From positions 744,674 through 808,673 of the forward strand of contig NW_004457729.1 of assembly GCF_000203815.1 (NCBI RefSeq): DNA of 64,000 nt. Reading direction: 5' to 3'. Positions 1-64,000 of the stretch are shown here, piece by piece; the stretch's first letter is position 1, and each line of letters starts with the position of its first letter. Origin of the DNA: Cavenderia fasciculata. Its lineage: Eukaryota > Evosea > Eumycetozoa > Acytosteliales > Cavenderiaceae. The notes beneath the pieces were generated by a model, which was not told the origin of the DNA, ran no database searches, and saw only the letters and a list, made by a program, of their open reading frames with translations. The translations under genes were made by a program, and so were the position numbers.

Positions 1-1454
1 CCAAATTCGAAAAAGGTGCCACTGGCAAATGACTTTTGACAATATTGGCAGACAAAGTGCTCTGGATGCCATTGGGTGCCGAGGGCATTGATGCATTCGC
101 CACGGATTGGTTGGTTGCAACCTCCACAACGGGCAGCAAAGGTGGCGTAAAAGTCAGTCTCGCAATAGGGACGACCGTCACGTTCAAAGAAGTTGCCTCC
201 CTCGAATGGTTTGAGACATTGTGTGCAAACAAAGTGGTGGACGTGGAAACGACGGCCGAGAGCAGTGATGCAACGATCGGTGATGGGGTCGTCGCAGTGA
301 GCACAACGGGCACAAAACAACTCTTGGTAACACTTTTCGCAGTGGGGAACTCCCTCTTGTTCGTAGAAGTTCTTGGTGCCAATGGGGTTGTGACAGTTGC
401 TGCACGAGAAATGCTCGGGATGGAACATCTTGCCCATGGCTTGGATGGTTTCACCGAGAATTGGTTTACGACAACCAGCACAAGTACCACGTGATGTTGG
501 TCCGGTCGAATCAATATCATTCATTTGACTGGTAAGGTTGGATAATAACTTGTCCAAATCATCACCTTGAACTACCTTTGGACGTACTGCACCATTATTT
601 TGTTGTTGTTGGTTGATGTTGTTTTGGTTGTTGTTGTTATTTGATACACTGACACTGGCTGAAGCTGGGTAAGATGAAGCAACAGATGGACGACTAGATG
701 TGGCAACGGATGGAGCAGGCTTGGAGACAGCGACGGTTGGGGTGACGGTGGCAGCTGGACTCAAATTCTTGAGCAATTCGTCCAAATCTTCGGTAGACAA
801 TGATGGTTGAGCAGTAACTGGTGCTGGAGCTGGAGTTGGGGCGGGCTTGGCAACGATTGGTGCTGGGGTGGGGGTTGCAGTGGCTGGAGTAGATTTTGGT
901 GGTGCAACCTCGAGGACAGCCTTGCTGACTTGAAGTGGTGCCTTTTTAGAGGTGACAGTGGCAGTCGATGTGAATTTCATTGGCTGGCCAGCTTGTGGAG
1001 CGGCCGAGGCCGATGATGTATAGGTGTTTTGTTGTTGTTGTTGTTGAACAGGTGCTGGTGCTGGTGCGGGTACTGGAGGAGAGTTGCTGGCCTTGATGGC
1101 AGATGAGATGGAACTGTTGAGTGACTCCATCAATGCGTCCAAATCATCAGATGTATCGATCGCCTGCTGTGAAGTGTTTGCCTTGTTGCTTGACAAATTG
1201 TTTGAGCTAGTGTTGTTATAAGAGTTGGATGAGGAGGATGAGAGGGTGGGCTTGGTCTCGACCGAGGCCTGCAAGTCGCCCATAAGGCTCTCTATTTCAC
1301 TCAATTGTACCTTGGAGGATGTGTCCAAGGGTTTGACCGTGGTGGTGGTAGTAGTTGGTGCAACTTGTACAGCTGGCTTTCCACTCTTTGGTCTGCCCAA
1401 ATCGGCTAATAATGCGTCTAAATCATCCATTTGTAATCCTTCAACTTTACTCAT
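1..1454 (-). CDS. paxB: Paxillin (LD motifs plus LIM domains), C-terminus beyond window
   Basis: Focal-adhesion scaffold linking the actin cytoskeleton to cell-substrate contacts. Read from ATG at 1454 with no intron visible. Five LD motifs: DDLDALLADL (about residues 10-19), LSEIESLMGDL, DDLDALMESL, EDLDELLKNL and DDLDKLLSNL, separated by Pro/Ala/Thr/Gln-rich linkers. LIM domains start near residue 323 with CAGC; a second begins CARCAHC and a third, beginning CGGC, runs off the window edge. The family normally has four LIM domains, so the missing 3' end probably holds the rest of LIM3 and LIM4. The LD-to-LIM order is diagnostic of paxillin. The upstream AT-rich region with an ATCT microsatellite is probably its promoter side. 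Confidence 0.93.
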   Translation of the reverse strand, partial: MSKVEGLQMDDLDALLADLGRPKSGKPAVQVAPTTTTTTVKPLDTSSKVQLSEIESLMGDLQASVETKPTLSSSSSNSYNNTSSNNLSSNKANTSQQAIDTSDDLDALMESLNSSISSAIKASNSPPVPAPAPAPVQQQQQQNTYTSSASAAPQAGQPMKFTSTATVTSKKAPLQVSKAVLEVAPPKSTPATATPTPAPIVAKPAPTPAPAPVTAQPSLSTEDLDELLKNLSPAATVTPTVAVSKPAPSVATSSRPSVASSYPASASVSVSNNNNNQNNINQQQQNNGAVRPKVVQGDDLDKLLSNLTSQMNDIDSTGPTSRGTCAGCRKPILGETIQAMGKMFHPEHFSCSNCHNPIGTKNFYEQEGVPHCEKCYQELFCARCAHCDDPITDRCITALGRRFHVHHFVCTQCLKPFEGGNFFERDGRPYCETDFYATFAARCGGCNQPIRGECINALGTQWHPEHFVCQYCQKSFASGTFFEF

Positions 1455-3025
1455 TTTTTAATAGAGAGAAAAATGTTAATTAATATTAAATTATATTATA
1501 ATATAATAGAATGGTTTGAGTTGGATGAGAAAAAGGGAAATGAAATGAATGGAATTTGAAAAATATTATAAATATTTTGGAATAATATATATCTATCTAT
1601 CTATCTGTCTGTCTGTCTTGTGTAATCTATCTATCTATCTATCTATTTATGATATATAAATCCTTGTCCTTTTTTATCTTGTGTGAGGAGAAGAGGAGGA
1701 TGGATATGAGGATGATTGTTATAATTTTTAAAAGAAATTAAAAAAAAAAAAAAAACAATAACAACAAGCCAATATTTAATTTAAACAACCATACTCTCTA
1801 AAATTGTTGAATTTCATATGTTATGTGACAGACACACATACAAACAACCAACACACATTAGTCTAATCTAATGGCACATTGATGGTGGAGTGGTGGGGTT
1901 GGGTATAACTCTAAGGGAGTCTCACAAAATTCCACCCCCAAAACCGCCCACCATACCATCCCACCAACACCAACACCACAAATTAATTTATGATTCGATG
2001 TTGATCGATAACATCAACCATTGGATTGTTGTGGCAATAAATAAACATATTCTATTGTTGTTTTGTTGTTGTTTTGAATGTCAACAATTGTATTGTTATC
2101 GATCGAGTTCGTAAAATACTGGTTTGGTTTGTGTTTGGGTTTGGGTTTGGTTTAGTTTAATTTGGTTGGTTGGTTGAATGTATTGTTGTTTATATTGGTT
2201 CACCCAGCTAAAAGAAGAAGAATTCATTCATTCATTCATTTCTTGATAGATGTCATCTATAACTAATGTTCTTTCTCTAAGTTCTGTTGTTTTAAATGTT
2301 CATATGATTTTTCAAACGATTGTTTGTTTGTTTGTTGAGTTTGTTTTGTTTGTTTTGTTTGCTTCTTCTACCTACAAAATTAAAAATACAAGTTGATATA
2401 TATAATAAATAAATAAATAAATAAATAGGGTATATAATAAGTAATGAAAACAGAACAGTACTTTTAACAACAATGATAATGACGGCCACCAAGAGATGTT
2501 TATTTTTTTCAAAAAAAAATTGCTCATGAATTGTTTGAAGCCAACCAAAATTCAAATAATTTTTCAACGACTCCATCTTCCTAAGAATTGACCTCTTTGA
2601 AATCGATTGTGTCCACCTTATCCTTCCACAAATACGGTTAATGGGGAATTCCTATCTACTATCTACCATCTATCCACAACAACAAATCAATCACTTTCAT
2701 CGTCGATCGATCGATTGATTGATTGATTGATTGATGTATGAGATTGAATATCATTATTGACAAGCGAGATAAGAGATAAGTATGTTTTAACACATAAAGG
2801 AATAAATACTTTAGTTCTCCTATCTCATCGATCTTTGAATAATAATAAAATCGGGTGACCAAAAAAAAATTGGCACTGACAGTGAAAACTCCATTTCTAG
2901 GTATTATTCATTTTTAATTTAGCTTTTGAGTTCAGTTCAGTGTTCATTTTAAATATATATATTTTTTTATAGTGTGATTATTATCTCTTTCTTCTTCTTT
3001 AGCAACATACATACAAGATTAAAAG
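1455..3025. other. Intergenic region between divergent paxillin and BRCT genes
   Basis: About 1.6 kb with no convincing gene. It holds simple repeats: an ATCT tract near 1589-1647, a TAAA tract near 2405-2427, and GATT repeats near 2708-2735. It is AT-rich throughout and should contain the promoters of both flanking genes, which are transcribed away from each other. No specific operator could be recognised. Confidence 0.6.
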
Positions 3026-5426
3026 ATGGATTCTGATACTGATGATGGAGTAAACAACAAAAGATTTCAAAAGAACAAGTCAAAGACTGTAGCCACACCA
3101 ACTCCACCAGAAGATGTTGTTGATCAATTCACTAATTTGAATCACGAACCCACCAAGAGTTATTCTCTTAATTGTAAGTAATAAATGGAAGAAAACTTGG
3201 TTGACATGCTACATGTCTTACTATAAGTAAGAAACATCAAATTAACAAACTTTTGATCATTATTATTGTCTAGGTGGAGATGGTAGTGATCTTGAAATGG
3301 AGGATGAAACTGATGCTGTTGTAAATAACAGTACTCCTCCTATTGTCAACAATAACACTACTACTACAACTACTGCTGCTGTTGCTTCCACTTCATCCCC
3401 TGCTTCTTCATCGGACAAGGAGGATTCCTCCTCTTCTTCTGCTCAAACTGAAAAGAAAAGAGGTCGTCCTAAAAAGTCAGAGGAAGACAAGGAAAGAGAT
3501 AAAAAAGAGAGGGAAGCCAAGAAAAAGGAAGAAGCTCAAAAGAAAAAGGAAGAAACTCAAAAAAAGAAAGAGGAAAAGGAAATGGAGAAAAAGAAAAAGG
3601 AGGAAACCAAAAAAGAAAAGACTTCCTCTTCAAAGAAAAAGAAAGATGTAGAACAAGATGAAGATGAAGAGATGGTATTTGAAAGTGATGGAGAAAAGGA
3701 AAAGCCAAAGAAACCAACAACTATCGACAAGGATAAAAAGACTGCTGCCAAGGAAAAATCAACTTCACCATCCACTGGTAATAAGAAAAAGAAAGAAGTA
3801 GAAGAAGAAGAGAAACAAGAGGAAAAGGATGACCATGATGATGATGATCCATTTGCAAGTGAAGAAGAAGAAAAGGAAAAGCCAAAAAAACCAACTCCAA
3901 AGAAACCAACAACCACTGAGAAGGATAAAAAGACTACAACTACTATTAGATCAACTTCATCACCTACCACCACTACTGCTACCAACAAGAAAAAGAAAGA
4001 TCTAATAGTAGAAGAAGAGGAAGAAGAAGAACAACCTCAACATGATAGCGATGATGAAAAAGATAAAAAGAAAAAGTCATCAACTAAAAAGGAGGAGGAA
4101 CCGACAACAACATCATCAAAAAAACCAGCAGCATCTTCCAAATCAACAACAAAAGAACAAGTCACAACACCAAACAAATCAAATGGTAAAAGAAAAAAAG
4201 ATGAAGAAGAACAAGAGGAAACCAAGGAAGAAGAAGAAGAAGAGAAACCAATTGTTCAACCAAAAAAGAAACAATCGCCAGCAAAGGAATCACCAGAGAT
4301 TGTATCAACAAAGAAAAAAGATGAAAAGTCAAAGAAATTTGAATCACCAACAATCAAAAAAGATAGTAGTAGCAGTAGTAGTACAACCACAACAAAAAAA
4401 GAATCAACTACAACAAAGAAAAAACAAGATGAAAAGAAAGAAAAGAAACCAGATAGTAAAAAGAAACAAGATGAAAAGAAAACCAAGACAGGTAAATCAT
4501 CTAAAAAGGAACAATCTGCTGTGGTAGGTGATGAAGATGAGCCAATGGAAGAATCAATTGAAGAGGAAGATGAACACTCTGAAGAAGACGAAAAGATTAT
4601 CGCCATGACATTGGTACCAGACACAGCCAAGGACATGCTAAAGGGACATATCCGTTCATTGGAAGCAACATACACTGATGACGAGACCATATTCACCCAT
4701 CTGATTCTCGGCGACTCTAAACGAACCGTCAAGGTACTCAATGCAATGGCTGCTGGCACTTGGATTCTCACGTCATCCTGGATCACTGAATCATCGACAA
4801 AAGGTGAATGGTTGGAAGAGTCTGACTATGAAAGTACAGCACTTCCAGGCATCAATGCAGCTCGTGTGGCACATGAAACTGGTGAGCTCCTTCTATCTGG
4901 CAAGTCGTTTTATCTCGATGGCAAGGTCAAAGATGTCCATCTCAACAAACAGAAAAAGAAACAACTTATCACACAATTGGGTGGAACCATCTCAAAGACC
5001 TTTGAAAACTGTGATATCTGTCTCTTTTCTGGTGATTCCAGCACTGAAAATGAACCTGGATCTGGTAAACCTATTGTTGACGATAGATGGCTCTATGAAT
5101 CCATTGCTGAATATTCTATTCAACCTACCGATAACTTTACCATTTCTTTTAATGATAAAAAGAAATCATCTGCATCATCGTCGACTCCTTCCAAATCTTC
5201 CAACAAGGAGAATGATAAACCTTCAACTCCAACAACTCCAGGCAAGAAAGAATCAAAGGAAAAGTCAACACCAGCAAAGTCTGATAAACCATCAACTCCT
5301 GCCAAATCATCGGCCAAAGAAAAGTCTACAACACCAAAGTCTGACAACAAATCATCATCAGCCTCTACAACTCCAAACAAGAAAGAAAAATCACCAAAAA
5401 CTTCCAAATCATCAGATAAAGATTAG
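3026..5426 (+). CDS. Lys/Glu-rich protein with C-terminal tandem BRCT domains
   Basis: Two exons, 3026-3173 and 3274-5426, joined by a GTAAGT...CTAG intron that keeps the frame; 766 aa. Residues about 60-465 are highly charged low complexity (Lys, Glu, Ser, Thr). Around residues 475-675 lies a globular part with two BRCT-like repeats: HLILGDSKRTVKVLNAMAAG then TWILTSSWITES and WLEESDYES, followed by a second unit ending in DDRWLYESIAEY. This resembles the C-terminal phosphopeptide-binding tandem BRCT of MDC1/PTIP/Brc1-type DNA-damage proteins (family knowledge). A Ser/Thr/Lys-rich tail follows. Probably a nuclear chromatin or DNA-damage adaptor. The exact orthologue is not recognised. Confidence 0.82.
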
Positions 5427-5832
5427 AATCGATGAATGTAAACACAAACCAAATCAAATCCAAAAATCAAATCCAAAAATATTAATAATAGAATCTAATC
5501 TAGATACCAACAACACAACAATAATAGCAAGGTGAATAATTTAATCTATTACTTTCACTCATTAATAATATTAAAACTAGACATGTTTTTTTACTTTTTT
5601 TAAAAAATAGATAAATAAAAAAAATAATGATATTAAATATTATTATATAATTGTAAACTAAACAAAGACATAACAATAATACCAAAATGTGTGTTTGTAT
5701 CCTTTTTGTTTATCTTTAAAGTTTTTTTTTTATAAATTGTTTATTTTGGCAAAAATTATTATTATTATTAATTATGAATTGATTATTATTGGATTCTTTA
5801 AATATTATTATTACTATTGGGATCTAAAGATT
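5427..5832. other. Convergent 3' intergenic region
   Basis: AT-rich spacer between the converging 3' ends of the BRCT gene and the V-ATPase c'' gene. It contains ATTATT and poly(T)/poly(A) tracts that probably serve both polyadenylation sites. No gene seen. Confidence 0.5.
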
Positions 5833-6945
5833 TTACTTGGCACCAAGAGTAACGTTTGAAGTCATCAAAATACCGACAATGACACCATATAAACCAAGAG
5901 CACCAGCGAAAATTTCAACGATAAGCATCTTTACAAACAATGATGGGTTTTGAGCATCACCTAAAGCGCAACCACTACCAGCAATACCAACACATACACT
6001 TTTCAAAAGAAATGAGAAGGAGGAAAGAAAGGTTAGTTATATTATTTTTGTTGATACAAATAATTTGTTTCATTTAAGACATACCCAGAGAAAACATTAC
6101 AAAAACCAACGGCGGTACCAGCAGCAAACATGAGATAACCAGCATTGTAATCAGCAGCTGGATCGGCAAGATTCAAACCTTTACCCTTCATACGACCTTG
6201 GAGAATAATGGCAGTAATAATACCATAAATAGCGACGGCTTCACAGAAAATAATAGAAATAATATTCTTTGATCTAATTCTTGGTTCCTTGACGGCAGCA
6301 CCAAACAATGATGAACCGGTGATCCAAATACCCCTAAAAATGATTTTAATAAAATAAATAATAATAGTATTAGTAACTTGATTAATAATTCAAGTTGACG
6401 AGCGAGTAAGATAAGATAGGTTCATAAAAATTGATTGACCAATTGATCGATGATGATGACAATGATAAATATTATTTTGTTGTTGTTGTAATTGACAATC
6501 GATTGTTTCCAAATATCTTGATAGTTTGTTTTGTCTTTTGTTTGTTAATCGAATATCCAACATTGATGATTGTTGTTAGACCGGTGAAATGTTGTAGTAT
6601 CTAAACCAAACAAAGAAATTTATCCAAAATAATTTATATATTATATATCCACAATATCGTATCTTGGTTTTTGTTCATTTGATATCATTATCATCATTAT
6701 CATCATCATCGTCAATACCTATTCAATCCACTTTTATGAACCATCATCAATCATTCATTTAAACTCGTCTGTTGTTGTTGTTGTTGTTGTTTGCTATTTG
6801 TTATTGTTTCAATTTACCATGATGAACCGACGACAGATAAGGCAATAGCCAAACCACAACCCAAGGCAGCCCAGGTTGGTGGAGCAATATTTGCAATGAA
6901 GAATCCAGTTGGATTATAGTATTGGGCTGGTGTAAAACTGCTCAT
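5833..6945 (-). CDS. ATP6V0B: V-type H+-ATPase membrane subunit c'' (21-kDa proteolipid)
   Basis: Three exons on the minus strand: 6945-6818, 6333-6085, 5998-5833; 180 aa. Forms part of the rotating proteolipid ring of the V-ATPase V0 sector, acidifying endolysosomes and the contractile vacuole. The signature [19 protein letters not shown] followed by [16 protein letters not shown] matches c'' rather than c. The glutamate in FCEAVAIYG and the one in [15 protein letters not shown] sit in transmembrane helices as expected for proton-carrying residues. Ends VTLGAK. The 483-nt first intron is long for this genome. It is transcribed divergently from the subunit c gene 1.8 kb away. Confidence 0.93.
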
Positions 6946-8772
6946 TCTATATGTATATATATATTATATGTTATTTAGTTGTTGTTTGTTATTTAATCTA
7001 TATAAAAGAGAGAGAGAGAATAGATAATAGAGAGAAAAGAGTTTATGTTAGTTAATCGAAAGATTCTCTTTACTCTTTAACTAGTACACTACGAATCGAA
7101 AGCAAGCAAACAATATTAAATAAGAAGAGAGAGAGAGAGTTGATATTTGACTAGTCTTGTGCTAAGAGATTTGATTAAAACAAACAACAAAAGCAAAAAG
7201 AGGGAAAAACAACAAACAGAAAGAAAAAAATTAAAAATAATTTAAATTTTGTGGAGACACTAGAAAAAAGACGAAGTATTGTGAAGTTTCCTCTTTACCC
7301 CATATTCTATCTATCTATCCTCCTCATATATATATATATATATAATTAGATATATACTTCTATTCGGAAACTACTTTATAATACATGTAATGTATACATA
7401 GACACACACAACACACTACACAACAATCATAAAGATAGATAAGAGATAGAGATAGTAGAAGGAAGAAGATATCTGTATTGTATTGCTTTGCTTGTTTTCA
7501 CCAACTCTAGTTTGTTTCATTCTCTCTTTCTCTTTTATTCATCCTGTTACTGTTATTCTTCTTACCTTAGAGATGTCTATATTGCGTCTTCTTTTACTAC
7601 TACTCTTTCTATTTCTACTCAAAACAAAAAAAGGGATCGATCTCTAGTTTGGTTGTGTTGTTTATAACTTTTAATAACTTTGGAGGAGAAAAAAAATCTT
7701 TCCTTTGTTGTACGCGTTGCTCAAAAGAGAGAGTTGGTGAAACAAGGGATGGCGAAAGGAGGAAGGAAGTGTCCAGGGCAACAAAGTCTCTTCCAAGTCT
7801 CGTTAGAAAAACAAAAAAAAATTGTTCTTGTCACCCAGTATCGTCGTGCAAAAGGAGGTGGAGGTGGAATAGTCCGCAGCCTGATCATCGAATGAAGAGC
7901 CCAGTGTTTTGCTTTCATTTTTTTGATTTATTTTGGATTTATTCGCGATTCACCAAACAGGCTTTAAACAGCTACCTTTCACATCCCTGTTTGTGTTTAA
8001 ATATATACTACTTCTATCGTCTTTTAATAACAACAACGTCGTTATTTGTACTATTTCCAACAACAAGGATCCACGCCATTATTTAATCCCTTTCTCTCTA
8101 TCTTTTTTTCACATAACCCTCAAATACATATAATATATAAGGTAAATTCAATACAATTCAAATCATCAAATCAACCTCAATCCAAACATCTCCTCTATTC
8201 ATGTCTCGTTCCTACTACTCTACAACATCCAACCATCACGATAATGATCTCTCCTCTCTCTCTTTACCAGGATTACTGTTCCCCACCTGCACCACATACA
8301 CCAACAAAAGTTTCCCTCCATTTTTTTATACATTCATTCTTTCCAATACATGGATGACACCTATTCTATTCAATCCTATTCTATTCTTCCCCGACCATCC
8401 ATTTGTCTAGTGAAAGAAGGGGGATAGTTAGATAGTTATTTATTTATTATCTGGAACGTTTGACGGACGACAAATATCTTATCTTATTCTATCCGGTTTT
8501 TTAATATGAGCGTTGCGGCGCCGTCTTATATTAATATTCGCGTTTTGGAAAAACATCGATGACACCAGGTCAACAGAAGTATCAGGAGAGCTTTTTTTAA
8601 CAATTTTTTTCAATTTTCATTTTTTTAAATTTTTTTTTCACCCTCAGCGTCACCTCTTTCTTTTTTTTTTTTGATCAAAACACAATTTTTTCTAGTGTGT
8701 ATAGGATAGTATCATTGAACTTACTCTTGTTCTCTCTCACATATATTTATATAACATCAAAACAATAATAGA
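6946..8772. promoter_or_regulatory. Shared upstream region of the two V-ATPase proteolipid genes
   Basis: A 1.8-kb region between divergently transcribed V-ATPase c'' and c genes, with no convincing coding sequence. It holds a TA microsatellite near 7325-7344 and an unusually GC-rich patch near 8508-8545 containing GCGGCGCCG, standing out in AT-rich DNA. About 100 bp before the subunit c start lies the palindrome TTTTGATCAAAA (8669-8680). These are candidate regulatory elements by inference only. Confidence 0.5.
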
Positions 8773-9792
8773 ATGATTCAATTATTCGCTCTTCTCGCTG
8801 CCGCTGCTGGTAGATTAATCACTGAAGCTTGCCCAATCTATGCTCCATTCTTTGGAGCTATGGGTGTTACCTCTGCCCTCGTCTTTACTGGTTTGTATTA
8901 AATTTAATAACAGTAATTAGTATTAGTATTATTATTATCTATCCCGAGGTCATCTCAATCAAGTTGATAACAAATAGTAGAACGACAATAATATCATACA
9001 AAACAGATCATCTTTAACAACAACGACAACAAACAAACAAACAAGTAATCAACCAATAGTATTCTTCGTTACAACAAACAAACAAATAATTTCAGGCTTG
9101 CATTGAAAAATAATCATTTTAACACCACACCTACTACTATCAGTACCATGCAACAATAACAACTACAACAAATAATAATAATAAGAGATCTTGTATATAT
9201 AATAATCCTACTATTAATAGTATATACAACTTTGGTTGAGAAGGGATCTATAGATATAATAATAATAATAATAATTAATAATTTGATCTATATACATATA
9301 ATCTAACCTTTTCTACTTTACTTTTTCTATTTTACTTTTTTTATAGTCATGGGTGCCGCTTACGGTACTGCCAAGTCCAGTGTTGGTATTTCAACTATGG
9401 GTGTCATGAAGCCAGATCTCGTCATTCGTGCTTTCATTCCAGTCATTTTTGCTGGTGTTATTGCTATCTATGGTCTCATTATTTGTGTCATTATCGTCGG
9501 TAACTTGGGTAAGACCACTGCCAACTACACTCTCTACAAGTCTTTCACTGATCTCGCTGCCGGTTTAACTGTCGGTCTCTGTGGTCTTGCCGCCGGTATG
9601 GCCATCGGTATTGTTGGTGACTCTGGTGTCCGTGCTTTCGGTCAACAAGCCAAGCTCTACGTTATTATGATGCTTATTCTCATTTTCTCTGAAGCTCTTG
9701 GTCTCTACGGTCTCATTATTGGTATTTTGCTTTCCGGTGTCAAGGATGACTACTGTCCAGGTACCCCACTTGCTCCACCAGCTGCTCAATAA
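8773..9792 (+). CDS. vatP: V-type H+-ATPase 16-kDa proteolipid subunit c
   Basis: Two exons, 8773-8890 and 9347-9792, joined by a 456-nt intron with GTTTGT donor and TTATAG acceptor; the junction makes a Val codon; 187 aa. Four transmembrane helices. The first exon encodes helix 1 ([14 protein letters not shown]), the second continues [15 protein letters not shown], the classic subunit c loop. The ion-binding glutamate is in [15 protein letters not shown] of helix 4. Ends [11 protein letters not shown]. Ring subunit of V0, partner of the neighbouring c'' product. Coding sequence is strikingly GC-rich and codon-optimised (GGT, GCC, CTC), as expected for a very highly expressed gene. Confidence 0.95.
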
Positions 9793-10134
9793 ACAGTTGC
9801 AACTGGCCTTTTAAAAAAGCAAATGATAAATTAAATAATAATATATCAAACAATTAATAATAATAATAATAATAATGTTTTCTAAAAATCAATAAAATAA
9901 ATCAAAAAAAAAAAACTTATAAATATAATCAAAAAAAGATGTACCTAGTAGAAGTCGTATAGCACTCTATCTATCTTGTCAATGTATTTAATTAAAGTTG
10001 TTCTTGGAATTAGTTACAGAGTGTATGATGAGACTGAGGTGCTTTAGTTGCAATGAGAGAGAAAGAGTTCATTTTTCTTTTCATCATCATTTGGTAAACA
10101 CACAGATATATGTGGTACAAATAAAGAATAGGAG
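9793..10134. other. Intergenic region before MSH3
   Basis: AT-rich spacer with AATAAA-like sites and AAT repeats directly after the vatP stop, giving its probable polyadenylation signal, then the short promoter of MSH3. No gene seen. Confidence 0.5.
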
Positions 10135-13100
10135 ATGAGTAAAAGACAAACATCATCTTCAAACCTAAAGCAATCAAGCTTGACAAGTTTCTTTACACCT
10201 ACAACATCGACGACATCAACAACAACAACAACAAACAACAAGAAAAAGGATGAAATGGATGAAGATAAAGCACCTGTTGTCGTTGCAAAGAAATCATCAT
10301 CACCAAGAACAAAGAAACAAAGTCCAAATGTAAACATTGAAGAGGAAGAAGAAGAAGAAGAAGAAGAAGTGAAGCCAAAAAGAAAGAGTTCTTCAAAGGC
10401 AACAAAGAAACAAGATACACCAGCAACTACAACAACATCAACAAGTGGAAGAAGAATAGTTTCAACTAATGTAAATATTGGTTCAATGTTGGATAGTGAT
10501 TCAGAGGATGAAGTATTTTTGAAAAAGAGAAAAAAGAGACCAGATTCTGATGATGATTACAATCCTGATGGTAAAGATGATGAAGATGAGAGCTTATCAG
10601 AGGATGATGGTTTCATTGTACATCAAGAAGAGGATAGTGATGTGGATATTGGAAACAAACAAGATGACGATGATGATATTATGACATCATTTGATACAAC
10701 CTCAACTACTACTACAACTACTACAACTACCAATGTAATCAAGATACAACCACCAATTACAATGTCATTTGGTGAAGGACAAAGAATTATAATATCGGAA
10801 CGTGTTAGTTTACCAGCTGGAACACCAACATTTACTCGTGATGAAGCTGCCAAGAAAAAGTTACTAAAGGGTCTAGATACAATGGAAAAGATTAGATTGG
10901 ATGCAAGAGCAGCTGCTCAAAAGGAATTGGAAGGTGCACCAGAAGGTGATGATGAGGGTGGAGATGAAGAAGAAGAAGAAAAAACAAAAAAGAAACCTGC
11001 TGCTGCTGGAAAGGGAAAATCATCAACATCAAAAGCAGCAGCCAAAGTAAAATATACACCATTGGAACAACAATATGTAGATATTAAGAAACAGTATCCA
11101 GACACTGTACTAATGGTAGAGTGTGGATACAAATACAAGTTTTTTGGAAATGATGCAGAGGTTGCCAACAAGGTACTCAACATCTATTCCTATGTCGTAA
11201 AGAACTTTCTCAATGCAAGTATTCCAACTGTGCGTCTGTACCATCATCTACGTCGTCTTGTGCAAGCTGGATACAAGGTTGGTGTGGTCGAACAGATTGA
11301 AACCGCTGCTCTCAAAGCTGTCAGTGATTCAAAAGGTGGACCATTTGAAAGAAAACTCACTCGACTCTACACAACATCTACATTTATCGATGACCAAGTA
11401 GATGAAAGCAACAATACCTTGGATTTTAGCAACATATCACCCAATTATCTTGTAGCATTTTATGAAGACACTCAAATCAAAAAGATTGACTCACCAACCA
11501 CCAGAATATCATTTGTTGCCATTTCAGTTAGTACCGGTGAGATCATCTATGATTCATTTGATGATGATCTACTACGTAGTCATCTTGAAACTCGTCTAAC
11601 TCATCTCAAACCAACTGAAATTCTCTTACCACCAGAATACAAACAAAAACAAGATGATGGTACAGATCATTTTATTTATTCAAAATTTACTCGTTTAACT
11701 TCAAAGGTAAGAAAAAGAAGTAAAGAAATTAAAGAATAGAATAATTAATTAATTATCTCTTTTTTTTTTTTTTTTTTTTTTTAGACAATTAAACAATATT
11801 GTAAAACAAATAATGTTAGAGTTCAATTAATGAAAGAAAGTTTATATGATAAGGATTTATCAGTTTCAAATATAACAGATTTATATGACCAATTTGAAAA
11901 TAATCAAGAAACCCAAACTGCTCTATCAGCTGCATTGACCCTAGATTCTAGTCAAATAGTTTGTCTTTCTGTATTGACTACTTATTTGAAGGATTTTAAT
12001 CAATTTAATTCTGTATGATAAATCTAAAGTCAAGATAGATATCTATATTAAACTTATTAATTATTTTTTCTCAGATATTAAAAGTAGCATCAAATTTTAA
12101 AGCATTTAAAATATCAAATCATTTAATTTTACCACGATCAACTATTGATAATTTAGAAATACTTCAAAATGAAGATACAAAGAGTGAAAAAGGTTCATTA
12201 TATTGGGTAATGAATCGTACTCAAACTATTGCTGGTAAAAGATTATTTTTAAATTGGATTTGTAAACCTTTAATTGATTTAGAGTAAATAGATATAGAAA
12301 AAAGAAGAAGAGATCTTTCTATTTATTAATTTATTAATTTTATTTATTTATTTTTTTTAGATTAATTAAATTAAGACAAGAATCTGTAAAAGAATTATTA
12401 AATTGTATAGTGGAAAGAGTTAAATCGATTGAATTGATTGGATCATTTTTAAAATCGAGTATACCAGATTTACAAAGAAATCTATCAAAGGTATTTTACA
12501 AGAGTCAATGTAAACCAAAGGATTTCCTTTCGACTATGAAATCATTCCAAAGACTTTCAACTCTATTGTCTGATGTTTCTCGTCTTGGAGAGTTTAAATC
12601 AAAGGTACTAAAAGAGTTGTTTGGTATCAATGATGAATGGGCTGGTGAAAGAGTTGAAAAGTTTAGAGTCAAGGTTGACACTACTCTAAAGGCCATTTCA
12701 CACGATGAAGCAACATCAAATTGCAAAGAAAATATTTGGACCGATGAAACAAGATACCCTAAACTAGTCGAGACAAAGGCACATATCAAGGAGATACAAG
12801 ATAAACTCGACCAATATTTGAAAAAAGTAAGAAAAGAGGTTGGTAAACCTACACTGGAATATTTACATCAACCAAGACTTCATTTGGAGTATTTGATAGA
12901 GTTGCCAGTTGCTTTCAAACAAGTTCCAAAGGATTGGTTAAAGATTAATGCTACACAGAAGCTTTCACGTTATCATACACCCTATATCATAGAGAATGTT
13001 AAATTGTTGGCTCAACATCGTGAAAGATTGACTCTTTTGGCAAATGAAGCTTGGTTGGATTTCTTGGGCAAGGTTGGAAATGACTATACATTGTATAGTT

Positions 13101-14065
13101 CAATGATCACCAAGTTGGCATTATTGGATTGTTTAATGTCTTTGGCCAAGTTGGGTATGTCTGCAGGTTATGTTTTACCAGAGCTATCGTCAGAGCCAGG
13201 TATCAACGTAGTAGAGGGAAGACACCCAATTGTAGAAATGACACTTGGTCAAAAGGGAGGATCGTATGTTCCCAACTCGATCAAGTTGTCGTCGGCCGAG
13301 GAAAGAGCCATGATTATCACTGGTCCAAACATGGGTGGCAAGTCATCTTTTATTAGACAAACATCGTTGATTGTTATTATGGCACAGATGGGATCGTACG
13401 TGCCAGCCGAAAGCTGTACAATGGGTGTATTCGATGCCATCTACACTAGAATGGGAGCACGTGACAATATCGAGCACGGTAGCAGTACATTCTTTGTAGA
13501 GCTACAAGAGACGTCGCAGATCTTGGCCGAGGCGACACCAAGAACATTGGTCATTCTAGACGAGTTGGGTCGTGGCACTAGCACACATGATGGTGTAGCT
13601 ATTGCCTATTCATCACTACTCTATATCGTAGAGCAATTGAAATGCTTTTGTCTCTTTGTCACTCATTATCCATTGCTGTCACAAATCGAAAACATGTATC
13701 CTCAAAACGTATCAAATTATCACATGTCATTCCTAGAGGAGCAACAAAACAATCCAGACAATGGACAATACCAACAACAACCAAAGGTTATATTCCTATA
13801 CAAGGTGGTAAGAGGTGCCGCTAAAAACAGTTACGGTATCAATGTTGCCACACTTGCCAACCTACCACAACCTGTCATCCAATCGGCTACACTCAAATCA
13901 AATGAACTCAAACAATCAATCACCAAAAAGATATTCAACAACGACTCAAATAATCAATTTAAACAAATTATTCAACAAATTAAAGAATTATCTGTAAATG
14001 ATTCAAAGATTGATCAAAATCAAAGATTTGAAAAATTATTATCATTACAAAAGACAATAAATTAA
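10135..14065 (+). CDS. msh3: DNA mismatch repair protein MSH3
   Basis: Four exons: 10135-11706, 11785-12012, 12075-12283, 12361-14065; 1237 aa. Partner of MSH2 in MutS-beta, which recognises insertion/deletion loops. A PCNA-binding PIP box QSSLTSFF lies at residues 13-20, then an acidic/Lys-rich disordered region to about residue 300. The mismatch-binding domain reads TVLMVECGYKYKFFGNDAEV, which is MSH3-type; MSH6 has an FYE motif here instead. The clamp and lever follow. The ATPase has Walker A TGPNMGGKSS near residue 991, then STFFVELQET and Walker B LVILDELGRGTSTHDG. Length fits the family. The intron-1 acceptor follows 23 consecutive T residues (see findings). Confidence 0.95.
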
Positions 14066-14115
14066 AGTATAGAATAAGAATAGAATATTTATTTATTACT
14101 TTTTTAAAGAGTACC

Positions 14116-14394
14116 TTATGAATAATTGATCAGCTGGTTTACAAATAAAACTATGAATGATAAATGACCATCAAGTGGAATGAAATTGATTGGAATGGGA
14201 GGATTTAGGGTTCCATTGATGATTGATATTTGGATGGTTCTTGGGTTTGGACCTAGTATAATTTGATAATTGATATCTCCTTGATCTCCTACATTTTCTT
14301 TGTTTAGAAATGTAATTGACCAACCTTTTTTTATCTCTCTATGAGTTGGATAAATTGTTTTCGAATATGTCATCGAGATGAAATAAATCAACAA
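14116..14394 (-). CDS. Small unknown protein, 92 aa
   Basis: Open frame from ATG at 14394 (or the Met at residue 8, MTYSK). Composition is non-repetitive and protein-like, including KKGWSITFLNKENVGDQGD and YQIILGPNPRTIQISI, suggesting a small beta-sandwich. No family recognised. The last residues look like noise (FIVLFVNQLINYS). In a different frame the same DNA reads CKPADQLFIRYSLKK, a more natural ending, so a small indel or unusual splice near 14150 is possible. It converges on MSH3 (50 bp apart). A perfect 26-bp palindrome lies 163 bp upstream of its start, supporting a real promoter. Confidence 0.45.
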   Translation of the reverse strand: MLIYFISMTYSKTIYPTHREIKKGWSITFLNKENVGDQGDINYQIILGPNPRTIQISIINGTLNPPIPINFIPLDGHLSFIVLFVNQLINYS

Positions 14395-14780
14395 GAGATG
14401 GTGATATGATATTCTTCTTGATAATATAAATTTAAATTGATTGAGTCTTTTTTTTGTTGTTGAATACTTTTTTTATGATGATCGAAAGTGATGAATTTAT
14501 TTATAAACAAAAGTGAATATATATTCCATCATCCTGATAGATTTTTTTTAATAGTTCTTTGATCAAATCGATTTGATCAAAGGGATTGAATAGTAATAAT
14601 AATAGGATTGTTGATAAATGAATTGATTTGTAATTGCTGTGTTGTAATTATAATTGGTTGGGTCTTATGAATCATCAAATGAAAATAACAAAGGAGGAGG
14701 AGGAGGGGGGGAGGGATACATGTAATGGGTAAATAAAAGAAGGAAATGTAAATTTAAATAGTTTGTGTGGTCGGTTCTAT
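14395..14780. other. Upstream region of the small unknown gene / 3' flank of squalene synthase
   Basis: 386 bp, AT-rich, containing the 26-bp palindrome listed separately and a purine stretch GGAGGAGGAGGAGGGGGGGAGGG-like at 14693-14715. No coding sequence seen. Confidence 0.5.
14557..14582. promoter_or_regulatory. Perfect 26-bp palindrome centred on ATCGAT
   Basis: The two 13-nt halves CTTTGATCAAATC and GATTTGATCAAAG are exact reverse complements. Each half contains TTGATCAA, itself a palindrome of the TTGA type bound by dictyostelid STAT proteins (family knowledge). It lies upstream of the small gene ending at 14394 and downstream of squalene synthase. A role as transcription-factor dyad is inferred. 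Confidence 0.55.
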
Positions 14781-16567
14781 TTAAAGTTTAGAGAAAAAGT
14801 TTGGACCATGACGAGCAATGAGGAAAGCAGAGGAGGCGGCAATACTCAAAGAAGCCATGATATCATAACCACCGAAATCATTGAAACCAGATGGTTTGTA
14901 ACCGAGCTTTTGTACACAAATCGATTGGATTTCGTTGAGGTATTCCAAAGTCTTTTTGGCATTTGGATCAGAGGCTGGTACCTTGGTCGACATTTCATGA
15001 GCATACTTGAAAAACAATTCAAAGGTTCCTTGAATTCCCTTACTTTGAATGGCATCAACAATCTAAAAAGTAAATAGAGATAGAGAGAGAGAGAGAAATA
15101 TTAGAGGATAGAACATGAGATTATTATTATTATTATTATTATTATTTTCTTTTTTAATAACATACCAAAGCTCTTTCACCCTTTCTAATCTTTACAACAC
15201 CAGTGAATACACCATGATTATTATAACAAGCATTGAGAGTTGCAATAGCCATAACTTGTGGAATAGCACAGAATCCAATAACCTTTGGATTCTTTAAACG
15301 TCCCATATAATCTAAACAAACAATAGTATGTGACAATGCATTGGTAATTAAATCATTTAAACAATGTAATGCCTAAATAAATAAATAAAAAAAGTAGGGT
15401 AATTAATAAATGTTATTGTTAATTTCTATTTCTATTTTTTTCTTACAGATGAAGCATATTGTGGATTCTTAAAGTTATCCAATTTGACAGTGTATTTACT
15501 CCAAATTTCACGTGGCCAAAAGATTCTATTTTCATTGATATCTTCAAGATAGTCACGAATGATATTAGTCTTTTGAAGGAGGAGACCCATTTCATTTGAT
15601 TCCTTGTCGGCAGTGGCAAACCATTCGCCTTCGAGACCAGATGCATGGAAGATCTTGGAGAGACCGATACCAACGAGACCTGCGACATAGTGACAGTAGA
15701 GATCCCACTCTGGCATGGTGACAACCTCCTTTTGAAGGAATTCAGACATACCATAGGCCATACGCTTGGTAATATCCTGAATGATTGGACAGAATCCTTC
15801 ATTCAAACTCAAGAAAACATCTACTACCTTGTCAAAGTTTTCAACTAAATGTCTTTCATCATTATTTGTACCATCTAAATGTAAAGAAATAATAGAATTA
15901 ATAAATGTTAAAATAATTGATCATAATTGTTATTATTATTATCTGTCTGATACATACATCCACTTGCTTTGAAACCTGGTTGATAAAGTCCTTCAGCAAA
16001 CTTGTGCATAACTGGTAACTTGACATCTAATGGCACTGTAGTATCATCTTCAACAGTATCTAAACCTCTAAGAACTAAATAGAAAATGCAAATCTATATA
16101 AGCATTATAAAAATAAATGAAATAAAATGAAACGTTAGTATTTGTTTTTTTACTGTGTGAGAGTGTTGTGTGTTGTGTATATTTGATTTGATTGGTGTTT
16201 CGAAAAAAAAAGTAGTAGTCTATTTAAAGATTGTTTCGTTGTTGTTGATGATTGATGAGGGAACATATATGTATATATAAAAGGAGCTAATTATAACAAC
16301 AACAACGAAACAATCTTTAAGTACCGAAAGACGAAAGTGATGTTGAGTTGAGTTATTCGATTAACTTACAGCATCACGTAATTGTGGTTCCAATTCACTA
16401 ATGACAAAAGCAAAAGATCTAGATGTCTTGTTTAATAATTCGTAACACCATTCCTTGTTGTCCAAGTTCTCTTTAAGTTGAGCCTTTGGTTTGAATGATT
16501 CAGTGTAACCAATCTTTAAGAGTGAAATGAATTCTTCTGGTCTAGATAATGATTTAACGTATTGCAT
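14781..16567 (-). CDS. fdfT: Squalene synthase (farnesyl-diphosphate farnesyltransferase)
   Basis: Five exons on the minus strand: 16567-16370, 16093-15958, 15874-15447, 15372-15166, 15062-14781; 416 aa, matching the usual length of about 417. Condenses two farnesyl diphosphates to squalene at the ER membrane, the first committed sterol step. Motifs in order: NKTSRSFAFVISEL, then CIFYLVLRGLDTVEDD with the first Asp-rich motif, YCHYVAGLVGIGLS, and the second Asp-rich motif in NIIRDYLEDINENRIFWPRE. The C-terminus has a hydrophobic anchor (MASLSIAASSAFLIA). Exon joins restore family consensus at every junction. Intron 1 (16094-16369) is longer than the others and contains a perfect hairpin. Confidence 0.95.
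16224..16320. repeat. 24-bp perfect inverted repeat inside squalene synthase intron 1
   Basis: Positions 16224-16247 (TTAAAGATTGTTTCGTTGTT plus GTTG) are the exact reverse complement of 16297-16320, with a 49-nt spacer. In the pre-mRNA this would form a 24-bp perfect stem within the 276-nt first intron. Confidence 0.8.
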
Positions 16568-16892
16568 CTTGAATATTATATATATAATCTGATATACTAT
16601 AAGAGATACTACTTATTACTACTAATATATTAGATGTTCTACAACAATACAAAAAAAAAAGAGAGTGATTTCTTCTGGCTATTGGCTTGTTCTTTTTTCG
16701 ATCATTTTTGCAAATTTACGCAGTTTTGGGGTGTTGCCCCAATCGACATAGAGGCCGAAAAACGGCACGCTTTCCTTAAAAAATATCTACCAACTCTTTT
16801 TTTTATTTATTTATAATTGGATCTAAATTGTTTGGATGAATTAATTGGATTTGTAAACGATTCTAATTTTATTTATAATTATAAATGTTGTT
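16568..16892. promoter_or_regulatory. Squalene synthase upstream region
   Basis: 325 bp between the squalene synthase start and the cyclophilin-40 stop. It has a GC-rich island with two small hairpins, GGGGTGTTGCCCC (about 16728-16740) and GCCGAAAAACGGC (about 16753-16765), in otherwise AT-rich DNA. Candidate promoter elements by position; the proteins binding them are unknown. Confidence 0.45.
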
Positions 16893-18134
16893 TTAATTTT
16901 CATCTTCAAACATTTTAGAATAGATTGAAGCTTGTTTTTTATCGAGTTGAGCTTGTAACTTTTTGACGCGATCCAATTCAACTTGAGCATCCCTGTTGTT
17001 GGAATCGATCAATAGGAGAGCTTGGAGGTCGGCAATGGCCTCTTGGTAGTCCTTGGAGATGACGTGAGCCTTGGCTCTTCTAAAGATGGCACGTGCATCA
17101 TTGGGGAGGATAGCAAGGGCCTTGTTGCAGACGTCGATCGACTCGTTGGGACGATTCAACTTGTTGTAGCACAATGCCATGTTTAGGTAGCATGATGCTT
17201 GTTGTGCCTTGAGACCATCGGCACTACCAACAGCATCCAAGTATCTAAGAGCCTTTTGATACTTTTCAATGGCTTGTTGGTTTTGATTGATTTTAAAGTA
17301 TTGATTGCCAACCTCTTTGATGGCGGTGGCAACCTTTACATATTCCTCGTCTCCATTGACCGAGTTTTCATCGGCAGTATAGTCTTCCCAGTTATCACCG
17401 TCGGTTGATACCTTGGATGGTACACCATCATCCTCTCCTTCTTTCAACTCTCCACAATCAGCAATGACAACATCAACCAATGGTTTGTCTTGTTGTGTCT
17501 CTATATTTTCAATCTTTCTAACTACATTCATTCCTTTAATAACTTTACCAAATACTACATGTTTTCTAACAAATCGAAAAGAGAAAAAGTTAATACTTTT
17601 AGTAGTCGTAGTATTGATTGATTGTTTGGTTATAAGTTTACCCGTCGAGATGTGGAGTTGGGACAGTTGTAATAAAGAATTGACTTCCATTGGTACCTGG
17701 ACCAGCATTGGCCATTGACAATAGACCTGGAGAGGTGTGCTTGTCCTTAAAGTTCTCATCTTCAAACTTTTCACCATAGATTGATTCACCTCCAGTACCG
17801 TTAAAATTGGTAAAGTCACCACCTTGTATCATGAATTGTGGGATGACACGATGAAAGATTGATCCCTTGTAATGTAATGGTACACCCGATTTAGTGTTAC
17901 CTTTTTCACCTGTACACAATGCTCTAAAGTTCTCTGCTGTTCTTGGTACCTTATCAGTATATAATTCCATTACAATTCTACCAGCTGAAAATACAAAGAA
18001 GTTACATGTTATTATTAATATCAAGTGTGTCGATCATATGATAGATGATCATCACATCTTTCTTTAGATAAACATCAAAAACACATACCATTTTCATTAC
18101 CAATCTTTATATCAAAGTATACTCTGCAAACCAT
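16893..18134 (-). CDS. Cyclophilin-40 (peptidyl-prolyl isomerase D with TPRs)
   Basis: Three exons on the minus strand: 18134-18089, 17984-17642, 17565-16893; 353 aa. Hsp90 co-chaperone prolyl isomerase. Begins [20 protein letters not shown]; the cyclophilin core contains [30 protein letters not shown] and the [13 protein letters not shown] region, which carries the expected active-site residues (R and F of HRVIPQFM). After a short acidic linker come three TPR motifs (for example [20 protein letters not shown] and the NPxA-like [19 protein letters not shown]) and a charged C-terminal helix ending SKMFEDEN. Domain order and length match CYP40. It shares a short divergent promoter with the ankyrin-like gene. 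Confidence 0.93.
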
Positions 18135-18393
18135 TTCTTATTCTATTCTATGTTTTATTCTATTCTATTCTGTAATCTTTGAGAACTGACGAAAATAACT
18201 AGTGCACTTGCAAGAAGAACTTCTTTTTAAATTGGGAGTAATCTCAGCCCTGTGAACAAAAAAAAAAGATTAATAATAAAATCTAGATTATTTAAACCAT
18301 CATTATTTAATGTTCACACTTTTGTTGTTATTATGAACTCTTTTATTTGTTTTATATTTAATTATATCTATACAATTATATATATATATTTAG
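18135..18393. promoter_or_regulatory. Bidirectional promoter region
   Basis: 259 bp between divergently transcribed cyclophilin-40 and the ankyrin-like gene; AT-rich, no coding sequence. It contains TATATATATATTTAG immediately before the plus-strand ATG, which could also be the 3' splice site of a 5' UTR intron. Confidence 0.45.
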
Positions 18394-20289
18394 ATGGATA
18401 AATATTTTTGGAATGTTTATAGAAATGTATATTTGTATCAAGGGATTCAAAGTTTTATAAAGGTTGAAAATAATAGTTTTAATTACTATGATTTGGCAGC
18501 ATCGTTAAAGGGTAGAGATGATGCAGTAGTATTGGCTAGAACAAGACAATGGAAAGTATTGGCAGATAGAATCAAGCAAGATGATGAAACGTTGATCAAT
18601 GTAGAGCCGGTGGTCTTGGTTAGAGTGATGATTGCTTGTATTGGTGACGTTGAATTGGTCAAAAAGGCAGTGACCAAGATCTTGACAGAAGCAATAGTCA
18701 AACATCTTCAAACTAATGGTAACACTCCAAATAGTATTCTGTCTGGGACATCATCATTGTCGGTGCTTATCAACAGTCGATCGGCCGAGTCATTAAGTTT
18801 GATCAAACTGACATTGGATCAAAATGCCGTACCTATGGCAATCATTGGACCTATTTGGAATAGATATCTTTTGGATATTGCTGTCGAGAGTATCAATCAA
18901 CTGCAGTTTTGGATTCTAGAATACTTGTTTGTCGTACAACCACAACAACCTATTGGACAAGATGTGGTGTTTGCAATGATCAATGCATCTCTAAAGCAAC
19001 CAATCATCAACAATAGAACCAAGATATTGCGATGGATTATGATTCATTATCCAGATGCTGTTGCTAGTCACAAGGCTATTTCGCATCCAATTACATATCG
19101 ACTTGGAGGTATCTATGAAACGGGTGACCTTGAGGTGATACAAGCCTATATACGACCAGCAACCGACTTTCAGGTGCCAATGTACAACAAACGTTATTTG
19201 GTGGGTCAGTCAAATGCCATTCGTTTAGAATACGAGGTATTAAAGACTGCACATGTCAAGGTCAGAGAAGAAGTTGAAAAGAGGTATCCATGGCTCACTG
19301 ACAATGATAGATTAGAAACATTAACCTACAATCAAATGGAATTACAATTTGGTCAAATAGAAAATATGAAAAGATTCCAAGACATTATACGATTTGAAAT
19401 GGAAACTGCTAGTAATTTGGGAGGTGATGTAAATGAGACGATTCGTCAACTATTAAACATACAGACCGAGACTGGTAAAAGAAATACACATGCGCCACCT
19501 TATTCATCGGTCGAGATATTGGATGCTGTCTGTAAAAGAAATCAATTTCATACTCGATCGGCCAAGTTGTACTTTACACCAACCATTTATCATGCAATTG
19601 TTTCGGTTGGTACTCTTGAACAAGTTAAATTTGCCACCTCTTTGATGGACACTTATTGGATCAATTTACCAATCTATAAACTACACACTTTTCTAGTTGT
19701 CATTGGAAGAACAGATGCCGAGGCATCAAGTGTATTCAATTACCTCGATCAACAATCACTATTGGATACTACCGATTTGTACAAGTTTTTAAGAACCTGT
19801 AGATTTACATATATACGTGTGTATACAACCGAAATGTTCAAACTAGCACTCACCAAATCAGGTCTATTTAAAAGTTGGAGTATGTTTCTAGATAATTGTT
19901 CCATTAGTAAATCAAACATTGTCTTTGATCGTGACCTTATCGACTTTTTAATAGAAAACAAGGGAATCACTCATATCTCTGCCAAATTAATTGTTGGATT
20001 GTCACAATTGTACGATCGTTCACTATTGGAATACCTATTCTCTCGATTCCCAAAACAACAAAGATGTCACATCCCAATTTATCGTCGTGGAGCAAATATC
20101 TTTCTCAGATTGGTATGTGAACGATTCAAATACATCTCTATTGGTAAACGTGGTATAGAGTATATCGTCTCTTTAAAATCAACCGAATTATTTGATCTTG
20201 TAATGCCAAGACTCTATAGAAAGGATGAAAAATTGGTTTTACAATCTGGTATGACTGGTCATGGTAGAATTTATCTTTCAAACAATTAA
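18394..20289 (+). CDS. Dictyostelid-type ankyrin-like helical repeat protein, 631 aa
   Basis: Single open frame from ATG at 18394. Begins with the motif DKYFWNVYRNVYLYQGIQSF seen in variant form on three other proteins in the window (starts at 45556, 49718, 62633). The rest is a run of short helical hairpins with ankyrin flavour (for example DVELVKKAVTKILTEAIVKH, TLEQVKFATSLMDTYWINLP, DLIDFLIENKGITHISAKLI). This fits the large, poorly characterised ankyrin-related families of dictyostelids. Function unknown. An AG acceptor abuts the ATG, so a 5' UTR intron is possible. Converges on the thioesterase gene, 57 bp away. Confidence 0.8.
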   Translation: MDKYFWNVYRNVYLYQGIQSFIKVENNSFNYYDLAASLKGRDDAVVLARTRQWKVLADRIKQDDETLINVEPVVLVRVMIACIGDVELVKKAVTKILTEAIVKHLQTNGNTPNSILSGTSSLSVLINSRSAESLSLIKLTLDQNAVPMAIIGPIWNRYLLDIAVESINQLQFWILEYLFVVQPQQPIGQDVVFAMINASLKQPIINNRTKILRWIMIHYPDAVASHKAISHPITYRLGGIYETGDLEVIQAYIRPATDFQVPMYNKRYLVGQSNAIRLEYEVLKTAHVKVREEVEKRYPWLTDNDRLETLTYNQMELQFGQIENMKRFQDIIRFEMETASNLGGDVNETIRQLLNIQTETGKRNTHAPPYSSVEILDAVCKRNQFHTRSAKLYFTPTIYHAIVSVGTLEQVKFATSLMDTYWINLPIYKLHTFLVVIGRTDAEASSVFNYLDQQSLLDTTDLYKFLRTCRFTYIRVYTTEMFKLALTKSGLFKSWSMFLDNCSISKSNIVFDRDLIDFLIENKGITHISAKLIVGLSQLYDRSLLEYLFSRFPKQQRCHIPIYRRGANIFLRLVCERFKYISIGKRGIEYIVSLKSTELFDLVMPRLYRKDEKLVLQSGMTGHGRIYLSNN

Positions 20290-20346
20290 TAATAAAAAAA
20301 TGATTTGATATTATTAATAATGTTTATTTCCAGCCATCTTTTTATC

Positions 20347-20962
20347 TTAGATCTTTGGCTCTAAAATAAATTTATTATGTGAACCTTTTGCAATGATACC
20401 TTTGTCACCTTTGATGATGGTATCTGTGAATGCTAAATTACGACCAATCTTGTATGCACAAGATTCAATGTAAAGAGTTTGACCAACCGTTGCTGCATTG
20501 GCATAATTGATCACCAAATCAACACTTACACTTGGTGTCCCTTTACCACTAAACATCATAATTGCCATTGAACTAATAATACTAAAATAAAAGAAACCAT
20601 TAGGATATTTATATATGTCTAGTGGTTTGTTTTGTTTACATACTCTACAAGTGTTGCAATTACACCACCATGTAAACTACTCATTATATTTGAAAGTTCT
20701 TGTTCTACTACCATTGAACATGTTATCGTTCTTTTAAAATGAAATAAATTAATATGTATAGATAGGTTGATCACTTTAAAAGTATACTTTACTTTTTAGT
20801 AAAATCAACAGTAACTAATTGAACAGATTTCATAATAATCTTTTCAAATTGTTCTGATGATTCAAACCACATCTTTAATGTTGATACCGTTGCATCATAT
20901 TTTAATCTATCTTCTTTTTCATTATTACTATTTATTATCTTTGGTTCTTTATCAAATTTCAT
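20347..20962 (-). CDS. Hot-dog fold acyl-CoA thioesterase (ACOT13/THEM2-like)
   Basis: Three exons on the minus strand: 20962-20793, 20730-20644, 20581-20347; 163 aa. Predicted to hydrolyse medium or long acyl-CoA esters. The hot-dog signature reads SSLHGGVIATLVDIISSMAI, where the His-Gly-Gly and following Asp are the family's active-site positions, followed by GTPSVSVDLVINYANAATVG and GRNLAFTDTIIKGDKGIIAK. Each exon junction falls inside this consensus and restores it. Usual family length is about 140; the extra N-terminal 20 residues are charged. Confidence 0.9.
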
Positions 20963-21052
20963 TTCTAATTATTAATGATCAAATTGTTTTAGTGTTTTAG
21001 ATTTTTCAATCAAAAAAAAAAAATACAATTTATTCTGATTTAATTATTTTGA

Positions 21053-22046
21053 TTAATTAATCTTTCCATGAATTAAAATAGAAAGGATATATAAAAAATA
21101 AGATGGACCAGAAGCTCTAAAAGCTTCAAAATTAAACCTTTGTGTTGATCCATTTAAACCTCTTTTTAATAATCGATAAACATCTACCACTGATATCAAA
21201 GTAATCAACATTAAATAATTTTTAAAATACAATGATATAAATATTAACATTAAATAATAACTAAATAAAAAGAAAGAGATAATTAATATTAATATATTTA
21301 TACAAATATTTTTTCTTTTTTTCTTTTTTCTTTTTTTACCAAAAAAATAAAAAACCAATAAAATAGATACTGTTACTTTTACCAAGTATAGTACAAATTG
21401 TTTTGATACCAGCTTTTTTATCTTCATCTATATCTCTATGATAACCTGCCAATAGACAAGTAGTCAATTGAAGAACGACGGGTGTTGATAGTTGGAAGAA
21501 TAATAGATCGGGTGGTTGATTGGCAAAGAGACAATAGTAGATACTCATGATACCATAGATACCAAAGCTGTAGATGATTTGACCCATTGCAATGTACTTG
21601 AAATGTGTATAGGCAAACGATGTAAAAAACGATGCAAGTGTTGACATTACAAACATTCGACCAAGCCATTCCGTCTCTCCACTACACAGACGTGTCAAGA
21701 GATGTGTTAGGATGGACATGACCAATACAGAAAACACTATGAATTTGACAAGTGTCGACACTGATACTCTTTCAAATAGTGTACGATCCGATGAAGTTTT
21801 AGGATCATCAACTCCTGTGACATAGTCGACGTAAGAGTTGATCATGTAGCTTGTACAGTGTCCGAAAAACGATACGACGTTCAAGATGAGAAACATCAAG
21901 TGACCATGATCATAGTGAAAGAAGGGAAAGTTGGGTGTCTTGTCTTGACTGTATGCGATAGCCAATGATGTTCCTATGAAAAGTGGTATAGTAGGCGAGA
22001 TTGATATTCTACATGACCCTAAATATAATTTAATAATGTCTAACAT
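21053..22046 (-). CDS. UbiA-family prenyltransferase (MenA/UBIAD1-like)
   Basis: Two exons on the minus strand, 22046-21340 and 21260-21053; 304 aa. Integral membrane aromatic prenyltransferase. First Asp-rich motif NSYVDYVTGVDDPKTSSDRT closely resembles the UBIAD1/MenA version; second motif is HRDIDEDKKAGIKTICTILG. Eight or nine hydrophobic segments are visible. Likely transfers a polyprenyl chain to a quinone or naphthoquinone precursor; the exact acceptor cannot be told. The tail is highly AT-rich (lysine and isoleucine). The short A/T-rich intron lies inside the penultimate membrane region. Confidence 0.85.
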
Positions 22047-22396
22047 CGATTGATTTGAATGAAAAATAAATATATAAAAAAAATGTAAAAAACAAAAAAA
22101 AAGGTGTTCTTTTTACTTTTAATTTAAAGTTTTTTTTTAAATAGGAATGGGGGTTGTTTAGATTTTAATCTCGAATAAATATCAAACTGGATTTCTATAT
22201 CCAAAAAAAAAACTCAGGAATTAATATGCCAGGTCTTGGAAATATTGGAAAAAAAGTAAAATACGCATTTACAATATGTAGTTTCGACCAAAATCGATGA
22301 AACCTAGATAAAATGATAGATAAAAACAAGGAGAATACGAGGGTAGCAGAGAAAAGCCCCAAAAAAAAAAACATGGGACTAAGAAACAAAAAGTAT

Positions 22397-22468
22397 CTCC
22401 CTTGCCGGGAATCGAACCCGGGGTGTCAGTGTGAAAGACTAAAGTGTTACCGACTACACCACAAAGGA
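22397..22468 (-). tRNA. tRNA-Glu (anticodon UUC)
   Basis: 72 nt. Acceptor stem TCCTTTG pairs with CAAGGGA (one G-U); D stem GTGT/ACAC with loop AGTCGGTA; anticodon stem TTAGT/ACTGA with loop CTTTCAC, giving anticodon TTC; T arm CCGGG-TTCGATT-CCCGG. No intron. An identical gene lies in the other arm at 29546. Confidence 0.9.
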
Positions 22469-22481
22469 ATTGACTTGTTGT

Positions 22482-23038
22482 GGAGTGTGCGATCCCGGGA
22501 ACGTAAAGGTCATAGGTTCGAATCCTGCCCTCGAACTTTACTTTTGGCGCCAACGTTTAACTTGACCACAATTGGGGGGATTGAGGAGAAAAACCATCCG
22601 ACTCTAGGGATCTAGAGACAGGACACCCCCACGGAAGGATGACCGGGTTAGTTTCCCCTTCTCAGTAGGAGATTGGGTAGCCAGACTGCAACAAGTAACG
22701 GGAAGGTAGTGGAGGACCTACTGGGCCGTCGCGATAGAAAGCCATCTGACATCTCAAATACAATATGCAACACGTAAAGACGAGTGTCCACAATGGGGAG
22801 TAAATCGGCGTGAGAGTTGAGAGCGGCAGTCGGTCTTGGACGCACCCAAGGCTTAAGGTTTCACCGCAAGTATGGTACTAAAATTAGAAGAAGATGGGTG
22901 CCATATTTGCGTCAACACCTTCATCTTCTTCTATTCTCTCTTCATCTATCAATAATAATATTAATAATATAATAATTTACTAAATAATAATAACATAGAA
23001 TAATTATATAACACAATATTACAGCCTATAGTGCTGAG

Positions 23039-23069
<31 letters not shown>

Positions 23070-23340
23070 CGATATCTTTAACCAATTTATTTTTAGAACA
23101 AGCAACAACCCAAAACAATCCAACATGCTTGACACTATACAATAAGATACATGATCAACGTCCATATAACATGTATCATAGACATGGACAACCCCCAGAA
23201 CAAATTAACTTTAATTCTTCTCGAGATAATCTTTATTTCTTGCTGGTCAATTAAAATGTATAATTAATAAAACTTTGTAACTTCTGAGTACTACTCTTCC
23301 CGATAGGAGAGAACAGGAAAAGAATTACTTTAAAAAAAAA
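22482..23340 (+). mobile_element. SINE-like element, left copy, 5'-truncated
   Basis: Same element as 28604-29489 in opposite orientation. It begins at GGAGTGTGCGATCCCGGGAACG, having lost the first part of the tRNA-like head, but keeps a perfect B box GGTTCGAATCC at 22515-22525. The body includes a GC-rich stretch, an internal run of 30 A (23039-23068), and ends in nine A (23332-23340). No protein of its own is evident. The target duplication seen on the right copy is missing here, consistent with rearrangement of both flanks. Confidence 0.7.
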
Positions 23341-23628
23341 GGTCCACTAAGACGGATATCACTATTATTAATTAACCGAGTTTGGAATTTTTCTGTAATA
23401 GAGAGAAAGAGATAGAAACAGAGAATTACGTATAGAGTACTATAGAACTTCACTCAATCATCAACTATCTTCAACTATCTTTTATCAACATTACTATTTC
23501 TTTTCACACTCACTAAAAGCCACAACTAATTGCCCTAGTGTGCCCCCTTGTTCAATTATTAAAATCATTATCATTATTATAAATAAGGGGCGCGAGCGAG
23601 CACAAGCACTGCCTATATCAAAGATCAC

Positions 23629-24706
23629 CAACAAGAAAAAAAACAAAAAATAACAAAAAAAAATATCTCGCTCCTTCCTCCATCTCCTTCTCTTATCAAC
23701 ACAATACAATAGTAAAACAGTATCGAAACAATAGGAATAATAATTTAGGTGGAATTTAATTATCATTACAACAAGTCAATACAGTTTGAAAACAGTATTC
23801 ATATTACTATTACAATTGGAAATGAACATCATCAACATCCCATAAAAACATCAATCAACAACATAACAATACGAACAACAGAACGATATAAGATAGATAA
23901 TCATGGTGTAGACACAACCACCAACCATTACTCGACACACACATACATATGGATGGTGACACTGGGCACTCCCTCCAACAGTCACGATCTGGTCACTAAC
24001 CTGACAAAAGAACTATGGATCGTAACTCACAGAACCGTTCAGCCCCCCTCGATTCAACAGGTAAAGAAGCTTCCCGTCGTATTGATGAACAAATAGAACT
24101 AATAGCTCCCACCAAGACTTGCCATTTTTGCTTGGATGGAAATAGAACAGACCTTTGGCACCCCAAAAAAACAGATTGGACTTGTTTCTTCTTTGGAAAC
24201 TCAGTTCCCATTGCTGGTCAAACAAAGACTTCAATCAATAAAACTTCGCAATCGAAAGAGTAGTGCTCCACCCTACAGGTGGATGCCACGAAATGAGATG
24301 CTTAAAAAAAAAATATTATTAATTAACCATTGTTTTATAAATTTTAATTGTTGGTAAAAAATCATAGTTATCTCTATTATATGAATACGCAAGCAGAGAG
24401 CCTTTCATGACTTTTGAAAATGTTGCAAAAAAAAAGGACTTGGCCCAAATTAAAATCTGTTATGATATCTCTTTAGAATGTAGAATCCATTGCTGCTTGC
24501 ATATCGTAGTAACATGATTAAATCTTTCTGTTAATCGAAACTTTTATTTTTGCTACTTACTTTATTATTAATTTTTTTTTTTTTTTTCTATTTTTTAAAA
24601 TTATCCAGCTTTTAAAAAAGAATAATATTTGTTTTTTTGTCATTCAAGAAGCTTGGGTTTGATTTTCATTATTATCCCCTTTCTCATTGTAAAAAAACAA
24701 AATGAA
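23629..24706. other. Spacer between left arm and importin gene
   Basis: About 1.1 kb. Mostly AT-rich, non-coding. One patch (24015-24263) has coding-like composition and is listed separately. Just after it, CCACCCTACAGGTGG (24270-24284) forms a short imperfect hairpin. Long T runs occur near 24572-24587. Confidence 0.5.
24015..24263 (+). CDS. Unassigned 82-codon frame with Cys/His pattern
   Basis: Open frame with non-repetitive composition, GC-richer than its surroundings. It contains CHFC, then WHPKK, then WTCFFFGN, a Cys/Cys/His/Cys spacing reminiscent of a zinc-binding knuckle. It is flanked by non-coding DNA and has no visible partner exon. Could be a real small gene, a fragment of a larger lost gene, or debris of a mobile element; it is not possible to choose from the sequence. 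Confidence 0.25.
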   Translation: MDRNSQNRSAPLDSTGKEASRRIDEQIELIAPTKTCHFCLDGNRTDLWHPKKTDWTCFFFGNSVPIAGQTKTSINKTSQSKE

Positions 24707-25319
24707 ATGGAAGTAAAAGAAGAAGAAGAAGAAGAAGAAATCAACTATGAGGATGTTGTACCCAAAGAATTTATAGAATTAGTTGTCACTTTAGCAAAAG
24801 CAGATCAACAGAAACAAAACAACAATTCAAAGACTATTTATTATATGATGATGAGGTAGTATCATGGTTACTCTTTTTGATGGTAAAGGGAACCTATCCA
24901 ACTGTATGTATATACATAAAATGAATTAAAAAACAAAGTGATTGATTGATAAATTTACTAAAATTCTTTTATTTAAAAGATTAAAGAGAAATCAGTACAA
25001 TTACTTTATGTACTATTTATCAAAGAAGGACAACAGTTTATCAAATCATTGTCTCGACCAGTATTGGAAGCTGTCAAGAAACAACCAATAGAGCTACTCG
25101 GTACAACTCTTACAGATAGCTTTAGACAACATTTATTTGGTATCATTGAATACCTTGCAATTTATTTAATACCTAGATGTATGATAAAAAGACAAACAAC
25201 AATCAAATAATAATAATATTAACATATATGATTTTATTTTTAGGTATTTGGGATGAATTACAACCATCATTGAATAGAATCATTGAACAACAAGAAGAAG
25301 AAGAAAAGGAAGAAAAAGG

Positions 25320-25369
<50 letters not shown>

Positions 25370-28292
25370 TATCAATATTAAAAGAAAATACAAAAAGATT
25401 ACAAAATCAATTATCTAGAAATGACTTTAAAAAGGAGAAAAAAGAGTTGATGGCCGAGATGATAGATTCTTTTGATTTTATTAGAATTGATCCTTTTGAC
25501 TTGACAGAGGAACATAGATCATCAATCCCCTTGTTGGTATCAATCTTTAAAGGGTTGGATGCTAGTACAAATGAAAGCTTTCTCAAAAAGATTGTAGAGT
25601 ATATGACATGTGTCCTCAACAGAGATACTCTACCACCATGGATGGAGAAATTCTCCGTACAAATCATTGACACTTTGATCGAGATATTCACAAGAAATCG
25701 AAACGTGCCCCCAGGTAAAAGTATTGTCTTTACCTGTTTATTGGTCATTGCAAGGGATAATTCCTACCTCTTCTCTGATAGCCACATTGAGTGCATCATG
25801 GCATATTTTTACTCATGCCTAGCCCAAGTCGGGGATGTGTCGTTGGAAAAGTGGACAGATGGCAGAAACGTGACCTTGGATAGCAGAGTTGGAGACTTTT
25901 TCAACGATCAAATGCAAGTCAGCGATCCAGATTACAAACAAGACCCATACCTTTTAAATGTTGTTTCATCGTATCGTCGATTCGTGGATACAATTGGCCA
26001 CGAATGTGTAGCAGCACCCATCTACAATCAATCCAACATCCTTTTAAATTCTCAACAGTGGAATGAAAGATATTCAGCCTTGATCATTTTATCCAATTCT
26101 CTCAGTAATATTACTCGTAGACGTTTCCCATTTATTTTAAAGTATGTAAAAAGTATTAAAATTAAAATATAATTTATATTAATTTTTTTTTTTATTTTAT
26201 TTTTTAAAAAGGTCAATATTAAAATGTATAAACGATAAAAATATTAGAGTTGTATGGGCATCTATTCATTGTTTAATTCAATTTGCTGGTCATTTTAATG
26301 AATTAATGGTTCAATCTAGAGAAGAGATATTTTTGGTTTTAGGATCGAAACCAATTTGTGATACCAACCAACGTATCCAAAGTTATTGTTGTGTATTGAT
26401 TAGAGTAATGACCAATAATTTGTCTACAGACATGATTGTTGATAATGTTTTTGATAGATTATCTTGTTGGATTCTGAAATTTCTTCAATCACCAAAATTA
26501 AATGTCGTTGGAAATGCATTACAATCATTGACAGCATTTGTAAAAACTGGAAAAATTCAAACTAGACTTGTAAGTAAAATGATTAAATTCAATATATATT
26601 CAATATTTTTATTAATATATAAATATTTATTATTATTTTTCCAAACCGACCGTAAAGTATTATAAAAATATTATTTCAATTTTATTTTCATTGTTTGAAA
26701 AACATCAAGACAAAAAAGAATCAAGGTCATTATGCATTCTTGTCATCAAGACATTTTCAGCATGTGGTTTAGTGATGAACAGGACTACATTTTCCAGAGA
26801 CTTGTACCAATTTTTTCATTTTGTCATAAAGAATATAAAGTCTTTTGGTCAGATGATGGATGTTTTCAAAGCATCTAGTGTAATTAAAATAGACCATTCA
26901 TCATCATTTTCAATTTATTTACCAACGATTATAAAAAAGATTGTCAATACATTAGTAGAAACCAATCAAGAAAACCAAACTACTTTATCGTCGCGCCAAA
27001 AAGCCGAAAAGGGAATTCTATCAGCACTACTAGCCCTGAATGGAATCATGTTTAAATCAAATGACACTGAATTTCACACAATTTACGACAAGGTTTATGA
27101 CCCATTTGCACCATTTGTACATCACTTGGTAAATCCTCTTTGCAACTTGCTCAAGTATGGATTCGACACCAATATTCAAATCCAATCCCTTGCCAGTTTA
27201 CCCGCTTGTCTCATGCTGGTACAGGTTCGTTTTGGTGAGCATACCCAAGAGACACATCAGATATTTGAAAAGATGCTCGATTCGGTGGTGATATCGTGTT
27301 TGGCCGAGCCTAGTCTTAAGGTCTTGGCGAAACGTGCCGATATTGGATCTAACCTCATCCAAGTGATGGGAAAAGATGCAATGACATTGACTCAAGTGAG
27401 CTCAGTGCTCGACACATTTTACAAGGTAGAAAAAAAGATGCACGACATTACAGAGGAGATGCTACAAGGTGACCCAGATGTAGTGGCTTACAACCACAGC
27501 ATGCAAACGCTCTATTTAAGAGAACATGCTTTAGCAAGCACCTATCAGATGGTCGGTCAGATGATCATAGAAAACGGTACCTTGACAGTACCTCTTATTA
27601 CCTCTGCCTCTGATCTCTTGGACAGGATCTGCCAAAAGTTGCGTGACAGAGCCGAGGGTGATATTACCAAAGAGAGTGCTCTCTACCTATTGATGCAGTA
27701 CTGTGAGTTTGGGGGTGAGGTTGCTATCAATGCATTTGGACGCATCATACCTACCATTGTTGAGTGTTTACCACTCTCTGGAGACAAGGTGCGTCGAAAT
27801 GCCTCCATGGCTCTGGGTGAGGCTGCCAGACTTGCCAAAGATAGGTTCTCCCCATGGCTGGCAATGGCGTTACAAGCATTGGATACCATGGTATCTGCAC
27901 AAGACGCATATTTTAGCAAATATAAAGATGCAACAGAAAATGCCGTCTTGGCTATTGGTAGAATCATCGAACATGTTCCACAGGTTGTCAACAGTGCCAG
28001 TGTCATCATTCCAAAATGGTTAAAGCATTTTCCAAACAATCATATGGAAGAAGTCACCGTCTATACCAACCTTTTTGCTATCGTCCGTCTCTATACTAAT
28101 GAATGTTTGGGTCAAGACTACCAACACGTTGCACAATTTTATAAAATCATCTCTCACTATAGAAAACTCAATCAAGAGAGCAAATGGCTCAATCAACTCT
28201 GGTCATTTATCAAAGATTCTTTTAAATCAAATTGGGAAACTATTCCTTTAGATAAAAGGGATGATTTATCTTTTTTTTATCATCAAAAATAA
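24707..28292 (+). CDS. Importin-beta family transport receptor (IPO4/IPO5-like), apparent frameshift in exon 1
   Basis: Exons about 24707-24903, 24980-25178, 25244-26141, 26212-26569, 26658-28292; about 1094 aa, the size of IPO4/IPO5. HEAT-repeat karyopherin carrying proteins through nuclear pores. Recognisable stretches: YDDEVVSWLLFLMVKGTYPT, KEKSVQLLYVLFIKEG, VRVVWASIHCLIQFAGHFNE-type HEAT helices, VRRNASMALGEAARLAKDRF and YKDATENAVLAIGRIIEHV near the C-terminus. A run of Ser codons follows in exon 3. In exon 1, the N-terminal frame (FIELVVTLAKADQQ) and the downstream frame (TKQQFKDYLLYDDEVV) differ, as if one base were missing in the A-rich stretch near 24800-24825. Assignment is by HEAT pattern and size. 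Confidence 0.82.
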
Positions 28293-28591
28293 ATTAATAA
28301 AATTAGATCAAATATATGCAGTCTGTGATGCAAAGAAGAATTCTTTGATATAGGCAGTGGTTGTGCTCGCTCGCACCCCTTATTTAAAATAATGATAATG
28401 ATATAAATAATTGAACAAGGGGGCACACTAGGGCAATTAGTTGTGGCTTTTATTGAGTGTGAAAAGAAATAGTAATGTTGATAAAAGATAGTTGAAGATC
28501 GTTGATGATTGAGTGAAGTTCTATAGTACTCTATACGTAATTCTCTGTTTCTATCTCTTTCTCTCTATTACAGAAAAATTCCAAACTGTCA

Positions 28592-28603
28592 TCCTATCAT
28601 GCT
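28592..28603. repeat. Target-site duplication, tail side
   Basis: TCCTATCATGCT, directly repeated at 29490-29501. It abuts the poly(A) tail (T run on the plus strand) of the SINE-like element; the final T may belong to the tail. Confidence 0.7.
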
Positions 28604-28877
28604 TTTTTTTTTTTTAAAGTAATTCTTTTCCTGTTCTCTCCTATCGGGAAGAGTAGTACTCAGAAGTTACAAAGTTTTATTAATTATACTTTTTAATTGA
28701 CCAGCAAGAAATAAAGATTATCTCGAGAAGAATTAAAGTTAATTTGTTCTGGGGGTTGTCCATGTCTATGATACATGTTATATGGACGTTGATCATGTAT
28801 CTTATTGTATAGTGTCAAGCATGTTGGATTGTTTTGGGTTGTTGCTTGTTCTAAAAATAAATTGGTTAAAGATATCG

Positions 28878-28908
<31 letters not shown>

Positions 28909-29489
28909 CTCAGCACTATAGGCTGTAATATTGTGTTATATAATTATTCTATGTTATTATTATTTAGTAAATTATTATATTATTAATATTATTATTGATA
29001 GATGAAGAGAGAATAGAAGAAGATGAAGGTGTTGACGCAAATATGGCACCCATCTTCTTCTAATTTTAGTACCATACTTGCGGTGAAACCTTAAGCCTTG
29101 GGTGCGTCCAAGACCGACTGCCGCTCTCAACTCTCACGCCGATTTACTCCCCATTGTGGACACTCGTCTTTACGTGTTGCATATTGTATTTGAGATGTCA
29201 GATGGCTTTCTATCGCGACGGCCCAGTAGGTCCTCCACTACCTTCCCGTTACTTGTTGCAGTCTGGCTACCCAATCTCCTACTGAGAAGGGGAAACTAAC
29301 CCGGTCATCCTTCCGTGGGGGTGTCCTGTCTCTAGATCCCTAGAGTCGGATGGTTTTTCTCCTCAATCCCCCAATTGTGGTCAAGTTAAACGTTGGCGCC
29401 AAAAGTAAAGTTCGAGGGCAGGATTCGAACCTATGACCTTTACGTTCCCGGGGTAGCACACTCCCGACTCACTTGCCACGCCATGCCCG
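28604..29489 (-). mobile_element. SINE-like retroposon, about 890 bp, with target-site duplication
   Basis: Read on the minus strand: a tRNA-like head beginning CGGGCATGGCGTGGCAAGTG with an A-box-like TGGCAAGTGAGTCGG and a perfect B box GGTTCGAATCC (29421-29431), a GC-rich body, an internal A(30) tract, more unique sequence, and a terminal A(12) tail. It is bounded by direct repeats TCCTATCATGCT at 28592-28603 and 29490-29501. tRNA-derived Pol III promoter, no coding capacity, poly(A) tail and target duplication are the defining SINE features. No named family is recognised. Probably mobilised by an unrelated LINE-type machinery (inference). Confidence 0.75.
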
Positions 29490-29501
29490 TCCTATCATGC
29501 T
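29490..29501. repeat. Target-site duplication, head side
   Basis: TCCTATCATGCT, identical to 28592-28603, abutting the tRNA-like head of the SINE-like element. It lies 45 bp before the tRNA-Glu gene. Confidence 0.7.
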
Positions 29502-29545
29502 CTATAAATAGGGCCAAAGTCGACCAAACAACACAACAAGTCAAT

Positions 29546-29617
29546 TCCTTTGTGGTGTAGTCGGTAACACTTTAGTCTTTCACACTGACACCCCGGGTTC
29601 GATTCCCGGCAAGGGAG
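29546..29617 (+). tRNA. tRNA-Glu (anticodon UUC)
   Basis: Identical 72-nt cloverleaf to 22397-22468: acceptor TCCTTTG/CAAGGGA, anticodon loop CTTTCAC, T arm CCGGG-TTCGATT-CCCGG. TATAAATAG at about 29503-29511, 35 bp upstream, may contribute to expression; that segment is missing from the left arm. A T-rich stretch downstream (from about 29643) can terminate Pol III. Confidence 0.9.
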
Positions 29618-29763
29618 ATACTTTTTGTTTCTTGGTCCCATGTTTTTTTTTTTTGGGGCTTTTCTCTACTACCCTCGTATTCTCCTTGTTTTTATCTATC
29701 ATTTTATCTAGGTTTCATCGATTTTGGTCGAAACCACATATTGTAAATGCGTATTTTACTTTA

Positions 29764-30176
29764 TTCCAAAATTATTATTTTTTTTTACCATCTCTATGAT
29801 ATATTTTAAATCTCCTGGAATAGGTTGATATATACTGAAAGAATATTGATAACATTATATATGATACATAATCTTCAAGACTATCAGCTCTACAGGGATT
29901 CTACAATCGGTCATCAAGAACCATTAAGACATTCATACCAATTCCAATTAATCAGACTACTATCATAACTTTACTATTATTAATAATAATAAAAATATTT
30001 TCCCTATATCACCATCGGATCCATATTGATATTAATAATATAAAAAACCAATTAATTAATGAAAAAAAAAGTGGAACTTCACAAAAAAACTGATGACAAA
30101 GCCACCATCATCAGTATTTTAATTTCATCTTGCTCTCTCAGAAGTAGTATTTAAAGGTTATATATAGATAGATAGA
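29764..30176. other. Intergenic region before SPC3
   Basis: 413 bp of AT-rich DNA after the outer edge of the right arm. No gene, RNA or repeat recognised; the last part is the presumed promoter of the signal peptidase gene. Confidence 0.5.
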
Positions 30177-30954
30177 ATGCACACAGCATCACAGAGAGGC
30201 AACTTGATAGTATGCTTTGGAGGCGTAGTATTATTTGGTATGCTCGTACTCAATATACTTAGTAGATCATTCTTTCCAAATCAAATAGATATTGATATGA
30301 AATCTAATCGTGTACAATTGTAAGAGAATACTAGTAGTAGTAATAATAGTAATAGTATTAGTATTAGTACTACTCAACCACAAAAAGAAAGAACATATAT
30401 AAATATATATATAGATATTAAACTAAATCATTTCTTCATTTAGAATTGAAAGATGGGGATTAGACTATTCAATCGTTACGACAGACTTGACAACAGATCT
30501 CACTCCTTTATTTAATTGGAATACAAAGCAATTGTTCTTGTATATAACAGCAGAATATGTAACTCCAACCAATGTAAGAAAAGAAAATAAGAAGAAACTA
30601 TATATCTCTCTATAGTTCTCTCTAACTATATAATATTAATTTTTGTGTCTATTATATAGGTTGTAAATCAAGTTGTTATTTGGGACAAGATTGTCACTGA
30701 TAAAGATATGGCAGTTATTAATGAAAAGAATATTGCCAAATATTATCTAGGTGGTGATCAACGTGTAAACTATAAGTATGTTTTAGATCCATAACACTAT
30801 TCAACACCCCTCTTTACTAAATTTTCTCTCTTATCTTATTAGAAACCTTGCTTTAAATATTACTTTTAATTATAATGTAATTCCAATTAGTGGATGGATA
30901 ACAACACATCAACAAGGATCTTATTCAATCAAAATACCTCCTACCTATAATTAA
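30177..30954 (+). CDS. spcs3: Signal peptidase complex subunit 3 (SPC22/23)
   Basis: Four exons: 30177-30319, 30444-30573, 30660-30775, 30843-30954; 166 aa. ER membrane subunit of the signal peptidase complex. An N-terminal membrane anchor (NLIVCFGGVVLFGMLVLNIL) is followed by a lumenal domain with the conserved stretches LFNWNTKQLFLYITAEYVT, NQVVIWDKIVTD, and FNYNVIPISGW, closely matching SPCS3 order and length. All three introns have GTAAGA or GTATGT donors and the junctions restore the consensus. Confidence 0.93.
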
Positions 30955-31044
30955 TTCTATTCATTAAAATCTAAACTATTATTTTTTTTATATTATATCG
31001 ATCGATTTTTAGAAAAAGGATTTATTGTTATATATAATTATTTT

Positions 31045-34031
31045 TTAATTGATTGAAAGGTATTTGTTAATCAATGTATAAACTTCTTCTTTTTTAATTG
31101 GTTTAGAGTAAACGTCATTCATTCCAGAACCAAGACAAAGATCACGAATGTCGGATGGAGAATGAGCAGTGACAGCGATGATGGGAACCGAATGATTTTC
31201 CTTTCTGACGATACTAGAAAAGGTTGGACCATCCATTATGGGCATTTGAAAGTCAACAAACACCAAAGAATAATCCATCTTTCCCATCATTTCCAATCCA
31301 ATACCACCAGAAGCTGCAGTTTCACAAAAGTAACCTTTTGATGATATAATATTTTTAAATATCTTTAAATTGGTTGGATTATCATCAATTACTAATATTT
31401 TGGTTGATATTTGATTTAAATCTAAATTTTGTTTGTCCAATAAATTAATACTTGGACTATTTGTAGTTGGAGTTGGTACTGTTGAAGAGGATAAGGGTGG
31501 AGAAGAAGATTGTGTATGTTGAGGACTAGAACTTTCTTCATCAACCTCTTTGGTACAAGGAGGGTTTAAATTGGATGGCCTATTTACATTATAGGTTGGA
31601 CGAGTGTCTAAAAAGGAAAAGGTTGGTGTTTCCAGTGTAACAATATCAATAGAATGTCTTCTAGTGGTACTCTTGTAGGATAGTATTGGTCCCGAAGTAC
31701 TTCGGTTGCGCATTGGTGTATGAAATGATGATGGAGGTGGTGGTCCCGGCGTATAAATTGAAAGAGATGTTGGTTGTTCAACTGTACTGTTGTTGTTGTA
31801 TTGGTGGTCTGGTGAAAATACAGGTGAAGTTTCAATCAATGGTGTTAGAGGTGCACCATTACCACCACCAGACATCATTTGTAATAATTGTTGTGGATCA
31901 GGTGATGAAATTTCATTAAATATTTGTTGTTGTTGTTGTTGTTGTTGAATCATTCCATTATCATTATTATTATTGTTATTATTATCATTTTCATTAATCA
32001 TAATATTTGGAAGAGTATTTTGAGATTTCCAAAGTTGATATTGACCAGATGATAATGTTGGTTTGTTGTTGATGTTGTTGTTGTTAGAGTTAGAATTGGC
32101 AGATGATAGGGCTGGTAGTGATACAGAGATCGAAGGGGTGGCACAAGGAGACATGGAGGAAGGACTACAAAGAGCAGATGGCGCAGAGATGGTACGCATT
32201 GGTTTTTGTGGTAGTGAGAGGAGTAGTGACGCGTAAATATAGAGTTGTTGGATGGGTTTGTAAATGGCAGCAGTGTTGGTGAGTTGCAATCCCTTGATAA
32301 AGTTCCTGTCACTTGAGACGAGTACCAACTTTAGGTCATCACCATAATTACCCTTTTCAATACGTCGTTTGAGACGTTTTACTTCATACTGATTACTGAG
32401 ATGAGTATCTACATAGATGACCGACACGTCCTTATGGTCTTCTAGATAGTATGACGCTTCTTCAATCGTAGCACAATCAAACACTTCACAATTCCAATCC
32501 TTTAAATATTTACAAACAATCGAGCGGATGACATCGTTGGAATCGACGACCAACACGGGCAACCCCTTGAAATTGTTGATGGTGCTGGTGCAATGCAGTT
32601 GTTGCTGTTGTTGTTCAAACGACAGTGTCACGGTAAACGTCGTGCCTTCACCCTCCTTGCTCGTACACTCTAGTGTGCCATCCATGATTTCAACCAAACC
32701 CTTGGCAATGGCCAGTCCCAGTCCATGACCAGTTTTCTCTGACGGATGTTTACCCTCATGCAACTGTGAAAATGATTTAAACAGTCTAGGTATATCCTCT
32801 TCCTTAATACCAATACCAGAATCAATAATTTCAAACTTTAAATTTAATTGTTGTGATATTGATGGTTCACTCTCTACTCTAATGATAACTTGTCCTTTTT
32901 CTGTATATTTTACTCCATTTGTTATTAAATTAACTAAGTAGAAAATAGAAAATAGAAAATATTAATACAAATATATTTATATTTTCTATTTTTTGTTTTT
33001 TTTTGCATACAAAGTACTTGTCTTAATCTACCAGGATCACCATAAATACTAATTGGACAATGAGGATAAATATAAGAAGCAATTTGAATACCTTTTTCTT
33101 TGGCAAATGGAGAGACAAAGGAACAAATCTCTTCGATTAGTACGGGAAGACTAAAGTCTATTTGATTGAGGACGACTTTACCATCGACACATTTGGACAT
33201 GTCCAAAACAGAGTTTAACAAACCATGAAGTTGTTTGACCGATTCTTCAATGTCTCTAACCTTTCCTTTCATCTTTGCCTTTTTAATATCAGACTTGTCA
33301 AGTTCGGTTTTGATTTCATCAATCTGATAAAGTATATGATGAAGTGGTGTTCGAATCTCATGTGAAATATAACTTAGCGAATCAATGGTTTGAAAAACAT
33401 TGGTTGTTCCAGATGATTGTGAAGTTGATGGTGAAATAGTTGATATTGATGATGATGATGATGAAGAAGAAGAAGAAGAAGAAGAGTTTGGATTTGAATC
33501 TGAACTACTACTACTACTACTACTGTTTGATGTTGGTGATAAATTTTGACTTGGTGTAGATGAAGAAGAAGATGGTGAAAATAATGGTGATGAATAAAGT
33601 TGTTGTAATGATATCGTTCCATTATTTCCAACTTTTAATGATCCAAGATCAAGTGATGTACTTGATCCAGATGACGATGACGATGATGATATTGGAAGAG
33701 TGGAATCTTGATGTTCAAAATGAGCTTCATCAATTAAATTATTTTCATGGTATTCATTTGATGACAATGATGGTTGTTGATGTTTGTCTTCTTGTAATAA
33801 TATTTGTTGTTGAATTGATTGTAAATTTAATTGTTGATCATCTACTATATTATTATTATTATTTGTATTATTTATATTATTTATATTTTGATTATTATTA
33901 ATATTTAATTTATTTGGATGAGATAATCTTCTCATCCAAACACTAAAATGTTTGGTTGATAAACCAATTAAAACAATTGTCCAAAATATATTGAAAAAAA
34001 GGTAATCATAACCGTTGTTGATTGATTCCAT
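31045..34031 (-). CDS. Hybrid sensor histidine kinase with two receiver domains
   Basis: Two exons on the minus strand, 34031-33011 and 32933-31045; 969 aa. One N-terminal hydrophobic segment (FFNIFWTIVLIGLS, residues 12-25) could be a membrane anchor. Asn/Ser-rich linker to about residue 210, then the H box SYISHEIRTPLHHI with phospho-accepting His near residue 224; N box FNLITNGVKYTEKG; G boxes IIDSGIGI and TGHGLGLAIAKGL. Receiver 1 begins VLVVDSNDVIRS with IYVDTHLSNQ; a long low-complexity linker (Ser, Asn, Pro) follows; receiver 2 has VIDDNPTN, FVDFQMPIMDG and SKPIKKEE. Signals through a His-Asp phosphorelay (family knowledge). No extracellular sensor domain is visible. Confidence 0.93.
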
Positions 34032-36938
34032 TTTTCTCGAAAAAAAATATATTATATATTCGGGTTCTAAACTGTTATTAGATATTTAAATAAATTATTA
34101 TATAATATATAATAAATTATATTTTGTTTTCTATAGATATAGATTGAGATATGGAATTAATATGATTTGACAATGAATATTGATTATTGATTTTCAAAAG
34201 GCGGCTTTTTTTTTTTTACAAAAAAGGAAACTAGTTTTTTTTTTTTTTTTTAAAAGGGAAATATGAAAATGTAAAATCACAAAGATGACGACTAAAATAT
34301 ATATTATATTTTGTAGTTGAGGTGGTGATGATCACTAATGGGTAAGGGTCTTTTTTAGAATATTTGTAATATCGGAAATTGGAATTTGGAAATTGGAAAT
34401 TGGAAATTAATTTGGTATATTATCTGACAAAAACTAATAGTAGATAGATCTGGATGATGAACAATTATAATTATTGTTATTATTATTTGTGGTTTCCAAC
34501 TACTTTTGTTTTTTTTTGTTGTTTAAATTAATTTTATAGTTAGTTACTAGTTGTAACCATTAAAGAAATATATATAATTGATTTAAATATATATTGCTGA
34601 TATGAATGGGAACAACGATATAAAGGGGGGGGGGGGTAGTCCAAATATTGGAAATAAATTAAATTGATTTGATGATTGTTGCTGCTAACTAGTTCTCGTT
34701 ATTATTATTAATATTATTAATATTATTATTATGATTGCACAAGCACTCTCCTCTATGAAATAGATTTAATAAAGGGGGGTGATCAACTTTGGTGGTTGGT
34801 TAACAATTGTGATGATCAACAACTTTTTTTAAATGATTGATTGATTGATTGATGTTGGCACTGTTACTATCTTCTTCTTATACTACTATATTGATATTGT
34901 TATATTATTCACCTTTTTGTCTCTGTCCCTGCTATCCTATTACTATCCACTACTATCAATAATAATAATAATAATAATAATAATAAGAATTATCACTTTC
35001 TGAACACATAAACACAGAAAGTTACATACATACACACACACACACACACACTATAATGGATGACGGTGAGTAGTGGTGGTGGGGAGTAGTCTAACGATTT
35101 GATGGATGCTTAAAAACTCATATAGATATTTAAAAGGGAATAAATTACCGGTAACACACATTTCATTTAAATCATCAGTGTTTTGTTTGAACCGTCCGCT
35201 TCGAATGATTTAAATCAGCAATCGAGGTAGGTAGGCAAGGCAAATAGAGAGAGGGGGGGATCGATATTTTGGTCATGACCATCCATCTCTTCAACCACAA
35301 CCACCACCAACAACAACGAACCATCCCACCAACCAACGACAAAACCCTGAATATAAAAAAAAAAAAAAAAAAAAAAACTGTTGATTGAAAAACTCACATC
35401 GAGTTCAATGTTTCCATTGACTGTGATGATGTTGATGATGATGATGATGATGGAAATAAGTGTGTGTGAGTGAATGAGTGTGGTGATATATAGTGATGAT
35501 TAGATTAATCTAAAATGGAAATGTGTTTGAATGATGTGGGTGTGTTTAATTCCAATGAATTGTAGTATCGATCGGTAGACTGACTGACTGCCAAACACTT
35601 TTACTTTAAATGAATGTGTGTGTGTTTGTGTGACTCGCTATCTTTACAACATTATTGTTTAGAACACTCACTACTACTACTACCATAGTGATTATTTCCA
35701 TTTAAGGTAAGGATCCTTCATATCATATAATTGTGTAAACATGTTTAAAAGAGGGAAACAAAAAAAAATGTGGAGGATGAGGAATTGATTAGATCATACA
35801 GATCCTTTTTTGTTATTGTTATTGTTGTCAATGTGTGAATTGGATCCAATCCAATCCAATCCAATCCAATGCCATTGGATTGAATGAATGAGGCTCAATG
35901 ATGATGATGAATGAATATACATACTTTTTTTTTTTTGGGGGGAGAGAGTCAAATTAATGATGGATCATCCAATTGGGAAAAAATAAAAGGGAATGGTTAA
36001 ACAAAATTGTTAACTGTATGAATATGGTATGGTTGGTATGATTGATTATTATTATTATTATAATATTCGAAGAGGTGTAGTGTAATAATATATTATATCA
36101 CTCTACTACTCTACTACATTTTAATAAATATATATTTTATATAAATATTAGATAGAGATATATATATTCATATTAGTATAATGTGGGATGAGATCATTAG
36201 ATCTGATTGGTCGGGAGATTAAAAAACTATAGTCGATCAATAAAAAAAAAGAGATGATAAAATAGAAACCATACCTTTTTAAAAATGTTAAAATGAATTT
36301 AAATTAGGGAATTCGGAATTCTGTAGCAATGTTGCTAGTGTGATTGGCTGGTGGTGTTGAATTTAAATGTCGACGCTTAATTAATTATTAGTATTATTAT
36401 TATTTTTATTACTAAAGGTATTGGAGTGAACAGTCAAGTTAATTTGTCTTTTTATCTTTAGGTTTGGTGATGAAAAGTAAAAAAGTAGTATTATGACATC
36501 AACAACAATAACAACTCTTTTTATCTATACTAAATATATAAATATATATATCTATCTCTCTCCTATCTCTCTCTTTTCTCTATCTATCTCTCTTGATATA
36601 TTTAATATGTCATAGTTAACTCTTTTTTAACTCTGATGTGTACAACTACAACAACTGAATGAATGAATGAATGATTGATTGATTATAACTCTGACTATTA
36701 TGTTTGTATTTTCTCTCTTTTTACACACACACAAACAACACAGTCGCTCGCTTATTAATTTGCTTACAATTGTTTTTTTTCCAGTAGATAATTATCTATC
36801 AAATATTCTTCTGTGTTTGTTGTTGTCCTGTATGTCTGTTTGTCTCTCTCTCTCTTTCTCATATGTAGAAAAAAAACTTTGTTGTTTCTTTTGGTAGATA
36901 GACAAAGATAAAGGTCTCTCCTCTCCCTCATCGCTGAC
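34032..36938. other. Long gene-free region upstream of the histidine kinase
   Basis: About 2.9 kb with no convincing gene. It is full of simple sequence: a run of 12 G (34625-34636), AAT repeats near 34960-34984, an AC microsatellite near 35033-35051, poly(A) near 35357-35378, and CCAAT-type repeats near 35848-35870. Presumably includes the histidine kinase promoter. Unusually long for a genome whose other intergenic spacers are often under 300 bp. Confidence 0.55.
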
Positions 36939-38054
36939 ATGTTAAATATGCAATGCTGGGTTGATGATGATGACAATGTTTTGAAGAGGCAACTCGCTGG
37001 TTGAAGCCCCCCCCCCATGAAACAGAACTATTTAATATCTATTCGCATATCTACATAATCGAGCTTGCCATAAGAGAGGCTTTAAACGATCATGATCGTT
37101 TTTTTCCTAAATAGGACCGCGAAAACAGTTACTTATTTTGGTCATCCAACCTCGCCAACTACTGTTATCAACAAAGCCCATCCAACAGAGAGAGAATAGC
37201 CACTTTAAGAGCTCTCACCATCCATGTACTTGTTTTAGTTTTTATGATTTCAAAGATGAACCAATTGAATTTACAGACAGAGTTGGTTGATGATCGCAAA
37301 AGCTCGTTTCAAATAGGAGAAAGGACAAACGATACCCTGAACAAAAGATAAAAAAAACAAAAAAATCATACCTTTTCTAGATTGGTGCCTAATTTGGTAA
37401 AAAAGTTGAACCGCCTCGAGGTTTGTTCGTTTGATCGCTTGAATTTAAACTAAACTAAACTTTTCCTCTCTCTCTTTCTATTTTCTCTCGGCTTCTTTTC
37501 TTTCTCTCTTTTGCTTTTATATATAAATGATTAATCATCAAAGAAGATTAGGTTTACGTATGATGCAATGAACAAACAGGATAGATAGAAAGAAAAAAAA
37601 AAAAAAAGAAAATGGTCATCGACAATGTTTGTAATCCTCCTTCCTTTTGGCGCAAAGAGACATTTAAAAAAATGTACACCTTTATTATGATGGGGGCTGG
37701 GGGGTTTGTTGTTTAAATATCTTTTTCATGTATTAATGGATGATTTTCTGTTTGGCTTATCGGGCAGTCCAGATTTGCAAAAAAAATGTGAGGGTTTTTG
37801 AAGCGATAGGAGGGTTTCTTCTTGAAAAGAGTTTGCACCGATTCGTGTAAAATGATTTGACCAATCACCAGACGATCATTCATAGTCTCACCCCTCCTTT
37901 GAATTTCGACGATACAACAACAACAATTTTCGAAAGATCTACCATGGTGGTTGTTTTGTCACTACATCATCAAAAAGAAGAGTTTCCAGATGAGCCCATT
38001 ACACTTTGGTTGTTCGATGCAGATGTTGTTGTGTTGGTCAATAGATTAGTTTAA
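36939..38054 (+). pseudogene. Coding-like patches, decayed or unrecognised multi-exon gene
   Basis: Several plus-strand frames with protein-like, GC-richer composition separated by AT-rich DNA: 36939-37004 (MLNMQCWVDDDDNVLKRQLA), 37115-37351 after a good T-rich AG acceptor (contains SYLFWSSNLANYCYQQSP and RERIATLRALTIHVLVLVF), 37612-37716 (VIDNVCNPPSFWRKETF), 37736-37801 (DDFLFGLSGSPDLQKKCEGF), and 37857-38054 (FPDEPITLWLFDADVVVLVN). The pieces share one strand and read like one gene, but donors and phases do not link cleanly. Either exons of a gene with unusual structure or a pseudogene. No family recognised. The palindrome AAACGATCATGATCGTTT (37084-37101) sits just before the second patch. 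Confidence 0.35.
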
Positions 38055-38080
38055 CTGAAATGGGTACTGTCAATGACTGA

Positions 38081-39499
38081 TTACTTTTTACGATTCAAGA
38101 TTTGTAATTTCAATATTTCAAATAAATCATTACTACTATTATTATTATTATTTTGAGTTGAAAAGATTGGAGGAGATGATATTGAATTTTGAGATAAAGA
38201 TAAACCTTGAGAAGAAGAAGATGATGAAATAGGAGGAGAGGGTAATGAAGGGGAAATGGGAAGAGGAGGAGCAGGTAGAGCAAGTACAGCAGGTAGAGAT
38301 TTAGATCTTCTTCCTCCAGCAGGCTTTGGTTTTGCTGTTAATTGTTCGTTTTGATAGATCAATTCTACAATTTCTTCGTGTGTTTTTGGACAAAGACTGT
38401 CACATTCTGCATTGCGTCTTGTCGTGTATTCACGATGACGATTGACAAGTGTCTGTCTGTCACCTGTCATTTTCATATTCACCTTTTTCAACAATTCCTT
38501 TACTTGTTTGGTTTTCATTAAATGATAACATAGTTTTGGTAATGGTGTTAGTTTTACACAAACTAATTGTTGATTATTATTATTATTATTAATATTATTA
38601 TTATTATTATTTGGAGTTGGACTATCAATACAAGAATCCATATGTTTTTCAAGGAATCTTGATACAATCATTGCTTTACAAAATGGACATGAAATCTTGT
38701 CAGGTGTCGGTAATGACAATGTAACAACTTGGTCAGAGTTATTATTATTATTGTTGTTGTTGCCCAAGTCACCCAAAGTTAATTCATCGTCACTCTCACT
38801 AATTGATTTTCTTTTCTTCTTTGGACTCTTTTTCTTTTTTGAATCAAATATATCATCATCATCATCATCATCTGATAGAGTAGTGGGAGCTGTTGTTGTA
38901 GACAATGATGCAGATGCAGACATTGACCGTGTTGTCATTCTTCTTGTAGATGCAATTGGTTGAGATTGATTTTGAGTAGTATCTGGAGATGCTGACAATC
39001 TTTTCTTTCTCTTTGTAAATGGTGTTGGTGTTAAAGTATTAGTTGTCGATGTGGAAGTGGAAGTGGAAGTAGTATTATTATTATTATTATTACTTCCAAA
39101 TAAATCATCGTCGTCATTGTCAGCATTTTGTTGTTGTTGTTGTTGATTATTATTTGTATTTGTTAAAAGTAGTAGAGGTTGAGTTGGTTGTACCGATTGT
39201 ACTTTCTTATACTCGTGTACCAAGTCATCCAACAACCTATTATTCTTAATGTCGATTGATGTTGCTGCTTTTCTGCATACCGGGCAATGCAACTTTTGTT
39301 GTTGAAAGTGTTGTCTTATACATAGCGAACAGACTACAAACAACAATAATAGTATAAATAAATACATCCGTCTATCTATATATCTATCAATTAACATACA
39401 ATTATGAGAACACAATGGAATCATCATGCAAGTGGTATACAAGTCATAGCATATTGGACATCTCAATAAATCTTCTATTTTATCCATTCTATTATCCAT
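38081..39499 (-). CDS. rad18: E3 ubiquitin ligase RAD18
   Basis: Two exons on the minus strand, 39499-39400 and 39333-38081; 450 aa. Ubiquitinates PCNA with RAD6 to trigger translesion synthesis. N-terminal C3HC4 RING: LLRCPICYDLY, then CSHNFCSLCIRQHF and HCPVCRK. UBZ4 finger: ISCPFCKAMIVSRFLEKHMD followed by SC. SAP domain: LPKLCYHLMKTKQVKELLKK through LVNRHREY, then NAECDSLCPKTHEEIVE, highly similar to animal RAD18. Linkers are Asn/Ser/Gln-rich. The 66-nt intron lies inside the RING, is a multiple of three and has no stop (see findings). An in-frame Met at residue 5 is an alternative start. Confidence 0.94.
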   Translation of the reverse strand: MDNRMDKIEDLLRCPICYDLYTTCMMIPLCSHNCMLIDRYIDRRMYLFILLLLFVVCSLCIRQHFQQQKLHCPVCRKAATSIDIKNNRLLDDLVHEYKKVQSVQPTQPLLLLTNTNNNQQQQQQNADNDDDDLFGSNNNNNNTTSTSTSTSTTNTLTPTPFTKRKKRLSASPDTTQNQSQPIASTRRMTTRSMSASASLSTTTAPTTLSDDDDDDDIFDSKKKKSPKKKRKSISESDDELTLGDLGNNNNNNNNSDQVVTLSLPTPDKISCPFCKAMIVSRFLEKHMDSCIDSPTPNNNNNNINNNNNNQQLVCVKLTPLPKLCYHLMKTKQVKELLKKVNMKMTGDRQTLVNRHREYTTRRNAECDSLCPKTHEEIVELIYQNEQLTAKPKPAGGRRSKSLPAVLALPAPPLPISPSLPSPPISSSSSSQGLSLSQNSISSPPIFSTQNNNNNSSNDLFEILKLQILNRKK

Positions 39500-39725
39500 T
39501 CTATTATCATGATGCTGACAGTGTCTTACTACTACTACTAATACTGCTATACATGTATTGATTATCTAAAAGTAGAGAAGAGAAAGACGAGTGTAATGAA
39601 AATTGAAAACTTTAGACTACTGTACTTTCATGATCGTCTAGTTCATTTCAAACTTTTAATCTATTTTATACTTCATTTGTCAAATAGATAACAGACAGAT
39701 AAGATATAGAGACAGACATACAGAA
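39500..39725. promoter_or_regulatory. Bidirectional promoter of RAD18 and PEX1
   Basis: Only 226 bp separate the start codons of the divergent RAD18 (-) and PEX1 (+) genes, so both promoters must lie here. AT-rich; no specific element identified. Confidence 0.6.
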
Positions 39726-42700
39726 ATGGATTTATATGTTACATTGAGACATAGTCCTAATTGTTTTGTCAATCTACCTTTAAAGATTGCTCATACTCTT
39801 GCTCAAGTATGTATACATATACATATACATATAATACCCTTCCTTTTATTTGACTAATTTGTTATATATATATATATCTTAGAGAAATGAATCAACCCAA
39901 TTAATATTAGAATTGAAATGGTATGATAAAGCAAATAAAGAGGATAAATATGCTTTTGTTGGATGGTCTGGTGGTAGTAGTAGTAGCATGGGTAATAACC
40001 ATCATCATCATCACAATGATTCATTAGAGATGAGTCAAGAGATGGCACAGTGCTTGGGATTGGTAGAAGGTCAGATGATTCGTTTAAAGGCTGCTTCGGC
40101 GAGTGCAGTACAGAAAGCAACTACTGTAGAGGTGGAACCAGTGACTAGCGACGATTGGGAGATCTTAGAGGTACATGCCGAGTATCTAGAGGAACAATTG
40201 TTGAATCAAATCAACGTTGTATCAAGTGGTCAGATCATTCCAATTTGGATACACCAAAAGATTGTAATTCATTTACGTGTAATTGATGTTACACCGAAAT
40301 CATCGTCATCATCATCATCTAATCAACCATCGGCTGTCAAATTGTCAAATGATTCAGAGATTATAGTTGCACCTAAACCTCGTAATATTCCATCATCCTC
40401 TTCATCCTCATCATCTCGGTCTTATAATTCATTACTTCCACGTCACCTTTATATTCAACAAGAATCATCTTTAGTTGACTCAGACAACAATGGACTATTG
40501 TCTTCAACAACAGTATACATATCATTAAATGCAATGAAAGAATATGAATGGAATCAAGGTGATATAGTTGAAATCAGTCAAATCAAATCAAAAGATCAAT
40601 TACCCTCAATACTACAATCATCAAGTGAATCAACAGATGCTGAAGATAATCAACAACAACAACAACAACAAGGACAACAACAACAACAACCAATAATTAA
40701 AAGAAAATGTATTTATGCTAGAGTTTATAGTTCCCAAGAGGTTGTTGGAAAATTGATAGTAAAAAGTGATCAACATATAATTGTTGGAAAGAATCTTAGA
40801 TATCTTTTACAATTAAATGTTAATACACAGATCAAAGTTAGAATATTGCCATCTCATTCTATTCCAATTTGTCCAATCAGTGGAGTACAAATCAAACAGG
40901 TGGTGTGGCGTAACAGTCCTCTTGAATTTGCACCAAAACCTCCTAGAATCTCACTACTCCCTCCACAACTATTACACCAAGTCGTCAAAGAATGGTCACA
41001 TATTTATTTAAAAGAAAACAACAAAGACAATCAACAACAACCTAAAGCGATGGTTCCATTAGTAAATGGATCAATTATAACTATTCCACCAATTAAAAAT
41101 TATTCAACCAATTCAATTGATATTCAATTTCATTTTAATCAACAACAACAACAACAACAAATGTCATCTCAACAACAACAACAGGGAGGTGGTAATAGAC
41201 AAATGCATCCACAACAAAGACAAAATAATCAAGAATTATTAAATGTAATTGGAAATGTACTTAGTAATCAAATTGATAATTTAGTTGATCAACCTAATCC
41301 TCAACAACAACAACAACAACAATCATCTCAGTCATCTCAACAAAATCAATATCAATTAATTCATGGAGTATTTATGATAAATGATGAAATATTTAATCAA
41401 GATAGAATGATTATATCATTTGAAAAGAATGATGGTAGTAAATTGGAACCATTGGAAGATTATGTAGATATTAGTGATAGATTGTTTGATAGAATTGGTG
41501 GTATGGATAAATTGATTGATCAAGCCAAAGACTATTTATCGTTACTCGTTAGAAAGGATTATGGAATGTTACGTAACCAACTCAATGCACCTGGAAATGG
41601 TGGTGTGTTGATCACTGGATCACACGGATCTGGTAAATCAATGTTGGCTAGTGCTTTGGCAGGTTACTATGTTCACCTTGACGAATCATTAACATTTGTC
41701 GTTCGTTTAAATTGTCAATTACTCAAAGAAACAAAGGTCGAACGTATTAGACAAACTCTAACTCCAATCTTTACAAGAGCATATCTTTCAAAACCTTCTA
41801 TTATCATTTTAGAAGATTTAGATATTATACTTCCAAATCCAAATGAACAAGATGTAAATATTAAATTAAAATATTAAAATATTATTTATATTGATCAATA
41901 TTTTATTCTATTTTTCTTAGCCTGGATCAAAAATTAGATGTTTACAAATATCAAATTATATTAAAAAATTGATTGGAGTTTGTAGAGATCGAAATGCACC
42001 AATTGTATTGATTGCCACGAGTCAATCTATACAATCATTGTACAAGGATTTCCAAACCCCCGATGTAATGGGGTTGACACTTGAAATCCAACCACCATCA
42101 AGAGATGACCGTGCAGACATTTTCTTTAAATTGTTAAAGAGGTTGGATTTACAAGTCGAAGATGACAATGAAAAAGTGGCACTTGGACGATTTGCTTCAT
42201 CTCTAGAGGGTTATCTTGGATGTGATATTGAAAGATTAATAGAGCGTGTCATTTATCTTAATCGTAGTAATAGTAATAATAATAATAATCCACAACAATC
42301 GACAGTGACATTAAAAGGAATGCATTTGGCCAAAGAAGGATATACACCCATTTCACTCAAAGGTGTTAAATTACATCAATCAGATGCAGGCAAATGGAAT
42401 GATATTGGTGGATTAAAAGATGTAAGGTCCATGATGAAAGAGACGATTGGGTGGCCTAGTAAATACCCCCTTCTCTTTGCGTCGGCACCTATCCGTATGC
42501 GTAGTGGATTGTTGTTGTACGGCCCACCGGGTACAGGCAAGACGATGCTAGCGTCGAGTATTGCGGGTGAGTGCGGACTCAATTTTATCAGTGTCAAGGG
42601 TCCAGAGTTGCTTAACAAGTATATTGGGTCTAGTGAACAGGGTGTACGAGACATCTTTTCACGTGCGTCGTCTGCATCGCCTTGTGTACTCTTTTTTGAC

Positions 42701-43606
42701 GAGTTTGACTCGATTGCGCCGCGTCGTGGACACGATAGCACCGGTGTGACCGATCGTGTTGTCAACCAGTTTCTCACTGAACTCGATGGTGTAGAGGGAT
42801 TGGCAGGTGTCTATGTCTTGGCGGCTACCAGTCGTCCCGACCTCATCGACCCCGCTCTCCTCAGACCGGGTAGACTCGACAAGTCACTCTACTGCAACAT
42901 TCCAGAACGAGATGAGCGTCTAGAGATCATCACCATCCTCGCCAACAAAATGCGTATTGACGAAGAGTCACAAAACTCTTTGGCCGAGTTGGCAGACACC
43001 TCTGAAGGGTACACTGGTGCCGATCTCAGAGCCATCATGTACAACTCTCAATTGAAATCAATTCATGAATTAATGCATAAAAAAGAACAAGAAAAGAAAG
43101 AAAAAAGAGAAAAAGAGGAAAATGATAAACAACTTGGAGGTGGAGTAGCAGGAGTTGGAGGAGAAAGTATTTTAGGAAATAATATAGTTATTTTTGAAAA
43201 TATTGAAAATAATAATAATAATAATAGTAGAATGACAAATGAACAAAGAAACAAATTAATTCAAAAGATTGATGAAATTAAAACAACATTTGGTCAACAA
43301 ATAGATGATGAAAATAATAATAGAAATAATAATAATAATAGTAATGGAAATAATGAACAACCAATAATCAAGAAAATTCATTTTGAAGAATCTTTTAAAC
43401 AATCATCTCCATCGGTTCCTCCATCTGAAAGAACACGTTATGAAAAAATGTTTGTATCATCAAATTATTATATAATTAGTGTTTGTATTAGTTAGTAGTA
43501 TTAATATATTATTATTATTTACATTTCTAGATATAAAAACTTTTTAAAAGAGAGAGGATCTGTGACAGGTACGAAAAAAGAAGGAATGAAACAAACTTTG
43601 GCATAA
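39726..43606 (+). CDS. pex1: Peroxisome biogenesis factor 1 (AAA ATPase)
   Basis: Four exons: 39726-39806, 39883-41853, 41921-43449, 43531-43606; 1218 aa (human about 1283). With PEX6 it extracts ubiquitinated PEX5 from the peroxisome membrane. N-terminal double-psi-barrel region includes VEPVTSDDWEILEVHAEYLE, a PEX1 hallmark. D1 ATPase has Walker A GSHGSGKS and Walker B-like IIILEDLDII; D2 has GPPGTGKT, LFFDEFDSIAPRRG and the SRH region ATSRPDLIDPALLRPGRLD. Poly-Gln and poly-Asn insertions lie between domains. The last intron uses a GTTTGT donor, giving RYEKIYKNFLKERGSVTG and the end KQTLA. D2 is GC-richer than the rest. Confidence 0.95.
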
Positions 43607-44541
43607 TAATAATAATAATAATAATAAACATATTCCAGCCTTAAACTTGGCTTTATCCGGCTATCCTTTGAATCAACTCGATTTATTTTCATTATTTCAT
43701 GTCAAGACCTTCTTGCCACACTTTAACAGAGTTTTATCCAATATGTCCAAATATGATAGATCAAGAATTGATTGTCTAAATATATCTATAAATGTAACAA
43801 CCATCAATAAATATTCTTAACCTAAATTGCCTTCAAACCCAACGTTGGATTTTTAAAACAATAAAATTGAAACATCTCTGGCGCCTTTCTTTCATATTCT
43901 CTAAAAAAAAAATGGTCTTTTATTGGTATTTAATTATTTGCACAGAGGCCAACCATTTTTCATACCAACGTTGATGAGCTTGCAGATAACCTCATAATAT
44001 TTGTGGTGATTGAATATTGTTCGAGATAGGTCACCTCGAACGTACTTACAGATACCAAAGGTACTAACCCTTCCCAGTAGTTCTCAGTAATCTTTTTATT
44101 CATTTATCACTACTTTTATTCATATATTGATTTTGTTTGATATAGAAGATAGGATTGAAGATAAATATAGTTGGGGGAATACAGTATTGGACAAGATTAC
44201 TTACATTGTGGATGCCAACGAGATCAGATGCAACAAGTCGGTAAATTTAGATTCGCAAATATTATAGCGCCAAAAAAAATATTTTTTTGGAAATATCAGA
44301 GTATATATTAGAGTGTTATCTTCTTCTTGACTCATTCTTCTTGAGGATCTATGCAAAGAAGTTTCAATTTGTTTCGTCACACTGCCAGATTTTTTTACTT
44401 TTTCTAAATTGTTTAAAAGAATACCCCCGTTTTGCTCAACGGAAAGAACAATTGGAGGATGTCTAAACCAACATACATTAAAATTATCAAAATAATGTTA
44501 AACTACTTACTTGCAAAACTACCAAACGTAAAAAGTGTTAT
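43607..44541. other. Degenerate region with coding-like scraps
   Basis: No intact gene. Three plus-strand patches look protein-like: 43632-43820 (LNLALSGYPLNQLDLFSLFH after a TTCCAG acceptor), 43952-44029 (TIFHTNVDELADNLIIFVVI) and about 44138-44238 (EDKYSWGNTVLDKITYIVDA followed by a GTAAAT donor-like site). They may be exons of one unrecognised gene or the remains of one. Between them the frames are interrupted and AT-rich. Confidence 0.35.
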
Positions 44542-44745
44542 ATGCTAAAAACAAACTCGCTCTTCATTTCGTTATTGATAATGGGTCAGAGAAAAAAACA
44601 CTCAGCTCCAAAAAAAAATAGTATTAAGAGTAGTAAGAGTAATAAAAACAGTAGTAAGAGTAAAAAGAGTAGGGGTAGCAAGATACAAAACTTTAACTCT
44701 ATAGACAAGCCTAGAAGAGCTTCTTGGATGAAAACCAACCTCTAA
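44542..44745 (+). CDS. Small Lys/Ser-rich frame, 67 aa (54 from second Met)
   Basis: Begins MLKTNSLF; the internal start MGQRKKHSAPKKNS is a more natural N-terminus. Composition is almost all Lys, Ser, Asn and Arg (for example SSKSNKNSSKSKKSRGS), so chance or a fragment of a basic tail is as likely as a gene. It ends six bases before the hairpin at 44751. Confidence 0.2.
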   Translation: MLKTNSLFISLLIMGQRKKHSAPKKNSIKSSKSNKNSSKSKKSRGSKIQNFNSIDKPRRASWMKTNL

Positions 44746-44750
44746 AACAG

Positions 44751-44854
44751 GGTGTCCTTGTTGCAACATCAGCTAATTGAATTGCAATGATGGTGTCTCA
44801 TACTACTAAATGAATACCATTGATTCAATTAACTGATGTTGTAAAAGGATGACC
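44751..44854. ncRNA. Imperfect long hairpin, possible small-RNA precursor or MITE-like element
   Basis: The arm GGTGTCCTTGTTGCAACATC (44751 onward, continuing AGCTAATTGAATTGCAATG) pairs with the reverse complement of CATTGATTCAATTAACTGAT through GATGACC (ending 44854). About 34 of 40 positions match, with bulges, around a loop of about 25 nt. No promoter or family can be assigned; strand of any transcript is unknown. Confidence 0.45.
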
Positions 44855-44968
44855 AATCTATCCTAGCTACACACACACCACCGCCTCTATGTATGTATGT
44901 ATGTAATAATAGATAGATATCTCGAGTTGAAGAGGTTCTTTTAATATATCATTTCTTTTATTTATTAT

Positions 44969-45556
44969 TTACATCTTGGAAGAGAGTTTTAAAGTAGGTG
45001 AAAAGTATCGAGTGTGCAAGTAGTTGTATATTGTCGTGTTGCCTTGTTTGGCAATTCGATCCATCACTGTTGTATTTGGTGTGTAATCTGGTGACCATTC
45101 CTGTATGAGGTGTTGGAGTGTATCTAATGTCGCATTGGGGTGATAACAATATGCATGTATACTAGATATTCTCTTGTTGGTGGTGTCGTCTACTGCAGTA
45201 GACAACATGTTGGTCTGCTGAGGTAGTATACTAATATAATGTTTAACAAAGCACCATGGCATTGCGAATCTTCCAATCATTCCATAGTTTTTCAATCTGA
45301 CAATCTGTTTACCTTTGATAAACAAATCAATATCTCGCATCATAGAGAACTCTCCAGCCAGCTGATACACATAGTCTTTTTCTTCTGCAATTCGATTATC
45401 AATACTTGAAATGTTTGCAATCTCTTGAAAGATTCTTCTTTGAATCGTTATATCCCTAAATACATTTATAAATGTAATGATACCAATAGACGATGATGAT
45501 GTCATTATTTCTATAGTTATCTCTATAGAAATGACTTTAATAAAATAAATGATCAA
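44969..45556 (-). CDS. Short ankyrin-like family protein, 195 aa
   Basis: Single open frame. After a weak leader (a better start may be the Met before TSSSSIGI, residue 18) comes ITFINVFRDITIQRRIFQEI, the N-terminal motif shared with the proteins starting at 18394, 49718 and 62633. Then helical segments (DYVYQLAGEFSMMRDIDLFI, ATLDTLQHLIQEWSPDYTP, DRIAKQGNTTIYNYLHTRYF) like one or two ankyrin-type hairpins. It is much shorter than the paralogues (545-631 aa) and may be a truncated copy. Function unknown. Confidence 0.6.
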   Translation of the reverse strand: MIIYFIKVISIEITIEIMTSSSSIGIITFINVFRDITIQRRIFQEIANISSIDNRIAEEKDYVYQLAGEFSMMRDIDLFIKGKQIVRLKNYGMIGRFAMPWCFVKHYISILPQQTNMLSTAVDDTTNKRISSIHAYCYHPNATLDTLQHLIQEWSPDYTPNTTVMDRIAKQGNTTIYNYLHTRYFSPTLKLSSKM

Positions 45557-46358
45557 TAGAAACCCTTGTTTGGTCTATTCCAAAAAATATCTATTTTCCA
45601 AATTAAATAATTAATTTAAATATTAATATTATTTCTATATTATAAATAGATACAAATGTTGTTATTATTGTTTTATTATTTCTATTCTATTCTATTTTTA
45701 TTCATACATTTAATTTAATTTAATTTTTTGATTGAATGAACATGGTGTCATTTGCATATTTTTCTAATTGTTTTCCTTCTAAACAGAATTGTAAACAATT
45801 CAGCACCTATGCTTTGATACATCTTTTGTGTTTGAAGCCAAGCATTTCCAATCCACTCGATCATACCCTTTGTCGCGAGCGATCTTGCATAGATTCAACA
45901 ACTTTTTGTATATATTAAAAATACAACATTTGGATATTCATTTGAAAGGTCAACGAAACGGGGAGAAATGGCCTTGCATGGTTGGCACCACATATTCATA
46001 TATAGGTTCGTCTTTTAGAAAAAGATGACAAACTAAATTAATATCTTTTTCATACAATTATTATTATATTAGTTTCTAAAGATTTATGATACTCCATTGT
46101 CAATTATCTTTGATTATCTTTGCAAACAAATAAATAAATATTAAAAAGTACAATTAGATGAACTGTCAGAACCCCTAATATATAGTTTACACCCACTAGA
46201 GGGTGTTTGTAATAATAAAAATAATAATAAACATATAGTTTTTATCCCTGTATACCATCATTAGACTATTTATACAATTTAAATTTTAATTTAATTTAAT
46301 TTTTCAATTTTACTTCATCTGCACCATCTTGTTTCCCTCTTGATTTAATAAAAAATCA
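45557..46358. other. Intergenic region with a short coding-like patch
   Basis: About 800 bp. Mostly AT-rich. A 66-codon plus-strand frame at 45828-46028 (contains QHLDIHLKGQRNGEKWPCMV) is GC-richer than its surroundings but has no recognised domain or flanking exons. The string TTTGATTATCTTTGCAAACAAATAAATAAATA-like near 46105-46139 resembles the 5' leader of the lectin gene near 49700-49745. No other feature seen. Confidence 0.35.
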
Positions 46359-48796
46359 ATGTCAAGTACCAGCAGTTCAATTGAACAACTGAGAGCATCA
46401 GGTAATAAAGTATGTTTGTATATATACTCGTCTAGTATTTGTTCTATAATAATTATGATTACTTACACATTACAAATTCTTTTTTCTTTTTTTAAAGAAA
46501 TATAGTGAAAAGAGATATAAAGAAGCAATATCAATCTATAAACAAGCTATTGAATTATCAAAGGATGATGCAACATTCCCATCAAACATGTCAGCATGTT
46601 GCTTTGAATTGGGTGACTATGAAGAAGCAATAAAGTTGTCTAAAAAGGTGATCGAGATGATCAACGTGCAAGGAGGAGGGGATGATCCCAAACAACTCAC
46701 TAAAAAGAATCTTGCTCGTATCGCAAGAATCGTACATTTAAAGAAATCAAAACAAGAGTTGGAGCAGTTGGTCAATCAATTCACAGACAATGATCTTCAA
46801 GACAAGACATTTGATTTTGAAAAGATCAAGAAATCGTTGGATAGTTTGGATCAAGAAGATTGGACTAAAAAGAATGGTTCTGGTCATGTGAATGCTTCTA
46901 CATTGCCAATTATTCTGCCCGCAAGACTATCCGATGCAGGAGAATACTATATTGTCGGTCACGATGTTGCAAAAAGTGCATTGAGTCCACACCTCGACGG
47001 AAACAAGGTCAATCCCGGCAAAGATAATCCATTAACCACGCCGAGATTAAAAGAGATTGAAACGGAACGTATCCGCCTACGCGATCATCTCTCACTATCA
47101 TTCTTTTACGGTGGAGTTGGAGATTGTCGCCATCCATTTATCACACTCGCCGATTTAAATCGGCGACTCGCTGGAGATGGGAGTCCAGTCCCACCCAACA
47201 TCAAGATTCACTTTACACTCAACGATATCGTATCGTCTGCCATTGCTAGAGACGTCTTATTCTTTACATTGTTGGAAGATATTGGAAGATGTAAATCGAT
47301 TGAAAAAGTGTATGACGAGCGAGAAGCAGCCAACGCAGCAGTTATTCTCTACTATACCTATCTTGGTCATGGTATGCCAAAGGCTGTACACGCCATGTTG
47401 ATAGCTCGACTTGAAAAGCTCATCTCACTCGGGGACAGTGGCCAACTCCCCAAATGGATGTCGATCGACATGGCAGCCAATTGGCCAGGTATCAAAGATG
47501 CATTCGAATATTGGATCAGTGACAAGCCAGAACTTACATGGTCAGAAGTTAAAAAGAAAGCAGTGTCTGAAGGCGGTCTCTCTTGTGACCAAGAATCATC
47601 AAATAATGGAGGAATCAACACGAACCAAACCCAAATCTTGGAAGGGATAAGGAAAAATTTGAATGACCCACAGTTTCTAAAGCAGTTTGGCGTCAACCCC
47701 AACGATGAAGCAAAGAAGCAGGAAATAATGAAAAATTTAATGGCAAGCTTTTCCAACAATGATGCTCTGCAACAAGATCAAAATTCGAATTTGCGGTTGT
47801 CTAGGGAGCTAGGTTGGCTCCGATCCTTTGGATACCCTCTCCTCCCAACGGTCAATGCCGACTATGACAAACACATGACACCAGCCAAGGCAAATCAGTG
47901 TTTGGATGGATTGCTTGCAAAAAAGAACAACAACAACAATGACAAAACGGATCTTTTGAAAACATTTGGAAAAGATGACATGATCAAGGTCAATCCAACT
48001 CTTTTCGATGTCGTATATTCTCGCAAATCAAATCATGGTGACACGATATCGGATTTTGGCCATAAACCACTCGATGTTGTGGCAGACTTTTATCAATATG
48101 TTTGGATGGGTGAGCCAAAGCAGCGCAACAAGACATCGTCGTTTGACTATTTTATTCATGCATTCTATCAAACTGCACGTGGTCTAGTCAGATTGTCATC
48201 AAGCAATGCATTGACGATTGAAATGTGTGTAGGTGATTTCCAATCAGTCTTGGATAATGTGCGTCACAACAAGGAGGAAAGAAAGGCAAGTGGAATGGCG
48301 GTTGAATACGACGGTATTTACCTCAGCAACGTACCCGATTACACTGGTTACTTGGGTTTGTTTGCAGATACTATTGAAATGCTCAAACCAGTCAAACACT
48401 CTTACATTGGTTGCAACATTCTTCTCCAACACTACATTGTGGAAATCATTCGATGATACCATTCACAGTTATCTCTTGGTATTTGTCTCTTACTCTGGTC
48501 CAGTATTTTCAACAGTCACCATGATGTCTATTGAATATCCACCATATAAAGTCGGTATCCCCTCACACCTTTTCGATTCAGGGTCGATTGTAGATGATCT
48601 TAGATTCCAACTCCTTGACCCGGCTCGCAACCAAATTACCATTATCACCACCATCTTGTTTGATGAGAACATGGTATCATTTTGGATGTCTGAATCTGAC
48701 TATAACAATCTTGTCTCTCAAAATGCTGCCATCAAATTATTTAGAAGCGATTCTTGGGAATCATTCACTAAACCTAAAATTATTAAAAAAGATTAA
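46359..48796 (+). CDS. TPR plus DUF4470 protein, apparent frameshift near the 3' end
   Basis: Exons 46359-46409 and 46498-48796. N-terminal TPR repeats (KKYSEKRYKEAISIYKQAIE, ACCFELGDYEEAIKLSKKVI) are followed by FFYGGVGDCRHPFITLADLN, characteristic of the DUF4470 region shared with dynein assembly factor DNAAF3-type and fungal MYND/TPR proteins (family knowledge), and a large C-terminal domain. Near 48425 the frame ending HYIVEIIR differs by one from the one continuing TTLWKSFDDTIHSYLLVFVS to 48796. Dropping one C of CTCCAAC would give a continuous family-like sequence, so a one-base insertion or sequencing error is likely. About 780 aa if continuous. Function unknown. Confidence 0.75.
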
Positions 48797-48844
48797 GATA
48801 ATTGAATAAATACAAATATTAATATTATTATTTATTATTATTTA

Positions 48845-49718
48845 TTAGTTTAAGATTTCACAAGATAAAACTCTATGGAATTGAGCAGAGTAGCCAGTAG
48901 CAGCACTGAACCCGATAAATGCAGTTCCATTATCAAGACCAATACTACCAAGATCATATTTTAGGTTGTTGATGATAATCTCACCATTCATAGATACAGT
49001 TATAGTTGGTTGTGGATGTGATTTGGTGTCATAAGTTATGATACTTTCGTGGATGGCTCCATTGTCTATTCTAGTCGATGGTGTTCCCCATCCAATTGAA
49101 TATTGGTGTCGCCAATCATTTGGTTGTTTTCCTTTGGTTTGAATTGATATATGATTATTATTTGGATCTCCTCCATATTCATATCTTGAAAAAAAAAGAT
49201 AGATAGCGAGAGTCAATTATAATTACAATAATATTAATAATAATAATAATGTAGTAGTAGACATACGTATCAAACTCAATAGCAACACTATTGGGAATAC
49301 CAGCATACCCCATTGACGAACCATCAGACTTGTGATAGGTTCGGTTACCATTAGGAGCATTTTGAATGACAAAAGCAAGTCCATCACCACTTGCACCGTT
49401 GACAGGAGTGACTTGGAATCTAAAGGTAGCAGTGAATCCACTTAACACTCTGATCTTCTTCTTACTCCAAATAGTACCAGTTTGTAGTTGTTCTTGAGAT
49501 GTCAATCTAAACGATGGAACAGTGTCATATCTACCACGAACAGATCTCATTTTGACCTCTTTTGCTTCATCGACAGTCTCAAAGTGAGCACTGATCATGT
49601 TGACTGATTTAGTTGTCAACACAAACAACGGAAGATATGAAAAGATTGCATTTCTGGTATAGATGTTACATAATACTGCAAAGAATGCTTGATTCAATCT
49701 TTGATTATCTTTTTCCAT
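48845..49718 (-). CDS. L-type (legume-like) lectin domain protein without signal peptide
   Basis: Two exons on the minus strand, 49718-49267 and 49184-48845; 263 aa. Residues about 60-263 form an L-type lectin fold: GDGLAFVIQNAPNGNRTYHK, NSVAIEFDTYEYGGDPNNNH with the Asp/Asn metal-site residues, and IGLDNGTAFIGFSAATGYSA near the end. The first 45 residues (NQRLNQAFFAVLCNIYTRNA, then IFSYLPLF) match the N-terminal motif of ankyrin-like proteins here, so the Met at 49718 is preferred. An upstream in-frame Met at 49775 would add a hydrophobic leader (MNILLFYFSIIYLFICFA) and is the alternative. Converges on the TPR gene, 48 bp apart. Confidence 0.8.
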
Positions 49719-49922
49719 CTTTGCAAAACAAATAAATAAATAAATAATTGAAAAATAAAACAACAAGATATTCATTCATCATTGGTCTCTCCCTTGGCCC
49801 GATCTAAAATTTTCCTCGTCTTTTCACTTTTCTTTTTTTTTTAATAAAATAAATAAATAATTAGTTGATGTTCGATTTATTCAAGAGAATCTGATGGTTG
49901 TTGTGTATAGTTCTACACTATA

Positions 49923-51475
49923 CTAGACTTGTTCAATGTGACTGTGGTCATCACTGACACTCGAGTCAAGAGAGGATGAAGTGATGGGAGACTGCAGTGG
50001 AGTAGATGCAATGTGAATGGTGTCTTGGATGACTTCTCCGACTGCTTGGTTAACAATGGTGTCCTTGTTGTTGTTGCTGTTGTTATGGGGTATATCAAAC
50101 ACTCCTCCTCGTCGTAGATCATGGTCGGCAGTTACAAAGTGTGCAAGATTAGAATCAGAGATGTTGGCAACCGAGCTCAAAGAAGAGAATGATCTAGTGA
50201 CTGTACTTTGACTAGATGTCAATGTTGGTACTTGTTGTTGTTGTTGTTGCTGTTGTTGTTGGGAATTGACACTAATACTTAGTTCACCAGCACTACCATC
50301 TTTTCTAATCGTACGTATACTACCTAGTGAAATATGTGATGTAGACTTGCTCAAATTCGATTCTTGGTGACGAGCAAACCTAAAGATAAAGAAGAGATTC
50401 TCCAACACCATAATACCATAACACGACGACCCCAACACCAAGAAAATAATAGGTACCCTTGAATCGGTTGGATACGACGAATCAACAATATCAAACAACA
50501 CATTCAACAATGAAGTAGTCAAGAATGTCATTCCAATAATCAATCCAGTTCTTCTAAACTAAATGAAAACAAACAAACAACTAAGTAAGTACATTCATTC
50601 AATAATAATAATTAAAGTAAATTAAAGTTAATTAATTTCAATAACTTACTCTATTTACATTTCTAGAGGAAAGTCTTTTGGCTTTTCGATGGATTAGATA
50701 GCCAACAAAACTAAATCCAAAACACATGAGTACAAGCATGATTGACCTATACGAACTGTACAATCTAATGAGTGTCGCATTTTGTTCGGCAGTGATAATT
50801 GTATTGTTTGGATTATAGGCGCAGTAGAGGTCAACCACCATACACACCGTCTCAATAGACACTGACAAAATAACAACTCCTGCAAAGAATTTTGGATGTT
50901 TGATAATCTTGTAAATGGGATCACCTTCATAAAGTGAATTGATCCTAATATATATATATATATATATACATATAGTAATTATTAGTTAATGATTGGTTCA
51001 TTCTATCTATTTATTCTTGGTGAGGAACATACCAAAACAAAAGAATCATTAAAAAGGATAAGAGAATGGTCAACTCTCCATACTTTTCAAATATATATGG
51101 TACGTATTGAACTTGGTTCAATGTTGCTATCAAACTAATAACAATTACTATAGGTATGGTATATATAAAGATACAAATTAATTAAATGGAATATAAATTA
51201 TAGGGATGGATTGATGGATATTTACGTAGAATACCGGCACAACATATTATATGGGTGATTTGATTTAATTTACAAAGAGTCTTCTCTCTAAGGATGACGA
51301 CAATAGTTCTGATGGCTGAAAGTAGAAATACAACCGAGTGAAAAGCGAGTAATAGTTGTGTTGACAATAATCTTTCATCGTCATAGTTTTTGGGTTCTAA
51401 CATTGTTGTGGATGATGACAACGACGACCACGACGATCCTCCTCCAGTAATACTGCCACTATTACTATTGTCCAT
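49923..51475 (-). CDS. Seven-transmembrane protein, THH1/TOM1/TOM3- or GPR137-like
   Basis: Four exons on the minus strand: 51475-51226, 51147-51033, 50944-50650, 50558-49923; 431 aa. Seven hydrophobic segments in order: LLLAFHSVVFLLSAIRTIVV, ICCAGILLIVISLIATL, LTILLSFLMILLFW, FFAGVVILSVSIETVCMVV, SIMLVLMCFGFSFVGYLI, LIIGMTFLTTSLLNVLFDIV, VPIIFLVLGSSCYGIMVLEN. The spacing and a basic loop after TM5 (HRKAKRLSSRNVNR) recall the TOM1/GPR137 group. A Gln/Ser/Asn-rich cytosolic tail of about 150 residues follows. Family assignment is by topology rather than a diagnostic motif. Ligand and function unknown. Confidence 0.65.
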
Positions 51476-53290
51476 GATGGATTATCTATATCTATATCTA
51501 TAAGTATGTATGTATGTATGTATGTATGTATGTATGTATGTATGTATGGTTACTTTTAAAATCTCTATCTAGTTTGTCTGTATTAATATTATTATTATTT
51601 TAATTTCCAGGATTCGTTTTCAAAAAAGATTATTATTATTTCCAATTTTAGGTGTTTAGATTTTATGATGGATGATTATTATTATTATTATTATTAATAT
51701 TATTATTCTTCTTTCTTCCTTGTCGACAAGAGTGTAATGATGAAAGCTTAAAAATATACTACATTCAAATCTATCTATCAATCAGTCAACCAACTCGAAA
51801 CCGGACAAAGGAAGGAAGAACATCATCATCATCACATCCAAATTTGAAACATCCATCATCATCATCAAATTAAAATTGATAATTATCAATGATGAACGAA
51901 TACTCACACCACCACCCACACAACTGATATTGGCGGCATTGGGTAAATGAAAATGAAAAAGATATCCAAAATAAGAATCGGGATGCAAACAAACAAATAA
52001 TCCCCCTCCCTTCCCTTCATATATATATACATAGAATTTTACCCCCACATATCATTTCAATATTTAATTTTTTGTGGGTATATATCTAGTTGGTCATACC
52101 ATCACCAAAAAAAAGTGTGTGAGTAATAATGGATGGATATGGTACGGTACGATTTCCAATATATATTAGAATACTAATAGAGTGGTTGGTAGGAATTTTT
52201 AGAATTTATAATAATTATTTTGATTTACGTTCATTGACAATGTATCTTACCTGTAGGATTGATAAAAATAAATAATAAATGATAATTAATTGTGTTTGAG
52301 AATCATCACAATGCCAAAAAGAGATTATCCAATTTTATAAGAATTTTAAATTAAAATCCAGAGGTATATATGAAAGATGGAATAAATTATCAGAGTATTG
52401 GGGTGGGAGAATGAACTTGATCTATCTATCTTTCTATCTTATCTACTATTCCATGGAATAGTTTAAGTTCAACTATCATTTAAAATGTTGAAAAGGAATA
52501 ATTTATGATTACTAAAAAAACATGGGGAAGTTATTAATTATTTTGGTTGATCATAGTTTCTTTCCATTAATAAAGAAATAAATAAAGAATATGATTATTT
52601 ATTATTATTTCATATGATCATTCATTCTAGAAAATGAAATGAGGACTAGAAATGAGCAACATAGATGTCTTTTTTTTTTAAAAGTTCATCATATTATCAA
52701 AAGAGTTATTTTTAATCTTTCTCACTTCACGTTGCTGACCCAGTCAGTTCTCACCCATCACAAAACTAGTTTAGTTTATTATTCAATTCAATTTAGAGAA
52801 TCAACTTTTGAGGAAATATATATCTCTGAGAGATATATATCTATATAGTCAATTAATCAATCAATCAGTCAATCACATATATAGTAGTATAGAGTAGCTA
52901 GTAAATAGATCGTAATGAACATCTGTCTTTATCAAGAAACAACATCAATCATCATTAACAACAAACACAAACATATAACAATAGATTGCTACTATAATCA
53001 GTGTTGATATACAACAACAGCAACAGAAACAACAACAACAACAAAAGAGAGAGAGAGAGAAAAGAGATAAAGTAGAGAGTAGAGTTGATCTTTTTTTTTT
53101 ACATAGATAACTTATCAACTTCTTCTACTACTTCCTTCTTCTTCTTTTTTTTTTCCCTTTTAAAACACCCTCACACTCTCATCATCCATCATCCATCAAC
53201 CCCACTACTTTACTTGCTTGTATCATTTACATAGAGGTATATAGATAGTCATATATATATATACATTTAAGAGTAAACAAACATTTAAAG
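51476..53290. promoter_or_regulatory. Divergent upstream region of the seven-TM and poly(A) polymerase genes
   Basis: 1.8 kb, AT-rich, no gene recognised. Contains a TATG microsatellite (about 51505-51547), ATT repeats near 51680-51710, a palindrome CTATTCCATGGAATAG (about 52446-52461), a near-palindrome of ATATATATCTC around 52805-52829, and an AACA-rich tract just before 53040. These may form the long 5' leader and promoter of the large polymerase gene. Confidence 0.5.
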
Positions 53291-54689
53291 ATGGATCATA
53301 CAAAACTAGTCATTTCATGGTTACATTCACTCAGTCAAGATGATCTATGTCAAGTGCTGACCGACTATAATCAAGATGAATGTGATAAGCTGCGTGCAAT
53401 GTATACAAAGTACAAGAACCATGGACTATGTCTGTTTTTGCCGATGGACGATAGTTTTGGACCAAACTCCAACACAGAGAGTAATGGTTTCCCAAAGTAC
53501 TCGAGCGGCAGTAGTAGCAAGAACAACAAAACACAAATCAAACATTTGGAATACAGACCAAGAACATCTTTTGTTGATATTATTCAACCTATTAAAGAAG
53601 TTGATGAAGCTGAACAAAGGTAATTTAATTAATTAAAAAGACCGCAGAGAAAGAAACAAATAGAATAGTCGTGACTAAACTTTAACCTTTTCTCTTTTCT
53701 TTTTAGAATATTAAATTTAATTAGATTCTGTAGATCAACATTGGATTATGATACATATACAATTGAAACAAATCCAATAACGACCAAACAACTATTGGAA
53801 ACATTATCGATATTGACACAAAAATCATTCCTTTCGGTGGTTTGCCATCTCGTATGGGAGTCTTCTGTGAAAGAGTTTCGCAGTGAGACACCAGGATGGT
53901 TTACATCCAAAGGCTACTTTTCCCTTGGCGATTATATCGCCGTCTTGTTTGAAAAACTTATTTGGACGAGGTATTGTAAAGAACAACATGTTGATCCTCC
54001 ATCTTCTTCCTCGTCAACTACAACAACCAATCCTTCTCCTTTAACCAATTTGGTTATTCCTCCTCCTTTAATTACCTCCTCATCATCATCGTTGACAAAT
54101 TTAAATACAAATCATAATGGGATGATTGGGTGTGGTTCAATTGGTAATATATCATCTTTACTTGGAAATGCTTTGTTGAATGCTCAACAAACAACTTCTA
54201 CTACTACTACTACTACTACAGCAGCGGCAGCATCAGTTCCATCAACAACATCAACAACATCTACAACATCGACAACAACAACAACAACAACAAGTGGTTC
54301 GGGTGGACGCAGCCGATCATCATCATTGTCATCAACCAATACATTTAAAAAGGATCGTGGAGGTACTCTTCGAATTTTAGATCCAAGAAAAAAGGCTTTG
54401 AAATACTTTTGGGAACATCTATCGATTATTGAACGTGAAAGATATGCTTCTGGTAAATTGGGAAACATCCTCTTGCAATCTCTCAAAGAGGAATCAAAAA
54501 CTGAAAGTCATTATCATGAACAACTTGATAAACTGGTTCAAATGTTAAAATCTACATTTGATTTTCAATCGAATAATATTACTACCAATAATAATAATAA
54601 TAACAATAATAATAATAATAATAATAATAACTCATCAGTAAATACAACGCCATCACCTACTAGTAGTATATTAAAAAATAACAAAAAGG

Positions 54690-54726
<37 letters not shown>

Positions 54727-55982
54727 AATACTTGATGAAAATAATAATGATAATAATAACTCATCACCAAATGTAATTTCAACTACGTCTACAACAACAA
54801 CAACAACAACATCATCATTATCATCATCAGCAAATAATCATGTTATTACAAAAAAGAAGACAAAGGATTCGGGTGCTAGTAGTAGTAAAAGTTCATTGTT
54901 TCTTGCCAATTCAATTGCCAGTACGAGTACGGGTAATTTACAGTATCCTCCATCATCATCGTCGTCGACATCATCGACCACTACGACACCCACAACAACA
55001 CCATCCATTTCACAAATCAAGTCACTTATTGAAGAGGCATTGATACGGCATCCAGTTCGCTTTGTCGAGTTTTTATTTTTTTCTCCTTTGGATCGAGCTG
55101 GCTCTATCATTGACAACACCATGCGACGTATAGGCCGAGAGTTGCAGGAATACTACACCAACAAGCTCTCGATCGATTTGATCAGTCCAACCAACAGAGC
55201 CAGTGGAAAGAGCAGCAGCGGCGGTGGCGGTGGATCAGCCGGCAGCACACCAGTCAAGAAAAAGAAAAAAAAGTTGATGTCACACACATCGCTGTCGTCG
55301 AGCAAAGACAGCATCAGTAGTGGAAGCAGCATACAAAAGGATGGCGCTGGTATTGGTATTGGTATTGGAGGAGTGAGTGGTGTCATGATTGGCGGTCAAT
55401 CAGAGTCCAAACAACAGACGGCACGAAAGAAAAAAAAGAAAAAGGAGAAAAAGACAAAGATAAAATCGTCGACTGTCGAAGACAACATGTCAGAGGAGCC
55501 CGATATAGAGACCATCCAGACACGTCCGAGAAGACATTCACTGCCCATGGAAGTGGAGTCAATCAAGGGTACGGGTGCACCGATCATGAGCACGACCGAA
55601 GACGAAGACAGCATCTACCACCAGTCCGAGGGTGACTTGGACTTTGAATACTTTTCAACACCGTCTACCAACATTATCGATCAAATGAGTCGGAACATAA
55701 GCAGCACCAGTAACGACAGAATCATCACCAAAGGTACCACCCCCAAAAAGACACCTCTTTCAACTTTGGAATTACAGTCTAGTCACCAACAAAAGAATCA
55801 TCATCATCATCATCAATCCAATGCAGAGAATGAAGAGGAAACCAATATGATGGCTATAAAATATGACGATGATTCAGTAGATTATGAAATATCAATTGAA
55901 GATGATGACGATGAAATGGAATGCGGTGGTGAAGATGATCAAGATGAACAACAACAACAACAACAACGACAATCATCATCAT

Positions 55983-56013
<31 letters not shown>

Positions 56014-58043
56014 AACAACAAGTCAGAAACAAGAAAATGAATTAAAAGATGAAAAAGATGAAGATGAAGATGAAGAAGAACAAAATGAACAAGAGCAAGA
56101 GGAAGAGGAGGAGGAGGTAGAAGAGGATAAAGGACAAGAAGATCATGGTATAATGAAAGATCAATTATCATTTATTTCTACACCATCCATTGCAAAACCT
56201 CCTCATCCTCCATTATCCATTCAAGGTAATACAGGAATTGTAAAGACACTTTCCCGTAGCTTTGAAGGTCTTTCAACGCAATCTGTAAATAGTTCTATTT
56301 CATCTTTGTCATCGTCGTCATCTTCCTCGTCATCATCATCATCGAGTGAGAGTACAACGTCAAATCCAACCACGACATCTACTACACCCTCTGGTAAACC
56401 ATTACTCAAATCTTCATCAACACCCGATGCAAAATTACCTTCCTCCTCATCACCCAAACTTGGAGTCAATACTACCTATGGGCAACACTACAAGAGTGTT
56501 GCAGCTGCTGGATCCACCACCAGCTCCAGTACACAATCAACTGCAACTTCCAAACCAGGACATAAACCTGCACTCTTTGTTCATAGCAATCCACAACCAA
56601 AACAACCTGCTTCACATCATCATCATCATCAATCACATAAATCGTCATCACCATCCTCTTCTCTTCCACCTATAGGTGCCTCAAATCCAACCGCTATTTT
56701 TAATTTCAAGAAACCTTTTATTTATGGACAATCATCATCTTTTTCTCAAATGGTAATTGGTTCAATGAATAATAATAATAATATTAACAGTACTAGTACA
56801 CATGGTAATCTTACTCCACAACATCAACAACACCAAAATCAAACAAATAATATACCACCAAAATTAAAAGTTAAAACTCATTATGGTTCATCACCATCCA
56901 ATGGTGATTCAGATTCTTCAAAACCAAACAATCAACAGGAAGAAGAAGATGATGAAGATGAACAACAACAACAACAACAACAAAAGATACAACAACAAGA
57001 ACAAAATAATGAAATTGTCAATGACAATTCTGAATTTGAAAGTATACAAGATCAATTCAACCAACACAATGATGGACTCTCTATCATGGCAATGTCTTCT
57101 ACTACTACAAATACTGTTGGTCAACATATCAGTACCACTGACCAAGAGGAAGAAGATAAATACAAGGATTGGAGACACAACAAACTATTTAATCAAATAC
57201 AACTTTTCAAACAATCAAACTCATCACCATTACAAGTTTATTTGCAACCATGGTATGACCCACCATTGCCATATCCACATCCACTGTTTTCAATCAAACT
57301 TCATCAAGAGATCTTGGACTTTGTATCAGATGTTGGTGATCGTACCTATCCACATGTTCAATCGTGTCATCATGTGATTGCACTCATCAAAGGAGTGGTA
57401 AAACGTCTATGGCCAAATGCAGAGATTGATATCTATGGCTCATTCATGACTGGTCTCTGGCTTCCCTCAAGTGACATTGACATCGTCGTAGACTATAACA
57501 AAAACATGGCTATTCGTCCTAAAAATGCTCAATTTCTATTAGAGGTTTTGGAAAAACAAATTCGTCATGATTTAAATAGTTTTATTCTTACAATGTTATG
57601 TATACCTTCTGCCAAGTATGTAAAAAGGAAAAAAATATATTATAATCTTTTTTTTGAATATTTATTTATTTATTTTGTTTTGTTTTTTATTTTAGAATAC
57701 CTGTTATAAAATTGGTAACAAAAGAAAATATAGCTGTAGATATATCATTTAGAGAATCACCAACATCACCACATACAGGTATAGCTGCAAGAGATTTGGT
57801 TGCAGATAATGTTAAAAAAGTAATTGGATTGTATCCGCTGGCAATTGTTTTAAAATGGTTTTTAAGAGATCGAGGTTTAAATAATACTTATAGCGGTGGA
57901 TTAAGTTCATATTGTTTAGTATTAATGTTGATCAGTTTCTTGAAAAATAATGAACATTGTCCAAAACATTCAAAACAAAATAATCAAAAAGATAATCAAA
58001 ATAATAACAATCAAAATAATAATCAAAATAATAATAATAATAA

Positions 58044-58098
<55 letters not shown>

Positions 58099-58548
58099 CC
58101 AACATTAAGTGCAAAACCTTGTAAATGTGATTATGTAGATCAAATTTCAGGTTTGAATATTGGATGTGCATTGATGCGATTTTTAGAATATTATGGAGTC
58201 AATTTCAATTATGCAACAACAGGCATTTCCATTGATGAATCTCGTTATACTTTTCCTCTTGATGAATTGGATAATCAACCCACCAGTACAACAACAACAT
58301 CAACAACTTTTACATCTTCCTCCTCTACTACGTCATCAACAACTACAGGAGCACCACGCGATTTTTTTTTATATGTTAGTGATCCATTTGCACCAGGTAG
58401 AAATGTAGCAGCAGGATCATTTAATTTTGGACGTGTAAAGGCTGCATTCCAATACGCATTTGTGTCTCTTAGCAATGCCAGCATGAAAGAGTCATTTGAA
58501 AGAGAATCCATTTTGTCAAAGATCATGACTCCAGACAAAAAATTTTAA
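53291..58548 (+). CDS. Giant non-canonical poly(A) polymerase (TRF4/TENT4-type nucleotidyltransferase)
   Basis: Three exons: 53291-53619, 53707-57615, 57696-58548; 1696 aa. The N-terminal ~230 residues are globular (ISWLHSLSQDDLCQVLTDYN, SFLSVVCHLVWESSVKEFRS) and unassigned. Residues about 230-1280 are mostly Asn/Ser/Thr/Gln/Glu low complexity with short globular islands. The C-terminal catalytic module starts near PWYDPPLPYPHPLFSIKLHQ; nucleotidyltransferase motif GSFMTGLWLPSSDIDIVVDY has the two catalytic Asp; a third is in NIAVDISFRES. The PAP-associated domain follows (YPLAIVLKWFLRDRGLNNTY, GGLSSYCLVLMLISFL), interrupted by poly-Asn. Likely tails nuclear RNAs for exosome decay (TRAMP-type). 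Compared with TRF4 (about 600 aa) it is greatly expanded. Confidence 0.88.
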
Positions 58549-58860
58549 AACTAATAAATCAACAACAAGCATTGTAAATGATTCATAATAATCAAAGATA
58601 ATAATAATAATCCAACACAAGGTTCAAAGAATCAAAGTAGTAATTGTATTGAGTTTTCATCAAGATTTAATTGATTGGGTACTCAGTAGTATTTGCATCG
58701 TCACCTTTGTATTTCCGTTATTTATCTCAATTCCAATTCAACTGAAATTTAGGCGATAAAAGAAAAAGTTTTCATCGTTGTTTATAATAGTTATATTTGT
58801 TTGTATATTTTATATATATAGTTGTATTATTTATATTGTAAAAAGGATTTATATCGATTG
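58549..58860. other. Short intergenic region
   Basis: 312 bp between the poly(A) polymerase stop and the EXD2 start, same strand. AT-rich with no other feature recognised. The frame of EXD2 is open slightly upstream of its first ATG but without another ATG. Confidence 0.5.
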
Positions 58861-60845
58861 ATGGAATTATTACCAAAACGACCTTCTACTTATGTATTTG
58901 GGGGTATGATAGCACTCTCATTATACTTAAAGTATCTCGAAAACAAGTCAAACAAAGAAAGTAGTAGTAATATTAGTGATAGTAGTAATAGTAATACATT
59001 GGAAAGAATTAAAAAGGATTATTACAAGTTACCAACCAACCTAAAGATACATATCATTAATGATGTCGATCAATGTGATCGATTATTGTTAAAGTTGTAC
59101 GAAGATGTGATTAGAAACATCGAGCAATTAGATTTTGAAGAACAACAAGAAAAGGAACTTGAAAAACTAATGAATGGTAGTCAAGAGGATGATGAATCTT
59201 CTTCGTCGTCATCAACAATCAAGATCATATCACCTGAACAATGTAAAGTTGATATGAAACATTTAGAACAACACCAAATCGATAAAAAGAAGGAAAAACG
59301 TGAAAAGATGTTGGAACGCGTTCTTGGATTGGATGCTGAATGGGGAAACTCCAAGTCAATGGCTGAAGCAAGCCTACGCGAAAGCAATGGAATCAAAACA
59401 AATGATAAAGTGGCATTGATCCAAATCGCATTCAAAGACGAGGTGTTTCTCATTCAATGTCTGCGATTAAAGGCGATTCCAAAGTCGTTGCAATTGTTGA
59501 TGGCCGATCATCGCATTCTCAAGGTTGGTGTGTCGATTGCACAAGACGCCACCACCATCATCAAGCATCTTGGTATCGAAGTCAAGGGATGCGTTGATTT
59601 GGTGCCACTTGGCAACATGACTGGATTCGACGGCTGCGGTCTCGCCGCCTTGGCAAAGTCTACAATGGGTGTCACTATTGACAAGTCACACCATATTCGA
59701 TGTGGTCATTGGGAGAGTGAACAATTGACACCCGATCAAATCCACTATGCAGCCTGCGATGCTTGGATTGGTCGTGAAATCTTTAATGTCATGTATGACA
59801 AGCATGTCGATACGCACAAGACTGAAATCACACCAACCGAGTTTGTTTCACCATTTATTACATCTACTTTCAAGATCAAAAACAAGAATGGCGGTGGCGG
59901 TGCTAAATCAGGATCATCTGCCGACTCTCCAATCAATGCCAAGAAAAAGAGTAGTTTTGCAACATTGATACCCGATGGTAGAGTGTTGTATGACAATTGT
60001 CTCATGTTTGCACAGGATGGTGAAACGTTGCTGTGCAACATTAGTAAGAAAAAGGTTGAATGGTATCTCTCTCGTAACTTGGCCACCAAGTTTTGTGACG
60101 ATCCAATCAAGATTAAATTAACCTTTACCCCAAAAGGCAATGGTCATGCCGAAGATAAATACTATCTCTCCAACAAAACAAACAATTGTTGTGTTTGTGG
60201 GTCTGGAAAACAATTAATGAGACACTCAATTGTACCTCATTCTTATCGTCAATATTTACCAGTCAGAGTTAAAAGGTAACAAGAGAGATAAAAATATATA
60301 TATTGTTTTTGATGTACTAATTTGTATTTTTTCTATTTAGTCATAGTTCACATGATGTAGTATTATTATGTTGTGATTGTCATTTACATGTAAATAGAAG
60401 AATTCATTTAATGAGAATGATGATTGCCAATGAATATGGAATAGAGTATGATACTGGAGCCGATAGCATGGAAATTGATATGCAAATATTAAAGCTCACA
60501 AAACAAGCTGCTGTTTTGATGCATGCCATGTACCCAACCTCCTCAAAGAAATCGGTTCAACTCCCAGCCAACAAGTTTGAAGAATTCAAGAAAAATGTTT
60601 GTCAACATCTCAACAAGGAGGAATTGACTCTGGAAGACTTGACGAATCTTGCCAATCAAAACCCCAGAAACAAACGACCAGACTATATCCCTCACGAGAA
60701 AAGAGTAATGGACACGGTCATTTCAAAGGGAGATCAAGAAATTGAAAAGTTTATCGTCAAATGGAGACAACATTTTGTTCAAGTTACCAGTCCAAAGCAT
60801 TTAAATGAACATTGGGATATTAATAAGAAAAGTTTTCAAAATTAA
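58861..60845 (+). CDS. EXD2: EXD2-like 3'-5' exonuclease
   Basis: Two exons, 58861-60275 and 60341-60845; 639 aa (human EXD2 621). N-terminal anchor YVFGGMIALSLYLKYLEN resembles the mitochondrial/ER anchor of EXD2. DEDDy exonuclease: VLGLDAEWGN (Asp, Glu), KVGVSIAQDATTI (Asp), and IHYAACDAWIGREIF (Tyr, Asp). The second half carries paired Cys (CCVCGSGKQLMRHSIVPHSY, then LLCCDCHLHVNRR) like the HNH-type zinc region of EXD2. Acts in DNA end resection or mitochondrial RNA processing in animals (family knowledge). The intron falls between the two Cys clusters. Confidence 0.92.
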
Positions 60846-60916
60846 TAAATCAAATAAAATAATAATTTATCCTAATATTTTTTATAATATACAAGTGGGA
60901 GATCCTACTTCTTTTT

Positions 60917-62633
60917 TTAATAGTTGTATTTTTTTTCAATACAAGAATTGTATAAATCCAAAAAAACATTCTCAACATCAAGTCCCAATGTTTGGAGTAT
61001 TCTTTCACCATCTCTGTTTAATTCATACCCTACTTGACTTGAAACAAGGTATTGAAACATTTGATAGTTGTTGGAGATAAATATTGGTCTAGAGAATCCA
61101 GGTCGTTGAGATTGTAATTGAACTTGTTGGAGGAGGGATGCATCCTTTTGGAGGAAATGGTCCAACAAGTGTGGAGGACCGTTTACAACGATAAAGGATA
61201 ACCACTTTTCGAGTGTTGTCTCATTGGGAAATGTCTCGAGCATGTACTCTACAATATTAATCCTCCCTGCTTTGATGGCACTGTCCAAGTTTAACGATGG
61301 CTTGGAGATGCTGTGGATAAGTTTGAGAAACTCCAAGTTGCCATACTCCATACAAAAATTTTGTACACGTGTCCTCAACTTGCTCGATTGACAATACTCT
61401 TTGTACAAGTCGATTGAAGAGGTACGAGCAATGAGTTGGAGGAATTCCCAAAGTTGTTTGACACTCTTGTTGATGATGGGACGATTAGCCAATCGGTGTC
61501 GGTGTTCTGGGCTGACCTTGTCAATCAAAAGCGCGTAGCATTCCTCCGACACGACTTGTACCTTGAGTAGAGGACATGGCAGAAACTTGAATCCCTTGTC
61601 CAACATCAACTTGACCACCTCGTATGCCTCGCGACCAGGACGATTGAGCGCGCAATGCATGGCATACTTGTACGCATTGCTCCCACTGTACCGCTCCAAA
61701 ATAGCAGGTATGTGTTGTACCAGTGCATGTTTGTATATGTATCTTTGAATGCTCTTTCTAAAGTACCGATAAAACGACGAGTGTATAAAGTCGAGTATCT
61801 GATGAATGTCGGCATGTGGGTCGTCCAATTCAGCGGCGATTGAATCCACACCCCAATTTACGATTGCTCGGTCGATGAGTGCTGCGTTATTCGCCTGCAT
61901 TGGATGTCTCGTCAAAAAGTTTGCTACCTTGGCTTGTATTGCTTCGACCTTGGATGTGATACTCGAGTGTCTCAACAAATCCTTTTCCTCGAGGTCTTTG
62001 TGAGCGAGCATCCATTGTACGACCGTCGGAGTCCCCGAATTAAACAAGTACCATGAAAACTCGTTAGTGTAGGGTACCTTGCTTTGGATGAGCAGTTCGA
62101 GTACATCGTATCGCGACGTGTCCATTGCAGCCTGGTACACACCGGCCGTAGACAGTTTGATCGGCTCGGTCTGCTCCAACAAGATGCGAATCACCTCGAT
62201 CGAGGCACCAGCCGGATCCCTCACCACCTCTCTCAACAAACTAGGAGACACAAACATATTCTGGTACCGAGTATACACTTTTCTAAACACCTCTACATCT
62301 TTGATGACTGTGCATGCCAATGTAACTGATTTGGCGTCTGTAAAAGGTACGTCAAATCCTCTATCCATCTTGTCAATCAGCAATGATACCAATCCTGCAC
62401 TCAGTATCTGACCAGCAGTATAATAGTGATCATACCTATGTATCCTCGGTAGATCAGTATACTTTCTATATATTTCTCTCTTGCACCATTTCTTTATTTC
62501 AAATGAAAGATATCTATTTTGATATACTACTTGAAGGAATAATGATTTGTTCCTAGAGAGAAAGCAAAAGTAGATATTAGTATACTTTAAAGTACAGGAT
62601 ATAGTGATAGACTATCTATTACATAACATACAT
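60917..62633 (-). CDS. Dictyostelid-type ankyrin-like repeat protein, start codon split by an intron
   Basis: Main exon 62552-60917 on the minus strand, preceded by a 79-nt intron 62631-62553 (GTATGT donor, CTCTCTAG acceptor). The only sensible start joins AT (62633-62632) to G (62552), giving MNKSLFLQVVYQNRYLSFEI; 545 aa. Helical repeat units recur: DVEVFRKVYTRYQNMFVSPS, SRYDVLELLIQSKVPYTNEF, NLEFLKLIHSISKPSLNLDS, RINIVEYMLETFPNETTLEK, typical of divergent ankyrin repeats. Paralogous in style to the product at 18394. GC-richer than most genes here. A 14-bp palindrome lies just upstream. Converges on EXD2, 71 bp apart. Confidence 0.78.
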
Positions 62634-62686
62634 TAATACAAATACAAAAATACACAAATACAAATACAAACAAATGAAATGCAATG

Positions 62687-62700
62687 ACACCTGCAGGTGT
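62687..62700. promoter_or_regulatory. 14-bp perfect palindrome ACACCTGCAGGTGT
   Basis: Exact palindrome 54 bp upstream of the inferred start of the ankyrin-like gene, with an E-box-like CACCTG core, GC-rich in AT-rich surroundings. Candidate dimeric factor site. Confidence 0.4.
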
Positions 62701-62936
62701 GTGATATTAGTTTGTATTTTTTGAAGTGTCAATGGTTTCAAAGTATTATTAAATAGTATTATAAATAAATAACATCCTCATCAATTGAGTTGAATGGGTC
62801 TTTGATCAATAAAGATGGTGATGATCGATGTGATCATTAACAAGTTTATTAATTTTTTTTTTTTTTTGGTATCTAATTAGATAATGTTAGTTTCTGATCA
62901 GATGAGAATGCAAGGACAGACATCATCATCATCTCT

Positions 62937-63119
62937 TTAGTTATAGAAACTATTTCTGGATCCAGTAGATGCAGCTGATTTAAATTGAGTTTGTTAGATG
63001 ATTGTTTGATGATGATTTGGATATAAATGAGATTGAATATACTACATACTTGGTCTTCCATTGTTGGGTCTTGGCTTGGTGCCGTTTGCGATTTTTGGTC
63101 CGTTTCCTCGGCTGAACAT
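62937..63119 (-). CDS. Spliced 35-aa Gly/Asn/Arg-rich peptide gene
   Basis: Two exons on the minus strand, 63119-63050 and 62974-62937, with a 75-nt GTATGT...TCAG intron. Product begins MFSRGNGPKIANGTKPRPNN and ends ASTGSRNSFYN. Exon 1 is clearly GC-richer than the flanks and uses codons like neighbouring genes; the splice sites fit consensus and the frame closes immediately after. Polar, disordered and basic; no family recognised. If the intron is retained the peptide stops soon after exon 1. Confidence 0.45.
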
Positions 63120-63906
63120 TATTGCTTGGAGTGATTGAGTTTAGTTGGTTGATTGATTATTTAAAGGTTGGTGTTAAGAGTGCAACAAATAAACTTTGTT
63201 TGTTTGTTGGTTGCTTTGAGAGTATACAGATAGTAATTGTACAATTGAATTGGAGTGAATAAATAGACTAATGCTGAAAGGCAAAGTTGATGATGTGTCT
63301 TGAGACCAGGGCCGACCTCCGACGAAAGATATTTTTGTAAAGAAAAAAAAAAATTGGGTCGAAATACTTTGTGCAAAGATACAACCAAAAGGGTAGAGAT
63401 CTCCACCTTTGCTCTATGATATTTGCCTTGTGATAAAATTCAATGGATGAAGCAGATTCACAGAGAACTAAATATCTCGGTTGGGGTTAATGTAGTGCGT
63501 TACGAGTTACGAGTTGTAGCTACTACAACAACGGAGTTCATTGAAAAGAAAAAAGAATTAATTAGTTAAATTCGTTGATCATTATTATGATGATGATGAC
63601 ATCACAGGATGTAAGTACTTTCTATTAATTGCTACACTAATTAATTGTAATATATATACAATGTGTATTGCAATACATTTATTTATTTATTTATTTGTTT
63701 GTTGATCGCAGATACTACTGACACCCAAGCCAAGATGAACGCGATGTGATGTGTCATCAATAAAAAATATTATATTATATTATATTTTTTAATAATTTCC
63801 TCATTTTTGTCATCAAATTTTGAGGTTCAAAAACTGGGTTGCAAGCACTATAATTTTAATTAAGTAATACAAATATAAATAAATAAATAGTTAGATAGAT
63901 TATAAC
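63120..63906. other. Intergenic region near the window edge
   Basis: About 790 bp. Probably the promoter of the small spliced gene (minus) and of the next gene (plus). A consensus GTAAGT donor at 63612 and TGATCGCAG acceptor at about 63710 suggest a spliced transcript of unknown coding capacity (short frames only). A direct repeat of GTTACGAGTT occurs near 63499-63517. Confidence 0.35.
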
Positions 63907-63928
63907 ATGTCACATGGAAGAGTAAAGG
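63907..63928 (+). CDS. Putative first coding exon, gene continues beyond window
   Basis: ATG followed by codons for MSHGRVK and one extra base, then GGTAAGC with a good donor at 63929. Short basic first exons of this kind are common in ribosomal-protein-like genes, but the rest lies outside the window and no identity is claimed. Confidence 0.3.
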
Positions 63929-64000
63929 GTAAGCAATAATATTTATATTATTAATAAAATGACATAATGTATTAACATGGATTTATAACTATCGACCTAC

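Follow-up and report, generated by a model that had tools for sequence, protein, structure and literature searches.

A tRNA-gene-adjacent, SINE-like family with LINE-derived tails in Cavenderia fasciculata

The insertion at 28604-29489 of a 64,000-nt stretch of Cavenderia fasciculata DNA (the whole of which is called the window here) belongs to a real, largely young family of LINE-tailed, SINE-like elements that lie beside tRNA genes. The reading that we prefer, with a probability of roughly 0.65, is that of a non-autonomous SINE-like element of about 30 copies, which would use the machinery of a TRE5-type LINE and would have been re-tailed by template switching. The family is interesting mainly through its visible tail replacement; the origin of SINEs and their adaptation to changing LINE partners are usually deduced from old, degraded families. 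This small genome preserves six junctions, two variants of the head and several lineages of LINE tail in some 30 copies, many of them near-identical; as these copies also offer a candidate switching signal, CTCC*TC, and share a constant genomic address, the change of LINE partners can be put to a direct test. The window also contains two ORFs which, to judge by their motifs, resemble a MutS-type mismatch repair protein (10135-14065) and a tandem-AAA, peroxin-1-like protein (39988-43495).

An earlier note, made from the letters of the window, had described on the minus strand an A-box-like sequence, a perfect B box, a GC-rich body, an internal A30 and a terminal A tail, bounded by a 12-bp target-site duplication (TSD), and all of these parts could be located (Table 1). 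In element positions the A-box-like stretch occupies 12-26 and the B box 59-69, the GC-rich part runs to 454, and from 455 the sequence is AT-rich with the A30 at 582-611, followed by the terminal A tail; the GC content is 0.513 in head and body, 0.257 in the tail and 0.338 in the whole window. The TSD is exact on both sides, and its 12 bp are present exactly twice in the window, each time directly bordering the element. The tRNA-Glu gene, placed by the note at 45 bp, starts 55 bp from the element end and 43 bp past the TSD, a TRE5-like position adjoining a tRNA gene and a site of the type that dictyostelid retroelements were said to favour. The internal A tract had been taken as a sign of two modules; the element is indeed composite, but the seam lies at 29035/29036 and, because everything from position 455 is LINE 3' end, the A30 is a feature of the LINE and not a module boundary. 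No ATG-started ORF of more than 48 aa overlaps the element (the longest has 48 aa), and the alternative that it is part of a larger coding element therefore falls away.

Table 1. Features of the SINE-like element, its second copy and the adjoining tRNA genes (window coordinates)
Feature	Position	Strand	Remarks
Complete SINE-like element, S form, 886 bp	28604..29489	-	Full-length copy with TSD
TSD at element 5' end	29490..29501	.	Exact repeat TCCTATCATGCT
TSD at element 3' end	28592..28603	.	Exact repeat TCCTATCATGCT
Head and body, non-coding, 51% GC, predicted hairpin at end	29036..29489	-	Common to S, M and L forms
LINE-derived tail, 3' UTR of TRE5-like LINE, 26% GC	28604..29035	-	1/355 bases differ from LINE copy L030
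Internal A30 tract	28879..28908	-	Feature of LINE 3' UTR
B box GGTTCGAATCC, putative internal Pol III promoter element	29421..29431	-	Perfect match
Weak A-box-like stretch TGGCAAGTGAGTCGG	29464..29478	-	1.8 bits against tRNA-trained matrix
Target tRNA-Glu gene	29545..29618	+	ARAGORN and Rfam
Second copy (L008), 5'-truncated at element position 26	22482..23340	+	No TSD found, 12 bp from tRNA-Glu
tRNA-Glu adjoining second copy	22396..22469	-	ARAGORN

When the genome (31.0 Mb, 21 contigs) was searched, head/body sequence was found at 30 places (32 matches, four of them forming two split copies), and not just in the two arms of a local repeat, the outcome that had been named as arguing against a SINE. 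All 30 first-look candidates were scored, 28 being read with their flanks (L001-L028) and two as short stretches (L064, L065). Every one of the 28 copies with flanks lies upstream of an oppositely oriented tRNA gene, at 55-70 bp in 24 cases and at 12, 125, 146 and 680 bp in the remaining four, with a 5'-truncated LINE in between in the last of these, and the targeted tRNA genes span 15 isotypes. Under a rule that asks for a score of at least 10, at most 1 mismatch and a location at the tail end, 18 of the 28 have a TSD of 12-21 bp, against 4 of 756 mismatched flank-pair controls, those of L012, L015 and L020 being weaker (AT-rich, T-rich or simple repeats); the expectation that dispersed copies carry their own TSD thus holds for these 18, while the other 10 fail, some of them being rearranged. 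The sequence starts at element positions 1-4 in 19 of the 30 places and is 5'-truncated in 11, and a head without a tail was found at none of them. The family is therefore dispersed and non-coding, with TSDs and an A tail, as SINEs in the broad sense are, and it inserts as TRE5 elements do, about 50 bp upstream of tRNA genes and in opposite orientation.

Tails of LINE and SINE copies in the same orientation are stacked at L026, L036, L010, L019 and L024, at L026 beside one tRNA-Cys; in such stacks the tail closest to the tRNA gene is probably the youngest, and the order could date insertions. At its 5' junction the truncated start of L007 is separated from the presumed TSD by about eleven additional bases, a T run with a final A, which look as if they were an untemplated addition.

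The tRNA-Glu gene of the window and its flanks form an inverted duplicate (22245-22489 and 29525-29770, ~7 kb apart), and 127 bp of the tRNA-Glu 3' flank have genome matches only in these two arms. The second copy of the element lies inside this inverted repeat, with junctions unlike those of the first. A 246-bp repeat beyond the element (28342-28587 and 23379-23624) occurs at 26 places in the genome, at least 5 copies of it 57-68 bp from tRNA genes (e.g. C7:974277, C12:1032957, C7:133516), and is perhaps the solo LTR of a tRNA-targeting element. That the arms are one duplicated insertion, to which the 127 bp would point, is the less likely reading: because the 246-bp repeat is found at 26 places and the element copies end differently, independent insertion or conversion is likelier.

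As for the tail, other loci with the same tail have upstream of it an open frame in which Pfam identifies a reverse transcriptase (E 6.2e-12), and the tail is thus the 3' end of a LINE. Over 355 tail bases compared with LINE copy L030, S copies show 0-1 differences in 13 of 19 cases and more in the other 6, the tails used being those of 23 of the 28 copies (all but L009, L017, L021, L023 and L028). The A tract is likewise found in LINE copies L030, L043, L050 and L051, where it has 27-31 A. Two copies labelled LINE, L041 and L047, overlap SINE copies L024 and L019, and their nearest-LINE calls were set aside, as was a clade test of the S form (p-AU 8.4e-05) that included these rows. LINE copies in L061, L062, L063 and L026 start some 50-62 bp from tRNA-Pro, tRNA-Gly, tRNA-Lys and tRNA-Cys genes (boundaries approximate). 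No 5'-complete LINE was seen among the LINE copies read (71 of 108 candidates scored); the LINE copy whose open frame is the longest found (C21, 819 aa) stops at its own insertion point with no 5' UTR seen. In the protein translated from the open frame upstream of the tail the first three residues are probably flank, because the match to longer LINE copies starts at residue 4. A search for the most upstream LINE part seen found it at six places in the genome, none of which has a head. ORF1 or ORF2 coding capacity is absent from the element, the S form having the short ATG ORFs described above and the L form no more of the LINE frame than its final ~120 codons.

Elements of this kind have been tabulated by Spaller et al. 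2016 (PMC5006619), where Table 1 places Df_TRE5-A.1, A.2 and A.3 at 45-88, 31-98 and 39-67 bp upstream of tRNA genes. In the accessible text each of the three is marked as without a full-length consensus, yet one full-length A.1 copy is given, and Df_TRE5-A.2 is listed with 1275 bp and 20 copies. The tRNA-proximal LINE copies described here fit the Df_TRE5-A elements as they appear in that text, and the published 1275-bp Df_TRE5-A.2 and our long form, which has 1279-1285 bp, may be the same repeat. The words "SINE" and "non-autonomous" are absent from the main text of that paper as available, and there was no dictyostelid SINE among the matches listed in the open-access literature.

A hairpin is predicted at the end of head and body, where CGCAAGTATGG (29072-29082) pairs with CCATATTTGCG (29036-29046), and the head ends with CATATTTGCG, or nearly so, just past it. 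Six junctions share this one head end within ~2 nt; their LINE entry points differ. The S junction accounts for 20 of the 30 places (L003 and L009 included), the L junction for five (L019, L020, L021, L023, L028) and the M junction for two (L022, L024), with three further junctions of one copy each (L014, L064, L065). In the 965-bp LINE copy of L061 the L, M and S entry points fall at 136, 417 and 537, each with CTCC before it and TC first, and CTCCTC is found in these 965 bp only at 132, 413 and 533, coinciding with the three main junctions; the motif CTCC*TC was noticed post hoc and the L064 junction departs from it.

The loop of the hairpin comes in two kinds that follow the junctions without exception, the S loop being present in 22 copies (those with the S junction, L014 and L065) and the other loop in 8 (L, M and L064); the Fisher probability of 1.7e-07 for this linkage counts related copies as independent. 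This linkage favours S and L lineages that propagate as units over one-off fusions. The S loop contains AGAAGAAGATG (29051-29061), the reverse complement of CATCTTCTTCT (29015-29025) just past the S junction, which suggests that this loop was copied from the tail start in a snap-back event, and because the S loop looks copied from sequence that follows the S junction, the L loop would be the older state.

Near-identical heads and bodies carry different kinds of LINE tail, and the heads are thus far more uniform than the tails, a contrast that the first part of the tail displays best. The heads of L019 and L020, which sit on different contigs, have 0 differences in 444 positions, and their tails are ~5% apart, each closest to a different LINE lineage. 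Over the 528 bp before the A tract, in an identity matrix holding four long-form copies, L019 is 99.8% identical to the LINE of L051/L043/L030 but 94.8% to L020 and 94.6% to L021. L020 and L021 match the LINE at L055/L036 with 99.8% and 99.6% identity, and L023, the fourth long form, has its closest LINE in L029 (98.1%). Forcing the tails of L019 and L020 into one clade was rejected with p-AU 1.7e-38 (2 rows against 8), on a tree holding two of the five long-form copies (without L021, L023 and L028) and eight of ten intended LINE copies. Among L001-L014 the bodies differ by 0-6 mismatches per 351, whereas the first tail part has up to 14 per 129; the second tail part is less divergent (0-7 of ~259 in most copies). 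The S-form copy L013 has the kind of tail found in L020, with 12 mismatches in 119 columns as in the second LINE copy in L036, and L011 and L012 have a third kind, with 14 mismatches in the first tail part and bodies 2-3 mismatches from the window copy.

The name "tRNA-headed" that the earlier note gave the element is not borne out. At E<=10 Rfam detects no tRNA in the head, and the similarity of the head to 21 tRNA genes, matched by 3 of 500 shuffles with the B box in place, is matched by 228 of 500 without it; as the B box alone is tRNA-like, "tRNA-derived" is not supported, and the tRNA-related 5' region of a tRNA-derived SINE would seem to be lacking. The head does not fold like a tRNA either. 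Its predicted fold has a z of 0.97 and that of the body -0.95, neither of which clearly beats shuffles. Rfam searches of a 9-kb region, the head, head plus body and the L019 head returned the two tRNA-Glu genes and otherwise sub-gathering matches. The score of the B box has no equal in ~124 kb of control strand (the window on both strands with tRNA and element regions masked), while the total for A and B boxes is matched or beaten at two control places, the best A-box position reaching only the weak score given in Table 1, so that the A box is, as in the note, a resemblance. Pol III could be stopped by the T runs at element positions 86 (TTTT) and 633 (TTTTT), and TTTT is the first T run in 5 of 21 tRNA genes; these T runs and the weak A box would speak against a standard Pol III unit, and Pol III transcription of the element is putative. 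A scan for bacterial promoters and terminators was discarded as not meaningful for a eukaryote.

From the sequences the following course of events may be proposed. A transcript of the element would consist of a non-coding head/body RNA of ~454 nt, with the B box near its 5' end and the hairpin at its 3' end, and of the LINE-derived tail. Once bound to the tail, LINE proteins would reverse-transcribe the RNA in a target-primed reaction, upstream of tRNA genes at a distance of ~40-60 bp; TSDs of 12-21 bp and the occasional 5' truncation would result, and the targeting of tRNA genes would follow from the borrowed LINE machinery. An enzyme copying LINE RNA would at times leave it at CTCC*TC and resume at the head RNA's 3' end, and a reverse transcriptase that leaves the LINE template for the 3' end of another RNA would explain why there is one head end with many LINE entry points; the MINE elements of Magnaporthe are closely parallel in this. 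Such template switching, or later switches within the common tail, would put the tails of several LINE lineages on near-identical heads. Both this switching and trans-mobilisation are putative, the latter having a parallel in D. discoideum, where according to the accessible text of PMC5391098 the ORF2-less TRE5-A.2 moves with help in trans, and where 80.2% of tagged insertions lie 47+/-3 bp upstream of tRNA genes.

More tentatively, the family may be a long-lived lineage of non-coding RNA in which one B-box head has kept its own sequence and repeatedly swapped its tails, by template switching at the fixed signal CTCC*TC, for those of the TRE5 lineage active at the time, inheriting that lineage's safe site beside tRNA genes in the process; if so, the B box of the head could attract Pol III factors and mark the landing zone for later insertions.

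The alternatives to be weighed overlap with the preferred reading and with one another, and their odds need not sum to one. Head and body could be a non-coding RNA of the cell, immobile by itself, with the copies, or a few founders, being dead-end LINE RNA fusions made by template switching. The anatomy is that of WEIRD-MGL of Magnaporthe, for which the accessible text of PMC2104539 gives a full-length 5' ncRNA, a 5'-truncated LINE, a hot spot GCC*A/U, direct repeats of 10-20 bp and no solo head found. An ncRNA 5' part joined to a 5'-truncated LINE, direct repeats and hot-spot junctions (the motif being a post hoc one) are all seen here, and the near-uniform bodies beside the more divergent first tail part agree with it. 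It is nevertheless rather unlikely, given that no tail-less head was found among the 30 places and that loop type and junction class are linked in the way expected of lineages propagating as units. A hidden source RNA for head and body is conceivable all the same. The head could also be a LINE leader, because no LINE copy read reaches a LINE 5' end, and the element would then be an internally deleted TRE5, like TRE5-A.2 of D. discoideum or the R2 SIDEs, with the LINE's own 5' leader fused to its 3' end. Non-autonomous TRE5-A.2 is known in D. discoideum (PMC5633606 and PMC5391098, in their accessible parts), and the length of our long form is close to that of Df_TRE5-A.2. We regard such a deletion as unlikely, since in the 30 head places the LINE part after the head starts no further than ~120 codons ahead of the ORF stop, the six places found for the most upstream LINE part seen have no head, and one head end across six junctions is hardly to be expected from random deletions.

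A classical tRNA-derived SINE of two modules separated by the A30, to which the perfect B box at position 59, the A-box-like stretch, the TSD and the A tail would all point, is improbable in view of the tRNA results above and of the position of the A30 inside the LINE-derived part. That the mosaics of head and tail were made by gene conversion between DNA copies and not by RNA template switching is more doubtful again; the stacking at one tRNA gene (L026) and other clusters (L036) offer chances for it, but the three main junctions are the three CTCCTC sites of the LINE, the discordant L019 and L020 are on different contigs, and conversion leaves the first fusion of head and LINE unexplained.

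Among known systems, SINEs with LINE-derived tails likewise have a B-box head, a LINE tail, an A tail, TSDs and no ORF, and the re-tailed element preferred here differs from them in its ~30 copies, its 0.9-1.3 kb, a weak A box, no tRNA fold and a tail that varies in length and lineage; for a SINE this is a low copy number and a large size. The U6/L1 and other LINE-1 RNA chimeras of mammals also join LINE RNA to other RNAs (PMC13174262 and PMC4476161, as far as accessible), though without tRNA-gene targeting, and the head here has no match to a known RNA family. R2 and R2/R1 SIDEs of Drosophila are non-autonomous and share the target of a site-specific LINE, but the SIDE head is the LINE's own 5' ribozyme according to the available text of PMC3414825. 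Dictyostelid TRE5 elements (Df_TRE5-A and -B, D. discoideum TRE5-A.1 and A.2) lie upstream of tRNA genes as the element does, at 31-98 bp for Df_TRE5-A.1 to A.3 (PMC5006619, Table 1), in the same opposite orientation to the tRNA gene (PMC5911963, accessible text) and with an oligo(A) end, and a LINE of this type shares the 3' tail; the element differs from them in having no ORF and a non-coding 5' half unlike the LINE sequence read, whereas D. discoideum TRE5-A.2 is described in the available part of PMC5391098 as lacking ORF2 only. The MINE (WEIRD-MGL) of Magnaporthe grisea has in common with it an ncRNA 3' end joined to a 5'-truncated LINE, direct repeats and that no solo head was found; as far as the accessible text of PMC2104539 goes, its hot spot is GCC*A/U and not CTCC*TC, and its 33 elements use 28 sites, whereas here the S junction dominates (20 of 30) and is linked to a head variant, the copies look propagated, and their site adjoins tRNA genes.
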